This document shows positions 1-64,000 of a stretch of 64,000 nt of DNA, piece after piece. A program made the position numbers and the translations under genes. Below the pieces are notes generated by a model. That model was not told the origin of the DNA. It did not search any database and saw only the letters and a program-made list of their open reading frames with translations. The DNA is from Brumimicrobium salinarum. Lineage in GTDB: Bacteria; Bacteroidota; Bacteroidia; Flavobacteriales_D; Crocinitomicaceae. Every line of letters begins with the position of its first letter. The stretch's first letter is position 1. The stretch lies in assembly GCF_002844555.1 (NCBI RefSeq), contig NZ_PJNI01000016.1:1-64000 (forward strand), given 5' to 3'.

Positions 1-513
1 GAATGGCGAAGCACTTGTATAAGAATAACATCCTGTTCTAGGTGTTGAATAGGAACTTTCAAAACCCGTATAACCCAACCATTTATTTCTAAACCATATA
101 GTGTCAGTTACTCCTTGACAATTAACGTTATTAATATCTAATTTCAACTCCCCATACGGCACCGCGTAAAAATCTGCATGCATGGTTTTGCCTTTATCTT
201 TGACGGGTAACTGACCAGGTAGGATTTCACCATTTTGATACCAGCCTATGTTGTAATAACCTTCTTTATATACTGAAAAGTCATATCCTGACTTTTTAAA
301 TTCTAAGACAAAATCTCCATTTGTGTCTGAAGTGGTCTCTCCTACTGGTTTTGCGCCTCCGGGCAATTCCCAAGTGTCTGCGCTAACAGCAATGGTAAAC
401 CCTTCTATTCCTTGGTTGGTAACGGGGTTTAAGACACGTCCTTTTAGTGTAACTTTTTTGTTGCAACCTATCAAAATAATAGTTGCTAAAATAAATAATA
501 ATAACTTTTTCAT
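1..513 (-). CDS. Carboxypeptidase-regulatory-like lipoprotein, copy 1 (partial)
   Basis: The reading frame is open from the ATG at 513 to the left window edge, so the C-terminus is missing. The N-terminus is a lipoprotein signal followed by a TLKGRV-type beta-sandwich start like the carboxypeptidase regulatory domain (a CarboxypepD_reg-like fold). Its first roughly 125 residues are nearly identical to copy 2 (560-1192), including the MHADFYAVPYGE segment, while the residues after that differ strongly. The start codon overlaps by four bases (ATGA) the stop of a relict T9SS sorting tail at 510-558. It is probably an outer-membrane-anchored surface or periplasmic protein. The ligand is unknown. 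The family call is moderate; the paralogy is seen directly. Confidence 0.7.
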   Translation of the reverse strand, partial: MKKLLLFILATIILIGCNKKVTLKGRVLNPVTNQGIEGFTIAVSADTWELPGGAKPVGETTSDTNGDFVLEFKKSGYDFSVYKEGYYNIGWYQNGEILPGQLPVKDKGKTMHADFYAVPYGELKLDINNVNCQGVTDTIWFRNKWLGYTGFESSYSTPRTGCYSYTSASPF

Positions 514-558
514 TTGATCAATAGTTTTCTGTTAAACACTCTTCCTCCTGAGGTGATT
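510..558 (-). pseudogene. Relict T9SS type A sorting tail B
   Basis: Read on the minus strand between copies 2 and 1, this stretch translates to KITSGGRVFNRKLLIK and then a stop. That matches the last strand of T9SS type A C-terminal sorting domains. No start or upstream domain remains, because the frame runs straight into the end of copy 2. Its TGA overlaps the ATG of copy 1. It looks like a leftover 3' gene end carried along in the tandem duplication. Confidence 0.6.
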
Positions 559-559
559 T

Positions 560-1192
560 TTAATAGTCAATATTATAAATTGCCTGCCCATTACCAGGAA
601 CGCTTAAAATATGAGAATAGGTATTGCTGACACCACTTCTTATTACCGTCCATTCCAATTTGTAGTCTCCACTCGGAACTTTTGCAAAAGCACCATAATT
701 ATCATAACAACCTGTAAAAGTAAAAGGTTGAAATACAGAGTTATTTGGGTCGAGCTGATAAATTCGTTTAAAGATCAAAGTATCTGTTGAACCACTACAA
801 TTAATATTATGCACACTTGTTTTTATTTCCCCATACGGCACCGCATAAAAATCTGCGTGCATGGTTTTGCCTTTATCATTGACGGGTAACTGACCAGGAA
901 GGATTTCACCATTTTGATACCAGCCTATGTTGTAATACCCTTCTTTATATACTGAAAAATCATATCCTGACTTTTTAAATTCTAAGACAAAATCTCCATT
1001 TGCGTTTGAAGTGGTTTCTCCTACTGGCTTTGCTCCTCCTGGCAATTCCCAAGTGTCTGCACTAACAGCAATGGTAAACCCTTCTATTCCTTGGTTGGTA
1101 ACGGGGTTTAATACACGTCCTTTTAGTGTAACTTTTTTGTTGCAAGAAATTAATACAATAGTTGCTAAAATAAATAATATTAGCTTTTTCAT
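560..1192 (-). CDS. Carboxypeptidase-regulatory-like lipoprotein, copy 2
   Basis: This is a 210-residue protein. Residues 1-18 form a lipoprotein signal with Cys at about residue 17 (VLISCNKK), so it should be lipidated and exported. Residues about 22-90 resemble a carboxypeptidase-regulatory-like beta-sandwich, and the C-terminal third has Cys residues and a divergent sequence. It is the middle member of three tandem paralogs. The DNA of its 5' part repeats in copy 1 with a 679-base offset. The start overlaps the stop of relict sorting tail A in an ATGA. Its function is unknown, and a cell-surface binding or structural role is only inference. Confidence 0.75.
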   Translation of the reverse strand: MKKLILFILATIVLISCNKKVTLKGRVLNPVTNQGIEGFTIAVSADTWELPGGAKPVGETTSNANGDFVLEFKKSGYDFSVYKEGYYNIGWYQNGEILPGQLPVNDKGKTMHADFYAVPYGEIKTSVHNINCSGSTDTLIFKRIYQLDPNNSVFQPFTFTGCYDNYGAFAKVPSGDYKLEWTVIRSGVSNTYSHILSVPGNGQAIYNIDY

Positions 1193-1305
1193 TTGACTAC
1201 TATTTTTTTGTTAAACACTCTTCCTTCGGAGGTGATTCTTATGATATAAATACCTGATTTCAAATCGCCAAGGTCAATCTCAATTGAAGTTTCCTGTCCC
1301 CCCAA
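1189..1305 (-). pseudogene. Relict T9SS type A sorting domain A
   Basis: Minus-strand translation after an in-frame stop gives a 38-residue open stretch that includes SIEIDLGDLKSGIYIIRITS and then EGRVFNKKIVVK before a TGA. This is a textbook end of a T9SS type A sorting domain (GxYxxxI followed by a basic final strand). There is no start codon or cargo domain, so it is a 3' gene remnant between copy 3 and copy 2. The TGA overlaps the ATG of copy 2. Confidence 0.7.
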
Positions 1306-1340
1306 TTAACTTCTAGAAGCATTGACCATTTCCTCGAATA

Positions 1341-1976
1341 TCAATAGTATATATTCCAAACTTCTGTTTCCCCAGCCCCTAAATAGATGCTATCCTTAAT
1401 CGTTGTTTCAATACCATTTCTTATAACCTTACCTTTATATTTATACCAACCCATAGGAGATTTATTCATATTTCCTATGTTATCAATACATCCCACATAG
1501 ATTGCAGGATTAGGTACATCATCATAATAGTCAGGTATAGAGTGTGTACGAAAAATACTCAAAGTATCACTCTGATTGAAACAATTTATGTTTTTAACAT
1601 TTATCTGTAACTCCCCATAAGGCACTGCGTAAAAATCTGCATGCATGTTTTCGCCTTGTTGGACAGGTAAATAATATCCATTTTGAATTTCACCATTTTG
1701 ATACCAACCGATGTTGTGATAATTACCTGTAGACACTCCAATACTTGAGGCAGATTTTTTAAATTTTAAAAGAAAATCCCCATTTGTATCTGACGTGGTT
1801 TGTTCAACTGTTTTATATCCTCCCGGTAATTCCATGGTTATTTTACTTGCTGAAATGGTTGCTCCTGCAATACCTTCACCAGTTATGGGATTCATAACCC
1901 GTCCTTTCAAAGTGGTTTTTCTGTTGCAAGACATTAAAACAATAACTACTAAAATAAATAATATTAACTTTTTCAT
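1341..1976 (-). CDS. Carboxypeptidase-regulatory-like lipoprotein, copy 3
   Basis: This is a 211-residue lipoprotein, the most divergent of the tandem trio. It has the signal MKKLILFILVVIVLMSC with lipobox Cys at residue 17, the TLKGRV beta-sandwich start, and the shared MHADFYAVPYGE segment near residue 120. I chose the ATG at 1976 because its N-terminus aligns with copies 1 and 2. The frame is open further upstream to 2051, but that extension has no signal peptide and looks like a fragment of another gene. Codon use resembles the neighbours. Function is unknown. Confidence 0.72.
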   Translation of the reverse strand: MKKLILFILVVIVLMSCNRKTTLKGRVMNPITGEGIAGATISASKITMELPGGYKTVEQTTSDTNGDFLLKFKKSASSIGVSTGNYHNIGWYQNGEIQNGYYLPVQQGENMHADFYAVPYGELQINVKNINCFNQSDTLSIFRTHSIPDYYDDVPNPAIYVGCIDNIGNMNKSPMGWYKYKGKVIRNGIETTIKDSIYLGAGETEVWNIYY

Positions 1977-2051
1977 AAGGCTATGATTTTTTGAGTTTCC
2001 GTGTGTATTCCATTTAGGATTGGCTTGTGAAAAGCCTGCATTGCTGTTCAT
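1977..2051 (-). pseudogene. Possible N-terminal fragment of a T9SS or adhesin-type gene
   Basis: The in-frame extension upstream of copy 3 encodes NAGFSQANPKWNTHGNS. This resembles the region just after the signal peptide in many large Flavobacteriia surface proteins (patterns such as xWNxxGN). It has no signal peptide and an upstream stop. With the sorting-domain relics at 510-558 and 1189-1305, it suggests the lipoprotein genes sit in the remains of a surface-protein gene. This is recognised by pattern memory only. Confidence 0.35.
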
Positions 2052-2309
2052 AAAAATGGCGGTTTATAGCACGAGAGCTAATCGTTTAAGGGTTGGCATG
2101 TATGCGTGTTTCATAATAGTTGGTTTTTTAGTTTAAAGTAAATATAAAGCCATTTGTATTTAAAAACCAAATATTTAACAAATTAGACTTAAAGAGAAAA
2201 CAGTTCGACCATAGAATATAGCGGTCAGAAAAAGAGGGAAATAATACATTTAAGTGATTTAAATCTGTTAACTCATTTTGGTTTCAATCCTAATAATTTA
2301 AAAAAATAC
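2052..2309. other. Intergenic stretch with no recognised feature
   Basis: This AT-rich gap lies between divergent copy 3 and padR. I see no RNA gene or clear repeat. The minus-strand promoter of the lipoprotein genes may lie here, but I could not place it. Confidence 0.5.
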
Positions 2310-2351
2310 AGTACCATGCATTACCTAGTACTATATAATTACTTATATTTG
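2310..2351 (+). promoter_or_regulatory. padR promoter with candidate PadR operator
   Basis: An imperfect 23-base palindrome at 2310-2332 has AGTAC and GTACT outer half-sites. It is followed 11 bases later by TATATTTG at 2344-2351, a match to the Bacteroidota -7 element TAnnTTTG. The palindrome covers the -33 position, as expected for a repressor site. Autorepression by the adjacent PadR is inferred from family behaviour. Confidence 0.5.
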
Positions 2352-2370
2352 TGAAAAAATTTATTGAAAT

Positions 2371-2703
2371 ATGAAGATAGAAAACACAAAAGCACAAATG
2401 AGAAAAGGTATTTTGGAGTATTGTGTTTTATCTATACTTTCAAATAAAGAATGTTATCCTTCGGAGATTATAGCAAGTCTCAAGGAAGTCGAACTAATAG
2501 TAGTGGAAGGAACGCTCTATCCATTATTGACAAGATTAAAAAATGCAAAACTACTGAATTATCGCTGGGAAGAATCAAATACGGGTCCACCAAGAAAGTA
2601 TTACGCCCTTACAAATGAAGGAATGAAGTTTTTAAAAGAATTAGAACAGACTTGGGGCATTTTAAAATTAGCAGTAGACAAATTAGAAAATAAAAACTTA
2701 TGA
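2371..2703 (+). CDS. PadR family transcriptional regulator
   Basis: This 110-residue protein is the usual length of a short PadR repressor. The winged helix-turn-helix runs about residues 14-90 and includes the family pattern EGTLYPLLTRLKNAKLL and then GPPRKYYALTNEG for the wing. A short C-terminal helix would form the dimer contact. Its last codons overlap the start of the PspC gene (ATGA at 2700), so the two are translationally coupled. PadR/PspC pairs are common in Bacteroidota and are thought to respond to envelope conditions. The signal here is unknown. The palindrome upstream suggests autoregulation. Confidence 0.9.
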   Translation: MKIENTKAQMRKGILEYCVLSILSNKECYPSEIIASLKEVELIVVEGTLYPLLTRLKNAKLLNYRWEESNTGPPRKYYALTNEGMKFLKELEQTWGILKLAVDKLENKNL

Positions 2704-4238
2704 AAAGAACAACGACAATAAATTTAGCTGGAATGGTTTACCATATTGAAGAGGAAGCATTTCAGATCTTAAAGCAGTATGTTACCGATATTAAAAAAGT
2801 TTTTTCAAAACAAGAAGGGGTAGAGGAAATGATTGCTGATATCGAATTAAGAATCGGTGAACTCTTTCAAGAACGTTTAAGTAAAAGCAAAGAAGTTATT
2901 ACAGAAAATGACGTAAAAGAAGTGATGACTATAATGGGTTCACCTCATCAATTTGATGAGGATTATGAGCCTGAACAAGATTCTGACTTCTACTATAATT
3001 CCACAGAAAATAAAAATAAAAAACAGTTATTTAGAGATACAGAAGAAGGTATGTTAGCTGGAGTCTCCGCAGGTTTAGGGCATTATTTCAATATTGATCC
3101 TGTAATAATTCGGGTACTTTGGATAATCCTTGTAATTATGGGAGGCTCTGGTGTTTTGGTTTATATTATTGCCTGGATTGCCATTCCTGAGGCAAAGACT
3201 ACAGCACAAAAACTTAAAATGTACGGTCAATCTGCTAATCTAGATAATTTTAAAGCCTTTGCTGATTCAGTAACCAAAGAGGCCAAAACAGGATTCAAAA
3301 GAGCATCAAATTCAGTTAAAAACACCTTTAAAAAAAAAGATAATACCTTCACAAAACTCGTAAGGGTCATTGCAAAAGTCTTTGGATTTATAATGTTCTT
3401 CGCTGGACTAATGGGAACTGTTGCTTTAGTGCTGATCTTTCTGACAGATTTGAGTTTTTTATTTTTTCAAAAGGAATTTCTAAACACAAATTTAGACGGA
3501 ATACTCAGCCTCTTCTTTGTTGATTCCATTTTGGCTATTTGGTTGATTTTTACAATTGTGCTCATCCCTACTTTATTCTTAATTATTGCCGGTGGAATGT
3601 TACTATTTAATCAAAAGCCCAAATCACGCGGTTTTATTCTAACCTTATTAATCATTTGGTTTATCGCTTTAGTTGGCTTGTCGTTTCTGGGCGTAAAGAC
3701 AGGTTTGGATTTTAAAGAAAGGTATCAAAAAGAAGAACAATTAATAATTGAGGATTCAATTCAGCGTTTAACGATTAATCTGCTTGACAATGATAATTTA
3801 ATCAACAAAATGAATGACTATGATTACGATTCACATTTTTCAGTCCAAAACAACCGTGTAACAATGCGACACACTCCTATTCATGTTCACCCTACAGAAG
3901 ATTCATTGTACCGTGTCATTATAAAAAAGAAAAGCAATGGCGCAACGATAAAAGAAGCGAAGCAACGCACAGAGAAAATAATATATAAATTTGAGAGAGA
4001 TGGTAAGGTATTAAATTTACAAAGTCATTTTTCATTTGCAAATGATCAAAAGATACGGGGGCAACAAATTCATGTACATATTTATGTGCCAATCGGGAAG
4101 CAATTACAGTTAAATGACAATTTAGATGAATATCCAATTACCATTCAATCAAAATCAAAGTTCCCGAGTGATTTGCTGGAGCAAGCAACAATTTGGCAAG
4201 CAACAGAAGAAGGAATGAAGGTTTTAAAAACGCTTTAA
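2700..4238 (+). CDS. PspC domain membrane protein
   Basis: This 512-residue protein has an N-terminal helical region (about 1-95) found in Bacteroidota PspC proteins. A PspC domain follows at about 105-168 with LFRDTEEGMLAGVSAGLGHY and a transmembrane helix ending in AWIAIPE. Three further membrane segments lie near 220-250, 270-305 and 315-335. The C-terminal part (about 345-512) is soluble and probably periplasmic. PspC proteins act in envelope-stress responses. Its four-base overlap with padR marks an operon, so PadR probably controls its amount. Confidence 0.85.
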   Translation: MKRTTTINLAGMVYHIEEEAFQILKQYVTDIKKVFSKQEGVEEMIADIELRIGELFQERLSKSKEVITENDVKEVMTIMGSPHQFDEDYEPEQDSDFYYNSTENKNKKQLFRDTEEGMLAGVSAGLGHYFNIDPVIIRVLWIILVIMGGSGVLVYIIAWIAIPEAKTTAQKLKMYGQSANLDNFKAFADSVTKEAKTGFKRASNSVKNTFKKKDNTFTKLVRVIAKVFGFIMFFAGLMGTVALVLIFLTDLSFLFFQKEFLNTNLDGILSLFFVDSILAIWLIFTIVLIPTLFLIIAGGMLLFNQKPKSRGFILTLLIIWFIALVGLSFLGVKTGLDFKERYQKEEQLIIEDSIQRLTINLLDNDNLINKMNDYDYDSHFSVQNNRVTMRHTPIHVHPTEDSLYRVIIKKKSNGATIKEAKQRTEKIIYKFERDGKVLNLQSHFSFANDQKIRGQQIHVHIYVPIGKQLQLNDNLDEYPITIQSKSKFPSDLLEQATIWQATEEGMKVLKTL

Positions 4239-4328
4239 AAAGGCAAGACTGCAGATTCATTTTTTTATATGGAGGATATACATCTACAAGTAAATCAACA
4301 AATAATTATCAGTTAAAACCGTCATTAC

Positions 4329-4946
4329 CTACTTTATAACATGCAAATATTCGGCGTTTTTTAATTGCCAAGGAATATCAGAAATATTTGTATTTCTAAT
4401 CACAATTCTACGCAAAGATGCGCAATGTTTTAACTCCCAAGGAAGCCTTGCTATTGGATTAGACGAAACATTCAAATAGACCAAGTGTGAAAGATACCTA
4501 AACTCCCAAGGTAGGTACTCTAGGTTGTTATTGCTGACATCAAGTTCTTGCAAGCTTTCCATATATCTAAATTCCCATGGCAATCTTTTAATATAATTAT
4601 ATGATATGTCCAGCTTTTTTAATTTCTTTAAATGCCTCATTTCCCATGGCAGAACGGTTAATTTGTTGTTTGAAAGAATTAAAACTTCCAGATTTTCAAG
4701 TTTTTTTATTTGCCATGGTAATCTGGAAAGGTTTTGATTACTTAGGTCTAGGACTACAACCTTTGAAGGATTTCTCAAAGCAAAATCAAGGTCTGTAAAA
4801 TAATGGTCATAATAAGAGTTGTTATATTGACTATTAAAATCATTATTGTTGTGATTACAATGATGGCGAGCATCACAACAGTAATTGAATTGACCAATTC
4901 CGATGAATGAAATTAGAGAAAAGCAGAATAGTAAAATTGTTTTCAT
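4329..4946 (-). CDS. Secreted leucine-rich-repeat protein with PW-signature repeats
   Basis: This 205-residue protein has a Sec signal peptide at about 1-18 (ends in GIGQ) and a short Asn/His-rich segment at about 23-48. About six 23-residue leucine-rich repeats then run to the end. Each follows the form LxxLxxLxLSxNxLxxLPWE, with LPW (once IPW) at the same repeat position. Typical bacterial LRRs vary after the Pro, so a fixed Trp at that position is notable. No sorting tail or membrane anchor is visible, so it is probably periplasmic or released. LRR arrays bind proteins; the partner is unknown. Confidence 0.8.
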   Translation of the reverse strand: MKTILLFCFSLISFIGIGQFNYCCDARHHCNHNNNDFNSQYNNSYYDHYFTDLDFALRNPSKVVVLDLSNQNLSRLPWQIKKLENLEVLILSNNKLTVLPWEMRHLKKLKKLDISYNYIKRLPWEFRYMESLQELDVSNNNLEYLPWEFRYLSHLVYLNVSSNPIARLPWELKHCASLRRIVIRNTNISDIPWQLKNAEYLHVIK

Positions 4947-5106
4947 ATTAAAGGTTTTTGCTCTGATTTACAAAATCGAGACCAAAAATATAAACGGAAT
5001 CAAATTTATGTTTCTGCCTGTAGTTTAGAGGAGTTCGAAATGTTGAACATTTTTTATTCAGATTGACAAATATTTATGCTTAATCCCCAAAAATTAGTCT
5101 TGATCC

Positions 5107-5319
5107 ACAAGATCCTTTTATATTTGAAAATTAAGATTTTCAAATATGATCAGGATGACAGTCGAGGGTGTTGGAAAGCAATCGAGAGAATAGAAGTAAG
5201 AACGATCTAGCGTTCTTACTTCTATTCTCTCGATTGAAATATACCCCTATTCTAATGTCATCCTGAAGTGAATTTCTCTTTTCAACTAGTTGGAAAGAGA
5301 AATTTGCGAAGGATCTTGT
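5107..5319. repeat. Nested-palindrome element (MITE- or REP-like)
   Basis: Five inverted repeats share this 213-base stretch. The outermost pair is ACAAGATCCTT (5107-5117) and its complement (5309-5319). A hairpin lies at 5120-5147 (12-base perfect arms). The pair CAGGATGACA (5151-5160) with its complement (5256-5265) encloses a central hairpin with 25-base perfect arms at 5180-5204 and 5211-5235 and a 6-base loop. A further hairpin lies at 5271-5304 (11-base arms). No open frame is convincing. It resembles small non-autonomous palindromic elements, and no transposase is in the window. Confidence 0.75.
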
Positions 5320-5456
5320 CAGTTAACCGTTTATTCACATGATTGACAGCTTAGATATATTTACCGGTAAAGTTTCCGATACGCATCTAGATTTAAACGA
5401 AATTGCTTATTGCGATTTAGTCTTAATCCAACAAAACCGAAATATTAGAATAGCAA

Positions 5457-5486
5457 AAAAGCACCTACATTTCTGTAAGTGCTTTT
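5457..5486 (-). terminator. Terminator after tRNA-Val
   Basis: AAAAGCACcTAC and GTAaGTGCTTTT pair around a 6-base loop, and the minus-strand transcript ends in a run of Us. It sits 9 bases past the 3' end of the tRNA. Confidence 0.7.
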
Positions 5487-5494
5487 CATTTAAG

Positions 5495-5569
5495 TGGGCC
5501 CTACTGGATTCGAACCAGTGACCCCCTGCTTGTAAGGCAGGTGCTCTAAACCAACTGAGCTAAGGGCCC
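5495..5569 (-). tRNA. tRNA-Val (UAC anticodon)
   Basis: The minus strand folds as a full cloverleaf. The acceptor stem is GGGCCC pairing with GGGCCC at the other end. The D arm contains AGCTCAGTTGGT, the anticodon stem-loop is CTGC-CTTACAA-GCAG with anticodon TAC, and the T arm contains GGTTCGAATCC. The discriminator is A and CCA is not encoded. TAC reads valine codons GUA and GUG. Confidence 0.93.
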
Positions 5570-5663
5570 TTTTTTAATTGTTTCTGGAGTTTCGTTTAAC
5601 CCCGTTGCGGGTGCAAATATACGTACAATATTTAAATCTAAAGCAACTTTTTAATAAAAAAAT

Positions 5664-6865
5664 TTAAATTATTTCTTCTAACAGAAAAAAACTCCCAAAA
5701 ACCAAAAGCATATCTTCTTTATTATTAAGTTTTTGCGCTGCTTCAAAGGCTTCTAAGGTGTCCGAAAAAAAATGTGATTTATTTTTTATCAGTTTTACTT
5801 TTTCCTTAAAAACATCAATTTTTGTTGAACGATTGTTTTTGAATTCCGTAAAAAAGTATTCCCATTCAAGCGGGAACAATTTTATAATTTGATCCAAATC
5901 TTTGTCATTTGAAGCGCCATATAGCACCCGTACATTTTTATCGAGGTATTTTTTTGAACATCCTCAATTAACCGTTCAATTCCCATTTCATTATGTGCGG
6001 CATCCATAATAATTAGCGGTGAAGTTGAATAAACTTGATTTCGGCCCAACAACCCTGTATTTTGATACAAGTTTTTAATTCCTTTCTTTTTAATAGTTGC
6101 TTTCTCTGGATAATCCTTCATAAAAATATCGACAGCTTTAAAAGCCAACCGCTGATTCTTCTCAAAAGTTGTTTCATTAGAATTTGGAGGAAGAAAATAA
6201 ATATTTGAATGTAATTTATTCGCTACTTCATTAAAAACCTTCTCCGTTTCACTTGTATATTCACCAACAATCACGGGAGTTTTTGTTTTAATGATACCTG
6301 CTTTTTCTTTAGCAATTTGAACCATATCATTTCCTAGTATTGCAACATGATCTAGTCCAATATTTGTAATGACAGATAATTCAGGTTGAATGACATTGGT
6401 TGCATCTAAACGTCCACCTAATCCGGTTTCTACAACAACTACATCACAGTTCTGTTTGTAGAAATGTGACAAAGCTAAAACCCATGTTATCTCAAAAAAA
6501 GAAGGAGAGAAATCGAACTGTGCTTCTTGAATTTTCTGAACAGCATTTACCACCTCTGTTTCAGATATCATTAATCCATTTACTCTTATTCTTTCCCTGA
6601 AGTCTTTAATATGTGGAGAAGTAAAAAGTCCTACTTTTAAATCTGCACTCTGCAATGTACTCGCTATTATAGAACAAGTTGTACCTTTCCCATTGGTACC
6701 TGCAACATGCACAAACCTCATTTCTTGAAGAGGAACTTTAAATAGCTTGATTAAAGATAAAGTGTTTTCTAATGTCGGTTTGTAGGCTTTATCTCCTACC
6801 TTTTGAAAAACGGGGAATTGATTGAATAACCATTCAATTTTTCTTCTATACTCTTGATTGTCCAT
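5664..6865 (-). CDS. folC: Folylpolyglutamate / dihydrofolate synthase, frameshifted
   Basis: FolC adds glutamates to folates, and in many bacteria also makes dihydrofolate from dihydropteroate. The main frame (5882-6865) has the Mur-ligase P-loop HVAGTNGKGTT near residue 55, VVVETGLGGRLDATN and ITNIGLDHVAILG. The C-terminal domain continues in another frame (5664 to about 5940) with LYGASNDKDLDQI. The two join if one A is added to the A5 run at 5935-5939, giving about 400 residues, the normal FolC length. This is probably a sequencing error, less likely a true mutation. It lies 1 base after the tonB-like gene in a minus-strand operon with exbBD. Confidence 0.85.
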
Positions 6866-6866
6866 A

Positions 6867-7589
6867 TTATCCAGGCTGAACAGTGACCGTATAAAAAGCT
6901 ACCTCATTTCTTGCTCCCGGCTTTTCTTCATACCGCACTTCTTTTTTAACCAAATCTATTATTTCATCAATTAAAAGTTGATTGTTTGAGGTAGTTGCAT
7001 TTCTTACTACATCTGCCCGAACGACTTTTCCTTGAGAATCGATTGTCAATTTCAAAGCAATCTGAACGCGTTCATCATTTTCTGTTGTTGGTTTAGATTG
7101 AATGTTTGTTTTTCTAATTCGGTCTCCAGCACCTCCTGTACCTTCTTCACCGTCTCCACTTCCAGGTCCTTGGTCATTTCCAAAGCCACCTCCTGAACCA
7201 TTTTCACCTGTGCCTCCATCTCCATTATTTGAAAATGGATTCGAAGCAGCTTCTTCTTGCTCAGATGAATTTTCACTTTCTGTATCACCAGTCCCAGAAG
7301 CGGTCTCCACTGGCGACTCTTCTTGAGTGGGTTGTTCTTGCGGGTTCTCATTTGGAGTAGGTGTAGGATTAACAGTTTCGCTTGGCGAACCACCACCTGC
7401 ATTATGTATTTCAAAATCTTCTATTCCACTCTCACTCATTGTTATCGGAATAGGAACAGTAACTTTGGGTGGATCTGGCTCACTGTATTTTATAAAAAAT
7501 AATAGGAAAAGAGTAACCAATAGGAACGCAATAGCTGCGACAATTCCTTTACGATTATCCGATTTTCTTACTACAGGTACTTTTGCCAT
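6867..7589 (-). CDS. TonB-like energy transducer
   Basis: This 240-residue protein has a short cytoplasmic N-terminus and one membrane helix at about 17-35. A long low-complexity linker rich in Pro, Glu, Ser and Gly follows (about 60-160). The C-terminal domain (about 165-240) has the TonB-C-like pattern LTIDSQGKVVRADVVRN. TonB carries proton-motive energy from ExbB/ExbD to outer-membrane receptors, and the exbD and exbB genes lie directly upstream with 12- and 8-base gaps. The linker is Gly-rich rather than the classical Pro-Lys type. A TolA-like role is possible. Confidence 0.8.
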   Translation of the reverse strand: MAKVPVVRKSDNRKGIVAAIAFLLVTLFLLFFIKYSEPDPPKVTVPIPITMSESGIEDFEIHNAGGGSPSETVNPTPTPNENPQEQPTQEESPVETASGTGDTESENSSEQEEAASNPFSNNGDGGTGENGSGGGFGNDQGPGSGDGEEGTGGAGDRIRKTNIQSKPTTENDERVQIALKLTIDSQGKVVRADVVRNATTSNNQLLIDEIIDLVKKEVRYEEKPGARNEVAFYTVTVQPG

Positions 7590-7601
7590 TGATAATAAAA
7601 A

Positions 7602-8036
7602 TTAATCGTATGCTAATACTGGTTTCCACCCTTTGGCTTTTGACAGTGCTAGAATTTGAAAAACAGCTTCGTAGCTTGCTTTTCTCGCTCCTGCAATTTT
7701 AACTTTCATTTCAGGTGTTTTTTCAACTTCTTGAATTAAAAAATCACGCATTTCATCATAGCTCACGCCGTCTGTTTTCACTCCAAATGGATTATTCGAA
7801 TTACTGGCGTCACTCAACATAATTTGATACAGATCATCTTCTGTAATAACTACAGTTGTCGTTGCATTCTCTTTTGAAGTATCCAATTTTTCAGTGGGCT
7901 GTGGCAATTCTACGGGCGTATTTTTCTCCGCCATGGTACTCATAATGATGAAAAACACCAACAATAAAAACACCAAGTCCGTCATGGAGGCCATACCTCC
8001 TTCAATTTTTACTTTATTTTGCGAACTAAATCCCAT
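7602..8036 (-). CDS. exbD: ExbD/TolR biopolymer transport protein
   Basis: This 144-residue protein is the normal ExbD length. It has a single membrane helix at about 20-36 preceded by the family segment GGMASMTDLVFLLLVFFII, whose Asp (near residue 21) is the conserved proton-path residue. A small periplasmic domain follows. It forms the inner-membrane motor with ExbB and drives the TonB-like protein encoded 12 bases downstream. It sits 8 bases after exbB, clearly in one operon. Confidence 0.92.
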   Translation of the reverse strand: MGFSSQNKVKIEGGMASMTDLVFLLLVFFIIMSTMAEKNTPVELPQPTEKLDTSKENATTTVVITEDDLYQIMLSDASNSNNPFGVKTDGVSYDEMRDFLIQEVEKTPEMKVKIAGARKASYEAVFQILALSKAKGWKPVLAYD

Positions 8037-8044
8037 GTTTTAAA

Positions 8045-8749
8045 TTATTTTGAAGGTTTATGAAGAATATCCATGAATTCCATGGCGTCATTTTCCATAC
8101 GGTAAACCACTTTTGAAATCTGAGAAACTAAATAATTATAACCCATATAGGCAATAATCCCAACAATTAATCCTGCTACCGTTGTAATCATGGCAGTCAT
8201 AATTCCTGGAGCGATCGTCCCTAAATCAAGAGAGTCTAGATTTTTCATATCGTTAAAAACCCTAACCATTCCAATTGTCGTCCCCAAGAAACCTATCATT
8301 GGTGCAACACCTGCTGCAGTAGCTAAAAAACTCAACCTTTGTTCTAAGCGCGAGATTTCTAATTTCCCAGTATTATCAATCGTTGAAGCAACAATATCAA
8401 CAGGCTTTCCAAGGCGATCAATTCCTTTTTCTAGCATTCTTGCGGATGGAGAATCAGTTCGTACACAAAGTGTTTTTGCTTCATCTATCTTTCCTTCGGT
8501 GAGGTATCGTTTCACTTCAGAAAGGAAATTAGGACTTTTCTTAGACGCACGTTTTAACGCCAATAATCGTTCTACAAAAACATACACTGCATAAATAGAC
8601 ATGATGGCCAATGCCAGCAAGATTATGAACCCCATTACACTATCAGCTGCTTCAGCAATAGCTTGCCAAATGGCTACTTCTTTAAAATTCTCTTCAGCAC
8701 CTACTGCTGTAGAATCTTGTACTACCTGTAATAAAAACGATCCTTTCAT
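8045..8749 (-). CDS. exbB: MotA/TolQ/ExbB proton channel protein
   Basis: This 234-residue protein has three membrane helices at about 38-60, 137-165 and 178-205. The family core GVAPMIGFLGTTIGMVRVF and GIMTAMITTVAGLIVGI shows the proton-channel helices with conserved Thr and Pro. The cytoplasmic loop lies between helices 1 and 2. It is first in the exbB-exbD-tonB-folC run and lies 30 bases after nhaD. Distinguishing ExbB from TolQ by sequence is unsafe, but the TonB-like neighbour favours ExbB. Confidence 0.92.
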   Translation of the reverse strand: MKGSFLLQVVQDSTAVGAEENFKEVAIWQAIAEAADSVMGFIILLALAIMSIYAVYVFVERLLALKRASKKSPNFLSEVKRYLTEGKIDEAKTLCVRTDSPSARMLEKGIDRLGKPVDIVASTIDNTGKLEISRLEQRLSFLATAAGVAPMIGFLGTTIGMVRVFNDMKNLDSLDLGTIAPGIMTAMITTVAGLIVGIIAYMGYNYLVSQISKVVYRMENDAMEFMDILHKPSK

Positions 8750-8779
8750 AGTTTCAATAACGTATTAATTTAAATTTTG

Positions 8780-10159
8780 TTACAATACTCTTTCTAATAA
8801 ATAAAACCCTGCGCCGGCAAGATAACCAATTAATGCCAACCAAGATATATTTTTTAAATACCAAAAGAATGAAATTTTTTCCATTCCCATAGCTACAACT
8901 CCAGCTGCAGAACCAATGATCAGCATCGATCCCCCTGTACCTGCAGAATAAGCAATAAATTGCCAAATGTGATCGTCAACAGGAACATTAAACATTCCCA
9001 TACTCGCTGCAACAAGCGGTACATTATCTATTACCGCAGATCCCGCTCCCAATAATATCACAAAGACATCGTCATGCATACTATTCTGAACTGATTGACC
9101 AAAGTTAAATACTAAACCGAGTGATTCTAAAGCTGCCACAGTCATCAAAATACCTAAGAAAAATAAAATTGATGGCATTTCAATTTTAGTTAACGCCCTA
9201 AAAGTAGGACTTTCATGTTTCTCAGCAGGCTTTTCTTGAATATAATCTGGATTTTTATCTTTTTTAACAATTCCTACATAGGCCATTTTAAATTGTCGAA
9301 CACTTATTGTTTCAGCGAATAAAGCAACAACACCAAGCGATAACATCATTCCTACATAAGGCGGTAATTCAAAAATTGTTTTGAAGATAGGAACAAAAAC
9401 AATCATTCCTAAACCTAAATACAACATTAAGGAAGCTTTAGAGTTTGCTGCCACCTCTTCTTTTGGCAACTCAAACGTTCCTTTAAACGGCTTCATAAAA
9501 CTTGCAACAAAAGTTGGTATTAACATGCAAATCAATGACGGAATTAATAAATACTCCATCAGTTTTATTGCCGTTACCTTCCCTCCCATCCAAAGCATAG
9601 TTGTAGTTACATCACCAATTGGAGACCAAGCACCACCAGCATTAGCACAAACTACAATTATTCCTGCAAACCAAATGCGGTCTTCTGATTTACTCAATAA
9701 CTTCCTTAAAATCGTTATTAAAACAATTGTTGCTGTTAAATTATCTATAATTGCTGAAAGAATAAAGGCCAAGAAAGAGACAATCCATAACAAAGTGCGT
9801 TTCTTATTGGTTCTAATAAAATTTTTAATGGCTGAAAAACCATGGAAATGATCAATTATTTCAACGATTGTCATTGCACCAATTAGAAAAATAAGTATTT
9901 CGGCTGTTTTCCCTAAATGATGCAGTAGCGTTTCATCCATCAAATCCCCTTTAGCTTCAATACTCATTCCAGATATATCGATTAATTCATGAGCAGCAGA
10001 GTTAAACCATGAAGTAAAATCATTCAAACCTATTGAAACTCCTGCCCAAGCAAAAGCCATCATCAATAAGGATGGAATTAACTTATCCACTTTCAGACTA
10101 TGCTCTAAGGTAATTCCCAAGTACCCTAAAACAAATACAATAATAATAAATAGTTCCAT
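8780..10159 (-). CDS. nhaD: Sodium:proton antiporter, NhaD type
   Basis: This 459-residue polytopic protein of the ion-transporter superfamily has about eleven hydrophobic helices. Motifs typical of NhaD include FLIGAMTIVEIID, SAIIDNLTATIV, ANAGGAWSPIGDVTTTML and AVIDNVPLVAASMG. The paired Asp/Asn positions in the half-helices are expected in the ion site. NhaD exports Na+ in exchange for protons and is common in marine bacteria. It lies upstream of exbB in the same direction with only 30 bases between, so co-transcription is likely. Confidence 0.9.
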   Translation of the reverse strand: MELFIIIVFVLGYLGITLEHSLKVDKLIPSLLMMAFAWAGVSIGLNDFTSWFNSAAHELIDISGMSIEAKGDLMDETLLHHLGKTAEILIFLIGAMTIVEIIDHFHGFSAIKNFIRTNKKRTLLWIVSFLAFILSAIIDNLTATIVLITILRKLLSKSEDRIWFAGIIVVCANAGGAWSPIGDVTTTMLWMGGKVTAIKLMEYLLIPSLICMLIPTFVASFMKPFKGTFELPKEEVAANSKASLMLYLGLGMIVFVPIFKTIFELPPYVGMMLSLGVVALFAETISVRQFKMAYVGIVKKDKNPDYIQEKPAEKHESPTFRALTKIEMPSILFFLGILMTVAALESLGLVFNFGQSVQNSMHDDVFVILLGAGSAVIDNVPLVAASMGMFNVPVDDHIWQFIAYSAGTGGSMLIIGSAAGVVAMGMEKISFFWYLKNISWLALIGYLAGAGFYLLERVL

Positions 10160-10362
10160 AATAAATAGTATATACTCACAGCGTTAAAGTTACTCCCTGC
10201 AAGTTATTTCTTAGCATTTTTAGTTGTGTTAACATAACATTTCATAAACACAATAGACACCTTCAAAACTTATTAATGTTGAAAATATCACCAAACAAAT
10301 ATGAAATTCACAACAAAAGTAAAAAACTATTTAGAATCCACACTTTATCAAAAAAATTAAAT

Positions 10363-11433
10363 TTATGGTCGTATGATTACTCCAGACGAAGAGTCACGTT
10401 TTGAACCAGTTACACTCGACCAAACATTGTTTTCCTTTCTCCACCTCAACACGCCCAAAAATGCAAATCCAATAGCTTCTTTAAAATCAATCAATTGTTC
10501 ATCGGGAACAATTATTTCTTTTGAAGTGTTGTTTTTAAGGCGTTCTATGAGGAAATCATTCTTTGCTCCGCCCCCAGTAATCAAGATGCTATCTCCGTGA
10601 ATATCGTTCAGTGCACGACCAATTTGAAAAGCAATATGTTCATAGATTGTTCTAACACGATTGACAATTTCTTTTTCTTTTTGAATTATTGGAACAACAT
10701 TTTCTTTTACCCATTCCCATCCAAGTGAACGTGGCCCTGTAGATGTATAATAAGTCAAATTATTTAGCTCCTTAAACACCTCTTGATTAATTATACCATT
10801 TTTCCCGAAACCACCTTGATCATCATACGTTTGCCCAACCTGTTGCATTAAATCATTAACAATAATATTTACAGGACAAACATCAAATGATTGAACTACA
10901 TCTTCGTTTTTATAAGACAAGTTACTAAACCCTCCTAAATTTAAGAATGCCTCAGCCTTATCAGAAAAAAGTAAATAATCTGCAACAGGAATTAAAGGCG
11001 CACCATTTCCACCAAGGGCTACATCTTTAGATCTGAAATCAGTTACAGAAGGTAAATTTGATACAACTGATAATTCAGGACCGTTACCAATCTGTAAGGT
11101 ATATCCTTTATCCGGCTGATGAAAAATAGTTTGTCCATGACTCGCAACAAAATCAATTGTATTTCGTGGAATGTTAAACGCATCAATAAATGAGTTTACT
11201 GCTTCACCATAAAACCTACCCAAATCTGCACTTAATCTTGACATTTCTTCTGCTGTCAATGAGAAAGCTGAATTTAAACGCTTCTGCATTTTAGGATCAA
11301 AAGGAACGAGTTCTGAAGAGTTTACATTAAAGCTCCAACATCCCTGTTCGTTGCGTTCAAAATTCACATCAACGATATCTAACCCATCGAGTGAAGTACC
11401 AGACATTAGACCTATAACACGAAAAGATATCAT
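10363..11433 (-). CDS. anmK: Anhydro-N-acetylmuramic acid kinase
   Basis: AnmK phosphorylates and opens 1,6-anhydro-MurNAc to MurNAc-6-phosphate during cell-wall recycling. The 356-residue protein has the ATP-binding start IGLMSGTSLDGLDIV at about residues 7-21, the conserved SHGQTIFH (with VASHGQ before it), and FLNLGGFSNLSY. The length matches the family. It stands alone, divergent from the acyl-CoA dehydrogenase gene across a 149-base gap. Confidence 0.93.
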   Translation of the reverse strand: MISFRVIGLMSGTSLDGLDIVDVNFERNEQGCWSFNVNSSELVPFDPKMQKRLNSAFSLTAEEMSRLSADLGRFYGEAVNSFIDAFNIPRNTIDFVASHGQTIFHQPDKGYTLQIGNGPELSVVSNLPSVTDFRSKDVALGGNGAPLIPVADYLLFSDKAEAFLNLGGFSNLSYKNEDVVQSFDVCPVNIIVNDLMQQVGQTYDDQGGFGKNGIINQEVFKELNNLTYYTSTGPRSLGWEWVKENVVPIIQKEKEIVNRVRTIYEHIAFQIGRALNDIHGDSILITGGGAKNDFLIERLKNNTSKEIIVPDEQLIDFKEAIGFAFLGVLRWRKENNVWSSVTGSKRDSSSGVIIRP

Positions 11434-11471
11434 TTCTTTAAATTTACCCTGAAAAATATGAATAATTACGT

Positions 11472-11479
11472 TAATTTTG
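11472..11479 (+). promoter_or_regulatory. Candidate -7 element upstream of acyl-CoA dehydrogenase gene
   Basis: TAATTTTG matches the Bacteroidota TAnnTTTG element and lies about 100 bases upstream of the start at 11583. I did not find a well-spaced -33 TTG, so this is weak. Confidence 0.3.
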
Positions 11480-11582
11480 CAACTTCAATTATAAGTAATT
11501 AAAATAAGATATTGTTTAATTAAAGCAGTTAAAACTAAAATGACTGTAAACTGTTTTTAATTCAATACTAAAAAAATAAAAT

Positions 11583-12725
11583 ATGAATTTTGAACTTACC
11601 GAAGAACAAATAGCTGTTCGAGATGCGGCAAGAGACTTTGCTCAGAATGTATTAAAGGAAGGCGTTATTGAAAGAGATAACGAACAACGCTTCCCGAAAG
11701 AAGAAATCAAACAACTTGGTGAATTAGGTTTTTTAGGAATGATGGTTGACCCCAAGTATGGAGGTGGTGGTATGGACACCATATCTTACGCCTTGGCTAT
11801 GGAGGAAATCTCAAAAGTTGATGCTTCAGTTTCTGTATGCATGAGTGTAAACAATTCATTAGTTTGCTGGGGTCTTGAGACATATGGTACAGAAGAACAA
11901 AAACAAAAATACCTAGTTCCTTTGGCAAAAGGTGAAAAAATAGGTGCTTTTTGTTTATCAGAGCCTGAAGCTGGATCAGACGCTACTTCTCAAAAAACAA
12001 CAGCAATTGACAAAGGCGACCACTATTTATTGAATGGAACAAAAAACTGGATCACCAATGGTTCAACAGCTTCGACATACCTAGTTATTGCGCAAACTGA
12101 CGTAGAAAAAGGTCACCGTGGAATCAATGCTTTTATTGTTGAGAAAGGCATGGAAGGATTTGAGATTGGCGCCAAAGAAGACAAGTTAGGCATTCGTGGG
12201 AGTGATACACACACCCTACTATTTACTGACGTTAAAGTACCGAAAGAAAACAGGATTGGCGAAGACGGATTTGGATTCAAATTTGCCATGAAAACCTTAT
12301 CGGGTGGTAGAATAGGAATTGCTGCACAAGCTTTGGGGATTGCTTCAGGAGCTATGGACTTAGCAGTGGCTTATTCAAAAGAAAGAAAAGCGTTTGGTAA
12401 GGAAATCAACAAGCATCAAGCAATTGCATTCAAGATAGCAGATATGGCTACAGCTGTGGAAACCGCTAGATTAATGGTGTTAAAGTCAGCTTGGGAGAAA
12501 GATAATGGCTTAAACTATGACCAATCTGGAGCAATGGCTAAATTATATGCCTCTTCAGTTGCCATGGCACAAACAGTTGAAGCTGTTCAGATTCATGGTG
12601 GATATGGATTTGTAAAGGAATACCATGTTGAAAGATTAATGCGTGATGCAAAAATCACTCAAATTTATGAGGGAACTTCAGAAATTCAAAAAATTGTGAT
12701 TTCTAGAAGTGTATTAGATGCTTAA
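11583..12725 (+). CDS. Acyl-CoA dehydrogenase
   Basis: This FAD enzyme makes trans-2-enoyl-CoA in fatty-acid or branched-chain amino-acid breakdown. The 380-residue protein is close to short-chain (butyryl-type) enzymes. It shows CLSEPEAGSDATS (FAD contact), TLSGGRIGIAAQALG, and QIHGGYGFVKEYHVERLMRD. Near the C-terminus comes ITQIYEGTSEIQ, whose Glu is the likely catalytic base. It is monocistronic, with its own terminator at 12747. The exact acyl chain cannot be assigned. Confidence 0.92.
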   Translation: MNFELTEEQIAVRDAARDFAQNVLKEGVIERDNEQRFPKEEIKQLGELGFLGMMVDPKYGGGGMDTISYALAMEEISKVDASVSVCMSVNNSLVCWGLETYGTEEQKQKYLVPLAKGEKIGAFCLSEPEAGSDATSQKTTAIDKGDHYLLNGTKNWITNGSTASTYLVIAQTDVEKGHRGINAFIVEKGMEGFEIGAKEDKLGIRGSDTHTLLFTDVKVPKENRIGEDGFGFKFAMKTLSGGRIGIAAQALGIASGAMDLAVAYSKERKAFGKEINKHQAIAFKIADMATAVETARLMVLKSAWEKDNGLNYDQSGAMAKLYASSVAMAQTVEAVQIHGGYGFVKEYHVERLMRDAKITQIYEGTSEIQKIVISRSVLDA

Positions 12726-12746
12726 AACTTAAAATAAATTATAATC

Positions 12747-12784
12747 AAAAGAGGTGCGTTAGATTTTCGTTACCTCTTTTTTTT
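12747..12784 (+). terminator. Terminator after acyl-CoA dehydrogenase gene
   Basis: AAAAGAGGT and ACCTCTTTT pair around a loop and are followed by a T-run, just after the stop codon at 12725. Confidence 0.75.
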
Positions 12785-12952
12785 GAACTAATTTTTCAAC
12801 TTTTAAAGAGGTTTAACTGATCTATACCACGCTTTATTTAATTAATTAAAACTCTAATTTGAAACCTTTTTTAATGATTTATGTTCATCATTAAAAATTG
12901 TTCAATATTTTTTATATATTCTATAATTAAACAATAAGATACAGAAAATAAT

Positions 12953-13504
12953 ATGAAAGTATATACAAAAAAAGGCGATGAAGGTCAAACTTCGTTAATA
13001 GGTGGTAAAAGAGTTTCTAAGAACGATTTACGAATTGACAGCTATGGAACGGTTGATGAATTAAATTCTTGGATTGGATTAGTAAGAGATCATGAAGAAA
13101 TTCCTAAAAATCAATTTGAACAACTGATAATAATACAGGATCGTTTGTTTACTATTGGGTCACTTTTAGCTACCCAACCTGAAGGCACAAAGATGAAGCT
13201 TCCTTTAATTTTTGAGAAAGACATCGTTTTTTTAGAAGAAGCAATAGATGAAATGAACGAAAGCCTTCCCCCAATGAAACATTTTGTTCTTCCGGGCGGG
13301 AAACAGATCCTATCACATTGTCATATAGCAAGATGTGTTTGCAGAAGAGCGGAGAGACTTGTTGTTGGCTTGCATGATGATAGTGAGCAATACAAAATGG
13401 CGATGAAATATCTCAATCGATTGAGTGATTATCTATTTGTACTTTCTAGAAAGGTTGCAAATGATTTAAACATTGAAGAAATCAAGTGGAAACCAAAGGT
13501 TTAA
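12953..13504 (+). CDS. Cob(I)alamin adenosyltransferase, PduO type
   Basis: This enzyme moves the adenosyl group of ATP to cob(I)alamin to make coenzyme B12. The 183-residue protein fits the PduO/MMAB family: the ATP-binding N-terminus TKKGDEGQTSLIGGKRVSK, then YGTVDELNSWIG, and the helical signature RCVCRRAERLV near residue 125. No B12 riboswitch is visible upstream. A B12-dependent mutase such as methylmalonyl-CoA mutase would be the usual client, but none is in the window. Confidence 0.93.
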   Translation: MKVYTKKGDEGQTSLIGGKRVSKNDLRIDSYGTVDELNSWIGLVRDHEEIPKNQFEQLIIIQDRLFTIGSLLATQPEGTKMKLPLIFEKDIVFLEEAIDEMNESLPPMKHFVLPGGKQILSHCHIARCVCRRAERLVVGLHDDSEQYKMAMKYLNRLSDYLFVLSRKVANDLNIEEIKWKPKV

Positions 13505-13535
13505 GTCATGAATCTATCCTGATTTAAAATTAAAT

Positions 13536-13565
13536 TTGGAATTACGAAAAATAAATCTACTTTTG
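13536..13565 (+). promoter_or_regulatory. Promoter of the DUF2795 gene
   Basis: TTG at 13536-13538, a 19-base spacer and TACTTTTG at 13558-13565 fit the Bacteroidota primary sigma consensus. The start codon is 52 bases downstream. Confidence 0.55.
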
Positions 13566-13616
13566 CGCTTTGTAGAAACAAATTAGAAACAATAATAAAA
13601 TTAAAATATATATACT

Positions 13617-13838
13617 ATGTATTGGACATTAGAGTTAGCTTCATATTTAGAAGATGCCCCATGGCCGGCAGCCAAAGATGAATTAATTGATTTTGCTATT
13701 CGAACTGGAGCTCCCCTAGAGGTAGTGGAAAACCTTCAAGATATTGAAGATGAAGGTGAGATTTATGAAAACATTGAAGATATTTGGCCAGATTACCCCT
13801 CTAAAGAGGACTTCTTCTTTAATGAAGATGAATATTAA
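13617..13838 (+). CDS. Small acidic DUF2795 protein
   Basis: This 73-residue, strongly acidic protein starts MYWTLELASYLEDAPWPA. It has the pattern IRTGAPLEVVENLQDIEDEG and ends DYPSKEDFFFNEDEY. I recognise it as the short DUF2795-type protein that is very conserved in Bacteroidota. Its function is not established. It has its own good promoter and a strong terminator (13857-13885), so it is probably well expressed on its own. Confidence 0.85.
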   Translation: MYWTLELASYLEDAPWPAAKDELIDFAIRTGAPLEVVENLQDIEDEGEIYENIEDIWPDYPSKEDFFFNEDEY

Positions 13839-13856
13839 TAATTAATTGATTATCAA

Positions 13857-13885
13857 AGCCTCGACAATTATGTCGAGGTTTTTTT
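13857..13885 (+). terminator. Strong terminator after DUF2795 gene
   Basis: CCTCGACA and TGTCGAGG form a perfect 8-base stem (9 with a flanking G) with loop ATTA, followed by seven Ts. Confidence 0.9.
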
Positions 13886-14015
13886 ATCAGTACACAACGA
13901 CAGTTTGTCAGTTTTTCATAGATGGAATAATTTGTGATAAACCAATTTATCTGGAATACAACACCCCAAATAAAAGTATAAAGCTTATTTTTGGAGTATA
14001 AATAAGAGCATTATA

Positions 14016-17000
14016 ATGATCGGAGGACTATTAAAAAAATACTAGGTGATAAATCGGTAAAAGACCGAAAGACTTTTCAACCTATTATAGATAAAGTAAA
14101 CGAAATATACGCATCTATTCACGACATCAGTGATGATGAATTAAGAGGGAGAACAACTGAATTCCAAAAACGTATCAAGGAAGGAACTGCTGAAATTGAA
14201 AAAGAAATTCAAGCATTAGAAGATAAAGCGCACCATCCTGACACTGTTGTTTTAGATAAAGAAAATATTTTTGAAAAAATAGATCAATTAACGGAAGAGG
14301 TTGATAAAAAGTTGGAGGTTATTCTTGAAGAAATTATGCCTGAAGCCTTTGCAACCGTAAAAGAAACTGCTCGAAGATGGGCAGAAAATAAAGAATTGGT
14401 TGTTACTGCTACAGATTTTGATAGAGAAATAGCAAAAACCCATGATGGTTTAACCATTGAAGGTGATAAAGCCATTTGGAAAAACAAATGGACAGCTGCT
14501 GGAACTGATGTTGAATGGAACATGATTCATTACGATGTACAAATCATGGGAGGTGCTGTTCTACACGGTGGAAACATTGCTGAAATGCAGACAGGTGAAG
14601 GTAAAACTTTGGTAGCTACATTACCTGTATACCTTAATGCAATTGCTGGAAAAGGAGTTCACTTGGTAACGGTGAACGATTATCTAGCGCGTAGAGATAG
14701 TGAATGGATGGGACCACTTTATCAATTCCACGGACTTTCTGTAGACTGTATTGATAAACATAAACCAAATTCTGAATCAAGACGAAAAGCATATAAATCA
14801 AATATTACTTTTGGTACAAATAATGAGTTCGGATTTGATTATTTGCGTGACAACATGTCAAGTGATATTGAAAATCTAGTTCAAAAGAAACATCATTATG
14901 CAATCATTGATGAGGTCGATTCTGTATTAATTGACGATGCAAGAACTCCATTGATCATTTCAGGCCCAACACCAAAGGGAGATCAACAAGAATACGTAGC
15001 ACTTAAACCGCTTATTGAAAAAGTGGTTAGTGCACAAAAAGCATATATCAACAAAGTTCTCGCTGAGGCTAAGAAAGACCTAGCAGTAATCAACGACCCC
15101 ATTGAAGATAAAAAAGAACAAAAAAGGAGGTTAGATGAAGGAGGTCAAAAATTATTACGTGCCTTCAGAGGGCTCCCTAAAAATAAGGCATTAATTAAAT
15201 TTTTGTCAGAACCTGGAGTAAAAGCACATCTGCAGAAAGTAGAGAACTTCTACATGGCTGAACAAAATAAGCAAATGCCAATTATTGATAACGAGCTTTA
15301 CTTTGTTATCGATGAAAAGAACAATACCATTGATCTTACAGACAAAGGGATAGATTTAATGTCGGGTACAAATGATCCGAATTTCTATATCATGCCTGAT
15401 ATTGGAACAGAATTAGCTAAATTAGAAGAGGGTGGCTATGACAAAGAAGTTTTAGCTGATAAGAAAAATGAATTGATTCGTGACTACTCTGTTAAGTCTG
15501 AACGAATTCACAGTATTAACCAACTCTTAAAAGCATACACACTTTTTGAAAAAGAAGTTGAATACGTAATCGTTGAAGATAAAGTGAAAATTGTAGACGA
15601 ATCAACAGGACGTATCATGGAAGGTCGTCGTTATTCTGATGGTCTTCACCAAGCAATTGAAGCAAAAGAAAACGTAAAAGTTGAAGCGGCTACACAAACG
15701 TATGCCAGCGTTTCCTTACAGAATTATTTCAGAATGTACCACAAACTTTCAGGAATGACAGGTACAGCAGAAACAGAGGCAAAAGAGTTCTGGGATATTT
15801 ACGAACTAGATGTAGTTGTTATTCCGACAAATAAACCGCTTTTACGTAAAGACTTACAAGATAAAGTTTATAAAACGGGAAGAGAAAAATACAATGCTGT
15901 TATTGATGAAGTTGAGCGGCTTGTAAATGAAGAACGTCCTGTACTTGTTGGTACGACAACTGTAGAGATTTCGGAATTATTGAGTAGAATGCTTAAAATG
16001 AAAGGCATTAGACACAATGTGTTGAATGCGAAGCAACACCAAAAAGAATCTGAAATTGTAGCTGAAGCAGGTACAAAAGGAACGGTAACTATTGCAACCA
16101 ACATGGCTGGTCGTGGTACGGATATTAAACTTCGTGAAGGCGTTAAAGAAGCTGGCGGATTGGCTATTGTAGGTACAGAACGCCACGATTCTAGACGTGT
16201 TGACAGACAGCTCCGTGGTCGTGCTGGTCGTCAAGGAGATCCAGGATCATCGCAATTCTTCGTTTCTTTAGAAGACGATTTAATGCGTAAATTTGGTTCT
16301 GAGAGAATCGCCAAGTTAATGGATAGAATGGGGCTAAAAGAAGGAGAGGTTATTCAACATAAAATGATCTCTAAGTCTATTGAAAGAGCTCAGAAAAAAG
16401 TAGAGGAAAACAACTTTGGTAATCGAAAACATTTGTTGGAGTATGACGATGTAATGAACGCACAACGTAAAGCAGTTTACCGTAAACGTAAAAACGCTTT
16501 ATATGGTGATCGTTTAGATTTAGATATTGCCAACATGTTCTATGATACTGTAGAAAATATAGTGTCAAAATACAATGGAAAAGATGACTTTGAAGAGTTC
16601 GAATTAGAATTATTGCGAGTTGTTGGAATTCAATCTCCTGTAACTACTGATGAATTTGTTAATCAAAGTCAGGTTGACACAATTAACACAGTATATAATG
16701 CTGCGCTCGACCGCTATGAAGAAAAGAACAGTAAAATAGCCAACTTAGTTTTCGAAAATGTAAAACCACATTACGAACAACCTGAAAATAGAGTTCGTCA
16801 CATGCGTGTTCCATTAACCGATGGAAATAAAGGAATCGAAATTTCAACAACCATTCAAGACGGTTACGAGACACATGGAAAGTCAATCATTAAAGAATTT
16901 GAAAAAGCGATTGTATTAGGACTTATTGACAATGAATGGAAAGAGCACTTGCGTGAAATGGATGATTTAAAACAATCTGTTCAGCAAGCAAGACATGAGC

Positions 17001-17362
17001 AAAAAGATCCTTTGTTGGTTTATAAGTTAGAGTCATTCAATCTATTTAAAAATATGATTGACAGGTTAAATCAGGATACGGTTGAGTTTTTAGTTAAAGC
17101 GAGTATTCCGGCACAACCAGATGCAGCTTCAGTACAAAACAAAGCTTCAAAACAAAATGACAATTATGCCCAAGCTCAAGTAAACGAAGGAGAGAGAGGT
17201 CAACAATTCCAAGGAAGTGAAGGTTACGATCAGGCGATGGCACAATCACAACAACAAAGCGCACCAAAACCGCAACCTGCTGTGGCAGAGAAAAAAGTAG
17301 GACGTAACGAACCTTGTCCATGCGGAAGTGGTAAGAAGTACAAACAATGTCATGGAAGATAA
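14016..17362 (+). CDS. secA: Preprotein translocase ATPase SecA, N-terminal frameshift
   Basis: SecA is the ATP motor that pushes proteins through SecYEG. The main frame shows [11 protein letters not shown] (Walker A), [20 protein letters not shown] (Walker B/DEVD), [20 protein letters not shown], and a C-terminal zinc motif [13 protein letters not shown]. The true start is the ATG at 14016 (MIGGLLKK, then ILGDKS). The frame breaks at the A7 run at 14033-14039, and one extra A restores a protein of about 1,115 residues, normal for Bacteroidota. A downstream TTG at 14312 would lose about 99 N-terminal residues. A sequencing error is the likely cause. Confidence 0.93.
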
Positions 17363-17368
17363 ATAAAA

Positions 17369-18850
17369 GTGGCAAAAGTAGCAATCATTGGAGCTGGTGT
17401 TGGTGGTTTAGCGGCAGCTATTCGCTTTGCCAATGCAGGACATCAAGTCAATGTGTTTGAGGCCAATAGTCACCCTGGCGGTAAAATAAACAATTTGTCA
17501 TTAGGAGATTATAGGTGGGATATGGGACCTTCCGTATTTACGGCACCTCATTACATTGAAGACTTATATGATTTATGTGGAGTAGACTTTAAAACTTTTA
17601 AATACAAGAGGCTTTCTAATACGTTTAATTACTTCTTCAATGACGGTCATTCATTCTCTTTACCTGCAAAAAAAGAGAAAATGCTCGATGTTTTTGAGTT
17701 TGAATTAGGAGAAGATAGAAAAACAGTTGAACAGTACCTAAAAAAATCGGGTGCGAATTACAATCATATTTCTCCTTTATTTATTGAGAAATCCTTGCAC
17801 AGATTTAGGCACTTATTCACCAAGGATTTGTTTAAAGCACTGAGCAGGCTACCGAAATACAAGCTGAATTCGACCATGAATGATGAGAATACAGCGGTAT
17901 TCAAAAACAGTAAAACAACGCAGTTATTTAATAGGTATGCGACATATAATGGGTCAAGTCCATTTAAGTCTCCAGCTATGCTGAACATGATTCAACATTT
18001 AGAATTAAATGAAGGCGTTTTTCTTCCTCAAAACGGGATGGTTCAAATTGCAAAGTCACTACACCAATTAGCAAAAGACCAAGGCGCAAAATTCTTCTTT
18101 AACACAAAGGTAACTAACATTTTATGTGACGGCACAAAAATCAAAGGCGTTCAAACAAAAGAAGGTACAGAAGACTTCGATGTAGTGGTCTCAAATATGG
18201 ACGTCACTTATACATACGAGCGCTTACTTCCTAAGGAGTTACCACGACCAAAAAAGATTTTAAAACAAGAAAAGTCCTCATCTGCAATTGTTTTTTACTG
18301 GGGAATTAAGGACACGTTTCCCCAATTAGATGTACATAACATGTTCTTTTCCTCCGACTATAAGAGCGAGTTTAAAGAAATATTCGAAACAAAAACTTTA
18401 AGTTCAGACCCTTCGATTTATGTACATATAACTTCCAAAGAAAAACCTGAAGACGCACCAAAAGGAAAAGAGAATTGGTTCGTAATGGTTAATGCACCCA
18501 TCAACGTTGGTCAGGATTGGGAGAAAATGGTAAATAAAGCAAAGCGAGACATTGTAAACAAATTAAATAAGCAATTAGACACACAACTTGAAGATAAAAT
18601 AGAAGAAGAGTTTGTAATGGATCCTGTTTTTATTGAGAAAACTTACTCAGGAGCTCAAGGCTCAATTTACGGAAATGCGTCTAACAATAAATACGCTTCA
18701 TTTTATCGTCATCCCAACTTCAGTAAAACAATAAAAGGATTGTATTTCACAGGAGTAACTGTGCATCCTGGCGGTGGAATACCTTTGGCGATTAATAGTG
18801 CTAAAATTGCGTTTGAGTGCTATAATGAAGATGTCAAAAAAGCAAAGTAA
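17369..18850 (+). CDS. Carotenoid desaturase, CrtD/CrtI family
   Basis: This 493-residue FAD-dependent phytoene-desaturase-family protein begins with a GTG start and the dinucleotide-binding motif IIGAGVGGLAAAIRFANAG. It continues with the HPGGK and DMGPSVFTAPHYIEDL segments, which look closer to flavobacterial CrtD (1-hydroxycarotenoid 3,4-desaturase) than to classical CrtI. The C-terminus has FTGVTVHPGGGIPLAINSAK, the family end motif. It starts 6 bases after secA. No other carotenoid gene is nearby, so the exact substrate is uncertain. Confidence 0.8.
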   Translation: MAKVAIIGAGVGGLAAAIRFANAGHQVNVFEANSHPGGKINNLSLGDYRWDMGPSVFTAPHYIEDLYDLCGVDFKTFKYKRLSNTFNYFFNDGHSFSLPAKKEKMLDVFEFELGEDRKTVEQYLKKSGANYNHISPLFIEKSLHRFRHLFTKDLFKALSRLPKYKLNSTMNDENTAVFKNSKTTQLFNRYATYNGSSPFKSPAMLNMIQHLELNEGVFLPQNGMVQIAKSLHQLAKDQGAKFFFNTKVTNILCDGTKIKGVQTKEGTEDFDVVVSNMDVTYTYERLLPKELPRPKKILKQEKSSSAIVFYWGIKDTFPQLDVHNMFFSSDYKSEFKEIFETKTLSSDPSIYVHITSKEKPEDAPKGKENWFVMVNAPINVGQDWEKMVNKAKRDIVNKLNKQLDTQLEDKIEEEFVMDPVFIEKTYSGAQGSIYGNASNNKYASFYRHPNFSKTIKGLYFTGVTVHPGGGIPLAINSAKIAFECYNEDVKKAK

Positions 18851-18874
18851 AACAAAACACTATATCCAATTCTT

Positions 18875-20083
18875 TTATTTGTTGAGCGGAAAATGAATAC
18901 TAAAAAAAACGCCTACATTTTGCTTAATTTCAATCGATCCATCCAGTTGTTCCACTAACCCATGAACAAGTTGAAGTCCTAAAGAACTTGAAGTTTCTAC
19001 ATCAAAGCCTTTGGGTAAACCACAGCCATTATCCCCTATTTCTAATGTGCATTCACCATTATTTTGGGTAAAATTGAGATACAAAATCCCATTATTCATA
19101 TTTGAAAAGGCATAACTTACACTATTAGAAACCAATTCGTTTACGATTAGTCCGCATGGAATTGCTTTTTGTAAATCTAGACTTACTGAATCAAGATTGT
19201 GAACAATATTAATTTCAAGCGTTTCATCACTTTGATAAGTAGTAATAATTTCACGGGTTAATTCTAGTAGATAATCAGAGAAATCAATTGAAGAGAAGTT
19301 TTTAGATTGATATAAAGTTTCATGTATCTTGGACATGCTTTTTATACGATTCACACTTTCATTGAGTACCTGAATTGTTGCTGCATCTGAAACATAATTT
19401 CTTTGCAGTCTTAAAATACTAGAGATGATCTGCATATTATTTTTAACGCGATGGTGTATCTCTTTAAGTAATGTATCTTTTTCTTTTAGGGATTGCTCAA
19501 GAGTTGTATTAAGTTGTTCAATTTTTTTAGTCTCTTTAATTTTCTCTGCTATTACCGCGTCTCTCATCACACCTTTAAACCGTAGTATACCAACACTTGC
19601 CATTACTGCTAAAACAGTTAGATAAACAAAACCGCCATTAGCCAAAATAAAAAAGAAATCAAACGGACTAAGCAAAACAATTAATCCAAAGCTAAGTAGA
19701 GATATTAAAGTATATAAAAACAGTTCTAGTGGTCGAAGAATTAGGATAATATACATAAACATAAGTACCATAGCATAGCCTATAAAGTAAATATGTAGTG
19801 CATTATTGTCGACCTTAATAATCATAAAGGTGATGATAAAACAATAGTAAAATAATTTACAAACATGCAAAACATACAGTGGCAGAGCTTCACGTTGGGT
19901 AAGTTTAAGCATAAGATAAGAGATCAAAGCACCTCCAATTCTCAAGGGTAAAAAAACGTAAAAATATTCTGGAGCAAATAAGTAATCAAAAATTATCCAG
20001 ATTAACCAAAGCGGAATTGCCATAAGGCAAACATAAACTAGATGTTCTTTCGCCCGTTTATCAATTATATCATTCATTATCAA
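18875..20083 (-). CDS. Membrane sensor histidine kinase, HisKA_2 type
   Basis: This 402-residue protein has about six membrane helices (about 12-175) and a short coiled coil near 180-205. The phospho-acceptor motif [17 protein letters not shown] lies at about 207-223. The HATPase domain follows with [15 protein letters not shown] (N box) and [13 protein letters not shown] (G1 box). The HisKA_2/HWE-like form often signals to stand-alone or LytTR regulators. No response regulator is adjacent, so it is an orphan. The membrane part has no recognised ligand-binding domain. Confidence 0.87.
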
Positions 20084-20150
20084 TTATATCATTGCACAAT
20101 AAGGTGAAAAAAATGAAATAGGACGAGTAGGAAAAGTAAAGATATAATAA

Positions 20151-20182
20151 AAAAGGGTTCATCACAATGATGAACCCTTTTT
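20151..20182 (-). terminator. Terminator of the TPR/OmpA-like lipoprotein gene
   Basis: AAAAGGGTTCATCA and TGATGAACCCTTTT form a perfect 14-base stem with a CAA loop. The U-run on the minus strand follows the gene ending at 20203. It may also stop transcription from the other side. Confidence 0.85.
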
Positions 20183-20202
20183 AGAAAGAATTAATATTCT
20201 AA

Positions 20203-21906
20203 TTATTTTACAACTGTAGTAAACGAAGCGTTGTCTAAATACTTGATAAACTCACGATCTTTAGCAGCTTTTGCTTTTAAAGATGCATCTTCAGCAAATG
20301 CATTTTTCAAGTTAGAAACGATTTCGTCTAATTTATCTTGACGTGCTCCAACGATTGCTTTCAAGTAGTAACCTTTAGCAGTTTCAGCGCTTTCAGATTC
20401 GTCAATAGTTGACTTTGCAGCTGATTCATCTTTGTTTACTAATTGTGCTAATGCTTTATTGAAAGTTGCTTCACCTCCAAAGTTTGAAATTGCATCATCA
20501 TAGTTACCATCTTGTATATCTAAGATACCTTTGTTATAGTTAACCTCATCACCAGCTCCTTCAGCTTCACCTAAAAGATCTTTTGCTTTTTGACGTTCAC
20601 CATTTACACCAGCAATTGCTGCAAGGTTATTTTTAGAAACAGGATTTTCTTGAATTCCGTTAGCTTTTTTGAAGTGTGTTTTAGCTTCATCCAACTTGTT
20701 TTGCATGTACAAAACAGCACCAACATTATTTGTTGTACGGTAATCTTCAGGGTACAAACGCTCAGCTTCTTTGTAAAGGCGTAACTTTTCGTTTAAATCA
20801 TCAGTTAGAGTTGCTGTAAACAATATTTCTTCTACAGTCAATGTATCAATGTTTGACTTAGATAAAGACTTTAATTCTTCATCAGAATAACCTGTTAATT
20901 CGTAGTTAACAACAATTTCTGCACGACGTTGTGCTGGGAAAATGTTTTTATCTAAGTAAAGGTAAGTACTTAAATCACGGATTGCTTGCTCTCTAGCAGC
21001 AGGAGTTTGTTGCATTTCAAGAATTCTTAAAATACGGTCTTTGTCTCCTTTATCCATTTCAGAAGCAATTAAAGCTTTTTTGAAGCCTTTGTAATCTTCA
21101 CCTTTTCCAACAGTTGAATAAGAACCATCTTCTTGAGCTTTTTCGTTAGCAACATTTCTTTTCGCTGCTACTTCCATAGTTGCTTTCTTTGCAGACGCGG
21201 CACGATCACTAGAAAGCGTGTTGTTTCTGTCTTCTTCACCTTCAATAGAAGCGAAAGCCTCGATATTAACACCTTTCAATTCTATCTTTGGATTTGTTTG
21301 AGCTGCTGCCAAAAACGCTTCCATTTCTTTTATGTCTTGGTCTCTCTTTTCTGAAGAACGAACAACAGGACTTCCTTTTAGATAATTAATCTCTGCAATT
21401 TGTTTTTCTTGTGTTACTCTTTGAAATTGATCTGCAGCGATGATCACTCTGAAATCTTTTTCAACCATATAAGGAGTGATGATTGTTGCATCTGCAATTT
21501 TCATTTCTTCAACTTCTCCTTTTTCCTTTCCTTTTTTATATATTGTTCCAGTAACTTTCAATTCTGAAACCTCCATATCTGGACTATAAGCGATAACGTC
21601 TTCATAAACCACTTTTCCTCCTGGCTTATAAGGAATTACTGTTCCATTTGCAGTTGCTTTTTCACCAACAATAGTTACTGTTTCTAGCGCATGAGACCCT
21701 AGCATTGGAGTAACTTCAGCGTATGCTTTTTTGTTGATACCTTTTTCTGGTATGGTTACATCGATTTTAACTCTTACACTATCTCCGTGCATTTCTAATG
21801 GATCGGGAGTAACGGCGTAATCCACGTCTTTTAGTAAATCACAACTGGTTGTCATTAAACCAGCTGCTGCAATGAATGCTAAACTTTTAATTCCTTTTGT
21901 TTTCAT
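20203..21906 (-). CDS. OmpA-like and TPR-containing lipoprotein
   Basis: This 567-residue protein starts at the ATG at 21906, which gives a lipoprotein signal ending TTSC (Cys near residue 22). A further in-frame extension to 21981 has no signal and is not likely used. The middle has an OmpA-like segment (EAFASIEGEEDRNNTLSSDRA), typical of peptidoglycan-binding families. From about residue 395, TPR-like helical repeats (YKEAERLYPEDYRTTNNVGA and similar) follow. It probably links the outer membrane to the wall and a partner protein. The role is inferred from domains only. Confidence 0.75.
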   Translation of the reverse strand: MKTKGIKSLAFIAAAGLMTTSCDLLKDVDYAVTPDPLEMHGDSVRVKIDVTIPEKGINKKAYAEVTPMLGSHALETVTIVGEKATANGTVIPYKPGGKVVYEDVIAYSPDMEVSELKVTGTIYKKGKEKGEVEEMKIADATIITPYMVEKDFRVIIAADQFQRVTQEKQIAEINYLKGSPVVRSSEKRDQDIKEMEAFLAAAQTNPKIELKGVNIEAFASIEGEEDRNNTLSSDRAASAKKATMEVAAKRNVANEKAQEDGSYSTVGKGEDYKGFKKALIASEMDKGDKDRILRILEMQQTPAAREQAIRDLSTYLYLDKNIFPAQRRAEIVVNYELTGYSDEELKSLSKSNIDTLTVEEILFTATLTDDLNEKLRLYKEAERLYPEDYRTTNNVGAVLYMQNKLDEAKTHFKKANGIQENPVSKNNLAAIAGVNGERQKAKDLLGEAEGAGDEVNYNKGILDIQDGNYDDAISNFGGEATFNKALAQLVNKDESAAKSTIDESESAETAKGYYLKAIVGARQDKLDEIVSNLKNAFAEDASLKAKAAKDREFIKYLDNASFTTVVK

Positions 21907-21999
21907 TATCATTATATTATTTCTTTCGGTGTTATGATTGCAATAATAATAATTTTTACGACTCGAAAGAAGTTTTAACAATAATTAAAATGTTAATCT

Positions 22000-22503
22000 C
22001 TATTTATTATACAATAAGACATTGTTTTCATCGTTGCAGCGGTCTAAAAGCTCCTTAACTGACTGATTACACAAAGGATCTACGAAATTTGGAAGAATTT
22101 CAACTAAAGGTCTTAAAACAAAATTACGTACATACATTAAAGGGTGAGGAATCGTTAACTTCTCAGTTTTTATAGTAGTATTACCCATATAGATAATATC
22201 AATATCGAGAACACGAGAAGCATAACTCCCATTATTTGATTTGAGTTCTCTTCCAAATTCTCGTTCTATTTCTTGCGTTACTTCTAAAAGTTCTTCCGGT
22301 TGTATGGTGTCATCAAAAATAACACAACAATTTAAAAATAAATTTTCTGTTTCGAATCCCCATGGAAGAGTTTCATAAAATGAAGACTGCTTAAAGTTTC
22401 TTGGGAAGCGTCTTGTTAATTTATTGATGGCTTTTTCCAAGACCTGTAAACGATCACCAAGATTACTTCCTAAACTTAAAACAACCTTTCTCATCGTTTC
22501 CAT
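22000..22503 (-). CDS. folK: HPPK, folate pathway pyrophosphokinase
   Basis: FolK moves pyrophosphate from ATP to 6-hydroxymethyl-7,8-dihydropterin in folate synthesis. The 167-residue protein shows VVLSLGSNLGDRL at the N-terminus, RVLDIDIIYMG with the catalytic Asp pair, and IPHPLMYVRNFVLRPLVEI. It is divergent from sppA, with 141 bases between. The start may be METM or the MRK three codons in; both give an intact domain. Confidence 0.94.
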   Translation of the reverse strand: METMRKVVLSLGSNLGDRLQVLEKAINKLTRRFPRNFKQSSFYETLPWGFETENLFLNCCVIFDDTIQPEELLEVTQEIEREFGRELKSNNGSYASRVLDIDIIYMGNTTIKTEKLTIPHPLMYVRNFVLRPLVEILPNFVDPLCNQSVKELLDRCNDENNVLLYNK

Positions 22504-22644
22504 CTTAAATACATTTACTTTGAATACTTCACTTTCTTTGATTTAAAATCATATACATAGTTTTAAAACTGTATTTTATTTTAATTCTCGAAAATAAATC
22601 ATTTACTTAGCGTAAAATTTTATTACTACAAATTAAATTAAATT

Positions 22645-24426
22645 ATGACGAACAAAAAAGTTTCTTTCTGGCGAATATTTTGGCCCAGTTTAATAGCAGG
22701 AATTGTATTATTCATTATTACGATGATTGTAATCACTGGAGTTTTAGGATCACTGCTCAACACAAAACCAGTCTACACTGTTGAAAACAAAACGATATTG
22801 CACCTAAAACTCGACGGAGCAATTGGTGAAATGGGTGAAAACTCAATTGATGTCGCCAATTTAGGGGTTACGAACACCATCGGATTAGCAGATCTCCAAT
22901 ATGGATTCAAAAAAGCAGCAGATGACAAACGTATAAAAGGTATTTTTATAGAGCTTAAAAATACCCGATGTGGATACGCAACAGCCTCAGAACTTAGGGA
23001 ACAAATTCAAAAATTTGAAAACGAAACCGATAAATTTGTGGTTACCTATTTCAGTGGTGAAGCAGTAGGATTAAGACAATACTACATTGCCTCTGCAGCC
23101 AGTGAAACGTATGGATTTCATTCCTCTATGTTTGAATTCCTAGGACTTGGAGCAGAATTAATGTTCTACAAAGGATTATTTGACAAACTCGATTTAGAAA
23201 TGCAAGTCATTCGAGGATCAAACAATGATTTCAAAAGTGCGGTTGAACCTTACTTTTTAAAAGAAGCAAGTGATTCGAGTAGACTTCAATTACAAACCTA
23301 TCTTGACAATATATGGTCTACCGTAAAAAACAATATCGCTGAAAATAAAGACATTTCTGTTGCTGATTTAGAAATGATTGCAGATAGTGGATTAGTAAGA
23401 AGAGTTGCTCAGGCAGCCAACCATAAAATGATTGATAAAGTAATGTATCGTGACGAGGTGATGCAAATTTTAGCCGATAAAATTGGTGCTGAAAAAGTAG
23501 AAGACCTCACGTTTAAAAGTTTTGAGAAGTACAGTAGAAAAAAATTCGAAGACAATCAAAACAAAGTTCACAACTCGAAGGCAAACATCGCAGTGGTTGT
23601 TGCTGAAGGAGCTGTTGTTGTAGAAGGTGAAGGTCTGGCAAGTAATAAAATAACAAAACTACTCAGAAAAGCCCGCAAGGATGAGGACATCAAAACGATC
23701 GTCTTTCGAATTAACTCTCCAGGAGGAAGTGCCTTAGCGAGTGACGAAATTTGGAGAGAAGTTAAACTTGCAACTGAACAGAAAAAAGTAATTGTTTCAA
23801 TGGGAGATGTGGCTGCTTCTGGTGGTTACTACATTGCGGCACCTGCAAATAAGATTTTTGCACAACCCAACACCATCACAGGATCAATTGGTGTATTTGG
23901 CGTTATTCCCTACACTGGAGCAATGTTAGAAAACAAACTAGGGTTAACTTTTGACCGCATTAGTACAAATCCGCATGCGGTATTGAGCACCAATAAAAAA
24001 ATGACACCCAAAGAGTACAACATGGTTCAGAAAGAGGTAGATCTTATTTATAAAGAATTTTTAAATCGTGTTGCTGATGGACGAAGTATGTCTGTTGAGG
24101 AAGTTAATGAAATAGCCAGAGGACGTGTTTGGACAGGAGAAGATGCCTTAAACGTTGGTTTAGTAGATACATTAGGTGGAATTCAAGATGCCATTGCATA
24201 CGCGGCGAAAGATGCAGGCATTGAGAAACCTGTTGTTAGGTATTATCCTAAAATCAAAAAAGAGCCATGGGAAGAAATTCTTGAAATGGTGAATGAAGAG
24301 AATGAAAATGGAAATAAATCAGCGAAAATTATTCCAGAAGAATTGCTCGAGACATACAATCGTATAAAAAAGATTGAACAAATGACAGGAATTCAAGCAC
24401 GTTTACCGTATGAAATAATTTGGTAA
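22645..24426 (+). CDS. sppA: Signal peptide peptidase SppA, long form
   Basis: SppA degrades signal peptides left in the membrane after secretion. This is the long (67 kDa type) form at 593 residues, with an N-terminal membrane helix at about 12-35 and two SppA repeats. The Lys of the dyad is probably in NNDFKSAVEPY (about residue 200), and the Ser is in GDVAASGGYYIAAPA (about residue 393), followed by TITGSIGVFG. It stands alone with a good terminator at 24448. Confidence 0.94.
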   Translation: MTNKKVSFWRIFWPSLIAGIVLFIITMIVITGVLGSLLNTKPVYTVENKTILHLKLDGAIGEMGENSIDVANLGVTNTIGLADLQYGFKKAADDKRIKGIFIELKNTRCGYATASELREQIQKFENETDKFVVTYFSGEAVGLRQYYIASAASETYGFHSSMFEFLGLGAELMFYKGLFDKLDLEMQVIRGSNNDFKSAVEPYFLKEASDSSRLQLQTYLDNIWSTVKNNIAENKDISVADLEMIADSGLVRRVAQAANHKMIDKVMYRDEVMQILADKIGAEKVEDLTFKSFEKYSRKKFEDNQNKVHNSKANIAVVVAEGAVVVEGEGLASNKITKLLRKARKDEDIKTIVFRINSPGGSALASDEIWREVKLATEQKKVIVSMGDVAASGGYYIAAPANKIFAQPNTITGSIGVFGVIPYTGAMLENKLGLTFDRISTNPHAVLSTNKKMTPKEYNMVQKEVDLIYKEFLNRVADGRSMSVEEVNEIARGRVWTGEDALNVGLVDTLGGIQDAIAYAAKDAGIEKPVVRYYPKIKKEPWEEILEMVNEENENGNKSAKIIPEELLETYNRIKKIEQMTGIQARLPYEIIW

Positions 24427-24447
24427 ATAAAAGACAAATGTTTTATG

Positions 24448-24475
24448 AAAGGAGAGGCAACTCTCCTTTTTTTTT
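24448..24475 (+). terminator. Terminator after sppA
   Basis: AAAGGAGAG and CTCTCCTTT pair around a GCAA tetraloop, followed by a long T-run. Confidence 0.88.
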
Positions 24476-24529
24476 ACTTTTAGACACCCATAACTACATC
24501 AAGTCTAAAACTAAACTGATTGCTAAGGA

Positions 24530-26896
24530 TTGAAAAAACAAACAACATACCTACTTTCATTTTTTATTACCCTGCTCATCACATGGAGCCTTGCCCTACT
24601 ATTAATCGACAACCACCATTTTATAGAAAAATCTTGGATAATATGGCTTACTGGATGCATTAATGCTTTGCTTATTACAGCAGTTGCCGCACTTTTATTA
24701 TTGCCCTTACAAATTTTATTAAAAAACTGGAAAATCATAAAAGTGATTACACATTTCCTGCTATGCGTTATTATTACCATGGAAATTATTTCATTGTTTT
24801 ACTTTGATTTAACACTAGCAGCGATTGATCAATCAATTCTAAACTTCTCATGGGATCAAGCTAATTTAATCCTAGATAATTATTTTGTTTTTATGTGGTA
24901 TTACCTGCTCATCCCCTTGCCGATAATCACCTATTTTCTTTTGGTCACCCTTCTCCAACCATTTAACAAAAAAATTCATTTTTTAATTCTACCCATTATT
25001 GGATTAATCATTCTTATTTTCAACCTTCAATTTACAGTTCCAGCAGGCAGTTTCTCTTCTTTACCCATCAATAAAACGTATTTTTTCATTCACTCATTTT
25101 TCACGAAGGATGAAAATACAAGTCAATCATTAACCGACGAAGAGATTGCTTTTTATCAAAAAACAGTAAATCTAGATCTAAATAATGCTGACTACCCACT
25201 TTATCACAAGGTTTCAAACAAGAATACGCTTAAACCATTTTTCGATCTCCAGGAAACACCTCCTAACATTGTATTTCTTGTTGTAGAAAGCTTATCCTCG
25301 TCATTTAGTGGTCCCGAAGCAGACGAAATAAGTTATACTCCATTTTTAGACTCCTTGGCGCAACACAGTTTATATTTTGACAATTCTTTAGCTACCTCTG
25401 AACGTTCATTTGCTGTTTTACCTAGTATGCTGGGAAGTTTACCACACGGCAAAATGGGGTTTACGAATAATCCAACAGGCTACCCGAATACAGAAACTTT
25501 AGCGACATGGTTGTTTGACAATGGTTATGAGGGGAATTTTCATTTTGGAGGATACGCACGCTTCGACTACATGGAGCAATTTATCAAAAACCAAGGGTTT
25601 AAAAATGTTTATGACCGCAAAGAATTCAATTATGAAGGCACCGGCTTAAAAACAAGTGTAGATTCGATCCCATTTGGAATACCCGACAAAGCATTTTTGA
25701 AATCTGTTTTATCTAGAACCGAGAACAGATCAACCCAAATCCCATTTATAGATGTTTACCTTACACTTTCTATGCATTACCCATATATGATTGAAAATCA
25801 TGAACAGTATTATAAAAAGGTAAGACAGATAATTGAGGCAGCAAACGTTAAAAAGAAAGTGAAGCGCAAACACAAAAAATACATTTCAGAGTTAGCCACA
25901 TTTCTATATACCGACGATGCATTAGCCAAATATTTTCAAGTGCAAAAACAGCGAGAGCATCATAAAAACACGATTTATGTAATTCTAGGTGACCATATGA
26001 TGGGAGAAATAGCCCAAAGTAGCGCAATAGAAAAATACCGATCTGTATTAATGATATATTCTCCGCTTTTAACAAAATCAACGCATTTTAAAGGAGTAAA
26101 TTCACATTTAGACATTGCTCCATCATTTTACAACCTGATTTCAAATGAGTATAATTTCTCAAAACTTCATTCAGTTGCTTGGCTGGGAGAACCTTTTGAT
26201 ACCTCTTCTACGTTTCAATCCAATAGAACCATTTTATTCATGCTTAACAATAGAAAAGTGAAGGACATTTTACACGAAAACTTCTACCTATCTAATCAAT
26301 ATGTATTTAAACTTAACGATCGTTTAAACCTAGAAGATTCACATGATAAAAAGAAAAAAAAGGAATTAAAAAAATTACTTGAAGTATCTAGAAAGGTACA
26401 TAGAGATGTAGTTCAACAAAATATAATCATTCCCAGTAATCGTGCGTTAGACACTATTTCTACTGTTAGAAAAAACATAATCTTTAACGAAAAGAAAGAA
26501 TTTTACAGCATTTTCAGCAAACAATTAGAAAAATCCTATTCTAGCTTTCACTTTAACTTAAAGCTCAGGTTAATTGGTGATTGGCAAAAAAACATCGATG
26601 AAAATCCATCTTTTGTATACACCTTGATGAGGAATGGTGAGAATCTAATTTGGGCGTCATTAGACCTCAAACTCCAAGATAAAGACGTCAGAAAATACAG
26701 AGAATTCCATTTTTCCATTCATGAAAATCTAGATTATCGACCAGAACCTGGAGATGAAATACGCATTTTTTTCTGGGATAAATCAAAATCAAATAAAAAC
26801 TCGGTGGCCGAAATCAACAATTTAACTATTGAAGCGGCGCCAATTTCAGAAGAGGAAATGAAACATCACTCCCATTTTAAGGATTCCATTAATTGA
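24530..26896 (+). CDS. LTA-synthase-like membrane sulfatase
   Basis: This 788-residue protein has five membrane helices in the first 190 residues. A large extracytoplasmic alkaline-phosphatase/sulfatase-fold domain follows at about 245-570. The domain starts PPNIVFLVVESLSSSF. SLATSERSFAVLPSMLG probably carries the nucleophile Thr, and ILGDHMMGE is a metal-ligand segment. The family moves phosphoglycerol or phosphoethanolamine-type groups, or hydrolyses sulfate or phosphate esters. A Gram-negative substrate cannot be assigned. The start is TTG. Its 3' end overlaps the convergent gldD by 31 bases. Confidence 0.82.
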   Translation: MKKQTTYLLSFFITLLITWSLALLLIDNHHFIEKSWIIWLTGCINALLITAVAALLLLPLQILLKNWKIIKVITHFLLCVIITMEIISLFYFDLTLAAIDQSILNFSWDQANLILDNYFVFMWYYLLIPLPIITYFLLVTLLQPFNKKIHFLILPIIGLIILIFNLQFTVPAGSFSSLPINKTYFFIHSFFTKDENTSQSLTDEEIAFYQKTVNLDLNNADYPLYHKVSNKNTLKPFFDLQETPPNIVFLVVESLSSSFSGPEADEISYTPFLDSLAQHSLYFDNSLATSERSFAVLPSMLGSLPHGKMGFTNNPTGYPNTETLATWLFDNGYEGNFHFGGYARFDYMEQFIKNQGFKNVYDRKEFNYEGTGLKTSVDSIPFGIPDKAFLKSVLSRTENRSTQIPFIDVYLTLSMHYPYMIENHEQYYKKVRQIIEAANVKKKVKRKHKKYISELATFLYTDDALAKYFQVQKQREHHKNTIYVILGDHMMGEIAQSSAIEKYRSVLMIYSPLLTKSTHFKGVNSHLDIAPSFYNLISNEYNFSKLHSVAWLGEPFDTSSTFQSNRTILFMLNNRKVKDILHENFYLSNQYVFKLNDRLNLEDSHDKKKKKELKKLLEVSRKVHRDVVQQNIIIPSNRALDTISTVRKNIIFNEKKEFYSIFSKQLEKSYSSFHFNLKLRLIGDWQKNIDENPSFVYTLMRNGENLIWASLDLKLQDKDVRKYREFHFSIHENLDYRPEPGDEIRIFFWDKSKSNKNSVAEINNLTIEAAPISEEEMKHHSHFKDSIN

Positions 26897-27435
26897 AATA
26901 TATCATCTTTCAAAAAATCCAGCGTAGGTCGAATTGAATCGTAGTTGGGTCGGGTATTAAAATACACCACACCACTCAAAAAGCGAGAAGTACTATCCGT
27001 GAGATAAAACTGGAATGGTGAAGCAACATTTCCCTGAAGTTCAAAAAATGTTCCGTAAACCTGATCATCATTTCTTATAAATGACGAATCATAAATCGCT
27101 GTTGCCATAATTTTATGTTCCTCAACTTTATCAATTGCATAGTTAATGTACACACCAAGAGAAGTGTCTACATCGATGCGACTCAAGTGCAAGGTTCCAT
27201 TTAAAGAAGATAAATCCACATCTCTATTACAAGCTGAACCTTTTACGTTTTTCACATTAAAATAATTTGGCTTTAGATAAGTGTATCCACATTTATCGGT
27301 ATAAGGTTCTGCATCTTTCTCTGGCAGATTAAGCTCCAAATACGTAGAAGGCTTAGGCACATAATCCCTTTGGTTATTGCACGATATAAATACAAACAGA
27401 ACAGCAAAAACAAGGAAAAAATTAACTTTTATCAT
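26866..27435 (-). CDS. gldD: Gliding motility lipoprotein GldD
   Basis: This 189-residue lipoprotein has the signal ending in FVFISC (Cys at residue 19) and the family start YVPKPSTYLELNLPEK, with CGYTYLKPNYF and a conserved C-terminal FNTRPNYDSIRPTLDFLKDD. GldD is needed for gliding and type IX secretion in Flavobacterium. It sits 2 bases after gldE in the conserved mutY-ssb-gldE-gldD block. Molecular activity is not known. Confidence 0.92.
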   Translation of the reverse strand: MIKVNFFLVFAVLFVFISCNNQRDYVPKPSTYLELNLPEKDAEPYTDKCGYTYLKPNYFNVKNVKGSACNRDVDLSSLNGTLHLSRIDVDTSLGVYINYAIDKVEEHKIMATAIYDSSFIRNDDQVYGTFFELQGNVASPFQFYLTDSTSRFLSGVVYFNTRPNYDSIRPTLDFLKDDIFQLMESLKWE

Positions 27436-27437
27436 AT

Positions 27438-28784
27438 CTATAAACCTTTTAGCTTACTCACTTTAACCATTTTAATTCTTTTCTTGTCGGAAGACTCAAC
27501 AACAAATTTATAGTTTTCAAAAGTGTAATGCTCATTATTTTTGAGGATTTTTCCAGCATGTTCAATCAGAAAACCACCTATAGAATCCGACTCCCCCTTT
27601 ACCTCTTCAAATGATTTCCCATCAATATCCAGGACTTTGTACATGTCAACCAATGAGGTTTTTCCTTCAAATAAATAAGTCGATTCATCTACTTTCGTGT
27701 AGACAATATCTTCATCGTCAAATTCATCGGTTATTTCTCCAATAATCTCCTCCAGAACATCTTCTAAAGTTACAACACCTGAAGAACCGCCATACTCATC
27801 TACTACGACTGCCATGTGCATTTTCTTCTCTCGAAACTCTTGAAGCAAATCGTCTATCTTTTTATTTTCTGGAACAAAGAAAGGTTGACGAATAATCTCC
27901 TGCCACTTAAAAGTGTTTGGTGCATTGAGGTGACCCAACAAATCTTTAACGAACAATATTCCAGTAACCTGATCAAAAGTATCTTTAAAAACAGGAATTC
28001 TAGAATATCCTGAACTAAGAATTATATCGTTTAGCTCATCAAAATCAAGATCTTCATTCACCGCTACTGTATCAACCCGCGATCGCATAACCTGTTTTAC
28101 ATCTGTATTTCCGAAATTTACAATTCCTTCCAAAATACGTTGTTCGTCCGCTGTTGAACTTTCCTCACGCGTTAATGCTATCGCATTTTCTAAATCGTCT
28201 GTAGATACATCTATTTGTCGCTTCCTGGCATATTTCAAAATAATCTCTGTTCCATTCACAAGGAAGTTTTTCAACCATGAGAATGGTGGTAATTTCTCGA
28301 ATAGACGAAGCGGATTTGACATTATTTTTACCAATTGCAAGCTATTTCTATTGGCATAAACTTTTGGAACCACCTCTCCTATTAACAATAACACGAAAGT
28401 TATCCCTGCGACTTCGATCGTATTTCTTAAATAATCAATCCCTTCAATAGAAAGGTTTTCAGGATAAACCTGATCAAAAATATAGCTCGACAAAATGACA
28501 ATGGCAACGTTTACAAAATTGTTGGTTATCAAGATAATGGCAAGCAAACTTTTTGGGTTATTCAATAACCTATTGGCGGTTTCTGTGTATGGCTCATTCT
28601 GATCATGAATCTCTTGTTTTTCTTCAGGAGACAATGAAAAAAAAGCAACCTCTGAACCTGAAATTAGCGCAGAGGAAATGAGCAAAACAACTAAAACGAG
28701 GAGTGCTATCCAAAAACCGAAACCAATATCGATATTTGGGGTTGAAAGCAAGAAAAAACTTAAGGGATCCGTGTCATCCATCAA
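27438..28784 (-). CDS. gldE: Gliding-associated CBS/CNNM transporter-like GldE
   Basis: This 448-residue protein has a CNNM (DUF21) membrane domain at about 15-195 with about four helices. A CBS pair follows at about 215-345 with ILFVKDLLGHL and VVVDEYGGSSGVVTLEDVLE, then a CorC-like C-terminal domain at about 355-440. The family is related to CorC/HlyC metal-ion proteins. GldE works with GldD in gliding. The genes are adjacent with 2 bases between, and ssb is 9 bases upstream. Confidence 0.92.
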   Translation of the reverse strand: MMDDTDPLSFFLLSTPNIDIGFGFWIALLVLVVLLISSALISGSEVAFFSLSPEEKQEIHDQNEPYTETANRLLNNPKSLLAIILITNNFVNVAIVILSSYIFDQVYPENLSIEGIDYLRNTIEVAGITFVLLLIGEVVPKVYANRNSLQLVKIMSNPLRLFEKLPPFSWLKNFLVNGTEIILKYARKRQIDVSTDDLENAIALTREESSTADEQRILEGIVNFGNTDVKQVMRSRVDTVAVNEDLDFDELNDIILSSGYSRIPVFKDTFDQVTGILFVKDLLGHLNAPNTFKWQEIIRQPFFVPENKKIDDLLQEFREKKMHMAVVVDEYGGSSGVVTLEDVLEEIIGEITDEFDDEDIVYTKVDESTYLFEGKTSLVDMYKVLDIDGKSFEEVKGESDSIGGFLIEHAGKILKNNEHYTFENYKFVVESSDKKRIKMVKVSKLKGL

Positions 28785-28793
28785 ATAAAAATA

Positions 28794-29246
28794 TTAAAAT
28801 GGTAAATCATCGTCATCCTCCTCTGACAAACCTCCGGTCATGGGCTTTGGCTTTTCAGGAGTATCTGAGGTGCTATAATTCGGTTGATTTTGTGCGGGTG
28901 AGTTTTCACTCTTAGCAGAGAGCATTGTCATGTTATCTGCAACCACTTCGGTGCTGTATTTTGTAACACCAGCTTCATCTTGCCAAGATCGGGTTTTTAA
29001 CTTTCCTTCGATATAAACTTTCTGCCCTTTAGTGAGATACCTTTCCACTACATCGGCCAAACCTCTCCAGATAACGATATTATGCCAATCTGTAATGCTT
29101 TTTCGTTCGCCTGTGGTTTTATCCATGTAGTTTTCTGAGGTTGCGATAGGAAAACGCGCAAGTTTAGTCCCGTTTTCTAACACCCTAATTTCAGGATCTT
29201 TACCCAAATTACCAATCAATATTACTTTATTTACACTTCCAGCCAT
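28794..29246 (-). CDS. ssb: Single-stranded DNA-binding protein
   Basis: This 150-residue protein has an OB fold at about 1-108 (VNKVILIGNLGKDPEIRVLE, WHNIVIWRGLADVVERYL, GQKVYIEGKLKTRSW). A short Gln/Pro-rich linker leads to the canonical acidic tip EEDDDDLPF, which binds replication and repair partners. It lies between mutY and gldE, as in many Flavobacteriia. Confidence 0.95.
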   Translation of the reverse strand: MAGSVNKVILIGNLGKDPEIRVLENGTKLARFPIATSENYMDKTTGERKSITDWHNIVIWRGLADVVERYLTKGQKVYIEGKLKTRSWQDEAGVTKYSTEVVADNMTMLSAKSENSPAQNQPNYSTSDTPEKPKPMTGGLSEEDDDDLPF

Positions 29247-29315
29247 ATATACAAAATTAAAAATTTTTACTTTAAAAAAACATACACTACAATTAAAAGC
29301 AGAAATTCATTTTAA

Positions 29316-30349
29316 CTATTGAAAAAGATTAACATTGTTTTCTATAAACCGAGACATTAATCTCGGCAACGGAAACTTTTCCAACTGCGCTAAGTCTGCC
29401 TCTACGATTTGCGAAGCTTCTATTTTTTGATCTATTTCCCAAAAAACAGCATGTATGTGCTGATGTGTCAAAATATGCTTTTCCGCAAACAATTGATCAA
29501 GCGCATTAACTTCATATTTTTTTGAAGTTGTTTATTAATTTCATTTTTCCCCATAGCACCCGTTGTTTCGATCACAGGAAATTCGTACATATTTTTCCAA
29601 ATCCCCTGATCATCTCTTTTAATCAATTGAAGATACTCAGATGGATAAATAAAATAATGAAAATATTTTTTTGTCACTTTAACCTTCTTTGCTTTAACAG
29701 GTAAAGTCAATGGATTTCCTTCGTTGTATGCTAAACAACTCGAATTGAGTACGCAATTCTCACAATCAGGATTCTTAGGTTTACAAACCAATGCACCCAT
29801 TTCCATAATCGCCTGATTAAATGTAGCAGGATCATTAACATCTAACAGTTCATCAACATACTGCTTAAAAGTTTTTTTACCGATAGTTGTATCTATAGGC
29901 GTGGGATCATTAAAATATCGTGAAAGTAATCGAAAAACATTCCCATCCAAAACGGCATGAGGCAAATCAAATGCAAAGGAGGCAATTGCTGAAGCTGTAT
30001 AATCGCCAACACCTTTTAAGCTTAAAATATCTTTAAAGGTACAGGGAAAAACACCTTCAAAATCATTGACAACTTGTTTCGCTGCCGCATGCAAATTACG
30101 CGCTCTACTATAATACCCCAATCCTTGCCAAAGTTTTAAAACTTCTTGTTCATCGGCAGCTGCTAACATTTCTACTTTTGGAAATCGTTTCAGTATTTTT
30201 ATATAATATGCTTTTCCTTGTTCTACCCTTGTTTGTTGCAAAATAATTTCGGACAACCAGATTTTATACGGATTTTTGGTTGCCCTCCAAGGAAGTATTC
30301 TTCCATTTTGTCGATACCAAACCTGAATTGATAGAGAAAAATGATGCAT
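29316..30349 (-). CDS. mutY: A/G-specific adenine glycosylase MutY, frameshifted
   Basis: MutY removes adenine mispaired with 8-oxoguanine. The main frame has WLSEIILQQTRVEQG, a helix-hairpin-helix with LKGVGDYTASAIASFAF, the catalytic Asp in LDGNVFRLLSRYF, and the 4Fe-4S ligands in CKPKNPDCENCVLNSSC. The frame stops early at 29468, but the NUDIX-like end continues in another frame with ILTHQHIHAVFWEI and PLPRLMSRFI to 29316. One extra A in the A7 run near 29518-29524 joins them into about 344 residues, the normal length. Probably a sequencing error. Confidence 0.9.
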
Positions 30350-30382
30350 TTGGGTAAAAGTTTAAATTTATTACTGAAAACA

Positions 30383-30390
30383 CAAAGATA
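30383..30390 (-). promoter_or_regulatory. Candidate -7 element of mutY
   Basis: On the minus strand this reads TATCTTTG (TAnnTTTG) 34 bases upstream of the mutY start. It faces away from the HU promoter on the other strand. No convincing -33 was found. Confidence 0.35.
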
Positions 30391-30406
30391 TAAGGAATAA
30401 GGTAAC

Positions 30407-30414
30407 TACCTTTG
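30407..30414 (+). promoter_or_regulatory. Candidate -7 element of the HU gene
   Basis: TACCTTTG matches TAnnTTTG and lies 42 bases upstream of the HU start at 30456. Confidence 0.4.
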
Positions 30415-30455
30415 TATCTGAAAATCATTATGTTGTTAACAATCAAAAAAAAATT

Positions 30456-30746
30456 ATGACAAAAGCTGATATTGTTGCTAAAATAGCAGAGGAAATTGGA
30501 TTAGAGAAGAATGAAGTTCAAAAAACAGTAGAATCTTTCATGAGTACGGTAAAAACATCTTTAACAGAGGGTGAGAACGTTTACTTGAGAGGATTTGGTA
30601 GTTTTGTAGTGAAGAAAAGAGCTGAAAAAACAGGTCGTAACATTTCAAAAAATACGACAATCATAATTCCAGCGCACAACATCCCTTCTTTTAAGCCAGC
30701 TAAAACATTTGTAGAAGATGTAAAAACAAATGTTAAAGTAAAATAA
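30456..30746 (+). CDS. HU family DNA-binding protein
   Basis: This 96-residue histone-like protein starts MTKADIVAKIAEEIGLEKNE. It has the helical dimer base, GENVYLRGFGSFVVKKRAEK and the DNA-binding arm GRNISKNTTIIIPAHNIPSFKP. It bends DNA and helps chromosome organisation. It is divergent from mutY, as in many Flavobacteriia, and is followed by a strong terminator. Confidence 0.95.
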   Translation: MTKADIVAKIAEEIGLEKNEVQKTVESFMSTVKTSLTEGENVYLRGFGSFVVKKRAEKTGRNISKNTTIIIPAHNIPSFKPAKTFVEDVKTNVKVK

Positions 30747-30765
30747 TTGAAAAATCGTTCTCTTA

Positions 30766-30796
30766 TTGGGACTTATAAAAGTTATTTTTATCTTTG
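30766..30796 (+). promoter_or_regulatory. Promoter of the 30-residue basic protein gene
   Basis: TTG at 30766-30768, a 20-base spacer and TATCTTTG at 30789-30796 fit the Bacteroidota sigma consensus. It directly abuts the terminator hairpin at 30797, so transcription would begin inside the left arm. Confidence 0.5.
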
Positions 30797-30838
30797 CACT
30801 CCTGTTTTATTTCCTATAAAGCAGGGGTGTTTTTTTTT
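30797..30838 (+). terminator. Terminator after HU gene
   Basis: A 14-base stem (CACTCCTGTTTTAT with ATAAAGCAGGGGTG, two G-U pairs) and a 5-base loop are followed by nine Ts. Confidence 0.85.
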
Positions 30839-30881
30839 GAACATCTAAAACATTGAATATTAATACTTAAAAAATATAATT

Positions 30882-30974
30882 ATGCCAAGTGGTAAAAAGA
30901 AAAAGAGACATAAAATGTCTACGCACAAAAGAAAGAAACGTTTAAGAAAAAACCGTCACAAAAAGAAGAAGTAA
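30882..30974 (+). CDS. 30-residue basic AURKAIP1/COX24-like protein
   Basis: The tiny open frame reads MPSGKKKKRHKMSTHKRKKR, then LRKNRHKKKK and a stop. About two thirds of its residues are Lys, Arg or His. I recognise it as the short conserved Bacteroidota protein of the AURKAIP1/COX24 (DUF1713) type. That family includes mitochondrial ribosomal protein mS38 and mycobacterial bS22. It is probably a small ribosomal-subunit protein that binds rRNA. It has its own promoter at 30766-30796 and sits just before the RNase G gene. Confidence 0.8.
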   Translation: MPSGKKKKRHKMSTHKRKKRLRKNRHKKKK

Positions 30975-31065
30975 CACCTTCTCTTTTTATTAGACAGATT
31001 TAACAAATAACTTGGCATAAAAACATGCTAAGTTATTTGTATTTTATAAACTTAAAACGGCTTCC

Positions 31066-32613
31066 GTGAATTATGAATTAGTAGTTGACTCCCGAAAAGG
31101 AGGCGTTTGGCTTGCACTACTAAAAGATGGAAAGCTTATTGAACTGCACGAAGAAAAAGAACAGTCTGATTTTGCTGTTGGTGATATTTACCATGGTAAA
31201 GTAAGAAAGGTTGTTCCAAGTCTGAATGCTTGTTTTGTAGATGTAGGATATGAAAAAGATGCTTTCTTGCATTACCTAGATTTAGGTCCGCAATACAAAT
31301 CCCTCAATAAGTTCACCCAACACACATTGCAAGGTAAACAAAACGTAGCCGATCTATTGTACTTCAAAACAGAAGAAGATATTGCGAAAGATGGTAAAAT
31401 AACAGATGTTGTTTCATCGTCTCAACACATTATGGTTCAGGTTGCAAAAGAACCAATTTCGAGTAAAGGACCTCGATTAAGTGCTGAAGTTACATTAGCC
31501 GGCAGATATTTAGTGCTCGTTCCGTTCTCTAACAAGGTTTCTATTTCGCAGAAAATAAAAGACCCTGAAGAACGCGATCGTCTGCGCGACATTATGAAAA
31601 GTATAAAACCAAAAAACTTTGGAGTTATCATTCGTACTGTAGCGAAAAACAAAAAAATTGAACAATTAGACCAGGATTTAAAAAACTTGCTCGATAAATG
31701 GAAAAAACTTCATGGGAATTTGATTAATTCAAAACCACCCAGAAGAATATTAGGTGAAATTAATAAAGCCTCTTCATTATTGAGAGATTTACTCAATGCT
31801 GAATTTACGAATATCCACGTAAATGACGATGCATTACATGAGAAAATGAAGCTATATGTGGCTTCAATTGCTCCTGATAGAGAAAAAATTGTAAAACGTT
31901 ACAATGGCAAACTAGACATCTTTGAAAAGTTTGGAATCAATAAACAAATCAAAACCCTCTTTGGAAAAAAAGTTCCATTACCGAGTGGAGGTTATTTAAT
32001 TATTGAACATACAGAAGCTATGCACGTCGTAGATGTGAATAGCGGTAATAGAAAAGATGCTAAAGGTCAAGAAAGTAATGCGCTTGCAACAAACCTCGAA
32101 GCGGCTGAAGAGCTTGCGCGTGTTTTACAGCTTAGAGACATGGGAGGAATTGTGGCAGTGGATTTTATTGATATGCATGAAAAAGAAAACAACCGTGCAT
32201 TATTTGATAAAATGAAGACTTTCATGAAGCCAGATAGAGCAAAGCATAACATTCTCCCTCCTTCGCGTTTTGGTGTAATCGAGATTACACGTCAACGTGT
32301 GCGACCAGAAACAGACATTGAAACATCGGAAAAATGTCCGGTGTGTAATGGTACAGGAGAAATAACGGCAAGCATACTTTTTGCTGATGAAATTGAAAAC
32401 AATTTAACTTATCTGTTAGAGGATAAAAAAATGAAGAAAATTTCATTAGAAGTTCATCCATATATAGAATCTCACTTTAAAAGAGGTTTGATTTCTAAGC
32501 AAGTTCAATGGTTTTTAAAATACAAGAAATGGATTCGCGTGACTGGAGTCACAAACTTCCACTTGCTTCAATATGCCTTTAAAAATGAAAAAGGCAAAAA
32601 AATAAAAATATAA
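31066..32613 (+). CDS. rng: Ribonuclease E/G family protein
   Basis: This 515-residue RNase G-size protein has a GTG start (MNYELVVDSRKGGVWLALLK). An S1 RNA-binding domain lies at about 35-125, and the catalytic core has HVVDVNSGNRK and VAVDFIDMHEKENN (metal-binding Asp residues). The zinc link CPVCNGTGE lies near residue 425. It processes rRNA 5' ends and degrades mRNA. It is followed 1 base later by recX. Confidence 0.93.
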   Translation: MNYELVVDSRKGGVWLALLKDGKLIELHEEKEQSDFAVGDIYHGKVRKVVPSLNACFVDVGYEKDAFLHYLDLGPQYKSLNKFTQHTLQGKQNVADLLYFKTEEDIAKDGKITDVVSSSQHIMVQVAKEPISSKGPRLSAEVTLAGRYLVLVPFSNKVSISQKIKDPEERDRLRDIMKSIKPKNFGVIIRTVAKNKKIEQLDQDLKNLLDKWKKLHGNLINSKPPRRILGEINKASSLLRDLLNAEFTNIHVNDDALHEKMKLYVASIAPDREKIVKRYNGKLDIFEKFGINKQIKTLFGKKVPLPSGGYLIIEHTEAMHVVDVNSGNRKDAKGQESNALATNLEAAEELARVLQLRDMGGIVAVDFIDMHEKENNRALFDKMKTFMKPDRAKHNILPPSRFGVIEITRQRVRPETDIETSEKCPVCNGTGEITASILFADEIENNLTYLLEDKKMKKISLEVHPYIESHFKRGLISKQVQWFLKYKKWIRVTGVTNFHLLQYAFKNEKGKKIKI

Positions 32614-32614
32614 A

Positions 32615-33097
32615 ATGGAAGGGAATAAAAAATATTCCTTTTTAGAAGCAAAACATAAAATAGAAGCTTGGTGTGCTTATCAAGACAGATGTCATAGTGA
32701 AGTGTATAAAAAACTTCGGAACTATGGACTTGATGATGAGGACACCAATGCTTTAATTTCTCACTTAATTTCTTATCAATTCCTTGACGAGCAAAGATTT
32801 GCTGAAAGCTTTGTGTCTGGAAAACACAGAATAAAAAAATGGGGCAGAAATAAAATTGTCGCACATTTAAAACAAAAAGGAATTCCGCAATACTGTATCA
32901 ATAAAGGTTTAGAAACCATTGATAAAGAGGAGTATTTTGAATCTTTGGTTCATATAGCAGAAAGAAAATGGGCCGAAAAGAAAGGCACCACTTTTGAAAA
33001 GAAAGTAAAAACACAACGCTATCTAGCCAATAAAGGTTATGAATTTGATCTTATTTATTCAGTTTTATCAGATTTGGAAAACCAAGAATCAACCTAA
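32615..33097 (+). CDS. recX: Regulatory protein RecX
   Basis: This 160-residue all-helical protein inhibits or tunes RecA filament activity. The three RecX helical repeats include DEQRFAESFVSGKHRIKKWG and the first-repeat segment CAYQDRCHSEVYKKL. The short spacing after rng suggests co-transcription. recA is not in the window. Confidence 0.88.
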   Translation: MEGNKKYSFLEAKHKIEAWCAYQDRCHSEVYKKLRNYGLDDEDTNALISHLISYQFLDEQRFAESFVSGKHRIKKWGRNKIVAHLKQKGIPQYCINKGLETIDKEEYFESLVHIAERKWAEKKGTTFEKKVKTQRYLANKGYEFDLIYSVLSDLENQEST

Positions 33098-33203
33098 AGA
33101 AAAAGCATAGTTCGGAATATTAAATGTTTTTCAAAACTTTCACATGATTGTGCTAATTGGTCTATAAATTTTAAATTATATTAGCACTTATAATTTTTTA
33201 GAA

Positions 33204-33917
33204 GTGTCAGATAGCATAATTATAATTCCAACGTATAACGAAATTGAAAACATAGAACGAATTATTCGTAAAGTTTTCAGTTACGAAAAAGAGTTTCATT
33301 TACTTATTGTAGATGATAACTCACCAGATGGAACAGCTAAGAAAGTAGCCGAACTTCAAGAAGAATATCCAGCTCGTCTACACTTACTAAATCGCCCGAA
33401 GAAAGATGGCTTAGGAAATGCCTACAAAGCAGGGTTCGACTGGTCGTTAGATCAGCAATACGATTACATATTTGAGATGGATGCAGACTTCTCTCATAAT
33501 CCCGATGATTTAATCAGATTATACGATGCATGCGCTCAAAACGATGTACATTTATCAATTGGATCTAGATATTGCAAAGGCGGAAAGGTGAAAAATTGGC
33601 CTTTAATGAGAATTCTTATGTCTTATTTCGCTTCGATTTATGTGCGCATGATTTTAAACATCGGTATAAAAGACACTACAGCAGGATTCAAATGTTATTC
33701 TAGGGAAGCATTAGAGAAAGTAAATTATGATGTCATCCCTTTTAAAGGTTATGCATTTCAAATTTGCATGAAATATGGCGTAAGAAAACATAACTTAGGC
33801 ATCGTTGAGGTTCCCATAACTTTTGTAGATAGACAAAGAGGAACTTCTAAAATGAGTACAGGAATATTTAAAGAAGCACTTGTTGGTGTTTGGAAAATGA
33901 AAAAAATGAAATTATGA
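33204..33917 (+). CDS. Polyprenol monophosphomannose synthase-like glycosyltransferase
   Basis: This 237-residue GT2 family enzyme of the DPM1 type moves a sugar from a nucleotide donor to polyprenol phosphate on the cytoplasmic face. Its motifs are [28 protein letters not shown] (donor-binding Asp pair), [17 protein letters not shown] (DxD) and GSRYCKGG. It lacks the long membrane domain of some relatives. The start is GTG. It overlaps pyrC by four bases (ATGA). Confidence 0.88.
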
Positions 33918-35251
33918 AATATCTTTTGAAACAAGCGACACTTATCAATGAAGGAATATCTGAAGTAAAAGATGTTTTAATTGAAAAAGAACGAATTCAA
34001 AAGATTGGTCAATCTATTCAGGCAGAAGGTGCAATAGAAATCAATTGCGAAGGTAAATACCTTGTTCCTGGAAGTATTGATGATCAAGTTCATTTTCGAG
34101 AACCTGGATTGACACATAAAGCTGATATTCAAAGTGAAAGTCAGGCAGCTATTGCTGGTGGCATTACTTCTTTTATGGAAATGCCCAACACTGTTCCCAA
34201 TGCCCTAACACAAGATCTACTTGAAGAAAAATATCAAATTGCGGCCCAATCAAGTGCAGCAAATTATAGCTTTTTCATGGGGGCTTCAAACGACAATATC
34301 GAAGAAGTACTTCGCACAGATCCTAGAAATGTATGCGGAGTAAAGGTATTTATGGGTTCAAGTACTGGAAATATGTTGGTAGATGAACCATCAACGCTTA
34401 ACAAGATATTTAGTGAAGTTCCTATGTTGATTGCCACTCATTGTGAAGATGAGCAAACAATAAGAAAAAACATGCAACAGGCGCGAGAACAATACGGAGA
34501 AGATGTTCCGATTCACTTACATCCTGAAATTAGAAGTGAAGAAGCGTGTTATCTTTCTTCATCTTTAGCAGTTTCCTTAGCAAAAAAGCACAACGCAAGA
34601 CTTCATGTTTTACATATTTCAACTGAAAAGGAATTATCTCTTTTTGAAAATAAAACACCATTAAATAAAAAACGAATAACAGCAGAAGCTTGTGTTCATC
34701 ATTTATGGTTTTCCAATGAAGACTACTCAGAAAAAGAGACGTTAATCAAATGGAATCCTGCGGTAAAAAAGCCCAGTGATCGTGAAGCCTTATGGAAAGC
34801 AGTTTTAGACAACCGAATAGATGTTATTGCAACAGACCATGCTCCACATACTTTGGAAGAAAAACAACAATCCTATTTTAAAGCACCATCTGGTGGACCG
34901 CTGGTTCAACATGCTTTACTGGCGTTGTTAGAAAAATCAATTCAAGGAGTGATTAGTAAAGAAAAAGTTATTGAAAAAACGGCACATGCTCCTGCTCAAT
35001 TATTTGGAATTGAAGATAGAGGTTTTATCAGGGAAGGTTATTTTGCTGATTTAGTTATCATAGACCCACAACAAACAACAACCGTAAATAAAGATAATAT
35101 TTTATACAAGTGCGGATGGTCTCCTTTTGAAGGAGTTCAATTTAACCACAGTATTGAGAAAACTTTTGTGAATGGTATTTTAGCTTATGATAAAGGTGAA
35201 ATCGTGCATGTTAAAAATGGGAAAAGATTAACTTTTAACAGACGTGATTAA
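33914..35251 (+). CDS. pyrC: Dihydroorotase
   Basis: Dihydroorotase closes carbamoyl-aspartate to dihydroorotate in pyrimidine synthesis. The protein is 445 residues from the ATG at 33914, chosen because it overlaps the previous stop in an ATGA. A start eight codons upstream is possible but less likely. Zinc-site motifs are [14 protein letters not shown] near residue 56, LHVLHIST, and [12 protein letters not shown] near 310. It has the class I type layout. A DUF4296 lipoprotein follows directly, as in many Flavobacteriia. Confidence 0.93.
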
Positions 35252-35252
35252 C

Positions 35253-35609
35253 ATGAAGAGAATAAGATTAGCACTGTTCATTTCTGGAGGTATTCTGTTG
35301 AGTAATTGTTCTTACCAACTCGAATCGAATCAACCACCAAGTGATTTAATTCCAAAGGATTCATTTAAGCTGATTCTTACTGATATTATGATTGTAGAAT
35401 CTTTTTATAAAAGTCAGCACGTTAATGTAGCTGATTTCTCTAAAGTTTTACCCAAAGCAATTCAACCAATTTTTGAACAGTACAATATAGATAGCACACG
35501 ATATGTAAACTCCATGAATTATTACACGACACAACAGGAAGTTTTAAAAGGAATTTACGAAGAAATTCAAGACAGTATCACGTTGAACACCGTTGACTTA
35601 ACAAAGTAA
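35253..35609 (+). CDS. DUF4296 lipoprotein
   Basis: This 118-residue protein has a lipoprotein signal ending LLSNC (Cys near residue 19). A conserved core follows (KDSFKLILTDIMIVESFYKS, with YVNSMNYYTTQQEVLKGIYE). I recognise it as DUF4296, which usually follows pyrC in Flavobacteriia. The function is unknown. I chose the ATG at 35253, since it starts the signal peptide; three codons further upstream are also open. Confidence 0.82.
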   Translation: MKRIRLALFISGGILLSNCSYQLESNQPPSDLIPKDSFKLILTDIMIVESFYKSQHVNVADFSKVLPKAIQPIFEQYNIDSTRYVNSMNYYTTQQEVLKGIYEEIQDSITLNTVDLTK

Positions 35610-35670
35610 TAACGCTAAAACTGAAGAACCGTTGCTACAGGATAATATTCTACGTTGTTTATCATGCAGT

Positions 35671-35989
35671 TTAACCCGTATTATTAACAAATTGACTACG
35701 TTACTAAAATCAGCTATTTTATATCACAAAAGCCCCGCTACTTTAGAATACAGGTAATATTTTGATTCACGATTTTTTTTGTCATCATTTTTGTTTTGCT
35801 ACGCGACAAAAATGCCGCCAAAAAGAATTATACCGATATTTATAGCCCTGCGTTGCGCTTTGCTTACACGGGGCTATAATTACTTGACACCTTCAGCGTC
35901 AGGTGTAATTCAATCTAAAAAAATCTGACGTAGTCGATGAAGTTTGCTATTTTATGTTACAAAAGACCCAGTCTTAGAATCCGGGTTAA
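35671..35989. repeat. TIR-bounded repeat element, single-unit copy
   Basis: This 319-base element has terminal inverted repeats TTAACCCGTATTATT (35671-35685) and AATCCGGGTTAA (35978-35989). Inside are a near-palindrome TATAGCCC(T/C)G...CGGGGCTATA (35850-35878) and a pair ACACCT...AGGTGT (35887-35905). The body recurs twice at 55,370-55,800 in the opposite orientation at about 90% or higher identity. No transposase or convincing coding frame is present. It fills most of the gap between the DUF4296 and GltB-like genes. Confidence 0.75.
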
Positions 35990-36072
35990 TTATCCGAACA
36001 GTTTATTTCGTCAACATAAAAAAAGGCACTCATTAAAAACAAGCGCCTTCTTTTTATTCAGTTTTATGCTTA

Positions 36073-37623
36073 TCAAACATGGTGCAATTGATTCTCCTTT
36101 AATAAAGAACCTACCTCTGTAAGCGGATAAATTTCGTTGTACTTCTTCACTTTATCCATTTCTACTCTTCTATTGATATGAACACGTTTAAGTTCTTTTG
36201 GCGTCACAACGCCACTCGCTGCCATTAATTCTATAAAGCTATATACACTTTGAGAATGGAAATTGGCTACACGTTGTGCTTTATTCTCGACATCTAATCC
36301 TTTCATTAAACGTTTGTCTTGTGTAGCAACACCAACTGGGCAAGTATTTTTGTGACACTGCAAAGCTTGAATACATCCCGTAGCTAGCATCATTGCTCGA
36401 GCACAAGCGACTGTATCAGCTCCAATGGCAATTAATCTAGCAATATCAAAACTACTAAATACTTTTCCTGAAGCAACTATACTGATATCTTTTCTAAGGT
36501 CATAACCACGTAAAGTGTTTACAGCGAAAGCCAATCCATCCCTTAATGGAATTCCGATTGCATTCGAGAATTCTACTGGAGCTGCTCCTGTTCCGCCTTC
36601 ACCTCCATCTATTGTAATGAAATCCGGTTTTATACCCGTTTCAACCATTGCTTCACAAATATCAATGAACTCTGATTGTTTACCGATACACATTTTAAAG
36701 CCTATTGGTTTTCCATTTGAAAGCTCACGCATTTGTTTTATAAAGTACATCAATTCTGTAGCGTTTTTAAAAGCAGAATGTGTATTTGGTGAATGTACTG
36801 TTGTATGCGGTTCAACGTGTCTAATTGCAGCAATTTCCTCTGTGTTTTTTGACGCTGGTAGAATTCCTCCATGACCAGGCTTTGCACCTTGAGAAATTTT
36901 CAGTTCAATCATCTTAACACTAGGCGTATTCGCATTTTCTTTGAAGGTAACTGGATTAAAGTTTCCTTCTTTATCTCTACATCCGAAATATCCTGTTCCT
37001 ATTTGCCAAATTAAATCTCCGCCATATTGCAAATGATACGGACTAATTGCTCCTTCTCCCGTATTTTGAGCGAATCCACCCATTTTTGCACCTTTATTCA
37101 TGGCCAAAACAGCGTTTTTACTCAAAGATCCAAAACTCATCGCTGAAATGTTCATAATACTTGCTGCATAAGGCTGTAAACAATCTGCTCCTCCTATCAA
37201 CACCCGTGGATCATGATCTATTTCTTTTCGATTTCTTGCATATATTGAATGATCGATCCATTCATATCCCACATCATAAGTGTTCAACTGAGTACCAAAT
37301 GGCGTGGTGTCATTTACTTTTTTGGAACGCTGATAGATAAGTGATCGATCTAAGCGGTTGATTGGTCTTCCATCCGTATCATTCTCCACAAAATACTGCA
37401 TAATTTCTGGACGTATGGATTCTAGGATAAAACGTAAGTTCCCTATAACTGGAAAGTTACGCCTAATACTATGCTTACGTTGGAAAATATCAAAATACCC
37501 CACAAGAATAAGTGGCCCTAAAACAACCATAAACCACAAAACATTATTCCAAAACGGATAAATTGCAGCAACTATTCCTAAGATTAGGATAGATAATAAA
37601 ATAAAAATTTCTCTCGCCTTCAT
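36073..37623 (-). CDS. FMN-binding glutamate synthase-like protein
   Basis: This 516-residue protein has two N-terminal membrane helices (about 5-45) and then the FMN-binding domain of glutamate synthase large subunit. Motifs are ISAMSFGSLSKNAVLAMN, SQGAKPGHGGILPA and TIDGGEGGTGAAP. ALQCHKNTCPVGVATQ has the Cys pair of an Fe-S cluster. The amidotransferase domain of GltB is absent, as in this stand-alone family. The physiological substrate is not settled. A -33/-7 promoter lies at 37685-37713. Confidence 0.85.
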   Translation of the reverse strand: MKAREIFILLSILILGIVAAIYPFWNNVLWFMVVLGPLILVGYFDIFQRKHSIRRNFPVIGNLRFILESIRPEIMQYFVENDTDGRPINRLDRSLIYQRSKKVNDTTPFGTQLNTYDVGYEWIDHSIYARNRKEIDHDPRVLIGGADCLQPYAASIMNISAMSFGSLSKNAVLAMNKGAKMGGFAQNTGEGAISPYHLQYGGDLIWQIGTGYFGCRDKEGNFNPVTFKENANTPSVKMIELKISQGAKPGHGGILPASKNTEEIAAIRHVEPHTTVHSPNTHSAFKNATELMYFIKQMRELSNGKPIGFKMCIGKQSEFIDICEAMVETGIKPDFITIDGGEGGTGAAPVEFSNAIGIPLRDGLAFAVNTLRGYDLRKDISIVASGKVFSSFDIARLIAIGADTVACARAMMLATGCIQALQCHKNTCPVGVATQDKRLMKGLDVENKAQRVANFHSQSVYSFIELMAASGVVTPKELKRVHINRRVEMDKVKKYNEIYPLTEVGSLLKENQLHHV

Positions 37624-37684
37624 GACTTACTTTAATTATTATTTTCTATTTATTGTAATCTAAATTTTTCACAAAAATATGGGG

Positions 37685-37713
37685 CAAAGTTAAATTAAAA
37701 AAGACATTTCCAA
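37685..37713 (-). promoter_or_regulatory. Promoter of the GltB-like gene
   Basis: On the minus strand, TTG (37713-37711), an 18-base spacer and TAACTTTG (37692-37685) fit the Bacteroidota consensus. A second TAACTTTG lies at 37730-37723. Confidence 0.5.
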
Positions 37714-37797
37714 GATTCATTTCAAAGTTAAATTTGATAATTGAAAAGTCTAATTTAACGAATGCCGAATTACATTATTATTCAGACATATACAGCT

Positions 37798-38256
37798 TCA
37801 CAACATATTGGCATTGTAATATTGAGCTTCTCCTGTAACTTCCTTTTTCAACCATTTTGGACGACCGAAAGATTGTGCTTCGTTAAGCAACTCTATTTCG
37901 GCTAGTATTAAACCTGATTGTGGAGATTCGAACTCATCTACTTCCCAAACAAATTCATTTAACTTAAGTTCATACCTGGTTTTAATTATTTTCTTAGGAC
38001 AAAACTCAGCAAGTAATTCCTCTGCTTCTGAAAAAGGTATTTCATATTCATATTCTAGGCGAGAAAACCCTTCTGTTGCTCCTTTAATGGTAATGAAACC
38101 CTTGGAATATTGAGCACAAGTTTTGGTTCTAATACGCACTGTTTTTTCTTTGGATTTTAATAAATATCCCTGACAAATACGCACGCCTGTTTTTGGCTTC
38201 TCATCAGCCCAAATAGCTTCGTCAACCAAAAATTTTCTTTCTATTTCAACTCCCAA
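37798..38256 (-). CDS. CYTH-domain protein (triphosphate tunnel enzyme)
   Basis: This 152-residue protein starts MGVEIERKFLVD with the ExExK signature. Charged strands typical of the triphosphate tunnel fold follow (RIRTKT, FITIKG, RLEYEYEIP, ILAEIEL). Such proteins usually hydrolyse tripolyphosphate or related molecules. It lies 1 base after gap, so they are co-transcribed. The substrate is not resolved by sequence. Confidence 0.88.
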   Translation of the reverse strand: MGVEIERKFLVDEAIWADEKPKTGVRICQGYLLKSKEKTVRIRTKTCAQYSKGFITIKGATEGFSRLEYEYEIPFSEAEELLAEFCPKKIIKTRYELKLNEFVWEVDEFESPQSGLILAEIELLNEAQSFGRPKWLKKEVTGEAQYYNANML

Positions 38257-38257
38257 A

Positions 38258-39250
38258 CTACATCGTTTTTATTAAATCCAGCAATCGATTTGAATATCCT
38301 GCTTCATTATCATACCATCCAACTAGTTTCACAAGATTTCCAACTACTGAGGTTAGTCGACTATCAAAAATACAACTTGCAGGGTGACCAATAATATCGG
38401 AAGAAACAATAGGATCATTTGTATAATCCAGAATACCTTTCAACTCTTCTTCACTTGCTCTTTTAAACTCAGCATTGATTTCCTCAACAGTGGGTACTTT
38501 TCCTGAAACGGTAATTGTTAAATCCGTTAAAGATCCATCAGGAACAGGAACACGAATTCCACATCCTCCAATTTTACCATCTAGCTCTGGAAAAATTTTA
38601 GTCAAGGCTTTTGCTGCTCCTGTTGTTGTAGGCACGATAGACTCGGCAGCAGCCCTTGCTCTTCGCAAGTCTTTATGAGGCGCATCATGAAGTTTTTGAT
38701 CAGATGTATAACTGTGAACAGTTGTAATATATGCACTTTCTATGGTACACATTTCAGCAAATAATTTAACCATTGGCGCTGCTGAATTTGTGGTACAAGA
38801 AGCATTACTCACTAAAAGATCTTCAGGTTTCAATTTTTCTTCATTCACTCCTAATACAACAGACTTTATATCTCCTCCTTTACCTGGCGCACTAATTAAT
38901 ACCTTTTTAGCGCCGCCTTTTAGGTGTGCCTTTGCTGTTTCTTCGGTTCTAAACAAACCAGTTGATTCGAGTACGATCTCCACTCCATATTTGGCCCATG
39001 GAATGTCTTCTGGATTGCGAAATTGCGTGAAAATAATTTTATTTCCATTCTCAAAAACAATGGAATTATCTTCTAAATGAAAATCTACTTCTAATTTCCT
39101 GTGAACAGAATCGTATTTTAAAAGATGTGCCAGGGTTTCAATATCTGCCAAATCATTTACAACTGCTACCTGAACTTTATCTTGCTGAAGACTCATTCTA
39201 GTAAAATATCTTCCTATTCTTCCGAAACCATTAACACCTATCTTTTTCAT
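38258..39250 (-). CDS. gap: Glyceraldehyde-3-phosphate dehydrogenase, type I
   Basis: GAPDH is the glycolytic enzyme that makes 1,3-bisphosphoglycerate with NAD. The 330-residue protein has VNGFGRIGR, VVNDLADIE (acid at the NAD ribose site), SNASCTTN with the catalytic Cys near residue 150, and TTVHSYTSDQ with the active-site His. Conserved ends WYDNEAGYSNRLLDL are present. It is transcribed with the CYTH gene. Confidence 0.95.
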   Translation of the reverse strand: MKKIGVNGFGRIGRYFTRMSLQQDKVQVAVVNDLADIETLAHLLKYDSVHRKLEVDFHLEDNSIVFENGNKIIFTQFRNPEDIPWAKYGVEIVLESTGLFRTEETAKAHLKGGAKKVLISAPGKGGDIKSVVLGVNEEKLKPEDLLVSNASCTTNSAAPMVKLFAEMCTIESAYITTVHSYTSDQKLHDAPHKDLRRARAAAESIVPTTTGAAKALTKIFPELDGKIGGCGIRVPVPDGSLTDLTITVSGKVPTVEEINAEFKRASEEELKGILDYTNDPIVSSDIIGHPASCIFDSRLTSVVGNLVKLVGWYDNEAGYSNRLLDLIKTM

Positions 39251-39523
39251 ACGCTATTTTTTTTTCTATTAACAAACTTAAATAATATCGGAACTAATAA
39301 AAAGTAAAAGACAATTTCATATTAGAAATGTTTTAAAAAACTTCAAAAGCAATCAAACAACATAACCTTGAAGCTCAACAAGCAAAAGAGTTAATAGACC
39401 GTGAAAACAACCTTTGTTAGGTATTATTTTTCTCATTAAAAGTGATATCATTATCGTTTTAAGGTTCAAATTTGCTTACTTTCCACTTCATCAATTGTAG
39501 AATTTCATTAAATTCGTAATGTT

Positions 39524-40831
39524 ATGATGCGATGGTGGATAATTTCTTTCCTTACAATTTTATCATTTGATAGTATAAGTCAAAGTGATTGGAAATGGGC
39601 TGCCCTTTCTCCATTGCCCATATCGACTACAAACAACGCTGTTGTAGCTTCGCTAACAAATGAAGAAAAATTTATCTACAATTTTGGAGGAATAACCGAT
39701 CCAACTGATTACAACACCATTCATCAACGTGTTTTTAAATATACTGTGAGTAGTGATAATTGGACGGAAATAAATTGCTTGGCAGACACATTAGCGAAGA
39801 TTAGCAGCGCCACAAGTTATGTTAAAAATAAAATATATATCACTGGCGGAAAGCATCTAACAAGTGATAGCACGGCAGTTTCCTCAAATAAAACTCATAT
39901 TTTCAATCCTTTTATTGACACATTTGAAGTGAATGGAAATGATATGCCCGTTGCTGTTCACGATCATGTTCAAGCCGTTTGGAGGGATAGTTTGATTTTT
40001 TTAGTTGGCGGAATGAACAACAATCAAATTCTACCTGATGTGCAGATTTACAATCCATCTTTCGACTCATGGTCACAGGGAACACCAGTCCCCGACAATT
40101 CGCAATTCAAAAGCTTCGGCGCGACTGGCTATATTTTGGGAGATACGATTTTTTATTTTGGTGGAGCTCACAACGATTCAATAATCCAAACGAATAATTA
40201 TTTTAGAAAAGGAGTTATCAATAAAAATGACCCCACTCAAATTGAATGGTCTTTCATATTTACTGATTTGGGAGAACCAATTTACAGAGGGGCTTGCTCA
40301 GGTCATAACAAGACTTTATTTTGGGTAGGCGGATCAGAAAAAACATATTTAACCGCTCCAAACGACATCAACACCAATTTACCTGTTTTCCCTAATCATC
40401 GGCTTGTGTCCTACAATTTAGAAACGAAACAAAAAACAGATTATTTAAACACACCTTATCATGTAATGGACATCAATGGAATTGCTAAACTAGGCGGTGG
40501 AAACTGGATCATTGCTGGTGGTCTTGACTCATTAAATAACGTTTCAAATCGAACTATTCTTTTGCACAATCCTGCGTTATCAGATCTCAACAAAGCAATA
40601 AAACCTCCTTTTTTCAAAGTAAATGAAACAGAAAACAACTACATTGTAATAACAAAAAACATTGGAGAGATAAGCGTATATGATGTTTCCGGAAAACTCC
40701 TTTATCGCTCTGCTAAACAATTGGCAGATTTATATATCTCGCGATCAAAATTGAGTAACGGCATATTACTTTTTGTTTATAATGATGGACTAAATTTACC
40801 TGTTCACCGCAAGCGAATAAAATCAAAATAA
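39524..40831 (+). CDS. Secreted kelch-repeat protein with T9SS-like tail
   Basis: This 435-residue protein has a Sec signal at about 1-19 (ends SISQ) and kelch-type beta-propeller repeats through about residue 350 (FNPFIDTFEVNGNDMP, IYNPSFDSWSQGTPVPDNSQ, LGGGNWIIAGGLDS). The last 75 residues resemble a T9SS type A sorting domain (ISVYDVSGKLLYRS), with a basic final strand. It is therefore probably exported to the cell surface by T9SS. The ligand is unknown. Confidence 0.75.
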   Translation: MMRWWIISFLTILSFDSISQSDWKWAALSPLPISTTNNAVVASLTNEEKFIYNFGGITDPTDYNTIHQRVFKYTVSSDNWTEINCLADTLAKISSATSYVKNKIYITGGKHLTSDSTAVSSNKTHIFNPFIDTFEVNGNDMPVAVHDHVQAVWRDSLIFLVGGMNNNQILPDVQIYNPSFDSWSQGTPVPDNSQFKSFGATGYILGDTIFYFGGAHNDSIIQTNNYFRKGVINKNDPTQIEWSFIFTDLGEPIYRGACSGHNKTLFWVGGSEKTYLTAPNDINTNLPVFPNHRLVSYNLETKQKTDYLNTPYHVMDINGIAKLGGGNWIIAGGLDSLNNVSNRTILLHNPALSDLNKAIKPPFFKVNETENNYIVITKNIGEISVYDVSGKLLYRSAKQLADLYISRSKLSNGILLFVYNDGLNLPVHRKRIKSK

Positions 40832-40844
40832 AGCATATCCTAGG

Positions 40845-42944
40845 ATGGACAATCTATTTAAAACCCCGATTGAATACCTTAAAGGAGTTGGACCTGAGCG
40901 TGGAAGTGTTTTAACATCTGAAGCAGGGATAGAAAACGCTTGGGATCTTTTAAATTACTTCCCATTTCGTTATGTTGACCGCTCAAAATATCATCAGATC
41001 ATTGATATTCCCGCAATGGAAGGACGCGCAGTCCAATTAAAAGGCACGATTACGGGGGTTCGAGAAACAGGAGTTGGCCGAGCAAAAAGACTACAAGCCA
41101 CATTTCAAGATCAATCTGGAACCATTGATTTAATTTGGTTTAAAGGAGCAAAATGGATAAAAGACAAATTAAAACCAGGTGTTTTATTTCGATTATATGG
41201 AAAGCCAACCCTATTCAAAAGCACATATAACATTGCTCATCCTGAAATTACTCCTTTTAATGGTGTTGCACACGAAAAAGGACTCCAAGCGGTCTACAAC
41301 AGCACAGAAAAGCTTACAAAAAAAGGTTTACACACCAAAGGCATTGAAAAGTTAACCTATCAATTAGCATCTGAAATTAAAGGTAAAATACCTGAGTTTT
41401 TACCGCTTTCAGTTTTACAGCAATATAATTTGATATCAAGGGAACAAGCCTATCGAAATATTCATATTCCACCAAGTTTTGAAGCGGTACAAAAAGCACA
41501 AATTCGCATAAAATTTGAAGAGCTTTTACTTTTACAAATGGAATTGTTATTGCGTAAAAATATAAACCTTCAAAAATCATCAGGGTATGTTTTTAGACAA
41601 ACAGGTGCTTACTTTGATGAATTTTACGCAGCCCATATCCCTTTCGAATTAACGAACGCCCAAAAAAGAGTTACCAAAGAAATTCGTAAAGATTTACGCA
41701 GTGGAAAACACATGAATCGACTTCTACAAGGCGATGTTGGAAGCGGAAAAACGCTTGTGGCTGTATTGAGTATGCTTTTTGGAGTAGGGAATAATTTCCA
41801 ATCTGCCTTGATGGCACCAACAGAAATTTTAGCAAAACAACATTATCAAACCATCAAGGAACTGTTGGCTCCATTAGATATAGAGGTTGCCTTACTAACG
41901 GGATCAACAAAAAAATCTGAACGGAAGATATTATTTGAAGCCTTATCCAAGGGAGAAATTCATATCTTAATTGGTACGCACGCTTTGTTAGAGCCAACAG
42001 TTGTATTTAAAAACTTAGGCTTGGTCGTTATAGACGAGCAACACCGATTTGGAGTAGCACAACGGGCCAAGTTATGGAAAAAAAACACCAAACCTCCTCA
42101 TGTTTTAGTAATGACAGCCACTCCGATACCTAGAACACTCGCCATGACATTTTATGGTGATCTAGATGTCTCAGTGATTGATGAACTTCCTCCTGGCAGA
42201 AAACCAATTAACACAATGCATTTTTTTGAAAAAAGCAGGTTAAAAGTATTCGATTTAATTAAAAAAGAAATTGCATTAGGACGACAAGTATACATTGTTT
42301 ACCCACTCATTCAAGAATCTGAAACCATGGATTACAAAAATCTCATGGAGGGATATGAAGCTATTTCCAGAAGTTTCCCCCGTCCTAAATATCAAATGAG
42401 TATTGTTCATGGACAAATGAAAGCAGATGATAAGGCTTATGAAATGGAACAATTTGCAAAAGGACACACAGATATAATGGTAGCAACAACGGTTATTGAA
42501 GTTGGAGTTAATGTTCCTAATGCATCTGTAATGATTATAGAAAGCTCGGAACGTTTTGGTATTTCACAACTGCATCAGTTACGTGGTCGTGTTGGTCGAG
42601 GCGCAGAAAAATCATACTGTATTTTAATGACTGGAGAAAAGCTTTCCCAAGAAGGTAAAAAGCGACTTCAGACTATGGTGGCTACAAACGATGGCTTCAA
42701 AATTGCGGAAGTAGATCTTGAAATAAGAGGTCCAGGTGATATTATGGGAACACAACAGAGCGGCATCCTTAATCTTAAACTCGCTGATTTAGCCAGAGAT
42801 GGTCAGCTGGTAAGCGCCGCAAGACAAACTGCACGAGATATTTTGGAAGAAGATCCTTCTCTTGTTCAATCGGAGCATCAAAATTTAAAAATAGAACTTA
42901 AAAGACATTTAAAATCTAAACCAAATTGGAGTAAAATCTCTTAA
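40845..42944 (+). CDS. recG: ATP-dependent DNA helicase RecG
   Basis: RecG reverses stalled forks and branch-migrates Holliday junctions. The 699-residue protein has an N-terminal wedge/OB domain at about 1-180 (ATFQDQSGTIDLIWFKGAKW). The helicase core follows with GDVGSGKTLVAVL (Walker A), IDEQHRFGVAQR (DExH), TATPIPRTLAMTFYG, ATTVIEVGVNVPNAS and QLRGRVGRG. It is 13 bases after the kelch gene. Confidence 0.95.
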   Translation: MDNLFKTPIEYLKGVGPERGSVLTSEAGIENAWDLLNYFPFRYVDRSKYHQIIDIPAMEGRAVQLKGTITGVRETGVGRAKRLQATFQDQSGTIDLIWFKGAKWIKDKLKPGVLFRLYGKPTLFKSTYNIAHPEITPFNGVAHEKGLQAVYNSTEKLTKKGLHTKGIEKLTYQLASEIKGKIPEFLPLSVLQQYNLISREQAYRNIHIPPSFEAVQKAQIRIKFEELLLLQMELLLRKNINLQKSSGYVFRQTGAYFDEFYAAHIPFELTNAQKRVTKEIRKDLRSGKHMNRLLQGDVGSGKTLVAVLSMLFGVGNNFQSALMAPTEILAKQHYQTIKELLAPLDIEVALLTGSTKKSERKILFEALSKGEIHILIGTHALLEPTVVFKNLGLVVIDEQHRFGVAQRAKLWKKNTKPPHVLVMTATPIPRTLAMTFYGDLDVSVIDELPPGRKPINTMHFFEKSRLKVFDLIKKEIALGRQVYIVYPLIQESETMDYKNLMEGYEAISRSFPRPKYQMSIVHGQMKADDKAYEMEQFAKGHTDIMVATTVIEVGVNVPNASVMIIESSERFGISQLHQLRGRVGRGAEKSYCILMTGEKLSQEGKKRLQTMVATNDGFKIAEVDLEIRGPGDIMGTQQSGILNLKLADLARDGQLVSAARQTARDILEEDPSLVQSEHQNLKIELKRHLKSKPNWSKIS

Positions 42945-42953
42945 AATTAATTC

Positions 42954-43292
42954 ATGAAAAAACTAACATTTTTATTACTCGTTTTATGGTCATCAACAAT
43001 GGCTATTGGTCAGATTAGTGGTGACATTGTAAATGATAAAAGATCCTTAACATCTGATGCTGCTTTCGTTATTGAAAGTCATTTGAATGGTAAAGTTGTT
43101 TTCAATATTGCTGTCAACAGCAAGGGAGAGGTTACTTCCACAACAGTTGTAGAAGAAGAAACTACGATTAGAAGTACACCCGCAAAGATAAAAGCTAGAA
43201 ATCACGTTGCAAATTTCAAGTTCAGTCCTGGAACGTGGTATCCAAAACATCACCAAGCTAGAGTTGCCATCACCTTAGTTCAGAAAAAGTAA
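42954..43292 (+). CDS. Small secreted protein with TonB-C-like core
   Basis: This 112-residue protein has a signal peptide at about 1-20 (ends AIGQ). Its body has GKVVFNIAVNSKGEVTS and FKFSPGTWYPKHHQARVAIT, resembling the C-terminal domain of TonB proteins without helix or linker. Such stand-alone forms occur in Bacteroidota. The function is not known. It is 9 bases after recG and may be co-transcribed. Confidence 0.65.
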   Translation: MKKLTFLLLVLWSSTMAIGQISGDIVNDKRSLTSDAAFVIESHLNGKVVFNIAVNSKGEVTSTTVVEEETTIRSTPAKIKARNHVANFKFSPGTWYPKHHQARVAITLVQKK

Positions 43293-43329
43293 TCTATAAA
43301 AAGTTCCTTTTTAAAAAACTACATAAAAA

Positions 43330-43365
43330 AAGCGATTGCAGGAATTTCACTACCTACAATCGCTT
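43330..43365 (-). terminator. Terminator after acyl-CoA synthetase gene
   Basis: AAGCGATTG and CAATCGCTT pair, with extra inner pairs AGG/CCT, and a U-run on the minus strand. It may also serve the convergent plus-strand gene. Confidence 0.7.
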
Positions 43366-43394
43366 AAGTTTATATAAGCTTCTATTTTGAGGTT

Positions 43395-45161
43395 TTATTG
43401 ATTCCCGTATATTTTTTCTACTAAGTCAGCGTGAATCTCAAGAATTTTCTTTCTTTTAAATTTCAACGTTGGAGTTATTTCTCCTTTTTCAACAGAAAAT
43501 TCCTCAGGCAACAATTCAAACTTTTTGATTTTCTCAAATTGTCCGAACTCTCCATTGTATACTTCAATTTCTTCTGCTATACGTTCAATTACATCTGGAT
43601 GTTCAACCAAAGATTTATTATCATCTCCAACTTTCACACCTTTTCTATGCGCCCATTCCCGCACGAAATCATACGCTGGAATAACAAATGCGGCAGGATG
43701 TTTCTGTCCTTCTCCAATTACCATCAACTGTTCAATAAAACGTGACTCTTTAAATTTATTTTCCATCATTTGCGGAATAATATATTTCCCTCCTGATGTT
43801 TTAAAGATTTCTTTCTTACGGTCTGTAATTTTCAAAAACTTACCGTCAATCATTTCTCCAATATCTCCAGTTGAAAACCATCCATCATCGGTTAACACCT
43901 CCTTGGTCTTTTCAGGCTGATTGTAATAACCCATCATTACACTAGGTCCTTTTACAATGATTTCTCCATCTTCGGCAAACTTAACTTCAACGTTATCGAG
44001 CAATGGGCCTACGGTTCCGAATTTAATTCCATTTTTAAGACAATTTACTGAAATAACAGGCGAGGTTTCCGTCAAACCATACCCTTCTAAAATTGGAATT
44101 TCTGCCGCTAAAAATATACGAGCCAATCTAGGTTGAAGAGCCGCTGCACCAGAAGCAATGGCCAATACCTCCCCTCCTAATGCTTCTTGCCATTTAGAGA
44201 AAATTAATTTTCTCGCTATTTTAAGTTTAAATTTGTACCATCCTGATTTTCCAGTTTGCTCAAATTCTTCTCCAACAGATACCGCCCAAAAGAACAATGC
44301 TCTTTTGATTCCTGTCAATTCATCTCCTTTCGCTATAATCTTAGCGTAAACCTTTTCAATTAATCGTGGAACAGCTGTAAAAACATGTGGTTTCACTTCT
44401 TTTATATTTTCGCCAATCGTATCTAAACTTTCTGCAAAATGGATTGAAAAACCGACATGCATGTATAAGTAATGAAGCATGCGTTCGTAAACGTGACAAA
44501 CAGGTAAAAATGTTAAACATCTACTGTTTGAATCACCAGGAATTCTTGGCAAACTACCATAAACATTAGATAAAATATTATTATGAGACAACATTACACC
44601 TTTTGGATTACCAGTTGTTCCAGATGTGTAAATCATAGTTGCTAAATCTCCATTTTTAATAACTTTCGAACGATTTTCAACTTCAGTAATGTCAACTTTT
44701 TCGGCCTCATCCATCACTTTTGACCAATGCGTTGCACCTTCCACCTCATCAAAGCAGAAGATTTTATTTAAAGTTGGAAGCTCTGCTTTTATACTGTGTA
44801 TTTTATTATATAGTTCTTCATCGCCAGTAAAACAAACCTTGATATCTGCATCTCCAAAGATATACTTGTAATCTTTTGTTGAAATATTGGGATAAACCGG
44901 CACACCAATTGCGCCAATCTGCTGAATTCCAATATCCATAATGTTCCATTCAACGCGATTTCCTGATACCATCGCCACTTTCTCTCCAGGCTCAACGCCT
45001 AAAGCAATTAAGCCGCGCGAAACCAAATTAACTTTTTCAACGAACTCTTTTGTGCTCGTTGAAACCCATTTACCATCTATTTTAGTTGAAAACATAGTTT
45101 CTTGAGGAAAATTCTCAAGCTGGTGATACACTATGTCGAAAAGTCTTTCTTGTTTTTTCAT
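43395..45161 (-). CDS. Long-chain fatty acid-CoA ligase
   Basis: This 588-residue AMP-forming synthetase activates fatty acids with ATP and CoA. The motifs are MIYTSGTTGNPKGVMLSH (P-loop, near residue 180), FLPVCHVYERM, GYGLTETSPVI, and WFSTGDIGEMID with the late catalytic Lys in the C-terminal lid. The HVYER segment resembles long-chain ACSL-type (FadD15-like) enzymes. It stands alone, divergent from the sigma factor gene. Confidence 0.92.
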   Translation of the reverse strand: MKKQERLFDIVYHQLENFPQETMFSTKIDGKWVSTSTKEFVEKVNLVSRGLIALGVEPGEKVAMVSGNRVEWNIMDIGIQQIGAIGVPVYPNISTKDYKYIFGDADIKVCFTGDEELYNKIHSIKAELPTLNKIFCFDEVEGATHWSKVMDEAEKVDITEVENRSKVIKNGDLATMIYTSGTTGNPKGVMLSHNNILSNVYGSLPRIPGDSNSRCLTFLPVCHVYERMLHYLYMHVGFSIHFAESLDTIGENIKEVKPHVFTAVPRLIEKVYAKIIAKGDELTGIKRALFFWAVSVGEEFEQTGKSGWYKFKLKIARKLIFSKWQEALGGEVLAIASGAAALQPRLARIFLAAEIPILEGYGLTETSPVISVNCLKNGIKFGTVGPLLDNVEVKFAEDGEIIVKGPSVMMGYYNQPEKTKEVLTDDGWFSTGDIGEMIDGKFLKITDRKKEIFKTSGGKYIIPQMMENKFKESRFIEQLMVIGEGQKHPAAFVIPAYDFVREWAHRKGVKVGDDNKSLVEHPDVIERIAEEIEVYNGEFGQFEKIKKFELLPEEFSVEKGEITPTLKFKRKKILEIHADLVEKIYGNQ

Positions 45162-45325
45162 AGTTTGTGATTTAATACACTAAATCTAATAATTTTTGTC
45201 GTATCAAGTTCTTTTTAACAAATGAATTTTTTTTAAACAACAAAAATTTAATTACTTTAGACATTAATTGAGTTGAGGTGTAACTTTTACCCTCCTTAAA
45301 TTGTTTTACTGTTAAACACGCGTTT

Positions 45326-45808
45326 TTGAATCGAAGAGAATACAATATAGCTGTCAAACTACATGCTTCCAATTTATATGGATATGTGTTTGGGTTCCTC
45401 AGAAATAGTGAGGACACACAGGATATTGTACAAGACGTTTTTGAAAAATTGTGGAAAAATAGAAAGAAAGTAGAAGTTGAAAAATGCAAAGCTTGGATGT
45501 TTAGAACTGGGCATAACGCATTAATTAATTTCTCGAAAAGGAAAAATCGAACAGTTTACAACACTGAATTAGTTCCCGAAAAATCGAAAATCGACAACCG
45601 ATTTGAAACTCAGGAAATAATAGATTTAGCCCTTTCCCTTCTTCCTCCCACTCAAAAAAGTATTGTTCTGCTCAGAGATTTGGAAGGATATTCTTACAAT
45701 GAAATATCAGAGATTTTAGATTTATCTGATAGTCAAGTGAAGGTTTATCTTTACCGGGCGCGAAAAAAAATTAAAAAACAGTTAGGCGATTTAATATTAA
45801 CTCAATGA
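45326..45808 (+). CDS. ECF-type RNA polymerase sigma factor
   Basis: This 160-residue two-domain sigma factor has region 2 with EDTQDIVQDVFEKLWKN (about 31-47) and region 4 with YNEISEILDLSDSQVKVYLYRARKKIKK (helix-turn-helix). The start is TTG, chosen because the family N-terminus begins there. The gene overlaps the next ORF by four bases (ATGA), so a signalling partner is translationally coupled to it. This partner is the membrane-anchored barrel fusion, as expected for an anti-sigma pair. The regulon is unknown. Confidence 0.9.
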   Translation: MNRREYNIAVKLHASNLYGYVFGFLRNSEDTQDIVQDVFEKLWKNRKKVEVEKCKAWMFRTGHNALINFSKRKNRTVYNTELVPEKSKIDNRFETQEIIDLALSLLPPTQKSIVLLRDLEGYSYNEISEILDLSDSQVKVYLYRARKKIKKQLGDLILTQ

Positions 45809-47505
45809 GCAGACCTTCTTTTGAAAATATAGATCAATGGCTTTTTGAATACACAGAAGGAAATCTTTCTGTGGAGCAAGAAACGCAATTAATGGATTTT
45901 ATTCGCTTAAATCCAGAGGTCGTTTCTGATCTAAAAGCATGGAATCAAGCCAAAGTGAAACCGCTTGATACATCTGGTTTTTCTGCTGCAGGATTAATGC
46001 GTCCCACGCCTTTCTTTATGCGTCCAGTAACCTTAATCGCATTAGGTGGTATTATATTGATGCTTTCTTTAGTTGGACTAGAATTTTATCCTGTTACTCC
46101 CCAATATTCGAAATCGGAAATTGATATTGATCAAATAACAACAAATGAAACAGATTTCGTAACACCAAAGTTTACCACTAAAAACAAAAAGAACATTAAG
46201 CCCATCATACAAAAGAGAAAAGTAAATGATTTCTCTAAGTCAATTCAGTCTAGGTCAGTTCAGAAAAACGATAATCGAGCTATTGAAACCGATTTCAATA
46301 ATTTAGCTGCTCAAGGTGAATTGAAAATAGTCGACCAAACAAGTGAAAAAGATCGCCTTGAAATAGTGAAGAACACTGAAAAAACAGTAGGCGATATTTC
46401 CACAGCTCTTACAACCAACATCAACGCCCCTGATTTGAATAAAATTAAAGACTACTTGAGTGGAAAAACTGACATAGAAAGTAATGATGTAGCTGAAGAA
46501 CGCTCCCAAAAGGTAAAAGTCATTTCAACAAAAGGAAGTTTTAAAAAGTCAATAAAAAGTACTTTAAGAAAAATAAAGCGAATGGCAAATCAACCAGTTG
46601 CTTTGAGAAACACAAAGAACCCGAATTTCCATGCCCCCATGATGAATGGTTTTGCTGCTAATAGTGCAATGGTCGGTTCTGCACCTGGTAATAGAATTCA
46701 AAACACTACACGTCTGCAATGGTATGAACAAAAAAATGCACAATTAAAGAATGCCATTTCATGGGATGGTTATGTATATGGATTAAGAGGAGGTTTAGGA
46801 ATAGATGCGAGTTTTAACACTTACAATAAAAACGATATTAACAATTATCAAGTCGCAATAACCTATTCTCCAAAGTTTTCAATATCTTCAAAAGTTTCAT
46901 TTGAACCAGCGCTTAGATTCAAAATGGGCGTGATTAATTTAGATACAGAATCCGACTTAATTTCTTCAAGAATTGAATTAAATAGACACCAACTAATTCC
47001 CCTTTTCGAAGATAAAAATCAAGTAAATGGTAATCAACTTTGGTACAGAGATATTGGACTTGGATTTATGCTCAATACCGAATGGTTTTACCTTGGATTC
47101 GAAGCTGATAATTTAGGGAGACACAATAACAATTTTTATTCAAGTGACTTAAGTAAAAACTACAAAAGTAATATCCATTACACGGCTGTATTTGGAACCG
47201 AATATCAATTTTTCAACCGAGATATACGAATTAGTGGATATGGTCTATATCAAAACAATGGTTACCTAAATGAATTATGGTTGGGTGGAAATGCACAGTT
47301 TAATTGGTTGCAATTTGGTGCAGGAATTAATACACAAGCCGACGTTGGCGTATCGTTGGGGACCATATTTAAGCAATTTTCAATTCATTATAATTTAGAT
47401 TATTTACAAAGTCAGTTAATGGAAAAGAAGTTATTATCACACCAAGTCTCAATCAAACTTATGCTAAAACCGAGTCGCTTAACATCTAAATTTTTAAACT
47501 TATAG
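45805..47505 (+). CDS. Anti-sigma-like N-terminus fused to PorP-like outer-membrane barrel
   Basis: This is a 566-residue protein of unusual layout. Residues about 1-65 are a short acidic helical segment (ENIDQWLFEYTEGNLSVEQE) like Bacteroidota anti-sigma N-termini. One membrane helix follows at about 74-94 (TLIALGGIILMLSLVGLEF). Residues about 95-300 are a Lys/Asn/Gln-rich linker with no fold seen. Residues about 310-566 look like the PorP/SprF barrel (YGLRGGLGIDASFNTYN, WLQFGAGINTQADVGVSLGT). There is no signal peptide. A classical zinc-finger anti-sigma motif is absent. Coupling to the sigma factor favours an anti-sigma role. Confidence 0.7.
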   Translation: MSRPSFENIDQWLFEYTEGNLSVEQETQLMDFIRLNPEVVSDLKAWNQAKVKPLDTSGFSAAGLMRPTPFFMRPVTLIALGGIILMLSLVGLEFYPVTPQYSKSEIDIDQITTNETDFVTPKFTTKNKKNIKPIIQKRKVNDFSKSIQSRSVQKNDNRAIETDFNNLAAQGELKIVDQTSEKDRLEIVKNTEKTVGDISTALTTNINAPDLNKIKDYLSGKTDIESNDVAEERSQKVKVISTKGSFKKSIKSTLRKIKRMANQPVALRNTKNPNFHAPMMNGFAANSAMVGSAPGNRIQNTTRLQWYEQKNAQLKNAISWDGYVYGLRGGLGIDASFNTYNKNDINNYQVAITYSPKFSISSKVSFEPALRFKMGVINLDTESDLISSRIELNRHQLIPLFEDKNQVNGNQLWYRDIGLGFMLNTEWFYLGFEADNLGRHNNNFYSSDLSKNYKSNIHYTAVFGTEYQFFNRDIRISGYGLYQNNGYLNELWLGGNAQFNWLQFGAGINTQADVGVSLGTIFKQFSIHYNLDYLQSQLMEKKLLSHQVSIKLMLKPSRLTSKFLNL

Positions 47506-47521
47506 AAAGGAGAGAGTTATT

Positions 47522-48484
47522 ATGAAAAAATTATTGTTGTTTGTATTTTCAGTTCTATTACTCAGCGAGGTTTACGCTCAAGACCCGCAGTTTTCGCAGT
47601 TCTATGCCAATCCAATATATTTGAATCCGGCTTTTGCTGGAAGTCATGGTTGTCCAAGATTTGCTGTTAACTATAGAAATCAATGGCCTGCGCTTTCTGG
47701 AACTTTTGTCACTTATTCTGCATCTTATGATCAATATTTGAAAAGTATTTCGGGAGGAATTGGTGTGATTGCAACGCATGATCAGCAAGGTAAAGGTACC
47801 ATTAACCATACTACTTTGAGCTTGATTTACAATTATCATTTAAAAGTAAACAGAAAGTTTACGATGATGTTTGCCGGTAAAGCAACATGGAACCAAAAGT
47901 TTCTTGATTGGGACAAACTGACATTTGGAGATATGATTGACCCAAGAAGAGGGTTTATTTATGGAACAAATGATGTACCTCGTGGAGGTTCTCGTGGTTT
48001 CTTTGATGCATCTGCAGGAATGGTAGGATTTACAGAAAATTTCTTTTTCGGCGTTTCAGGACATCACTTAAACATGCCCAACGAATCGATGATTAATGGA
48101 GATGATAGTCCAATGCCTATTCGTATAACAGGACACATGGGAGCGAAAATTGGACTTGGTGGAAAATCACAATACTCTAATGAAACTTCTATCATGCCCA
48201 ACCTTATCTATCAATACCAACAAGGTTTTATGGAGTTAATGCTAGGAACATACGTTAAATATGGCGCATTTACAGCTGGAGCATGGTTTAGATCAAAAGA
48301 TGCATTCATCCTTTCACTAGGAGTAAATACAGGAACGATAAAAGTAGGATACAGTTATGATGTAACCGTATCAAAATTAAATAATGGTGTTTCAGGAGGT
48401 TCTCACGAAGTTTCGCTTGGATTTGACTTAAATTGTAAAACAAGACAACCAAGTTTTAGAACTGTTTCGTGTCCTTCTTTTTAA
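47522..48484 (+). CDS. PorP/SprF family T9SS outer-membrane protein
   Basis: This 320-residue protein has a signal peptide at about 1-20 and the family hallmark DPQFSQFYANPIYLNPAFAG right after it. A beta-barrel of about 14 strands ends in DLNCKTRQPSF and a final Phe. PorP/SprF proteins receive T9SS substrates or anchor surface adhesins. It follows the fusion gene by 16 bases, so all three genes form one operon. The partner adhesin is not in the window. Confidence 0.9.
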   Translation: MKKLLLFVFSVLLLSEVYAQDPQFSQFYANPIYLNPAFAGSHGCPRFAVNYRNQWPALSGTFVTYSASYDQYLKSISGGIGVIATHDQQGKGTINHTTLSLIYNYHLKVNRKFTMMFAGKATWNQKFLDWDKLTFGDMIDPRRGFIYGTNDVPRGGSRGFFDASAGMVGFTENFFFGVSGHHLNMPNESMINGDDSPMPIRITGHMGAKIGLGGKSQYSNETSIMPNLIYQYQQGFMELMLGTYVKYGAFTAGAWFRSKDAFILSLGVNTGTIKVGYSYDVTVSKLNNGVSGGSHEVSLGFDLNCKTRQPSFRTVSCPSF

Positions 48485-48543
48485 GGTGTTTTTATAGAGG
48501 AAGTAGTTTTAATGGTTTAACAACTACTTTATTTATTTGTTGT

Positions 48544-48574
48544 AAAGGAATCTCATTTTGAGGTTCCTTTACTC
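48544..48574 (+). terminator. Terminator after the sigma/PorP operon
   Basis: AAAGGAATCTCA and TGAGGTTCCTTT pair (one mismatch) around a short loop. The T-run after it is short. Confidence 0.6.
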
Positions 48575-48633
48575 TTTTAATACTACGAAATTCTAGTTAT
48601 ATTTGAGATATTCTCATAAATCAGCAGCAAAAA

Positions 48634-49713
48634 ATGGACATTTCCAAAAAGAAACAACCCTTTCCCATCAATCAAGGATTACGCAAATATCTTAGAAAAT
48701 ATGGGCGTGAAGATTCTATTGCCATCACCTATGAAGATATGTTACGGTGGAACGATAGTGCTCCTGTGTATGACGCCAACGGAGAAAACACACTGTGGGA
48801 AAGCGTGATTTATGATATGGCCCTACAAGATGAAATTCTACTAGGGTTAAAAGAAATTTATGCAGAACTAAAAACAGGTGGTGACACAGGAATTATTAGC
48901 CATTTATCTGTTGGACAAATTGATTATTGTCTCTTTGGAAATTCAAATCCCTTTAGAATTAAAATTGTAAACAAATTAAATGATCATCATGATTATTTTT
49001 ATATCAAAAAAGCTGACGCCTCAAGGGTTTATGGTTTAGAATTGGAACATATTCTTTCTCCCAACAGAATTGATTACATGGTAGATGGAAACACGCTCGT
49101 TGAAGCCCATATTGCGGGAATCCCAGGTGATCAATTCATGAACCACTATATGGATTCGCCTAACTTTTATCCTACTGGAATGGCGAAAGAATTCGTGAAG
49201 TTTAATGAAAGGTGCTTCGTTATGTTATTGGGCGATATGCGTTCTTATAATTATGTTGTTGCCATTACTCCAGATTTTGACAAAGAACAATATCGCGTGC
49301 GACCCATAGACTTTGATCAAACAGCTTATGAGGGACGAAAAAACCACTATTTACCGCAGTATTATAAAGAAAACAATAAGATTATCGATTTCTGTATACA
49401 ATTATTGACACCGGAAACCGTGGAACAATATAGGTATGAAGAACGAACTTTAATGAAAAGAAGGTATAAATTAGCTTTAGCCCGATTAAATAGGCTCTTG
49501 GATTCCATGCTCTACCAAGAACTGTCTACCCCTGAAAAAATCGCATCTTTAGCTGCCGACTTAAATGCCTATCACAATACAAAGCGATTCTCCAAATACA
49601 AACACATGGGAAGAATTTTAAAATCACACCTTTCGCTTATGTTAGGAAAGCCTAAACCAAAAAAGCTTTCTGGAAAATCAAACTACAAAGATAAAAGAAG
49701 GCAATCCCATTAA
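48634..49713 (+). CDS. Unknown protein, possible kinase-like fold
   Basis: I do not recognise this 359-residue soluble protein. It has no signal or membrane segment. The order of a few motifs recalls kinase-like phosphotransferases: FYIKKAD with Lys after a beta strand (about residue 127), LVEAHIAGIPG as a hinge-like stretch, LLGDMRSYNYVV with D and N spaced as in a catalytic loop (about 205), and RPIDFDQTAYEG resembling a metal-binding Asp. This is inference. The C-terminal third is helical and basic. It has its own transcription unit between the PorP operon and sodC. Confidence 0.6.
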   Translation: MDISKKKQPFPINQGLRKYLRKYGREDSIAITYEDMLRWNDSAPVYDANGENTLWESVIYDMALQDEILLGLKEIYAELKTGGDTGIISHLSVGQIDYCLFGNSNPFRIKIVNKLNDHHDYFYIKKADASRVYGLELEHILSPNRIDYMVDGNTLVEAHIAGIPGDQFMNHYMDSPNFYPTGMAKEFVKFNERCFVMLLGDMRSYNYVVAITPDFDKEQYRVRPIDFDQTAYEGRKNHYLPQYYKENNKIIDFCIQLLTPETVEQYRYEERTLMKRRYKLALARLNRLLDSMLYQELSTPEKIASLAADLNAYHNTKRFSKYKHMGRILKSHLSLMLGKPKPKKLSGKSNYKDKRRQSH

Positions 49714-49960
49714 AAGTCAAGCAAATAGGATTATCCTTTTCAAGTAAATCATGTAAAGTTGAATACCTATTCCAAGCTTTACCAGCAAATATATTATCCA
49801 TCAAGATTAAGTTTTCTACAAACAAGATCCTTAGCAAATTTCTGTTTTCAATGAATAATCACATTGGTCGCGAACAGCTACTTTAACATTTCTTATAGAT
49901 GCAGTTCTCGAAATATCGTACACATTTTTATAATTTGAATGGAAACTAAAAAAATTAAAC

Positions 49961-50602
49961 ATGAAAAACTTCAAACTCTATTTATCAATTATCGCTGGCG
50001 TTGGAATAATTACATTTGGATGTAAAGATGTAATTCAAGATGAAGACGGAGACAATAAAAAAGACGGAATCACAATCGATAAGGTAGAAAAACAAAAAAG
50101 TGATGCTGTGGAAATGGCTGATCCCGACAAAGTGAAAACTAAAGTTATTAAAATTGAATTACAATCCAAAAGTGAAAGTGACGCAACTGGAACAATTAAG
50201 TTTGAAGAAAAAGCAGGTCAAGTAGCCATGGAAGCTGATTTTGAAGGATTAAATCCTGGCACTCACGCTATTCATTTACATGAAAATGCAAACTGTTCTT
50301 CCGCTGATGGAAAAACGGCTGGAGGTCATTGGAACCCAACTAACGAACCGCATGGGAAATGGGGTGATGCTGAAGGATATCACAAAGGCGACATTGGAAA
50401 TTTTGAGGTTGGTGAAGATGGAAAAGCTTTAGTTAATTTCGAAACCAGCGAATGGTGTATTGATTGTGACGATGAAAACAAAAATATTATCGGTCGTTCT
50501 GTGATTATTCATCAAGGTGGAGATGATTTCACTTCTCAACCCTCTGGTGATGCAGGAAAAAGAATTGGCTGTGCCGAAATAAAAGATTACGCAACAAAGT
50601 AA
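49961..50602 (+). CDS. sodC: Copper/zinc superoxide dismutase lipoprotein
   Basis: SodC removes superoxide in the periplasm or at the outer membrane. The 213-residue protein has a lipoprotein signal with Cys near residue 21 (TFGCKD), an acidic linker to about residue 60, and the SOD fold. Metal-ligand segments are HAIHLHENANC, AGGHWNPTNEPHGKWGD (bridging His), GYHKGDIGNF, and VIIHQGGDDF. Cys ligands for the disulfide are in NANC and RIGCAEI. It converges on a probable copper-uptake locus. Confidence 0.92.
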   Translation: MKNFKLYLSIIAGVGIITFGCKDVIQDEDGDNKKDGITIDKVEKQKSDAVEMADPDKVKTKVIKIELQSKSESDATGTIKFEEKAGQVAMEADFEGLNPGTHAIHLHENANCSSADGKTAGGHWNPTNEPHGKWGDAEGYHKGDIGNFEVGEDGKALVNFETSEWCIDCDDENKNIIGRSVIIHQGGDDFTSQPSGDAGKRIGCAEIKDYATK

Positions 50603-50637
50603 TCAAATAAAAGTACTCACGTTAAACAATAGTAGTA

Positions 50638-50669
50638 AAAAGCCCTGAATTTAACTTCAGGGCTTTTTT
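50638..50669. terminator. Bidirectional terminator between sodC and the copper-receptor gene
   Basis: AAAAGCCCTGAA and TTCAGGGCTTTT form a perfect 12-base stem with a 6-base loop and T-runs on both sides. The genes on either side converge here. Confidence 0.9.
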
Positions 50670-50672
50670 CCA

Positions 50673-52676
50673 TTAAAAAACAAACGTTGTGCGAATCACA
50701 AAGTTTAACCCTTGACGTTGAATCTCCATCACATCTAAATGCTCATAATATGGCGTGTCAAATATATTTTCTACGCCAATCTCAGCATGCAATGCCCTTT
50801 GATTTTTAAACGAAAAGTGTTTTTGAACTCCGAAGTTTAACAAATTAAAAGCCGGAGTAGGGTTTTCTCCATACCGTTCTGTACTTACATTGTTTTGAGC
50901 CATTGCTCCAACATGTTCTAATTTAAAATGCCATGTACTCAAGTGATATTGAATCGAATTCACTGATTTAAATGGCGGGATATAAGGTAGATAACCTCCT
51001 GTTTCGTCTACTCCGTAAGTAAAACTATTGACTGAAGAGATCGATAATGCAGAAATTGGATTCCACTTGATTGTAAATTCACCTCCAGTGAGTAGCGCAC
51101 GATCAATATTATCAAATTGCTTAACTCCATCTGCTCCACCAGTCATATTACTATAACTCGGCAAAACAATTCCTGTAATATAATTTGAAAAAGAATTGAC
51201 GAAACCTTCCACAGAAACAGCCCATTGCTCATATTTTAGATCCAATCCTAAATTTCCATTGATAGAAGCTTCGTTTTCAATATCTGGATTCCCAATATAA
51301 TCATGATTATCAACACGATTAAATAAATAAAACCCATAGATTTCTTGCAATGAAGGAGGACGCTGTGCATAATTTACGCCTCCAAACAAACTCATGTTTT
51401 TAGACATTTTATAAGTTGCTTGAGCAAACACATTCCCTGAAAATCGTGTTTGAGCAGCGCTTCCATTGTAGAAACTTGTCAATGTTTGCTCACCGATATC
51501 AGTCGTAATATCCGAAAAGTTCATTTCCGCTCGACCTCCAAAAGAAATCCGTGTTTTTGAATTAACCAACCAAGTATCCGTCAGGTTAAGACCTGCTGTT
51601 CTACGTTGTCCGTCAGGAATAGTAAGCATAAACATTTCTGATCCTACATCTGGATACATTGTCATTTCAGCATGTAAATCATTTTGATAAGCATTAACTT
51701 GAACATTAAGAATGTGCTTTCTACTCAGCAAATATTTTGCTTTACTGAACATTCCAAACGTTCTTGAAGTTCCAGGCATATCCATGTGCATAGAAATCAT
51801 TTCTGCTGGCCGTTTGGTATCATCCATAGCATGGTCAACATAATTAAAGTAAAATTTGGTTTCAACACTCCTTAATCGATTGGAACGATGGGTATAATTA
51901 TGTGTTACAGCAGAAATATAAGCTTTTGCAAAGCCTACATCCATCGTTAAAGCAGGATAGCCAATGTCATATCCTTCATCTTGAATATAATCTAAAGAAA
52001 GCGTATTTCGTTCATTGAGTGCGATCCTTAAATTTGCACCAGCATTCCATTTTTCAAATTGAGAAAATAAAATCTCTCTCCTGTTGGCCGCATAGTAGTT
52101 ATCAGCTTTTCGATATATTCCATTTACCAATAATGCCCAACGTTTTGTACTGTATTGAAAAGTTCCAAAGGTTTGAATATTATTGGCATTGGTTTGATAG
52201 CCCGCTCCTACTTTACCACTTATGCTCTTTGGAGCGTTAATTTCTGCTTTCATTAAAGAAAAATTAATCCCGCCTCCTACTGAACTACCTGTTTGATCTC
52301 CATTGGGAGCAGTACTCAATTGAATTTTCTCCAAATTGGTAGGCTCAATGTAAGAGCTAATTGGATCCATTCTGTCTGTACAAGCACCAAACATTTGCAT
52401 CCCATCAATTGTAGTGGTTATTTGTCCTGCACTCAACCCTCTAATTGTGGGTTCTAATGCAAAATTCCCGCGTTTAATTAATGTTATGCCTGGGGTTGTG
52501 CTCAACAATTTATCTGTTGAAACTTGTAACTGTTCAGCAGTTTGATCTTTATTTTTCTTTTGTTGACCTTGAATTATAATCTCCTTATAATTCTGCTCAT
52601 TTGATAAGGTATCTTCCTGAGCAAAAGCCAAAGAACCACCCAATAAAAAAGCGCATATTATAATTGATTTTTTCAT
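50673..52676 (-). CDS. TonB-dependent receptor, OprC/NosA-like (copper)
   Basis: This 667-residue outer-membrane receptor starts at the ATG at 52676, giving signal peptide MKKSIIICAFLLGGSLAFAQ. The frame is open for 36 more residues upstream, but those lie before the signal. The plug has GMQMFGACTDRMDPISSYI, with a CxxxM pair, which in OprC binds copper. Met-rich loops (MISMHMDMPG, AEMTMYPDVGSEMFM) fit copper capture. The barrel ends in Phe (RTTFVF). Lipoprotein and Cys-motif genes precede it. The copper assignment is by motif. Confidence 0.8.
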   Translation of the reverse strand: MKKSIIICAFLLGGSLAFAQEDTLSNEQNYKEIIIQGQQKKNKDQTAEQLQVSTDKLLSTTPGITLIKRGNFALEPTIRGLSAGQITTTIDGMQMFGACTDRMDPISSYIEPTNLEKIQLSTAPNGDQTGSSVGGGINFSLMKAEINAPKSISGKVGAGYQTNANNIQTFGTFQYSTKRWALLVNGIYRKADNYYAANRREILFSQFEKWNAGANLRIALNERNTLSLDYIQDEGYDIGYPALTMDVGFAKAYISAVTHNYTHRSNRLRSVETKFYFNYVDHAMDDTKRPAEMISMHMDMPGTSRTFGMFSKAKYLLSRKHILNVQVNAYQNDLHAEMTMYPDVGSEMFMLTIPDGQRRTAGLNLTDTWLVNSKTRISFGGRAEMNFSDITTDIGEQTLTSFYNGSAAQTRFSGNVFAQATYKMSKNMSLFGGVNYAQRPPSLQEIYGFYLFNRVDNHDYIGNPDIENEASINGNLGLDLKYEQWAVSVEGFVNSFSNYITGIVLPSYSNMTGGADGVKQFDNIDRALLTGGEFTIKWNPISALSISSVNSFTYGVDETGGYLPYIPPFKSVNSIQYHLSTWHFKLEHVGAMAQNNVSTERYGENPTPAFNLLNFGVQKHFSFKNQRALHAEIGVENIFDTPYYEHLDVMEIQRQGLNFVIRTTFVF

Positions 52677-52731
52677 CTCATCTGTATTTATTGAAGAACT
52701 CACAAGATGTGAGTTCTTCAAATGCTTATTC

Positions 52732-53529
52732 TTAAAATAATATGTCAATGTAAGCGCCAGAAACAATAGTATCTCCTTCATCAATCAAATCGAAGTTCAA
52801 TCTCCAATCTCCTGACATGGTATAGTTTACTTTCCCATTATAATATCCTTCTCCCGCATTAGATGGCGAAATATTATTAGGTGAACCGTGTCCCATCGAC
52901 GTCATCTGAGGATCCATTACAATAGTAAGGTCTTCAACAGCTGGGAAGTCCATCATCGTTTGCTTTTTATGCACCATTATGGAGAAATCATTCATTCCTA
53001 CCTTCCAGTTAAATGGCTTGACAAGGGTTACAATATATTTATCTGCGCTATTGGCTCCATAACCAGAATACGAACCTACATATTTGGTTCCTGCTTTTGA
53101 ATCTAGCACATTTACTGGAAAAGCAACTGAATCTCCATCAACCATTACGGTTAACTCCCAATCTCCTTGACCAGAGTGCATTGTAAACACAACCATTCCT
53201 TCATATAATTTAGAAGTTGGATTATATTCAGGCTGCTCTACAGGGCTGCTGTGTTGCATGTTCCCCATGTCCATCATGGGCATAAAACCAACTGTTGCGT
53301 CATCTACAATATTTCCTGCAAAATCTTTTACCCGAACAAATAAATTAGAATACCCAATTTCAAGGGTTGTTGTTTTGGAAAGTAATTCTACCACTAAATC
53401 ATTCGCTGTAGTATCTTTCTTGATTAAGGTATATTCAGAACCACTTGTAGGTGTTTCTTCCTCTTTGTCTTTTTTACATGATGCTAATAAAACAACACCA
53501 CTTAATGCTAAAATAAATATCTTTTTCAT
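52732..53529 (-). CDS. Met-rich FixH/YtkA-like lipoprotein
   Basis: This 265-residue lipoprotein has its Cys near residue 18 (VLLASCKK). It appears to hold two similar beta-domains at about 45-135 and 160-262, each with a FixH/YtkA-like look. Met- and His-rich loops are FMPMMDMGNMQHSSP and DPQMTSMGHGSP. Each domain ends with a W-x-L pattern (GDWELTVMVDG, GDWRLNFDLID). It is probably an outer-membrane metal-binding partner of the receptor encoded 55 bases downstream. Copper is inferred. Confidence 0.7.
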   Translation of the reverse strand: MKKIFILALSGVVLLASCKKDKEEETPTSGSEYTLIKKDTTANDLVVELLSKTTTLEIGYSNLFVRVKDFAGNIVDDATVGFMPMMDMGNMQHSSPVEQPEYNPTSKLYEGMVVFTMHSGQGDWELTVMVDGDSVAFPVNVLDSKAGTKYVGSYSGYGANSADKYIVTLVKPFNWKVGMNDFSIMVHKKQTMMDFPAVEDLTIVMDPQMTSMGHGSPNNISPSNAGEGYYNGKVNYTMSGDWRLNFDLIDEGDTIVSGAYIDILF

Positions 53530-53685
53530 TTTTCTATTTGTTAAAATTTCTTGTAGGATATTACTTTACTACCACGCCTCAAAGCATGCGTAAAATCCTA
53601 TCATTTTTTATGTAATAATTTGGGTAGCAAGCATCATTAAACTGAATCAATCAGTTCAAAACTTGCTGAATACGGAATAGAAAAA

Positions 53686-54054
53686 TTATGCGCGTGGTGG
53701 CTGAAAAATCGTATTTGAAATTCCTGATCTCAAATTACTAATGAAGTAAAAGTTATTTTCTACTTCAAGAAAACACTCAGGTGCTTGAACAATCTCAATT
53801 CGGTTTGGAGCTTGATATAAGAGAATTTCTGTTGGTGTTTGTAATTCTTTATTTTGCTTTTGCTCTTCATTTTCTGCTAACTGATCTGCAAGATGACATT
53901 TACCATTACACTCCATTTCTGGCTTGTCTTTATTCTCACAATACAATTCTGTAAATCTTTCCACATCGGAAATGTACTCAATGAAAACACCCAACTGATT
54001 AAATGCATAACTCAGCATGAGGGTTAAAAGTGATATGGAAATTATTCGTTTCAT
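53686..54054 (-). CDS. Small CNGKCHL-motif protein of metal-uptake loci
   Basis: This 122-residue protein has an N-terminal hydrophobic segment at about 5-22 (signal or anchor). The family-like stretch FTELYCENKDKPEMECNGKC, then HLADQL, includes a CNGKC pair. I recall such short proteins near copper or heavy-metal TonB receptors in Bacteroidota. The function is unknown, possibly metal or heme handling. It is upstream of the lipoprotein gene in the same direction, separated by 156 bases. Confidence 0.65.
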   Translation of the reverse strand: MKRIISISLLTLMLSYAFNQLGVFIEYISDVERFTELYCENKDKPEMECNGKCHLADQLAENEEQKQNKELQTPTEILLYQAPNRIEIVQAPECFLEVENNFYFISNLRSGISNTIFQPPRA

Positions 54055-54138
54055 TTACACTACAAATATAGCACGACTATTCAAATAGATAAAATACATT
54101 TTTATGACTTTAATCATTTTACAAGATGAAAAGTAACT

Positions 54139-54308
54139 ACGTTCCTTGAACCAGCATAATGTTTGTAAAAAGAGCCCCCGTCAGTTCGAGTGATTTTATG
54201 CAGTGATAACGCAATAAAATTTTATCGAGAACTGATGATAGCACATACTTCTAACCTCTCCACACCGTTCTCGATACGCCTTCATTTCATTGCGGCCTCG
54301 AACTGACG
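54139..54308. repeat. Palindrome-bounded repeat with 12-base inverted ends
   Basis: CGTCAGTTCGAG (54179-54190) recurs inverted at 54297-54308. The left part (54139-54232) matches the start of the 433-base tandem units at 58.2-59.1 kb over about 95 bases with few changes. It fills most of the gap between the CNGKC-protein and DMT genes. Confidence 0.65.
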
Positions 54309-54337
54309 TGCGGATTATACTGTTTCGTTTCGTCAGT

Positions 54338-55240
54338 TTATTGTTTTTGCCTACGACTTCGGACCAAGGTATTTCCTAAAACGCCTACAATGATTAGGAA
54401 CATTCCGGCGATAGCATATAAAGAAATTACCTCATCGAAGAGAAATAAGCCAAGTACAAAAGCATAGATGGAACCTAAGTATTTAAAGGGTGTAACCGTA
54501 GCTGTGTTGGCTGCATGTAATGACTTTGTGGCAAAAATTTGGGCAATATGGGTGAAAACGCCAATAATTAAAATAATTCCCCATTCCTTGCCTTGAGGAA
54601 CGACGTAATCAAAAGCGGTGAGCACGCTCATTACAGGAATGGCTATTAACGGAAAGTACATGACAACAGTGATAGGAGCGTCTGTATCTCGACATTTTGC
54701 AATAGCATTGTAGGCCATACCAGCAAAGGCAGCAGAACAAATCCCAACGATGATCCACCATGGATTAACATTAGAAATAGTGGCATCTTCACTTAAATAT
54801 TTAGAAAAACTAATAAAAACAATGCCTAAGAAAGCGATAAGGAAAAACAAACCTTGTAACAGTTTCACCTTTTCTTTTAAGATGAAAATAGCCAATAAAA
54901 CAGTGAAAATCGGACTTAAATATTGAATGGTCGCTGCAATCGCAATAGGAAGATTGTTTAGGGTATAAAAATAAAGTGTTAAGGCAATCGTTCCTGTAAT
55001 TCCACGAATTATTAACCATTTTTTATTGTTGCCGAATAAAGGAATACCCTTACTTTTAATCACTGCGTAGCAAATTGTGAAAGTAATGATAGATCTAAAC
55101 AAGATAATTTCTGGAATGGGATACTTCTGCAAACCTGAAATAATGGTTTGATCAGGACCTTGACCTAAGATTTTCACTAGGACATTTACCACAATGTAGC
55201 AAAGGCCAGAAAGAATCATATACAAGATACCTTTATTCAT
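54338..55240 (-). CDS. DMT superfamily (EamA) transporter
   Basis: This 300-residue membrane protein has about ten helices in two homologous halves (EamA repeats at about 8-150 and 160-295). The pattern ATIQYLSPIFTVLLAIFILKEK is typical of the first repeat, and ATVTPFKYLGSIYAFVLGLF of the second. It exports or imports small metabolites, and the substrate cannot be told. It stands between repeats with no partner genes. Confidence 0.85.
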   Translation of the reverse strand: MNKGILYMILSGLCYIVVNVLVKILGQGPDQTIISGLQKYPIPEIILFRSIITFTICYAVIKSKGIPLFGNNKKWLIIRGITGTIALTLYFYTLNNLPIAIAATIQYLSPIFTVLLAIFILKEKVKLLQGLFFLIAFLGIVFISFSKYLSEDATISNVNPWWIIVGICSAAFAGMAYNAIAKCRDTDAPITVVMYFPLIAIPVMSVLTAFDYVVPQGKEWGIILIIGVFTHIAQIFATKSLHAANTATVTPFKYLGSIYAFVLGLFLFDEVISLYAIAGMFLIIVGVLGNTLVRSRRQKQ

Positions 55241-55256
55241 GGCCGCAAAGATACAA

Positions 55257-55850
55257 TTAGCCCGGATTATTCACCAATCTTAAAGTCTAAGAATATTAAC
55301 ATCTGTAAGTCAATAATTTAACTATATTTCCTATAAACTTTGAGATTGGTGAATAATTTGGGGTAGATTGAATTACACCTGACGCTGAAGGTGTCAAGTA
55401 ATTATAGCCCCGTGTAAGCAAAGCGCAATGCGGGGCTATAAATATCGGTATAATTCTTTTTGGCGGCATTTTTGTCGCGTAGCAAAACAAAAATGATGAC
55501 AAAAAAATCGTGAATCAAAATATTACCTGTATTCTAAAGTAGCGGGTCTTTTGTAACATAAAATAGCAAACTTCATCGACTACGTCGAATGTTTTAGATT
55601 GAATTACACCTGACGCTGAAGGTGTCAAGTAATTATAGCCCCGTGTAAGCCAAGCGCAATGCGGGGCTATAAATATCGGTATAATTCTTTTCGGCGGCAT
55701 CTTTGTCGCGTAGCAAAACAAAAATGATGACAAAAAAATCATGACTCAAAATGTTACCTGTATTCTAAAGTAGCGGCGCTTTTGTGATATAAAATAGCTG
55801 ATTTTAGTAAATTAGTCAATTTGTTAGATAAGGTTAATAATCCGGGTTAA
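55257..55850. repeat. TIR-bounded repeat element, double-unit copy
   Basis: This 594-base element lies between TTAGCCCGGATTATT (55257-55271) and its near-complement AATAATCCGGGTTAA (55836-55850). Inside, the roughly 200-base unit seen at 35.7-36.0 kb occurs twice in tandem (about 55374-55570 and 55600-55800) in the reverse orientation. Each unit has a TATAGCCCCG...CGGGGCTATA hairpin. At 55267-55286 and 55337-55356 an extra 20-base inverted repeat has one mismatch. I see no coding function. Confidence 0.72.
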
Positions 55851-55910
55851 TCTATCGTCAGGGATTGAAACTGACTCAACAAATACCAGAAGTAAAAATT
55901 AAATTGAACA

Positions 55911-55937
55911 AAAAAAAACAGAGCCCATAAGCTCTGT
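55911..55937 (-). terminator. Terminator after outer-membrane barrel gene
   Basis: ACAGAGC and GCTCTGT pair around a 6-base loop, with an A-run on the plus strand that becomes a U-run for the gene ending at 55964. Confidence 0.65.
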
Positions 55938-55963
55938 TCTTTTATTATGCTTTAAAATGTTTT

Positions 55964-56638
55964 CTAAAGTCGCACAGTTAAACCTAATGACGTCACAAAA
56001 ACACCTGTAGGCCCATCTGCCAATTCTTTGCTAAAAACATCGTATGTTCTGTGTTGACCAAATTGGATAAAATGGGATATATCAAGATTCAATGAAAGTT
56101 TAGAATTAAAATGGTACTCTGGAGTAGCTCCAATTACAATATGAAACATGTCATCTGTTCCTTTAAATCCGCCATCTTCGAACTCTTTTCCAAGATCGTT
56201 TCTAACATAATCTCTTAATTCTGGATTAATTAAAGAGTTCCCTCCTATTCCACCGTGAGCTACGACTTCAAAAGCACGATTTTTAACTCCTCCAAAAGCA
56301 TTTAACGTTCTTAAAAGTGCTTCTGCTGATAAACCAATTGAATACGAAGAATTACTACTATTCACAGTTTCTGTATTAAATCCTTGATAATCTAATCTTC
56401 CGCGAACTCCAAATTGTTCATTTATGAAGTAACCTACTCCACCGGTTAAGGACAAACCTGGTTTCATATCAGCTTGTTCTGATGTTTTCCCTAACAAACG
56501 CATTCCTCCATTTGCTTCGAGAAACCAACCGACTTTGTGCCAATTAACATTCAAATGTTTGGCATTGGTAGATTTATGCTGAGAAAAAACAAAGCTACTG
56601 AAGAATAAAGTCAATGATATGATGATAATTTTTTTCAT
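55964..56638 (-). CDS. Outer-membrane beta-barrel protein
   Basis: This 224-residue protein has a signal peptide at about 1-19 (ends VFSQ). Amphipathic strands of an eight-stranded barrel follow (GLSLTGGVGYFINEQFGVRG, LSLNLDISHFIQFG), ending in SLGLTVRL. It resembles the OmpA-N/porin-like small barrels common in Bacteroidota. No ligand is known. It has its own terminator. Confidence 0.75.
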   Translation of the reverse strand: MKKIIIISLTLFFSSFVFSQHKSTNAKHLNVNWHKVGWFLEANGGMRLLGKTSEQADMKPGLSLTGGVGYFINEQFGVRGRLDYQGFNTETVNSSNSSYSIGLSAEALLRTLNAFGGVKNRAFEVVAHGGIGGNSLINPELRDYVRNDLGKEFEDGGFKGTDDMFHIVIGATPEYHFNSKLSLNLDISHFIQFGQHRTYDVFSKELADGPTGVFVTSLGLTVRL

Positions 56639-56833
56639 GATTATGGTTTTTTTAACGCTGTTAATTGCGTATATTTTGTAAAAGTAATTATTTTATTTTA
56701 AACCACAATCCTTAATTGTTATTTATTTTAATGACAGACCTTTATCGGTCATTTTTAACAAAATTAACAAGACACTTTTGGGTTTATAGTTCTACCTTTT
56801 CGTATTTGTGTTTTACAACTCTATGTTGTGGAG

Positions 56834-57931
56834 TCATATTTTCACTTCTTCTTCTTTTAATTTCTTTCTACCGATAAGCCGACCTAAAAAATAAAAGAAT
56901 GAAATTCCTACGATAATTACTAGCAAAAAGACGACTAAAAGTTGCCATTGCGTTGTTCGCATAGCCAAAAATATAAACAACGAAAGCAGGATAAAGTTAA
57001 CCACTCCAATATAAAAACTTGTTCTTCTGTGGGAGACTTGAAAATGATCTATAATTAAATGGTGAATATGATTACGATCGGCGGTAAAAGGACTTTTGCG
57101 TTGCATAATGCGTATGAAAAAGACCCGACCTGTATCGAAAAGGGGGATAATAAGTATGGCAGCAACAACATAAGGCAGGTTTTCAAAATTAAAAGGAAGC
57201 CTTGATAAGTCAGCGGTATCAGTGGCTAATAAATCTACTGCCATAACCCCGATTACAAAACCAATAATCATTGAGCCTGTGTCTCCCATGAAAATTTTTC
57301 GTTTTTGAGATAGGTTAAAACGCAAAAAGCCTAATAACATGCCTACCATAACAACAGCGGTTAGCATTTGGAAATAATCTTTGAGTAGAAAAAATAGAAT
57401 TCCAAATGCACTACTCATAATTACACCAACCGTTCCTGCCAAGCCATCGATCCCATCTATTAGATTTATTGCGTTCACTACAACAATAATTATTAAGACG
57501 CCTAAAATCCCTGACACAAAAACAGGCATATCCTCTATCCCCATAAATCCATGTAAACTGCTTATGTTTTCCTTTCCGTGAAATACCAAAAATAATGCAG
57601 CTGAAATTTGACCCAATAACTTTGAAAAGGGAGACAAAATGACCAAGTCGTCTTTAAGGCCCAATAAAAAAAGAATGGTTAAACCAGGTAAAATAGCAAT
57701 TATGGTGTTATTTTCATCGAAACGCGAAGTGAAATAAAAGGACAGGATCAACAAAACAAAAAATGCTACACCGCCCAAATGTGGAATTGCTTTTGAATGT
57801 GAACTTCGCATATTAGGAACATCCATTAGCTTTTTATAAGTAACGATCTGTGATATCTTTGGCAACAAATACAGGCTACTTATTAGCGCAAGCACAAAAA
57901 TGGGGATAATATAAAATGTTGGTGATGACAT
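56834..57931 (-). CDS. WecA/TagO-type undecaprenyl-phosphate sugar-1-phosphate transferase
   Basis: This 365-residue polytopic enzyme (about eleven helices) loads the first sugar phosphate onto undecaprenyl phosphate for surface glycans. The signature motifs are NLIDGIDGLAGTVG, FMGDTGSMIIGF (metal Asp) and DRNHIHHLIIDH (the HIHH of the TagO/WecA branch rather than MraY). The sugar is probably a GlcNAc-type residue. It lies at the downstream side of the polysaccharide genes beyond a repeat array, so its link to them is likely but not certain. Confidence 0.87.
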   Translation of the reverse strand: MSSPTFYIIPIFVLALISSLYLLPKISQIVTYKKLMDVPNMRSSHSKAIPHLGGVAFFVLLILSFYFTSRFDENNTIIAILPGLTILFLLGLKDDLVILSPFSKLLGQISAALFLVFHGKENISSLHGFMGIEDMPVFVSGILGVLIIIVVVNAINLIDGIDGLAGTVGVIMSSAFGILFFLLKDYFQMLTAVVMVGMLLGFLRFNLSQKRKIFMGDTGSMIIGFVIGVMAVDLLATDTADLSRLPFNFENLPYVVAAILIIPLFDTGRVFFIRIMQRKSPFTADRNHIHHLIIDHFQVSHRRTSFYIGVVNFILLSLFIFLAMRTTQWQLLVVFLLVIIVGISFFYFLGRLIGRKKLKEEEVKI

Positions 57932-58174
57932 TAATTTTAGGTTTTATGGATTTAGGTTAATTTGGTCCTATACTTTTCATGAACTTAATCTTGGTTCTTG
58001 ACGAAAAAAAAATTTCTACTTAACTTAATTAAATATTTACACTGTATGAAAATTATTTTAATTAACTATTCGTCACAAAAGTACATATTTTTTAACACAA
58101 AGCATAACATCACCGCTTTTCTTTTACCAACTGATAACCAATTAAATAAACAGTTTTACAACGATCTACCTAAT

Positions 58175-59139
58175 CCCCCGTCAGTTCGAATGATTTTATG
58201 AAGTGCTAACGTAATAAAATTTTATCGAGAGCAAGGGAGAATGTGGAGATATGCAGCGCATCTAACCAATAGCCGGAGAGCTCCTCAGTCTTTGCGTTCC
58301 TTAAACTAGCATAATGTTTGTAAAAAGAGCCCCACGTCGTTCCTTTCGGAATGAACATTTGTGGTAGGATAAAAGAGATTCCTCAGTCATCCCGAGTTCT
58401 CGGGACTCCATCGGAATGACAGGCTTCATGAGAGTGAAAGTAGGAAAAAAATATGCTGAAGCGGAGCTTCAGCATATTTTTTTCCTTTCCTCCCCCGACT
58501 CACTGACTGTCATTCCGAATACCAGTGAAAATCTTTGATTTTTAATGGTGGAGAAATCTCTGAATCTCTACGTTCCTTAAACTAGCATAATGTTTGTAAA
58601 AAGAGAATCCCCGTCAGTTCGAGTGATTTTATGAAGTGCTAACGCAATAAAATTTTATCGAGAACAAGGGGGAATGTGGAGATTTGCAGCGCATTTAACC
58701 AATAGCCGGAGAGCTCCTCAGTCTTTGCGTTCCTTAAACTAGCATAATGTTTGTAAAAAGAGCACCACGTCGTTCCTTTCGGAATGAACATTTGTGGTAG
58801 GATAAAAGAGATTCCTCAGTCATCCCGAGTTCTCGGGACTCCATCGGAATGACAGGCTTCATGAGAGTGAAAGTAGGAAAAAAATATGCTGAAGCGGAGC
58901 TTCAGCATATTTTTTTCCTTTCCTCCCCCGACTCACTGACTGTCATTCCGAATACCAGTGAAAATCTTTGATTTTTAATGGTGGAGAAATCTCTGAATCT
59001 CTACGTTCCTTAAACTAGCATAATGTTTGTAAAAAGAGAATCCCCGTCAGTTCGAGTGATTTTATGAAGTGCTAACGCAATAAAATTTTATCGAGAACAA
59101 GGGAGAATGTGGAGATATGCAGCGAATTCAACCAATGGC
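58175..59139. repeat. 433-base tandem repeat array with perfect hairpins
   Basis: Two full units (58175-58607, 58608-59040) and a partial third (59041-59139) share a 433-base period at near identity. Each unit has a perfect 21-base-arm hairpin (58442-58462 with 58466-58486; the second copy is at 58875-58895 and 58899-58919). Complementary GGAATGACAG and CTGTCATTCC segments flank each hairpin. No coding frame is convincing. It separates the WecA-type gene from the remaining polysaccharide genes. Confidence 0.85.
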
Positions 59140-59184
59140 CTGAATCTCTTTTTATTCTTACACCTATCGGTTTCGTGAACTGCA

Positions 59185-59970
59185 TTACCCCCCATAAATC
59201 TCCATCAACTTCTCTACAATTCGTTCCGCTGCTTTTCCATCCCACATTGGAATTTCTTGGGTCTCTTTCCATTGGCCGCTAAAGAGTTTTTTCATGGCTG
59301 GTGCAATGGCTTCTGGGTTTGTTCCCAATAATTCGTTGGTTCCTAGTTCCATGGTTTCAGGTCGCTCAGTATTGTCTCTTAAAGTCATACACGGAACATT
59401 CATCATGGAGGCTTCTTCTGTTATTCCTCCTGAATCAGTAACTACGGCTTTGGCTTTTTCGACTAAATAGTTGAATTCTAAATAGCTCAAAGGCTCTACC
59501 ATGTGTAAACGCGGATGTGATACGCCTAAATTCTTGAGTATTTTTGCTGTTCTTGGGTGAACAGGAAATACTAAAGGCAATTCTTGTGTGTGCGCTACAA
59601 CTTCGTCCATTAATTCCTTCAGTTTCTCTTCTTCGTCAACATTTGCTGGACGATGTAAAGTCATCACGATGTATTCCTTTTCTTGGAGTTGCAACGCTTC
59701 CCAAACAGGAGGCTGAATAAAATGTGGTCGCTGAGCAAATAAGGTATCAATCATGACGTTCCCCACAAAGTGAATGCGGTCGTCGGAAATTCCTGATTTG
59801 CGCAAATTCTCATTCGCTAATTCTGAAGTGGTAAAAAAGTGATCGGTAATGGAATCGGTAATCATTCTGTTGATTTCCTCTGGCATACTTAAATCCCAAG
59901 AACGTATTCCAGCCTCTACGTGTACGACTTGAATGTTGAGTTTTTTTGCTGTATATCAATCAGTTGAAAA
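59185..59970 (-). pseudogene. 5'-truncated UDP-GlcNAc 2-epimerase
   Basis: The C-terminal two thirds of a WecB-type epimerase is intact: AKKLNIQVVHVEAGIRSWDL, then MTLHRPANVDEEEK, VFPVHPRTAKIL, and VTDSGGITEEASMM with late residues to IYGG. About 95 N-terminal residues, including the GDTNS-type motif, are missing. An in-frame stop lies just upstream of the AKKLN start. A complete paralog is at 62562-63695. Translation could restart at the ATG at 59886, but the product would lack part of the active site. Confidence 0.75.
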
Positions 59971-60072
59971 GCACAAATAGTTTATTTTGGTTGGAATATA
60001 TGAACTCAAACTTCATGTTTAAAAGTCTAAATAAACTAATGTCTGTTTACTTAGATCAACAATGCTTAATTT

Positions 60073-60510
60073 TTAATTCCAGTCCATCCATAGCTCTTGG
60101 TCAAATCTATAGTCATCATTTTTAGCATCTTCTAAACTCAAATTTGAAAACACTAAAAGTTCTGAATTCTCTTCTAAGGCTTTAAATCCATTGGCATAAC
60201 CTGCCGGAATGTGTAAAACCTCAGTGTTTTTAGAGTCTAAAATGAATGTTTCTGGGGGTAAGTCTTCCGAAGGAGTGGCCCAATCATCAATTTTAATTAG
60301 AGCAATTAAAAAGCGTCCTTGTGTGCATTTAAAATGTTTGGATTCTATTTTATGCCCTTGCCATGCACGAACAATAGCGGTTGAAGGATGCTGAATAACG
60401 TACATTCGTTTGATTGTTGAAAGATCAAAATCATTGATGAATGAAAGTGTACCGCGTTCATCGGTATGTTGATTGCCTTTTATAATGTGTGGAGTTGATT
60501 TATTGGTCAT
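60073..60510 (-). CDS. RmlC-like cupin sugar epimerase/isomerase
   Basis: This 145-residue cupin-type protein starts with a TDERGTLSFIND segment. It shows IVRAWQGHKIESKHFKC, with a His as in dTDP-sugar epimerases, and VLHIPAGYANGFKALEE, which resembles RmlC and the WxcM/FdtA-like 3,4-ketoisomerases. It probably acts on a nucleotide sugar made by neighbouring genes. Its start overlaps the glycosyltransferase stop by 11 bases, so they are one operon. Confidence 0.75.
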   Translation of the reverse strand: MTNKSTPHIIKGNQHTDERGTLSFINDFDLSTIKRMYVIQHPSTAIVRAWQGHKIESKHFKCTQGRFLIALIKIDDWATPSEDLPPETFILDSKNTEVLHIPAGYANGFKALEENSELLVFSNLSLEDAKNDDYRFDQELWMDWN

Positions 60511-61699
60511 TCCAGAATAATGTGTTTAAATTTTCTTTGGTTTTTCCTTCATCAAAACTTTCATTGAGTAATTCCATGGAATTGGTCGAAAACTCAGCCA
60601 ATTCTTCCTTTGATAATTGTATGAATTTGTCAAATCCAGTTTCGATTTCTTCAATGGAAGAGGGTAAAGCGGTAACACCTAAATTGTATTGGTTGATTAG
60701 TTCTGCGACTTCACCTTTCATAACTCCATAAATTGGTTTTTTAGCGGTTAAATAAGTTTGAAATTTAGAAGGAATCATAATTTCATAAAGTGGGACATCG
60801 ACCAAGGAAATTAAAAGGACATCGCTGGCAGCGAAATAGTTGGGCATTTCACTCACAGGTTTTCTTCCTGTGAAATTAATATTCGGTAGGTTTTCCTCTT
60901 CACAAATACGTTTTAATTCTTCAAGGTATGAACCATCTCCAATAATATTTAGATAAGCATTTGGATGTTTTAAAGCAACTGACTTAAATGCGCTAACAAT
61001 TTGATCTAAGTTTTGAACTTTACCAATGTTTCCTGCGAATGTGAAATTGAATCCTTCGGGTAAAATTGCCTTGTCCTCCGAAAATCCATCTATCATTGGC
61101 CAGTTGGGAATCCAGTAAATGGGTTTTTTCTTTTTTAATAGTGATTCTATTTTTTCCCTAAACCCTTTGCATGAAATTAAAATGGTATCACATCCAGAAT
61201 AAATAAACCGAACTAGTCGGGTCAAGATAAAGTGTGTAAATTTAGTTTTCTTTAATCCATAAGCATAGATCGTATCTGGCCATAAATCCTGTGACCAAAT
61301 GGTGATTTTATATCTAAATATGGGTTTTAAAAGAACAGGTGAGAAAGCATTGGTAAGTGGACCCGTTTGATAAATGAAAACCTTATCAAATTTTCTTCCA
61401 ATAAACAGTAATATCCAAAAACTAAGAAACATATAGTTAATGTAATTTAAGATTTTCTTAAATAAACTGTTTTGATAACCAGGAATGACCAAAAAACGAT
61501 GAATAATTGTGTTTTTGTAGGTGCTTTTGCTATAAATCTTGTTTTTATACCCTTCCAAAACTTTTCCATACGGATAAGATGGATTCCGTGTCAGGATTTC
61601 AAGTTCATAACCTTTGGCTAACCAACTATCCACTAGGTCATTAATGATAAAGTCTTCGGGATCGAAAACCTCGGTAATGATTAATGCTTTTTTGGCCAT
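60500..61699 (-). CDS. GT4 glycosyltransferase, WbuB-like
   Basis: This 399-residue GT4 enzyme has the N-terminal start ALIITEVFDPEDFI. The C-terminal GT-B donor site includes FTFAGNIGKVQNLDQIVSAF and FTGRKPVSEMPNYFAASDVL, followed by the acidic pair region IPSKFQTYLTAKKPI. It resembles WbuB, the putative L-FucNAc transferase found after such epimerase genes, and this fits its position. Its 3' end overlaps the cupin gene, and its start codon is at the end of the reductase gene. Confidence 0.82.
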   Translation of the reverse strand: MAKKALIITEVFDPEDFIINDLVDSWLAKGYELEILTRNPSYPYGKVLEGYKNKIYSKSTYKNTIIHRFLVIPGYQNSLFKKILNYINYMFLSFWILLFIGRKFDKVFIYQTGPLTNAFSPVLLKPIFRYKITIWSQDLWPDTIYAYGLKKTKFTHFILTRLVRFIYSGCDTILISCKGFREKIESLLKKKKPIYWIPNWPMIDGFSEDKAILPEGFNFTFAGNIGKVQNLDQIVSAFKSVALKHPNAYLNIIGDGSYLEELKRICEEENLPNINFTGRKPVSEMPNYFAASDVLLISLVDVPLYEIMIPSKFQTYLTAKKPIYGVMKGEVAELINQYNLGVTALPSSIEEIETGFDKFIQLSKEELAEFSTNSMELLNESFDEGKTKENLNTLFWNDQ

Positions 61700-62574
61700 T
61701 AAAATGTATAGTTTTTAGCGTATAAATCTTCTTTCGCTTTCATGTCTTCATACATTTCTTGAATCATCTTCGCATAAGAAGGAACGGTGTATTCAAAATC
61801 TGATCTTTCCGATTTTAAACTTTTATCTACCTTTTTATTTTCAAAGGGTTCGATACTCAATTGATTACGGTTAAACACTTGTTTAAACAAGTTCAGCATA
61901 TCGAATTTGTTGATTGCTTCTCCATTGGTTAAATTGATTAATCCGCTAAGATCTTGTTCTATAGCAGACAAAATAGCCCTTGATAATTCAAGAGTGGTTA
62001 CACCTCCCCAATAAGCTTTAGAATATCCATTTATGGTTCCTTCTTGATTCAAAAACCAATGCAATAGTCCTTCTCCAGCTTCTTTTATTTCGGGTCCGAT
62101 GATTGAAGTTCTGATGGTCAAAGAGTCCTCTCCAAACAATTCACCTAAACCTTTACTTCTTCCGTAAACATCATCTGCATCTCTAAAGTCTGACTCTGTA
62201 TATCCACCTTTTGATCCTGAAAATACACAATCTGTACTGATGTGTATTAATTTTGCTTCATTCTCTTTAGCAAGTAAATTTAAGTAATGCGGTAAAAAGG
62301 AATTAATGTATATGGCGTTTGCAGGATTATATGTAGAACCTTTAATCAATATTCCGATACAATTTACTATGTAATCTGGATTGGCTTCTTTTATAACTTT
62401 AGCTAGTTTATGTTTATCTGTAACATCACAAATTATAGTACCATCATTTAATTTATTTCTAAACGCAACGTCAACTATTTCATAATTGTTGTTTTCTTTT
62501 ACCGTGTGATAAAACACATGACCCAACATTCCTGTTGAACCTAAAATCAATATTCTTTTTCTTACTTCTTCCAT
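61699..62574 (-). CDS. RmlD-like nucleotide-sugar reductase
   Basis: This 291-residue short-chain dehydrogenase has GSTGMLGHVFYH (NADPH-binding glycines at about residues 11-18) and HISTDCVFSGSKGGYTESD. VYGRSKGLGELFG carries the Tyr-x3-Lys. It resembles dTDP-4-dehydrorhamnose reductase. In UDP-L-FucNAc loci of Bacteroidota, a reductase of this type works between the dehydratase and the 2-epimerase. It overlaps wbjD-like by 13 bases. Confidence 0.82.
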   Translation of the reverse strand: MEEVRKRILILGSTGMLGHVFYHTVKENNNYEIVDVAFRNKLNDGTIICDVTDKHKLAKVIKEANPDYIVNCIGILIKGSTYNPANAIYINSFLPHYLNLLAKENEAKLIHISTDCVFSGSKGGYTESDFRDADDVYGRSKGLGELFGEDSLTIRTSIIGPEIKEAGEGLLHWFLNQEGTINGYSKAYWGGVTTLELSRAILSAIEQDLSGLINLTNGEAINKFDMLNLFKQVFNRNQLSIEPFENKKVDKSLKSERSDFEYTVPSYAKMIQEMYEDMKAKEDLYAKNYTF

Positions 62575-63695
62575 ACTGTACGATTGATATAGTCTGTATA
62601 AGACAAAATAATACGCAATACCTTTTTAGATACGTTTGATGTTGTATAATCTTCAACGATTCTGATGACTTCATTGTTTTCTTGATGCTGGCTAACCACC
62701 ACGTTAATTGCTTCCATAACCCTATTTTTATGTAAACCTGACATGATTAGCGTTCCTTCATCCATTCCTTCTGGTCGTTCGTGTGCTTGACGGATGGTAA
62801 TTGCAGGAAAACCTAAAATAGAAGACTCTTCTGTTATGGTACCACTATCAGAAATAACACAAAATGCGTCCTTCTGTAATTTGATGTAATCTAAAAAACC
62901 AAAGGGTTTCATGAAACGGATTTTGTCATTGTTGTTTACAAAATCCATTGCTTCAAGTTTCTTTTTTGTTCTTGGATGGGTCGAAACGATTACTTCTTTT
63001 CCATATTGCTCTTGAATCGCAGTTAGGGTTTCCAATAGATTCTTAAAGTTCTCTTCTGAATCAACATTCTCCTCTCTGTGGGTGCTGACGATGAAGTACT
63101 CACCTTTTTTGAGGTTTTCCTTAGCTAATACTGTTGACTTTTGAATTGAATTTGCATGATGTTCCAGTACTTCACGCATTGGAGAACCTGTTTTGATGAT
63201 GGTCTCTGGTGCAATTCCTTCATTTTCTAAGTATTTTCTAGCATGCTCAGACAGCGGCATGTTGATATCACTTAAATGGTCTACAATTTTTCGGTTAATC
63301 TCCTCTGGAACACGTTGGTCAAAACAACGATTTCCTGCTTCCATGTGGAATATTGGAATTTTCTTTCTTTTCGCAGAAATTACTGACATACAACTATTGG
63401 TATCACCATAAAGTAAAACTGCATCTGGTTGGTGTTGTTCTAAAACTTCATCAGATTTAATGATTACCTGACCAATGGTTTCAGCGGCATTTACACCTGC
63501 TGCATTTAGAAATACATCTGGCTTTCTGATACCTAGTTCTTCAAAGAAAATTTCATTTAATTCAAAATCATAATTTTGGCCAGTGTGCACTAAAATATGT
63601 TGGGTGTGTTGATCAAGTTCTGCAATTACTCTACTCAATTTAATGATTTCTGGACGTGTCCCAACAATCGTCATTACTTTTATCTTTCCTTCCAT
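62562..63695 (-). CDS. UDP-sugar 2-epimerase, WbjD/FnlC type
   Basis: This 377-residue full-length GT-B-fold epimerase shows TIVGTRPEIIKLSRVI at the N-terminus, LLYGDTNSCMS, HMEAGNRCFDQRVPEEINR, VSTHREENVD and VISDSGTITEESSILGFPAIT. The RCFDQRVPEEINRK stretch is closer to WbjD/FnlC (UDP-L-FucNAc pathway) than to WecB (GlcNAc to ManNAc). It overlaps the upstream dehydratase gene by 16 bases, and the reductase follows. Confidence 0.85.
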   Translation of the reverse strand: MEGKIKVMTIVGTRPEIIKLSRVIAELDQHTQHILVHTGQNYDFELNEIFFEELGIRKPDVFLNAAGVNAAETIGQVIIKSDEVLEQHQPDAVLLYGDTNSCMSVISAKRKKIPIFHMEAGNRCFDQRVPEEINRKIVDHLSDINMPLSEHARKYLENEGIAPETIIKTGSPMREVLEHHANSIQKSTVLAKENLKKGEYFIVSTHREENVDSEENFKNLLETLTAIQEQYGKEVIVSTHPRTKKKLEAMDFVNNNDKIRFMKPFGFLDYIKLQKDAFCVISDSGTITEESSILGFPAITIRQAHERPEGMDEGTLIMSGLHKNRVMEAINVVVSQHQENNEVIRIVEDYTTSNVSKKVLRIILSYTDYINRTVWKK

Positions 63696-64000
63696 GCTGC
63701 TATTTCGTCTTTTATTAAATCTAAAGTGAGTAATAATTCTTTTGTTTGCGCTAATGTTAAACGTTCTGTATTGTGAGAGTTGTAATCTTCCAACGCAGAG
63801 GTTTTTACATCTCCTTTTTCAAAATATTGTGCATAATTCAAGTCTCGATTGTCTGCAGGAATTTGATAGAAACCTAGTAAATCAATTGCCTTGGCCATTT
63901 CTTCACGTGTACATAAAGTCTCGTACAATTTCTCACCATGACGTGTTCCAATGATTTTTATTTCATTCTCACTTTCGAATAACTCAATTAAAGCCTTGGC
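63680..64000 (-). CDS. UDP-GlcNAc 4,6-dehydratase/5-epimerase, WbjB/FnlA type (partial)
   Basis: The frame is open from the window edge to a stop at 63680, so only the last 106 residues are present. They read like the C-terminus of the CapD/WbjB family: IIGTRHGEKLYETLCTREEM, then KGDVKTSALEDYNSHNTERL and a helical end. WbjB makes the first intermediate of UDP-L-FucNAc. The gene heads the operon with the WbjD-type and RmlD-type genes, although upstream genes may lie outside the window. Confidence 0.82.
   Translation of the reverse strand, partial: AKALIELFESENEIKIIGTRHGEKLYETLCTREEMAKAIDLLGFYQIPADNRDLNYAQYFEKGDVKTSALEDYNSHNTERLTLAQTKELLLTLDLIKDEIAAWKER

Follow-up and report, generated by a model that had tools for sequence, protein, structure and literature searches.

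The operon described here, located in the window (the whole 64,000-nucleotide stretch of DNA that was analysed, from the marine bacterium Brumimicrobium salinarum), is on balance probably a trans-envelope sigma circuit of the Dma (dual membrane-spanning anti-sigma) design, in which a pseudo-PorP sensor would control a dedicated second PorP. The pair formed by the operon PorP and its copy in the core locus, the difference in tail between the free and the fused protein and the near-invariant sigma promoter point to the T9SS. Judged at the sequence level, this link is better supported than the preliminary description of the operon could see, by way of a near-identical PorP in the porU/porP-gldJ locus. 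The features are compiled in Table 1.

Table 1. Features of the sigma factor operon with positions in the window.
Feature	Position	Strand	Basis
ECF-like promoter element TGTAAC-N16-TTGTTTTA, 5' of the sigma gene	45279..45308	+	78/78 upstream regions
ECF sigma factor gene, 160 aa, TTG start	45326..45808	+	Sigma70_r2, Sigma70_r4_2
Fusion ORF, 566 aa, predicted trans-envelope protein: anti-sigma-type domain, membrane helix, linker, PorP-type barrel	45805..47505	+	
Residues 1-66, helical domain, probable class I anti-sigma-type fold	45805..46002	+	AlphaFold2, Foldseek
Residues 72-94, single predicted membrane helix	46018..46086	+	sequence and AlphaFold2 model
Residues 95-262, linker with basic helix 246-261	46087..46590	+	pLDDT, low conservation
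Residues 272-551, PorP/SprF-type 14-strand barrel, no cysteine tail	46618..47457	+	PF11751
Free PorP gene, 320 aa, start resembling a signal peptide; core T9SS PorP in a second copy	47522..48484	+	
Free PorP C-terminal tail, cysteines C305 and C317	48425..48481	+	conserved cysteines
Possible terminator hairpin 3' of PorP, weak	48494..48536	+	fold -11.2 kcal/mol, z -1.62

Results and Discussion

Gene order and conservation

As already stated in the preliminary description, the sigma gene and the 566-residue ORF overlap via ATGA, and the free PorP gene starts 16 bases further downstream. The sigma protein matches Sigma70_r2 and Sigma70_r4_2 of Pfam above the cut-off, whereas its top NCBIfam model, NF058625, stays below with 117.6 against 130 bits. 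The proposed survey for the same gene order was carried out on 80 loci, the best 80 of 141 relatives returned by a scan with the N-terminal motif. The order is kept: an ECF sigma gene precedes the fused ORF in all 79 testable loci (one is cut by a contig end), and a separate PorP follows it in all 70 that can be tested (ten are cut). The 4-base overlap is found in 71 of 79 loci, and TTG stands at the aligned start of the sigma gene in all 78 sequences compared (window and 77 loci). The fused ORF, present in the 80 loci and cut at a contig end in two of them, is intact in 27 out of 30 loci of related genomes, a set that has species in common with the 80 loci and is not independent of them. Since the ORF is whole and the gene order is kept across relatives, a merging of two genes by assembly error is ruled out, and so is chance.

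Architecture of the fused protein

The acidic helical N-terminus, the membrane helix, the long unfolded-looking linker and the C-terminal PorP/SprF-like barrel that had been read from the sequence are all recovered by prediction. Alignment A2 comprises 76 sequences; omitted were L036 (unknown residue), L059 (near copy of L058), L085 (uncertain start) and the cut loci L095 and L100. With ten acidic and five basic residues among the first 55, the N-terminus is modelled by AlphaFold2 (76 sequences) as helices 9-18, 23-35 and 39-49 with a pLDDT of 92-98 per 10-residue block, followed by a short, weak fourth helix at 61-64; residues 1-66 modelled alone give a mean pLDDT of 84.8. The membrane helix, previously placed at about 74-94, appears as one long helix from 72 to 94. 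Across most of residues 99-236 the pLDDT falls below 50, and the mean conservation of the linker is 0.20 compared to 0.54 for the barrel.

The barrel is matched by PF11751 (PorP_SprF) with E 3.9e-18 and 66.4 bits against a cut-off of 22.3. NCBIfam TIGR03519 also gives a low E value of 2.4e-19, but its 69.9 bits remain below the cut-off of 90.55, so the domain is filed as a PorP-type barrel and not as a T9SS PorP carrier. Strands are modelled from 297 to 553, most blocks with pLDDT above 90, and the best PDB matches, with Z about 22, are FadL and the T9SS translocon chains 8gl6_F and 6h3i_F. Only PorP_SprF lies above the Pfam cut-off in the fused protein, and no TonB-receptor or plug domain was found by Pfam. 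In FecI/FecR/FecA surface signalling, an outer-membrane barrel acts through an anti-sigma protein on an ECF sigma factor. Here, in contrast, barrel and anti-sigma domain form one polypeptide, and a separate TonB-dependent transducer is absent.

With the PorP/SprF carriers of type B cargo (PMC9143113, PMC12618676, PMC12635249), the fused barrel shares the PF11751 domain, the 14 strands and the FadL-type fold. Unlike these carriers, it lacks its own signal peptide and is preceded by a membrane helix and an anti-sigma-type domain. It also nearly always lacks C-terminal cysteines: 3 of the 76 sequences have a cysteine among their final 30 residues, and the protein of the window has none.

Comparison with Dma proteins

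The first paper on Dma proteins reportedly appeared in PNAS in 2024. In PMC13088901, Dma1-3 of Bacteroides thetaiotaomicron are described together with Das sigma factors (group ECF21), and Dma3 carries a sigma domain of its own. The N-terminal anti-sigma domain (here predicted from the fold), the single membrane helix, the long disordered tether and the C-terminal barrel are shared with the protein described here, as is the position beside an ECF sigma gene, found here in each of the testable loci. As the layout is that of Dma, the kind is already known. The preliminary description had proposed a single polypeptide linking the outer membrane to the sigma factor, and had been aware of no described anti-sigma factor fused to a PorP-like barrel. 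The predicted sequence of cytoplasmic domain, helix, linker and outer-membrane barrel, tied to an ECF sigma gene, agrees with the first proposal; the general design is not new, and what stands of the second statement is the PorP-type sensor barrel. Searches among openly licensed PMC papers brought up none that connects PorP/SprF with an anti-sigma factor or describes a PorP-type sensor barrel on a Dma-like layout. Compared by layout and description with Dma1-3, the operon differs in the PorP/SprF type of its barrel and in holding a second core T9SS PorP.

The PorP pair

The free PorP (PF11751, E 1.8e-57) is, as a mature protein, 99.7% identical to a copy at G000:C76, which adjoins gldJ and porU in the core porV-porU/porP-gldJ locus. 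For the eight Brumimicrobium genomes G000-G007, identities within the pair are 0.997, 1.0, 0.997, 1.0, 0.907, 0.99, 0.997 and 0.997, i.e. 99-100% in seven of the eight, compared to 82-93% between species, and the pairs cluster by genome. Less alike, and to be counted against the circuit proposed below, are the pairs of G004 (0.907), G014 (0.686) and G037 (0.628). That the two copies are alike within each species yet change between species is an unusual and checkable fact. At least two cysteines are found in the last 25 residues of 47 of the 48 free PorPs, the remaining one being a fragment. This two-cysteine tail resembles that of SprF, for which coupling of the tail to GldK has been shown.

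These data bear on a reading that we consider rather unlikely, namely that the fused protein is an ordinary Dma-type sensor of the general state of the outer membrane (barrel assembly, lipid balance, vesiculation or an outside glycan) whose PorP descent is incidental and which has no role in the T9SS. Its layout is that of Dma1 and Dma2, the loss of which raises vesiculation, and Dma2 is proposed by the authors to sense a glycan (PMC13088901). Furthermore, the same N-terminal domain is joined to a PF13568 barrel at two loci, L187 and L197. A general sensor would not be expected to have a PorP neighbour with a near-identical core T9SS copy, nor a barrel so close to the core PorP: among the 17 PF11751 matches in the genome, the operon PorP and the core copy are the closest to the fused barrel.

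Promoter and reach of the sigma factor

The element TGTAAC-N16-TTGTTTTA was found in all 78 upstream regions (window and 77 loci, L045, L072 and L093 being left out of the count), with a spacing of 16 in 77 cases and of 15 in one. Its exact form occurs once in its own genome, 5' of the sigma operon. Allowing up to two mismatches, 115 + 113 sites were counted there, fewer than the 167 + 175 of the reversed control, and no T9SS gene was seen behind the ten one-mismatch sites inspected. Across 40 related genomes, 41 sites carry the exact pattern, the operons' own among them, compared to 22 for the control. Twenty regions were fetched, 18 of them around exact-pattern sites; by eye, several of these sites stand before further ECF sigma genes or before genes whose products look secreted or outer-membrane-like. 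As the pattern also lies 5' of other genes in other genera, the sigma operon does not have the element to itself there, which counts against the proposed circuit.

For Porphyromonas gingivalis, the SigP/PorXY system ties an ECF sigma factor to T9SS genes (PMC7712824), and the present sigma factor is likewise connected with T9SS genes. It differs in that its promoter could not be linked to additional T9SS genes and in its linked trans-envelope anti-sigma-type protein. The preliminary description had called on SigP-like control of T9SS genes. In the corresponding reading, the sigma factor would switch on many T9SS and gliding genes, with PorP as one target. Consistent with this, the core porP of G000-G007 is preceded by the ECF-like element TGTAAC-N16-CGTAAAA (read by eye), and in Flavobacterium psychrophilum T9SS genes are preceded by an ECF motif that contains a CGT box (PMC9723704). 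The second half of the core porP element, however, differs from that of the operon, and the single exact site, the deficit against the reversed control and the one-mismatch sites lead us to reject a larger regulon in the own genome. We therefore regard such a wider regulator as improbable and do not retain the comparison with SigP control.

The N-terminal domain

A Foldseek search among 350,542 chains returned 11 matches to the N-terminal domain, nine of them anti-sigma domains; with E values of 2.1 to 9.0 and Z of at most 5.6, none is significant singly. The three-helix bundle resembles that of RsiW, ChrR, RslA, MucA and other class I anti-sigma domains (PMC7406223), from which it differs by an identity of only 12-22%, the short fourth helix and the membrane helix leading to a barrel. 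No anti-sigma model of Pfam or NCBIfam matched the fused protein, and for its N-terminal domain neither library gave any match; in the relative L202, a zf-HC2 match falls within the domain, below the cut-off. Searching PDB sequences with the full profile gave nine matches (E 0.078 to 0.99), none of them meaningful. Distance matrices of the sigma factor and residues 1-60 correlate with r 0.61, and with a partial r of 0.13 once the barrel is accounted for (74 gene pairs), a weak signal that gives no support for pairing. Proteins carrying the domain without a PorP barrel (L111-L115) hold repeated domains and no fused barrel.

Fold and gene linkage favour a binding of the sigma factor by residues 1-65, whereas the co-evolution test does not. 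That the protein is no anti-sigma factor at all and merely an inner-membrane-anchored PorP carrier sharing an operon with a sigma gene would agree with the missing model matches and the co-evolution result, but is very improbable in view of the Foldseek matches and of the position of the domain: in 29 of 30 loci (a contig edge truncates the remaining one) it lies directly 3' of an ECF sigma gene, no matter which C-terminus it is joined to and even without a PorP barrel.

Proposed circuit

From gene order, domains, folds, promoter conservation, the PorP pair and the tail difference, all read from sequence or predicted, we infer the binding, autoregulation, ligand and release of the Dma-like circuit with a pseudo-PorP sensor. 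Residues 1-66 would keep the ECF sigma factor bound on the cytoplasmic side, the helix 72-94 would span the inner membrane and the linker the periplasm, placing the PorP/SprF-homologous barrel in the outer membrane. There it would act as a pseudo-carrier that keeps the PorP fold but not the terminal cysteines, through which real PorP may be coupled to the GldK/GldJ track. On meeting what is usually dealt with by PorP, be it a T9SS cargo of type B or a partner that a shortage of PorP leaves unoccupied, the barrel could cause the anti-sigma end to let go of the sigma factor, which would then transcribe its own operon from the conserved element and potentially yield more of the same PorP as encoded by the core porU/porP-gldJ locus. 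As a PorP-like barrel sits on the anti-sigma protein and a second PorP lies in the operon, the cell may gauge and top up its PorP supply.

Tentatively, a carrier could here have become its own gauge: when PorP is short, the tail-less pseudo-PorP would take up type B cargo or a track partner, and the freed sigma factor would make a PorP copy held identical to the core one. If true, the supply of one T9SS part would here be matched to demand by a circuit that unites gauge and switch in one polypeptide, and dual-membrane anti-sigma factors would have their first known class of ligand. In PMC13088901 the signal of the Dma barrels is unknown; the family of the PorP-type barrel has known partners, namely type B cargo domains, GldK/PorK and PorE. 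With such partners and an operon copy of the carrier that the barrel resembles, the signal becomes testable. Counting against the circuit, G017 and G048 also have a second porP, located beside an acyl-CoA ligase gene and accompanied by neither the sigma nor the fused gene.

Gene order and promoter

The arrangement proposed in the preliminary description, an ECF sigma gene overlapping a fused ORF with a PorP gene close behind, agrees with the coordinates on the plus strand.

Genes of the operon with their junctions and domain matches
Feature	Position	Strand	Properties
ECF sigma gene	45326-45808	+	Sigma70 regions 2 and 4 above Pfam cut-offs
566-residue ORF	45805-47505	+	ATGA overlap with sigma gene; PF11751 (PorP_SprF) at residues 272-551, E 3.9e-18
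Free PorP gene	47522-48484	+	16 bases after fused ORF; PF11751, E 1.8e-57

This arrangement is real and widely conserved. Matches of some kind were found in 56 of 59 related genomes, and 27 of 30 fetched loci contain the full fused ORF; the sigma gene lies upstream in all 27, and PorP or its start downstream in 24, the other three reaching a contig edge. A contig scan by the N-terminal motif, which would miss fused proteins without this motif, yielded 141 relatives. The best 80 of these were used, their records titled mostly as Crocinitomicaceae and other Flavobacteriales, with Brumimicrobium as the closest named relatives. Among these best 80, the sigma gene was present in 79 (one cut) and PorP in 70 (ten cut), and the four-base overlap between sigma gene and fused ORF occurred in 71 of 79. 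All 78 of 78 aligned sigma genes begin with TTG (45326-45328 in the window). Such conservation of a rare initiation codon is odd, and its effect may be to limit the amount of sigma factor.

Upstream of the sigma gene, TGTAAC-N16-TTGTTTTA was found in 78 of 78 regions (window and 77 loci), with L045 (contig without the sigma gene), L072 (Ns) and L093 (upstream part cut by the contig start) omitted from the count. The spacing is 16 in 77 regions and 15 in one; in the second half, 63 regions agree with the pattern at all 8 bases and 15 regions at 7 of the 8. The exact element occurs once in the own genome (G000), at the window operon; in other genera it stands before other genes too.

Fold of the fused protein

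The AlphaFold2 model, built with 76 sequences, shows a confident three-helix domain at residues 9-49. The single membrane helix expected at about 74-94 was modelled as one long helix, with limits shifted to 72-94, and the unfolded-looking linker was borne out by pLDDT values below 50 for most of 99-236. A further helix lies at 246-261. The proposed PorP/SprF-like C-terminus is supported by the PF11751 match and by a barrel of 14 long strands between 297 and 553, counted from the strand list; against TIGR03519 it scores 69.9 bits, under the cut-off of 90.55. Best PDB matches are from T9SS translocon entries, 8gl6 chain F (Z 22.7, 3.0 Å, 255 residues) and 6h3i chain F (Z 22.3, 2.9 Å, 249 residues), both presumably PorV; FadL (2r88, Z 22.2) is level with them. 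In PMC9143113, PorV and PorP-like proteins are described as FadL-family barrels with 14 strands.

Residues 1-66, modelled separately, gave a mean pLDDT of 84.8. Foldseek against 350,542 chains listed 11 matches, nine of which are anti-sigma domains from sigma-factor complexes (ChrR, RsiW, RslA, MucA). None is significant singly (E 2.1 to 9.0 for these nine, Z up to 5.6); what speaks for the anti-sigma fold is that the matches agree, not any one score. In the class, 150 of the 295 genomes gave a match to a profile of this domain (A3). Among 30 returned loci an ECF sigma gene stands immediately upstream in 29, the remaining one being at a contig edge; 11 carry the PorP barrel within the same ORF, and seven have a second domain copy without PorP barrel. 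Two loci from other families of the class (L187:62-1753, L197:1492-3027) show the layout described for Dma, with domain, long linker and PF13568 barrel. A split form occurs in L201:1489-3084 (G149:C16), where the sigma gene is followed by a 225-aa domain protein and PorP_SprF is encoded separately behind it; another contig of this genome carries a 559-aa ORF that also has the domain. In L111-L115 related sigma/anti-sigma pairs were seen in which the anti-sigma-type domain is repeated and a fused barrel is absent; in L111, L113 and L115 a separate small protein, secreted or outer-membrane-like, comes next.

Cysteine tails and paired PorP copies

At least two cysteines lie within the last 25 residues of free PorP in 47 of 48 sequences, the remaining one being a fragment. 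Of 76 fused barrels, 3 have a cysteine among the final 30 residues, and 58 of 76 fused proteins are entirely free of cysteine. PMC12635249 describes the Cys-X-Cys tail of Flavobacterium johnsoniae SprF as disulfide-bonded to GldK of the gliding track. The cysteine spacing is wider in free PorP than in SprF, so a GldK-coupling role of its tail is inferred.

Among 17 PF11751 matches in the own genome, one on contig G000:C76 is almost identical to the operon PorP. It sits between porU and gldJ, with porV past porU, and the PorU, PorV and GldJ models exceed their cut-offs. The same operon/core pair occurs in the other Brumimicrobium genomes (G001-G007). Identities of the mature proteins within G000-G007 are, in order, 0.997, 1.0, 0.997, 1.0, 0.907, 0.99, 0.997 and 0.997, and the operon PorP of G001-G007 is 0.82-0.93 identical to that of G000. 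At the nucleotide level, identity is 0.81 to 1.00 within a genome and 0.71 to 0.875 between species (G001-G007). Flanking the mature part, stretches of 120 bases that include the signal peptides are 25-37% alike. The G002 copies differ by 110 synonymous codons and 1 non-synonymous; between species the counts are 111 and 10 (G002 vs G005) and 116 and 35 (G001 vs G002). In a tree of 32 PorP sequences same-genome copies pair in G000, G001, G003, G004, G006, G007, G013 and G019, and with weaker support in G014; the G002 and G005 pairs are not resolved, and the G037 copies are unpaired, clustering by locus with those of G048. Diverged pairs have identities of 0.686 (G014) and 0.628 (G037). From these identities, codon differences and the tree, the second copy is old, and in several lineages the pair has been kept alike by gene exchange or by selection for a single protein sequence.

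In a survey of close PorP (E 1e-60 or better) in 28 family members, 18 with the fused gene held two copies in 12, one in 2 and none in 4; the contig stops at porP in G008, G009 and G011 and inside the fused ORF in G024. In G016 the second copy is a gene other than the operon PorP, which is cut. Eight of ten members without the fused gene have one close copy; in another, G017, a second copy is diverged. In G017 and in G048 of another family (L237, L239), the diverged second porP adjoins an acyl-CoA ligase-like gene, as also adjoins the window operon, without sigma or fused gene; G021, the last of the ten without the fused gene, has a second copy with four stops (G021:C28:87844-88794). All three are taken as remnants of the second porP. 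Many draft contigs among L031-L110 break inside or shortly before porP. A contig end lies within 6 kb downstream in 47 of the best 80 loci (50 listed, less L080, L081 and L096, which stop merely at the flank limit), 34 of them within 1 kb, as a repeated gene or sequence would cause.

Proposed circuit

PMC13088901 presents Dma as a dual-membrane protein holding an ECF sigma factor, a design the fused protein shares. PMC9143113 and PMC12618676 describe type B cargo bound by PorP-like proteins, and PorP together with PorE and PorK. The fused barrel is nearer to operon and core PorP than to other PorP-family proteins of the own genome. The analysis shows how the genes are ordered, which folds are predicted, the conserved promoter, the difference in tails and the pairing of the PorP copies. 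In the simplest circuit, whose binding, sign, ligand and release we infer, the fused barrel, PorP-like without the tail, would act as a pseudo-carrier reporting PorP shortage or cargo load, its signal would free the sigma factor, and more PorP would be made from the operon.

The main rival is a Dma-like sensor that responds to the state of the outer membrane in general. Against a PorP-supply circuit stand the weak co-variation between sigma factor and residues 1-60 after allowing for the barrel (partial r 0.13), and the operon element preceding other genes in other genera. Core porP in all eight Brumimicrobium genomes (L211-L218), moreover, is preceded by an ECF-like element that is conserved among them, TGTAAC-N16-CGTAAAA by visual reading. 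Its second half differs from that of the operon promoter, so that core and operon porP probably have separate control. As a PorP-type variant of the Dma design, the fused protein is unusually testable.

Another PorP of the own genome (L116:1993-3456, G000:C9) has, besides a long charged extension, a further domain at the C-terminus that is unnamed by Pfam, and follows a large surface-protein-like ORF.
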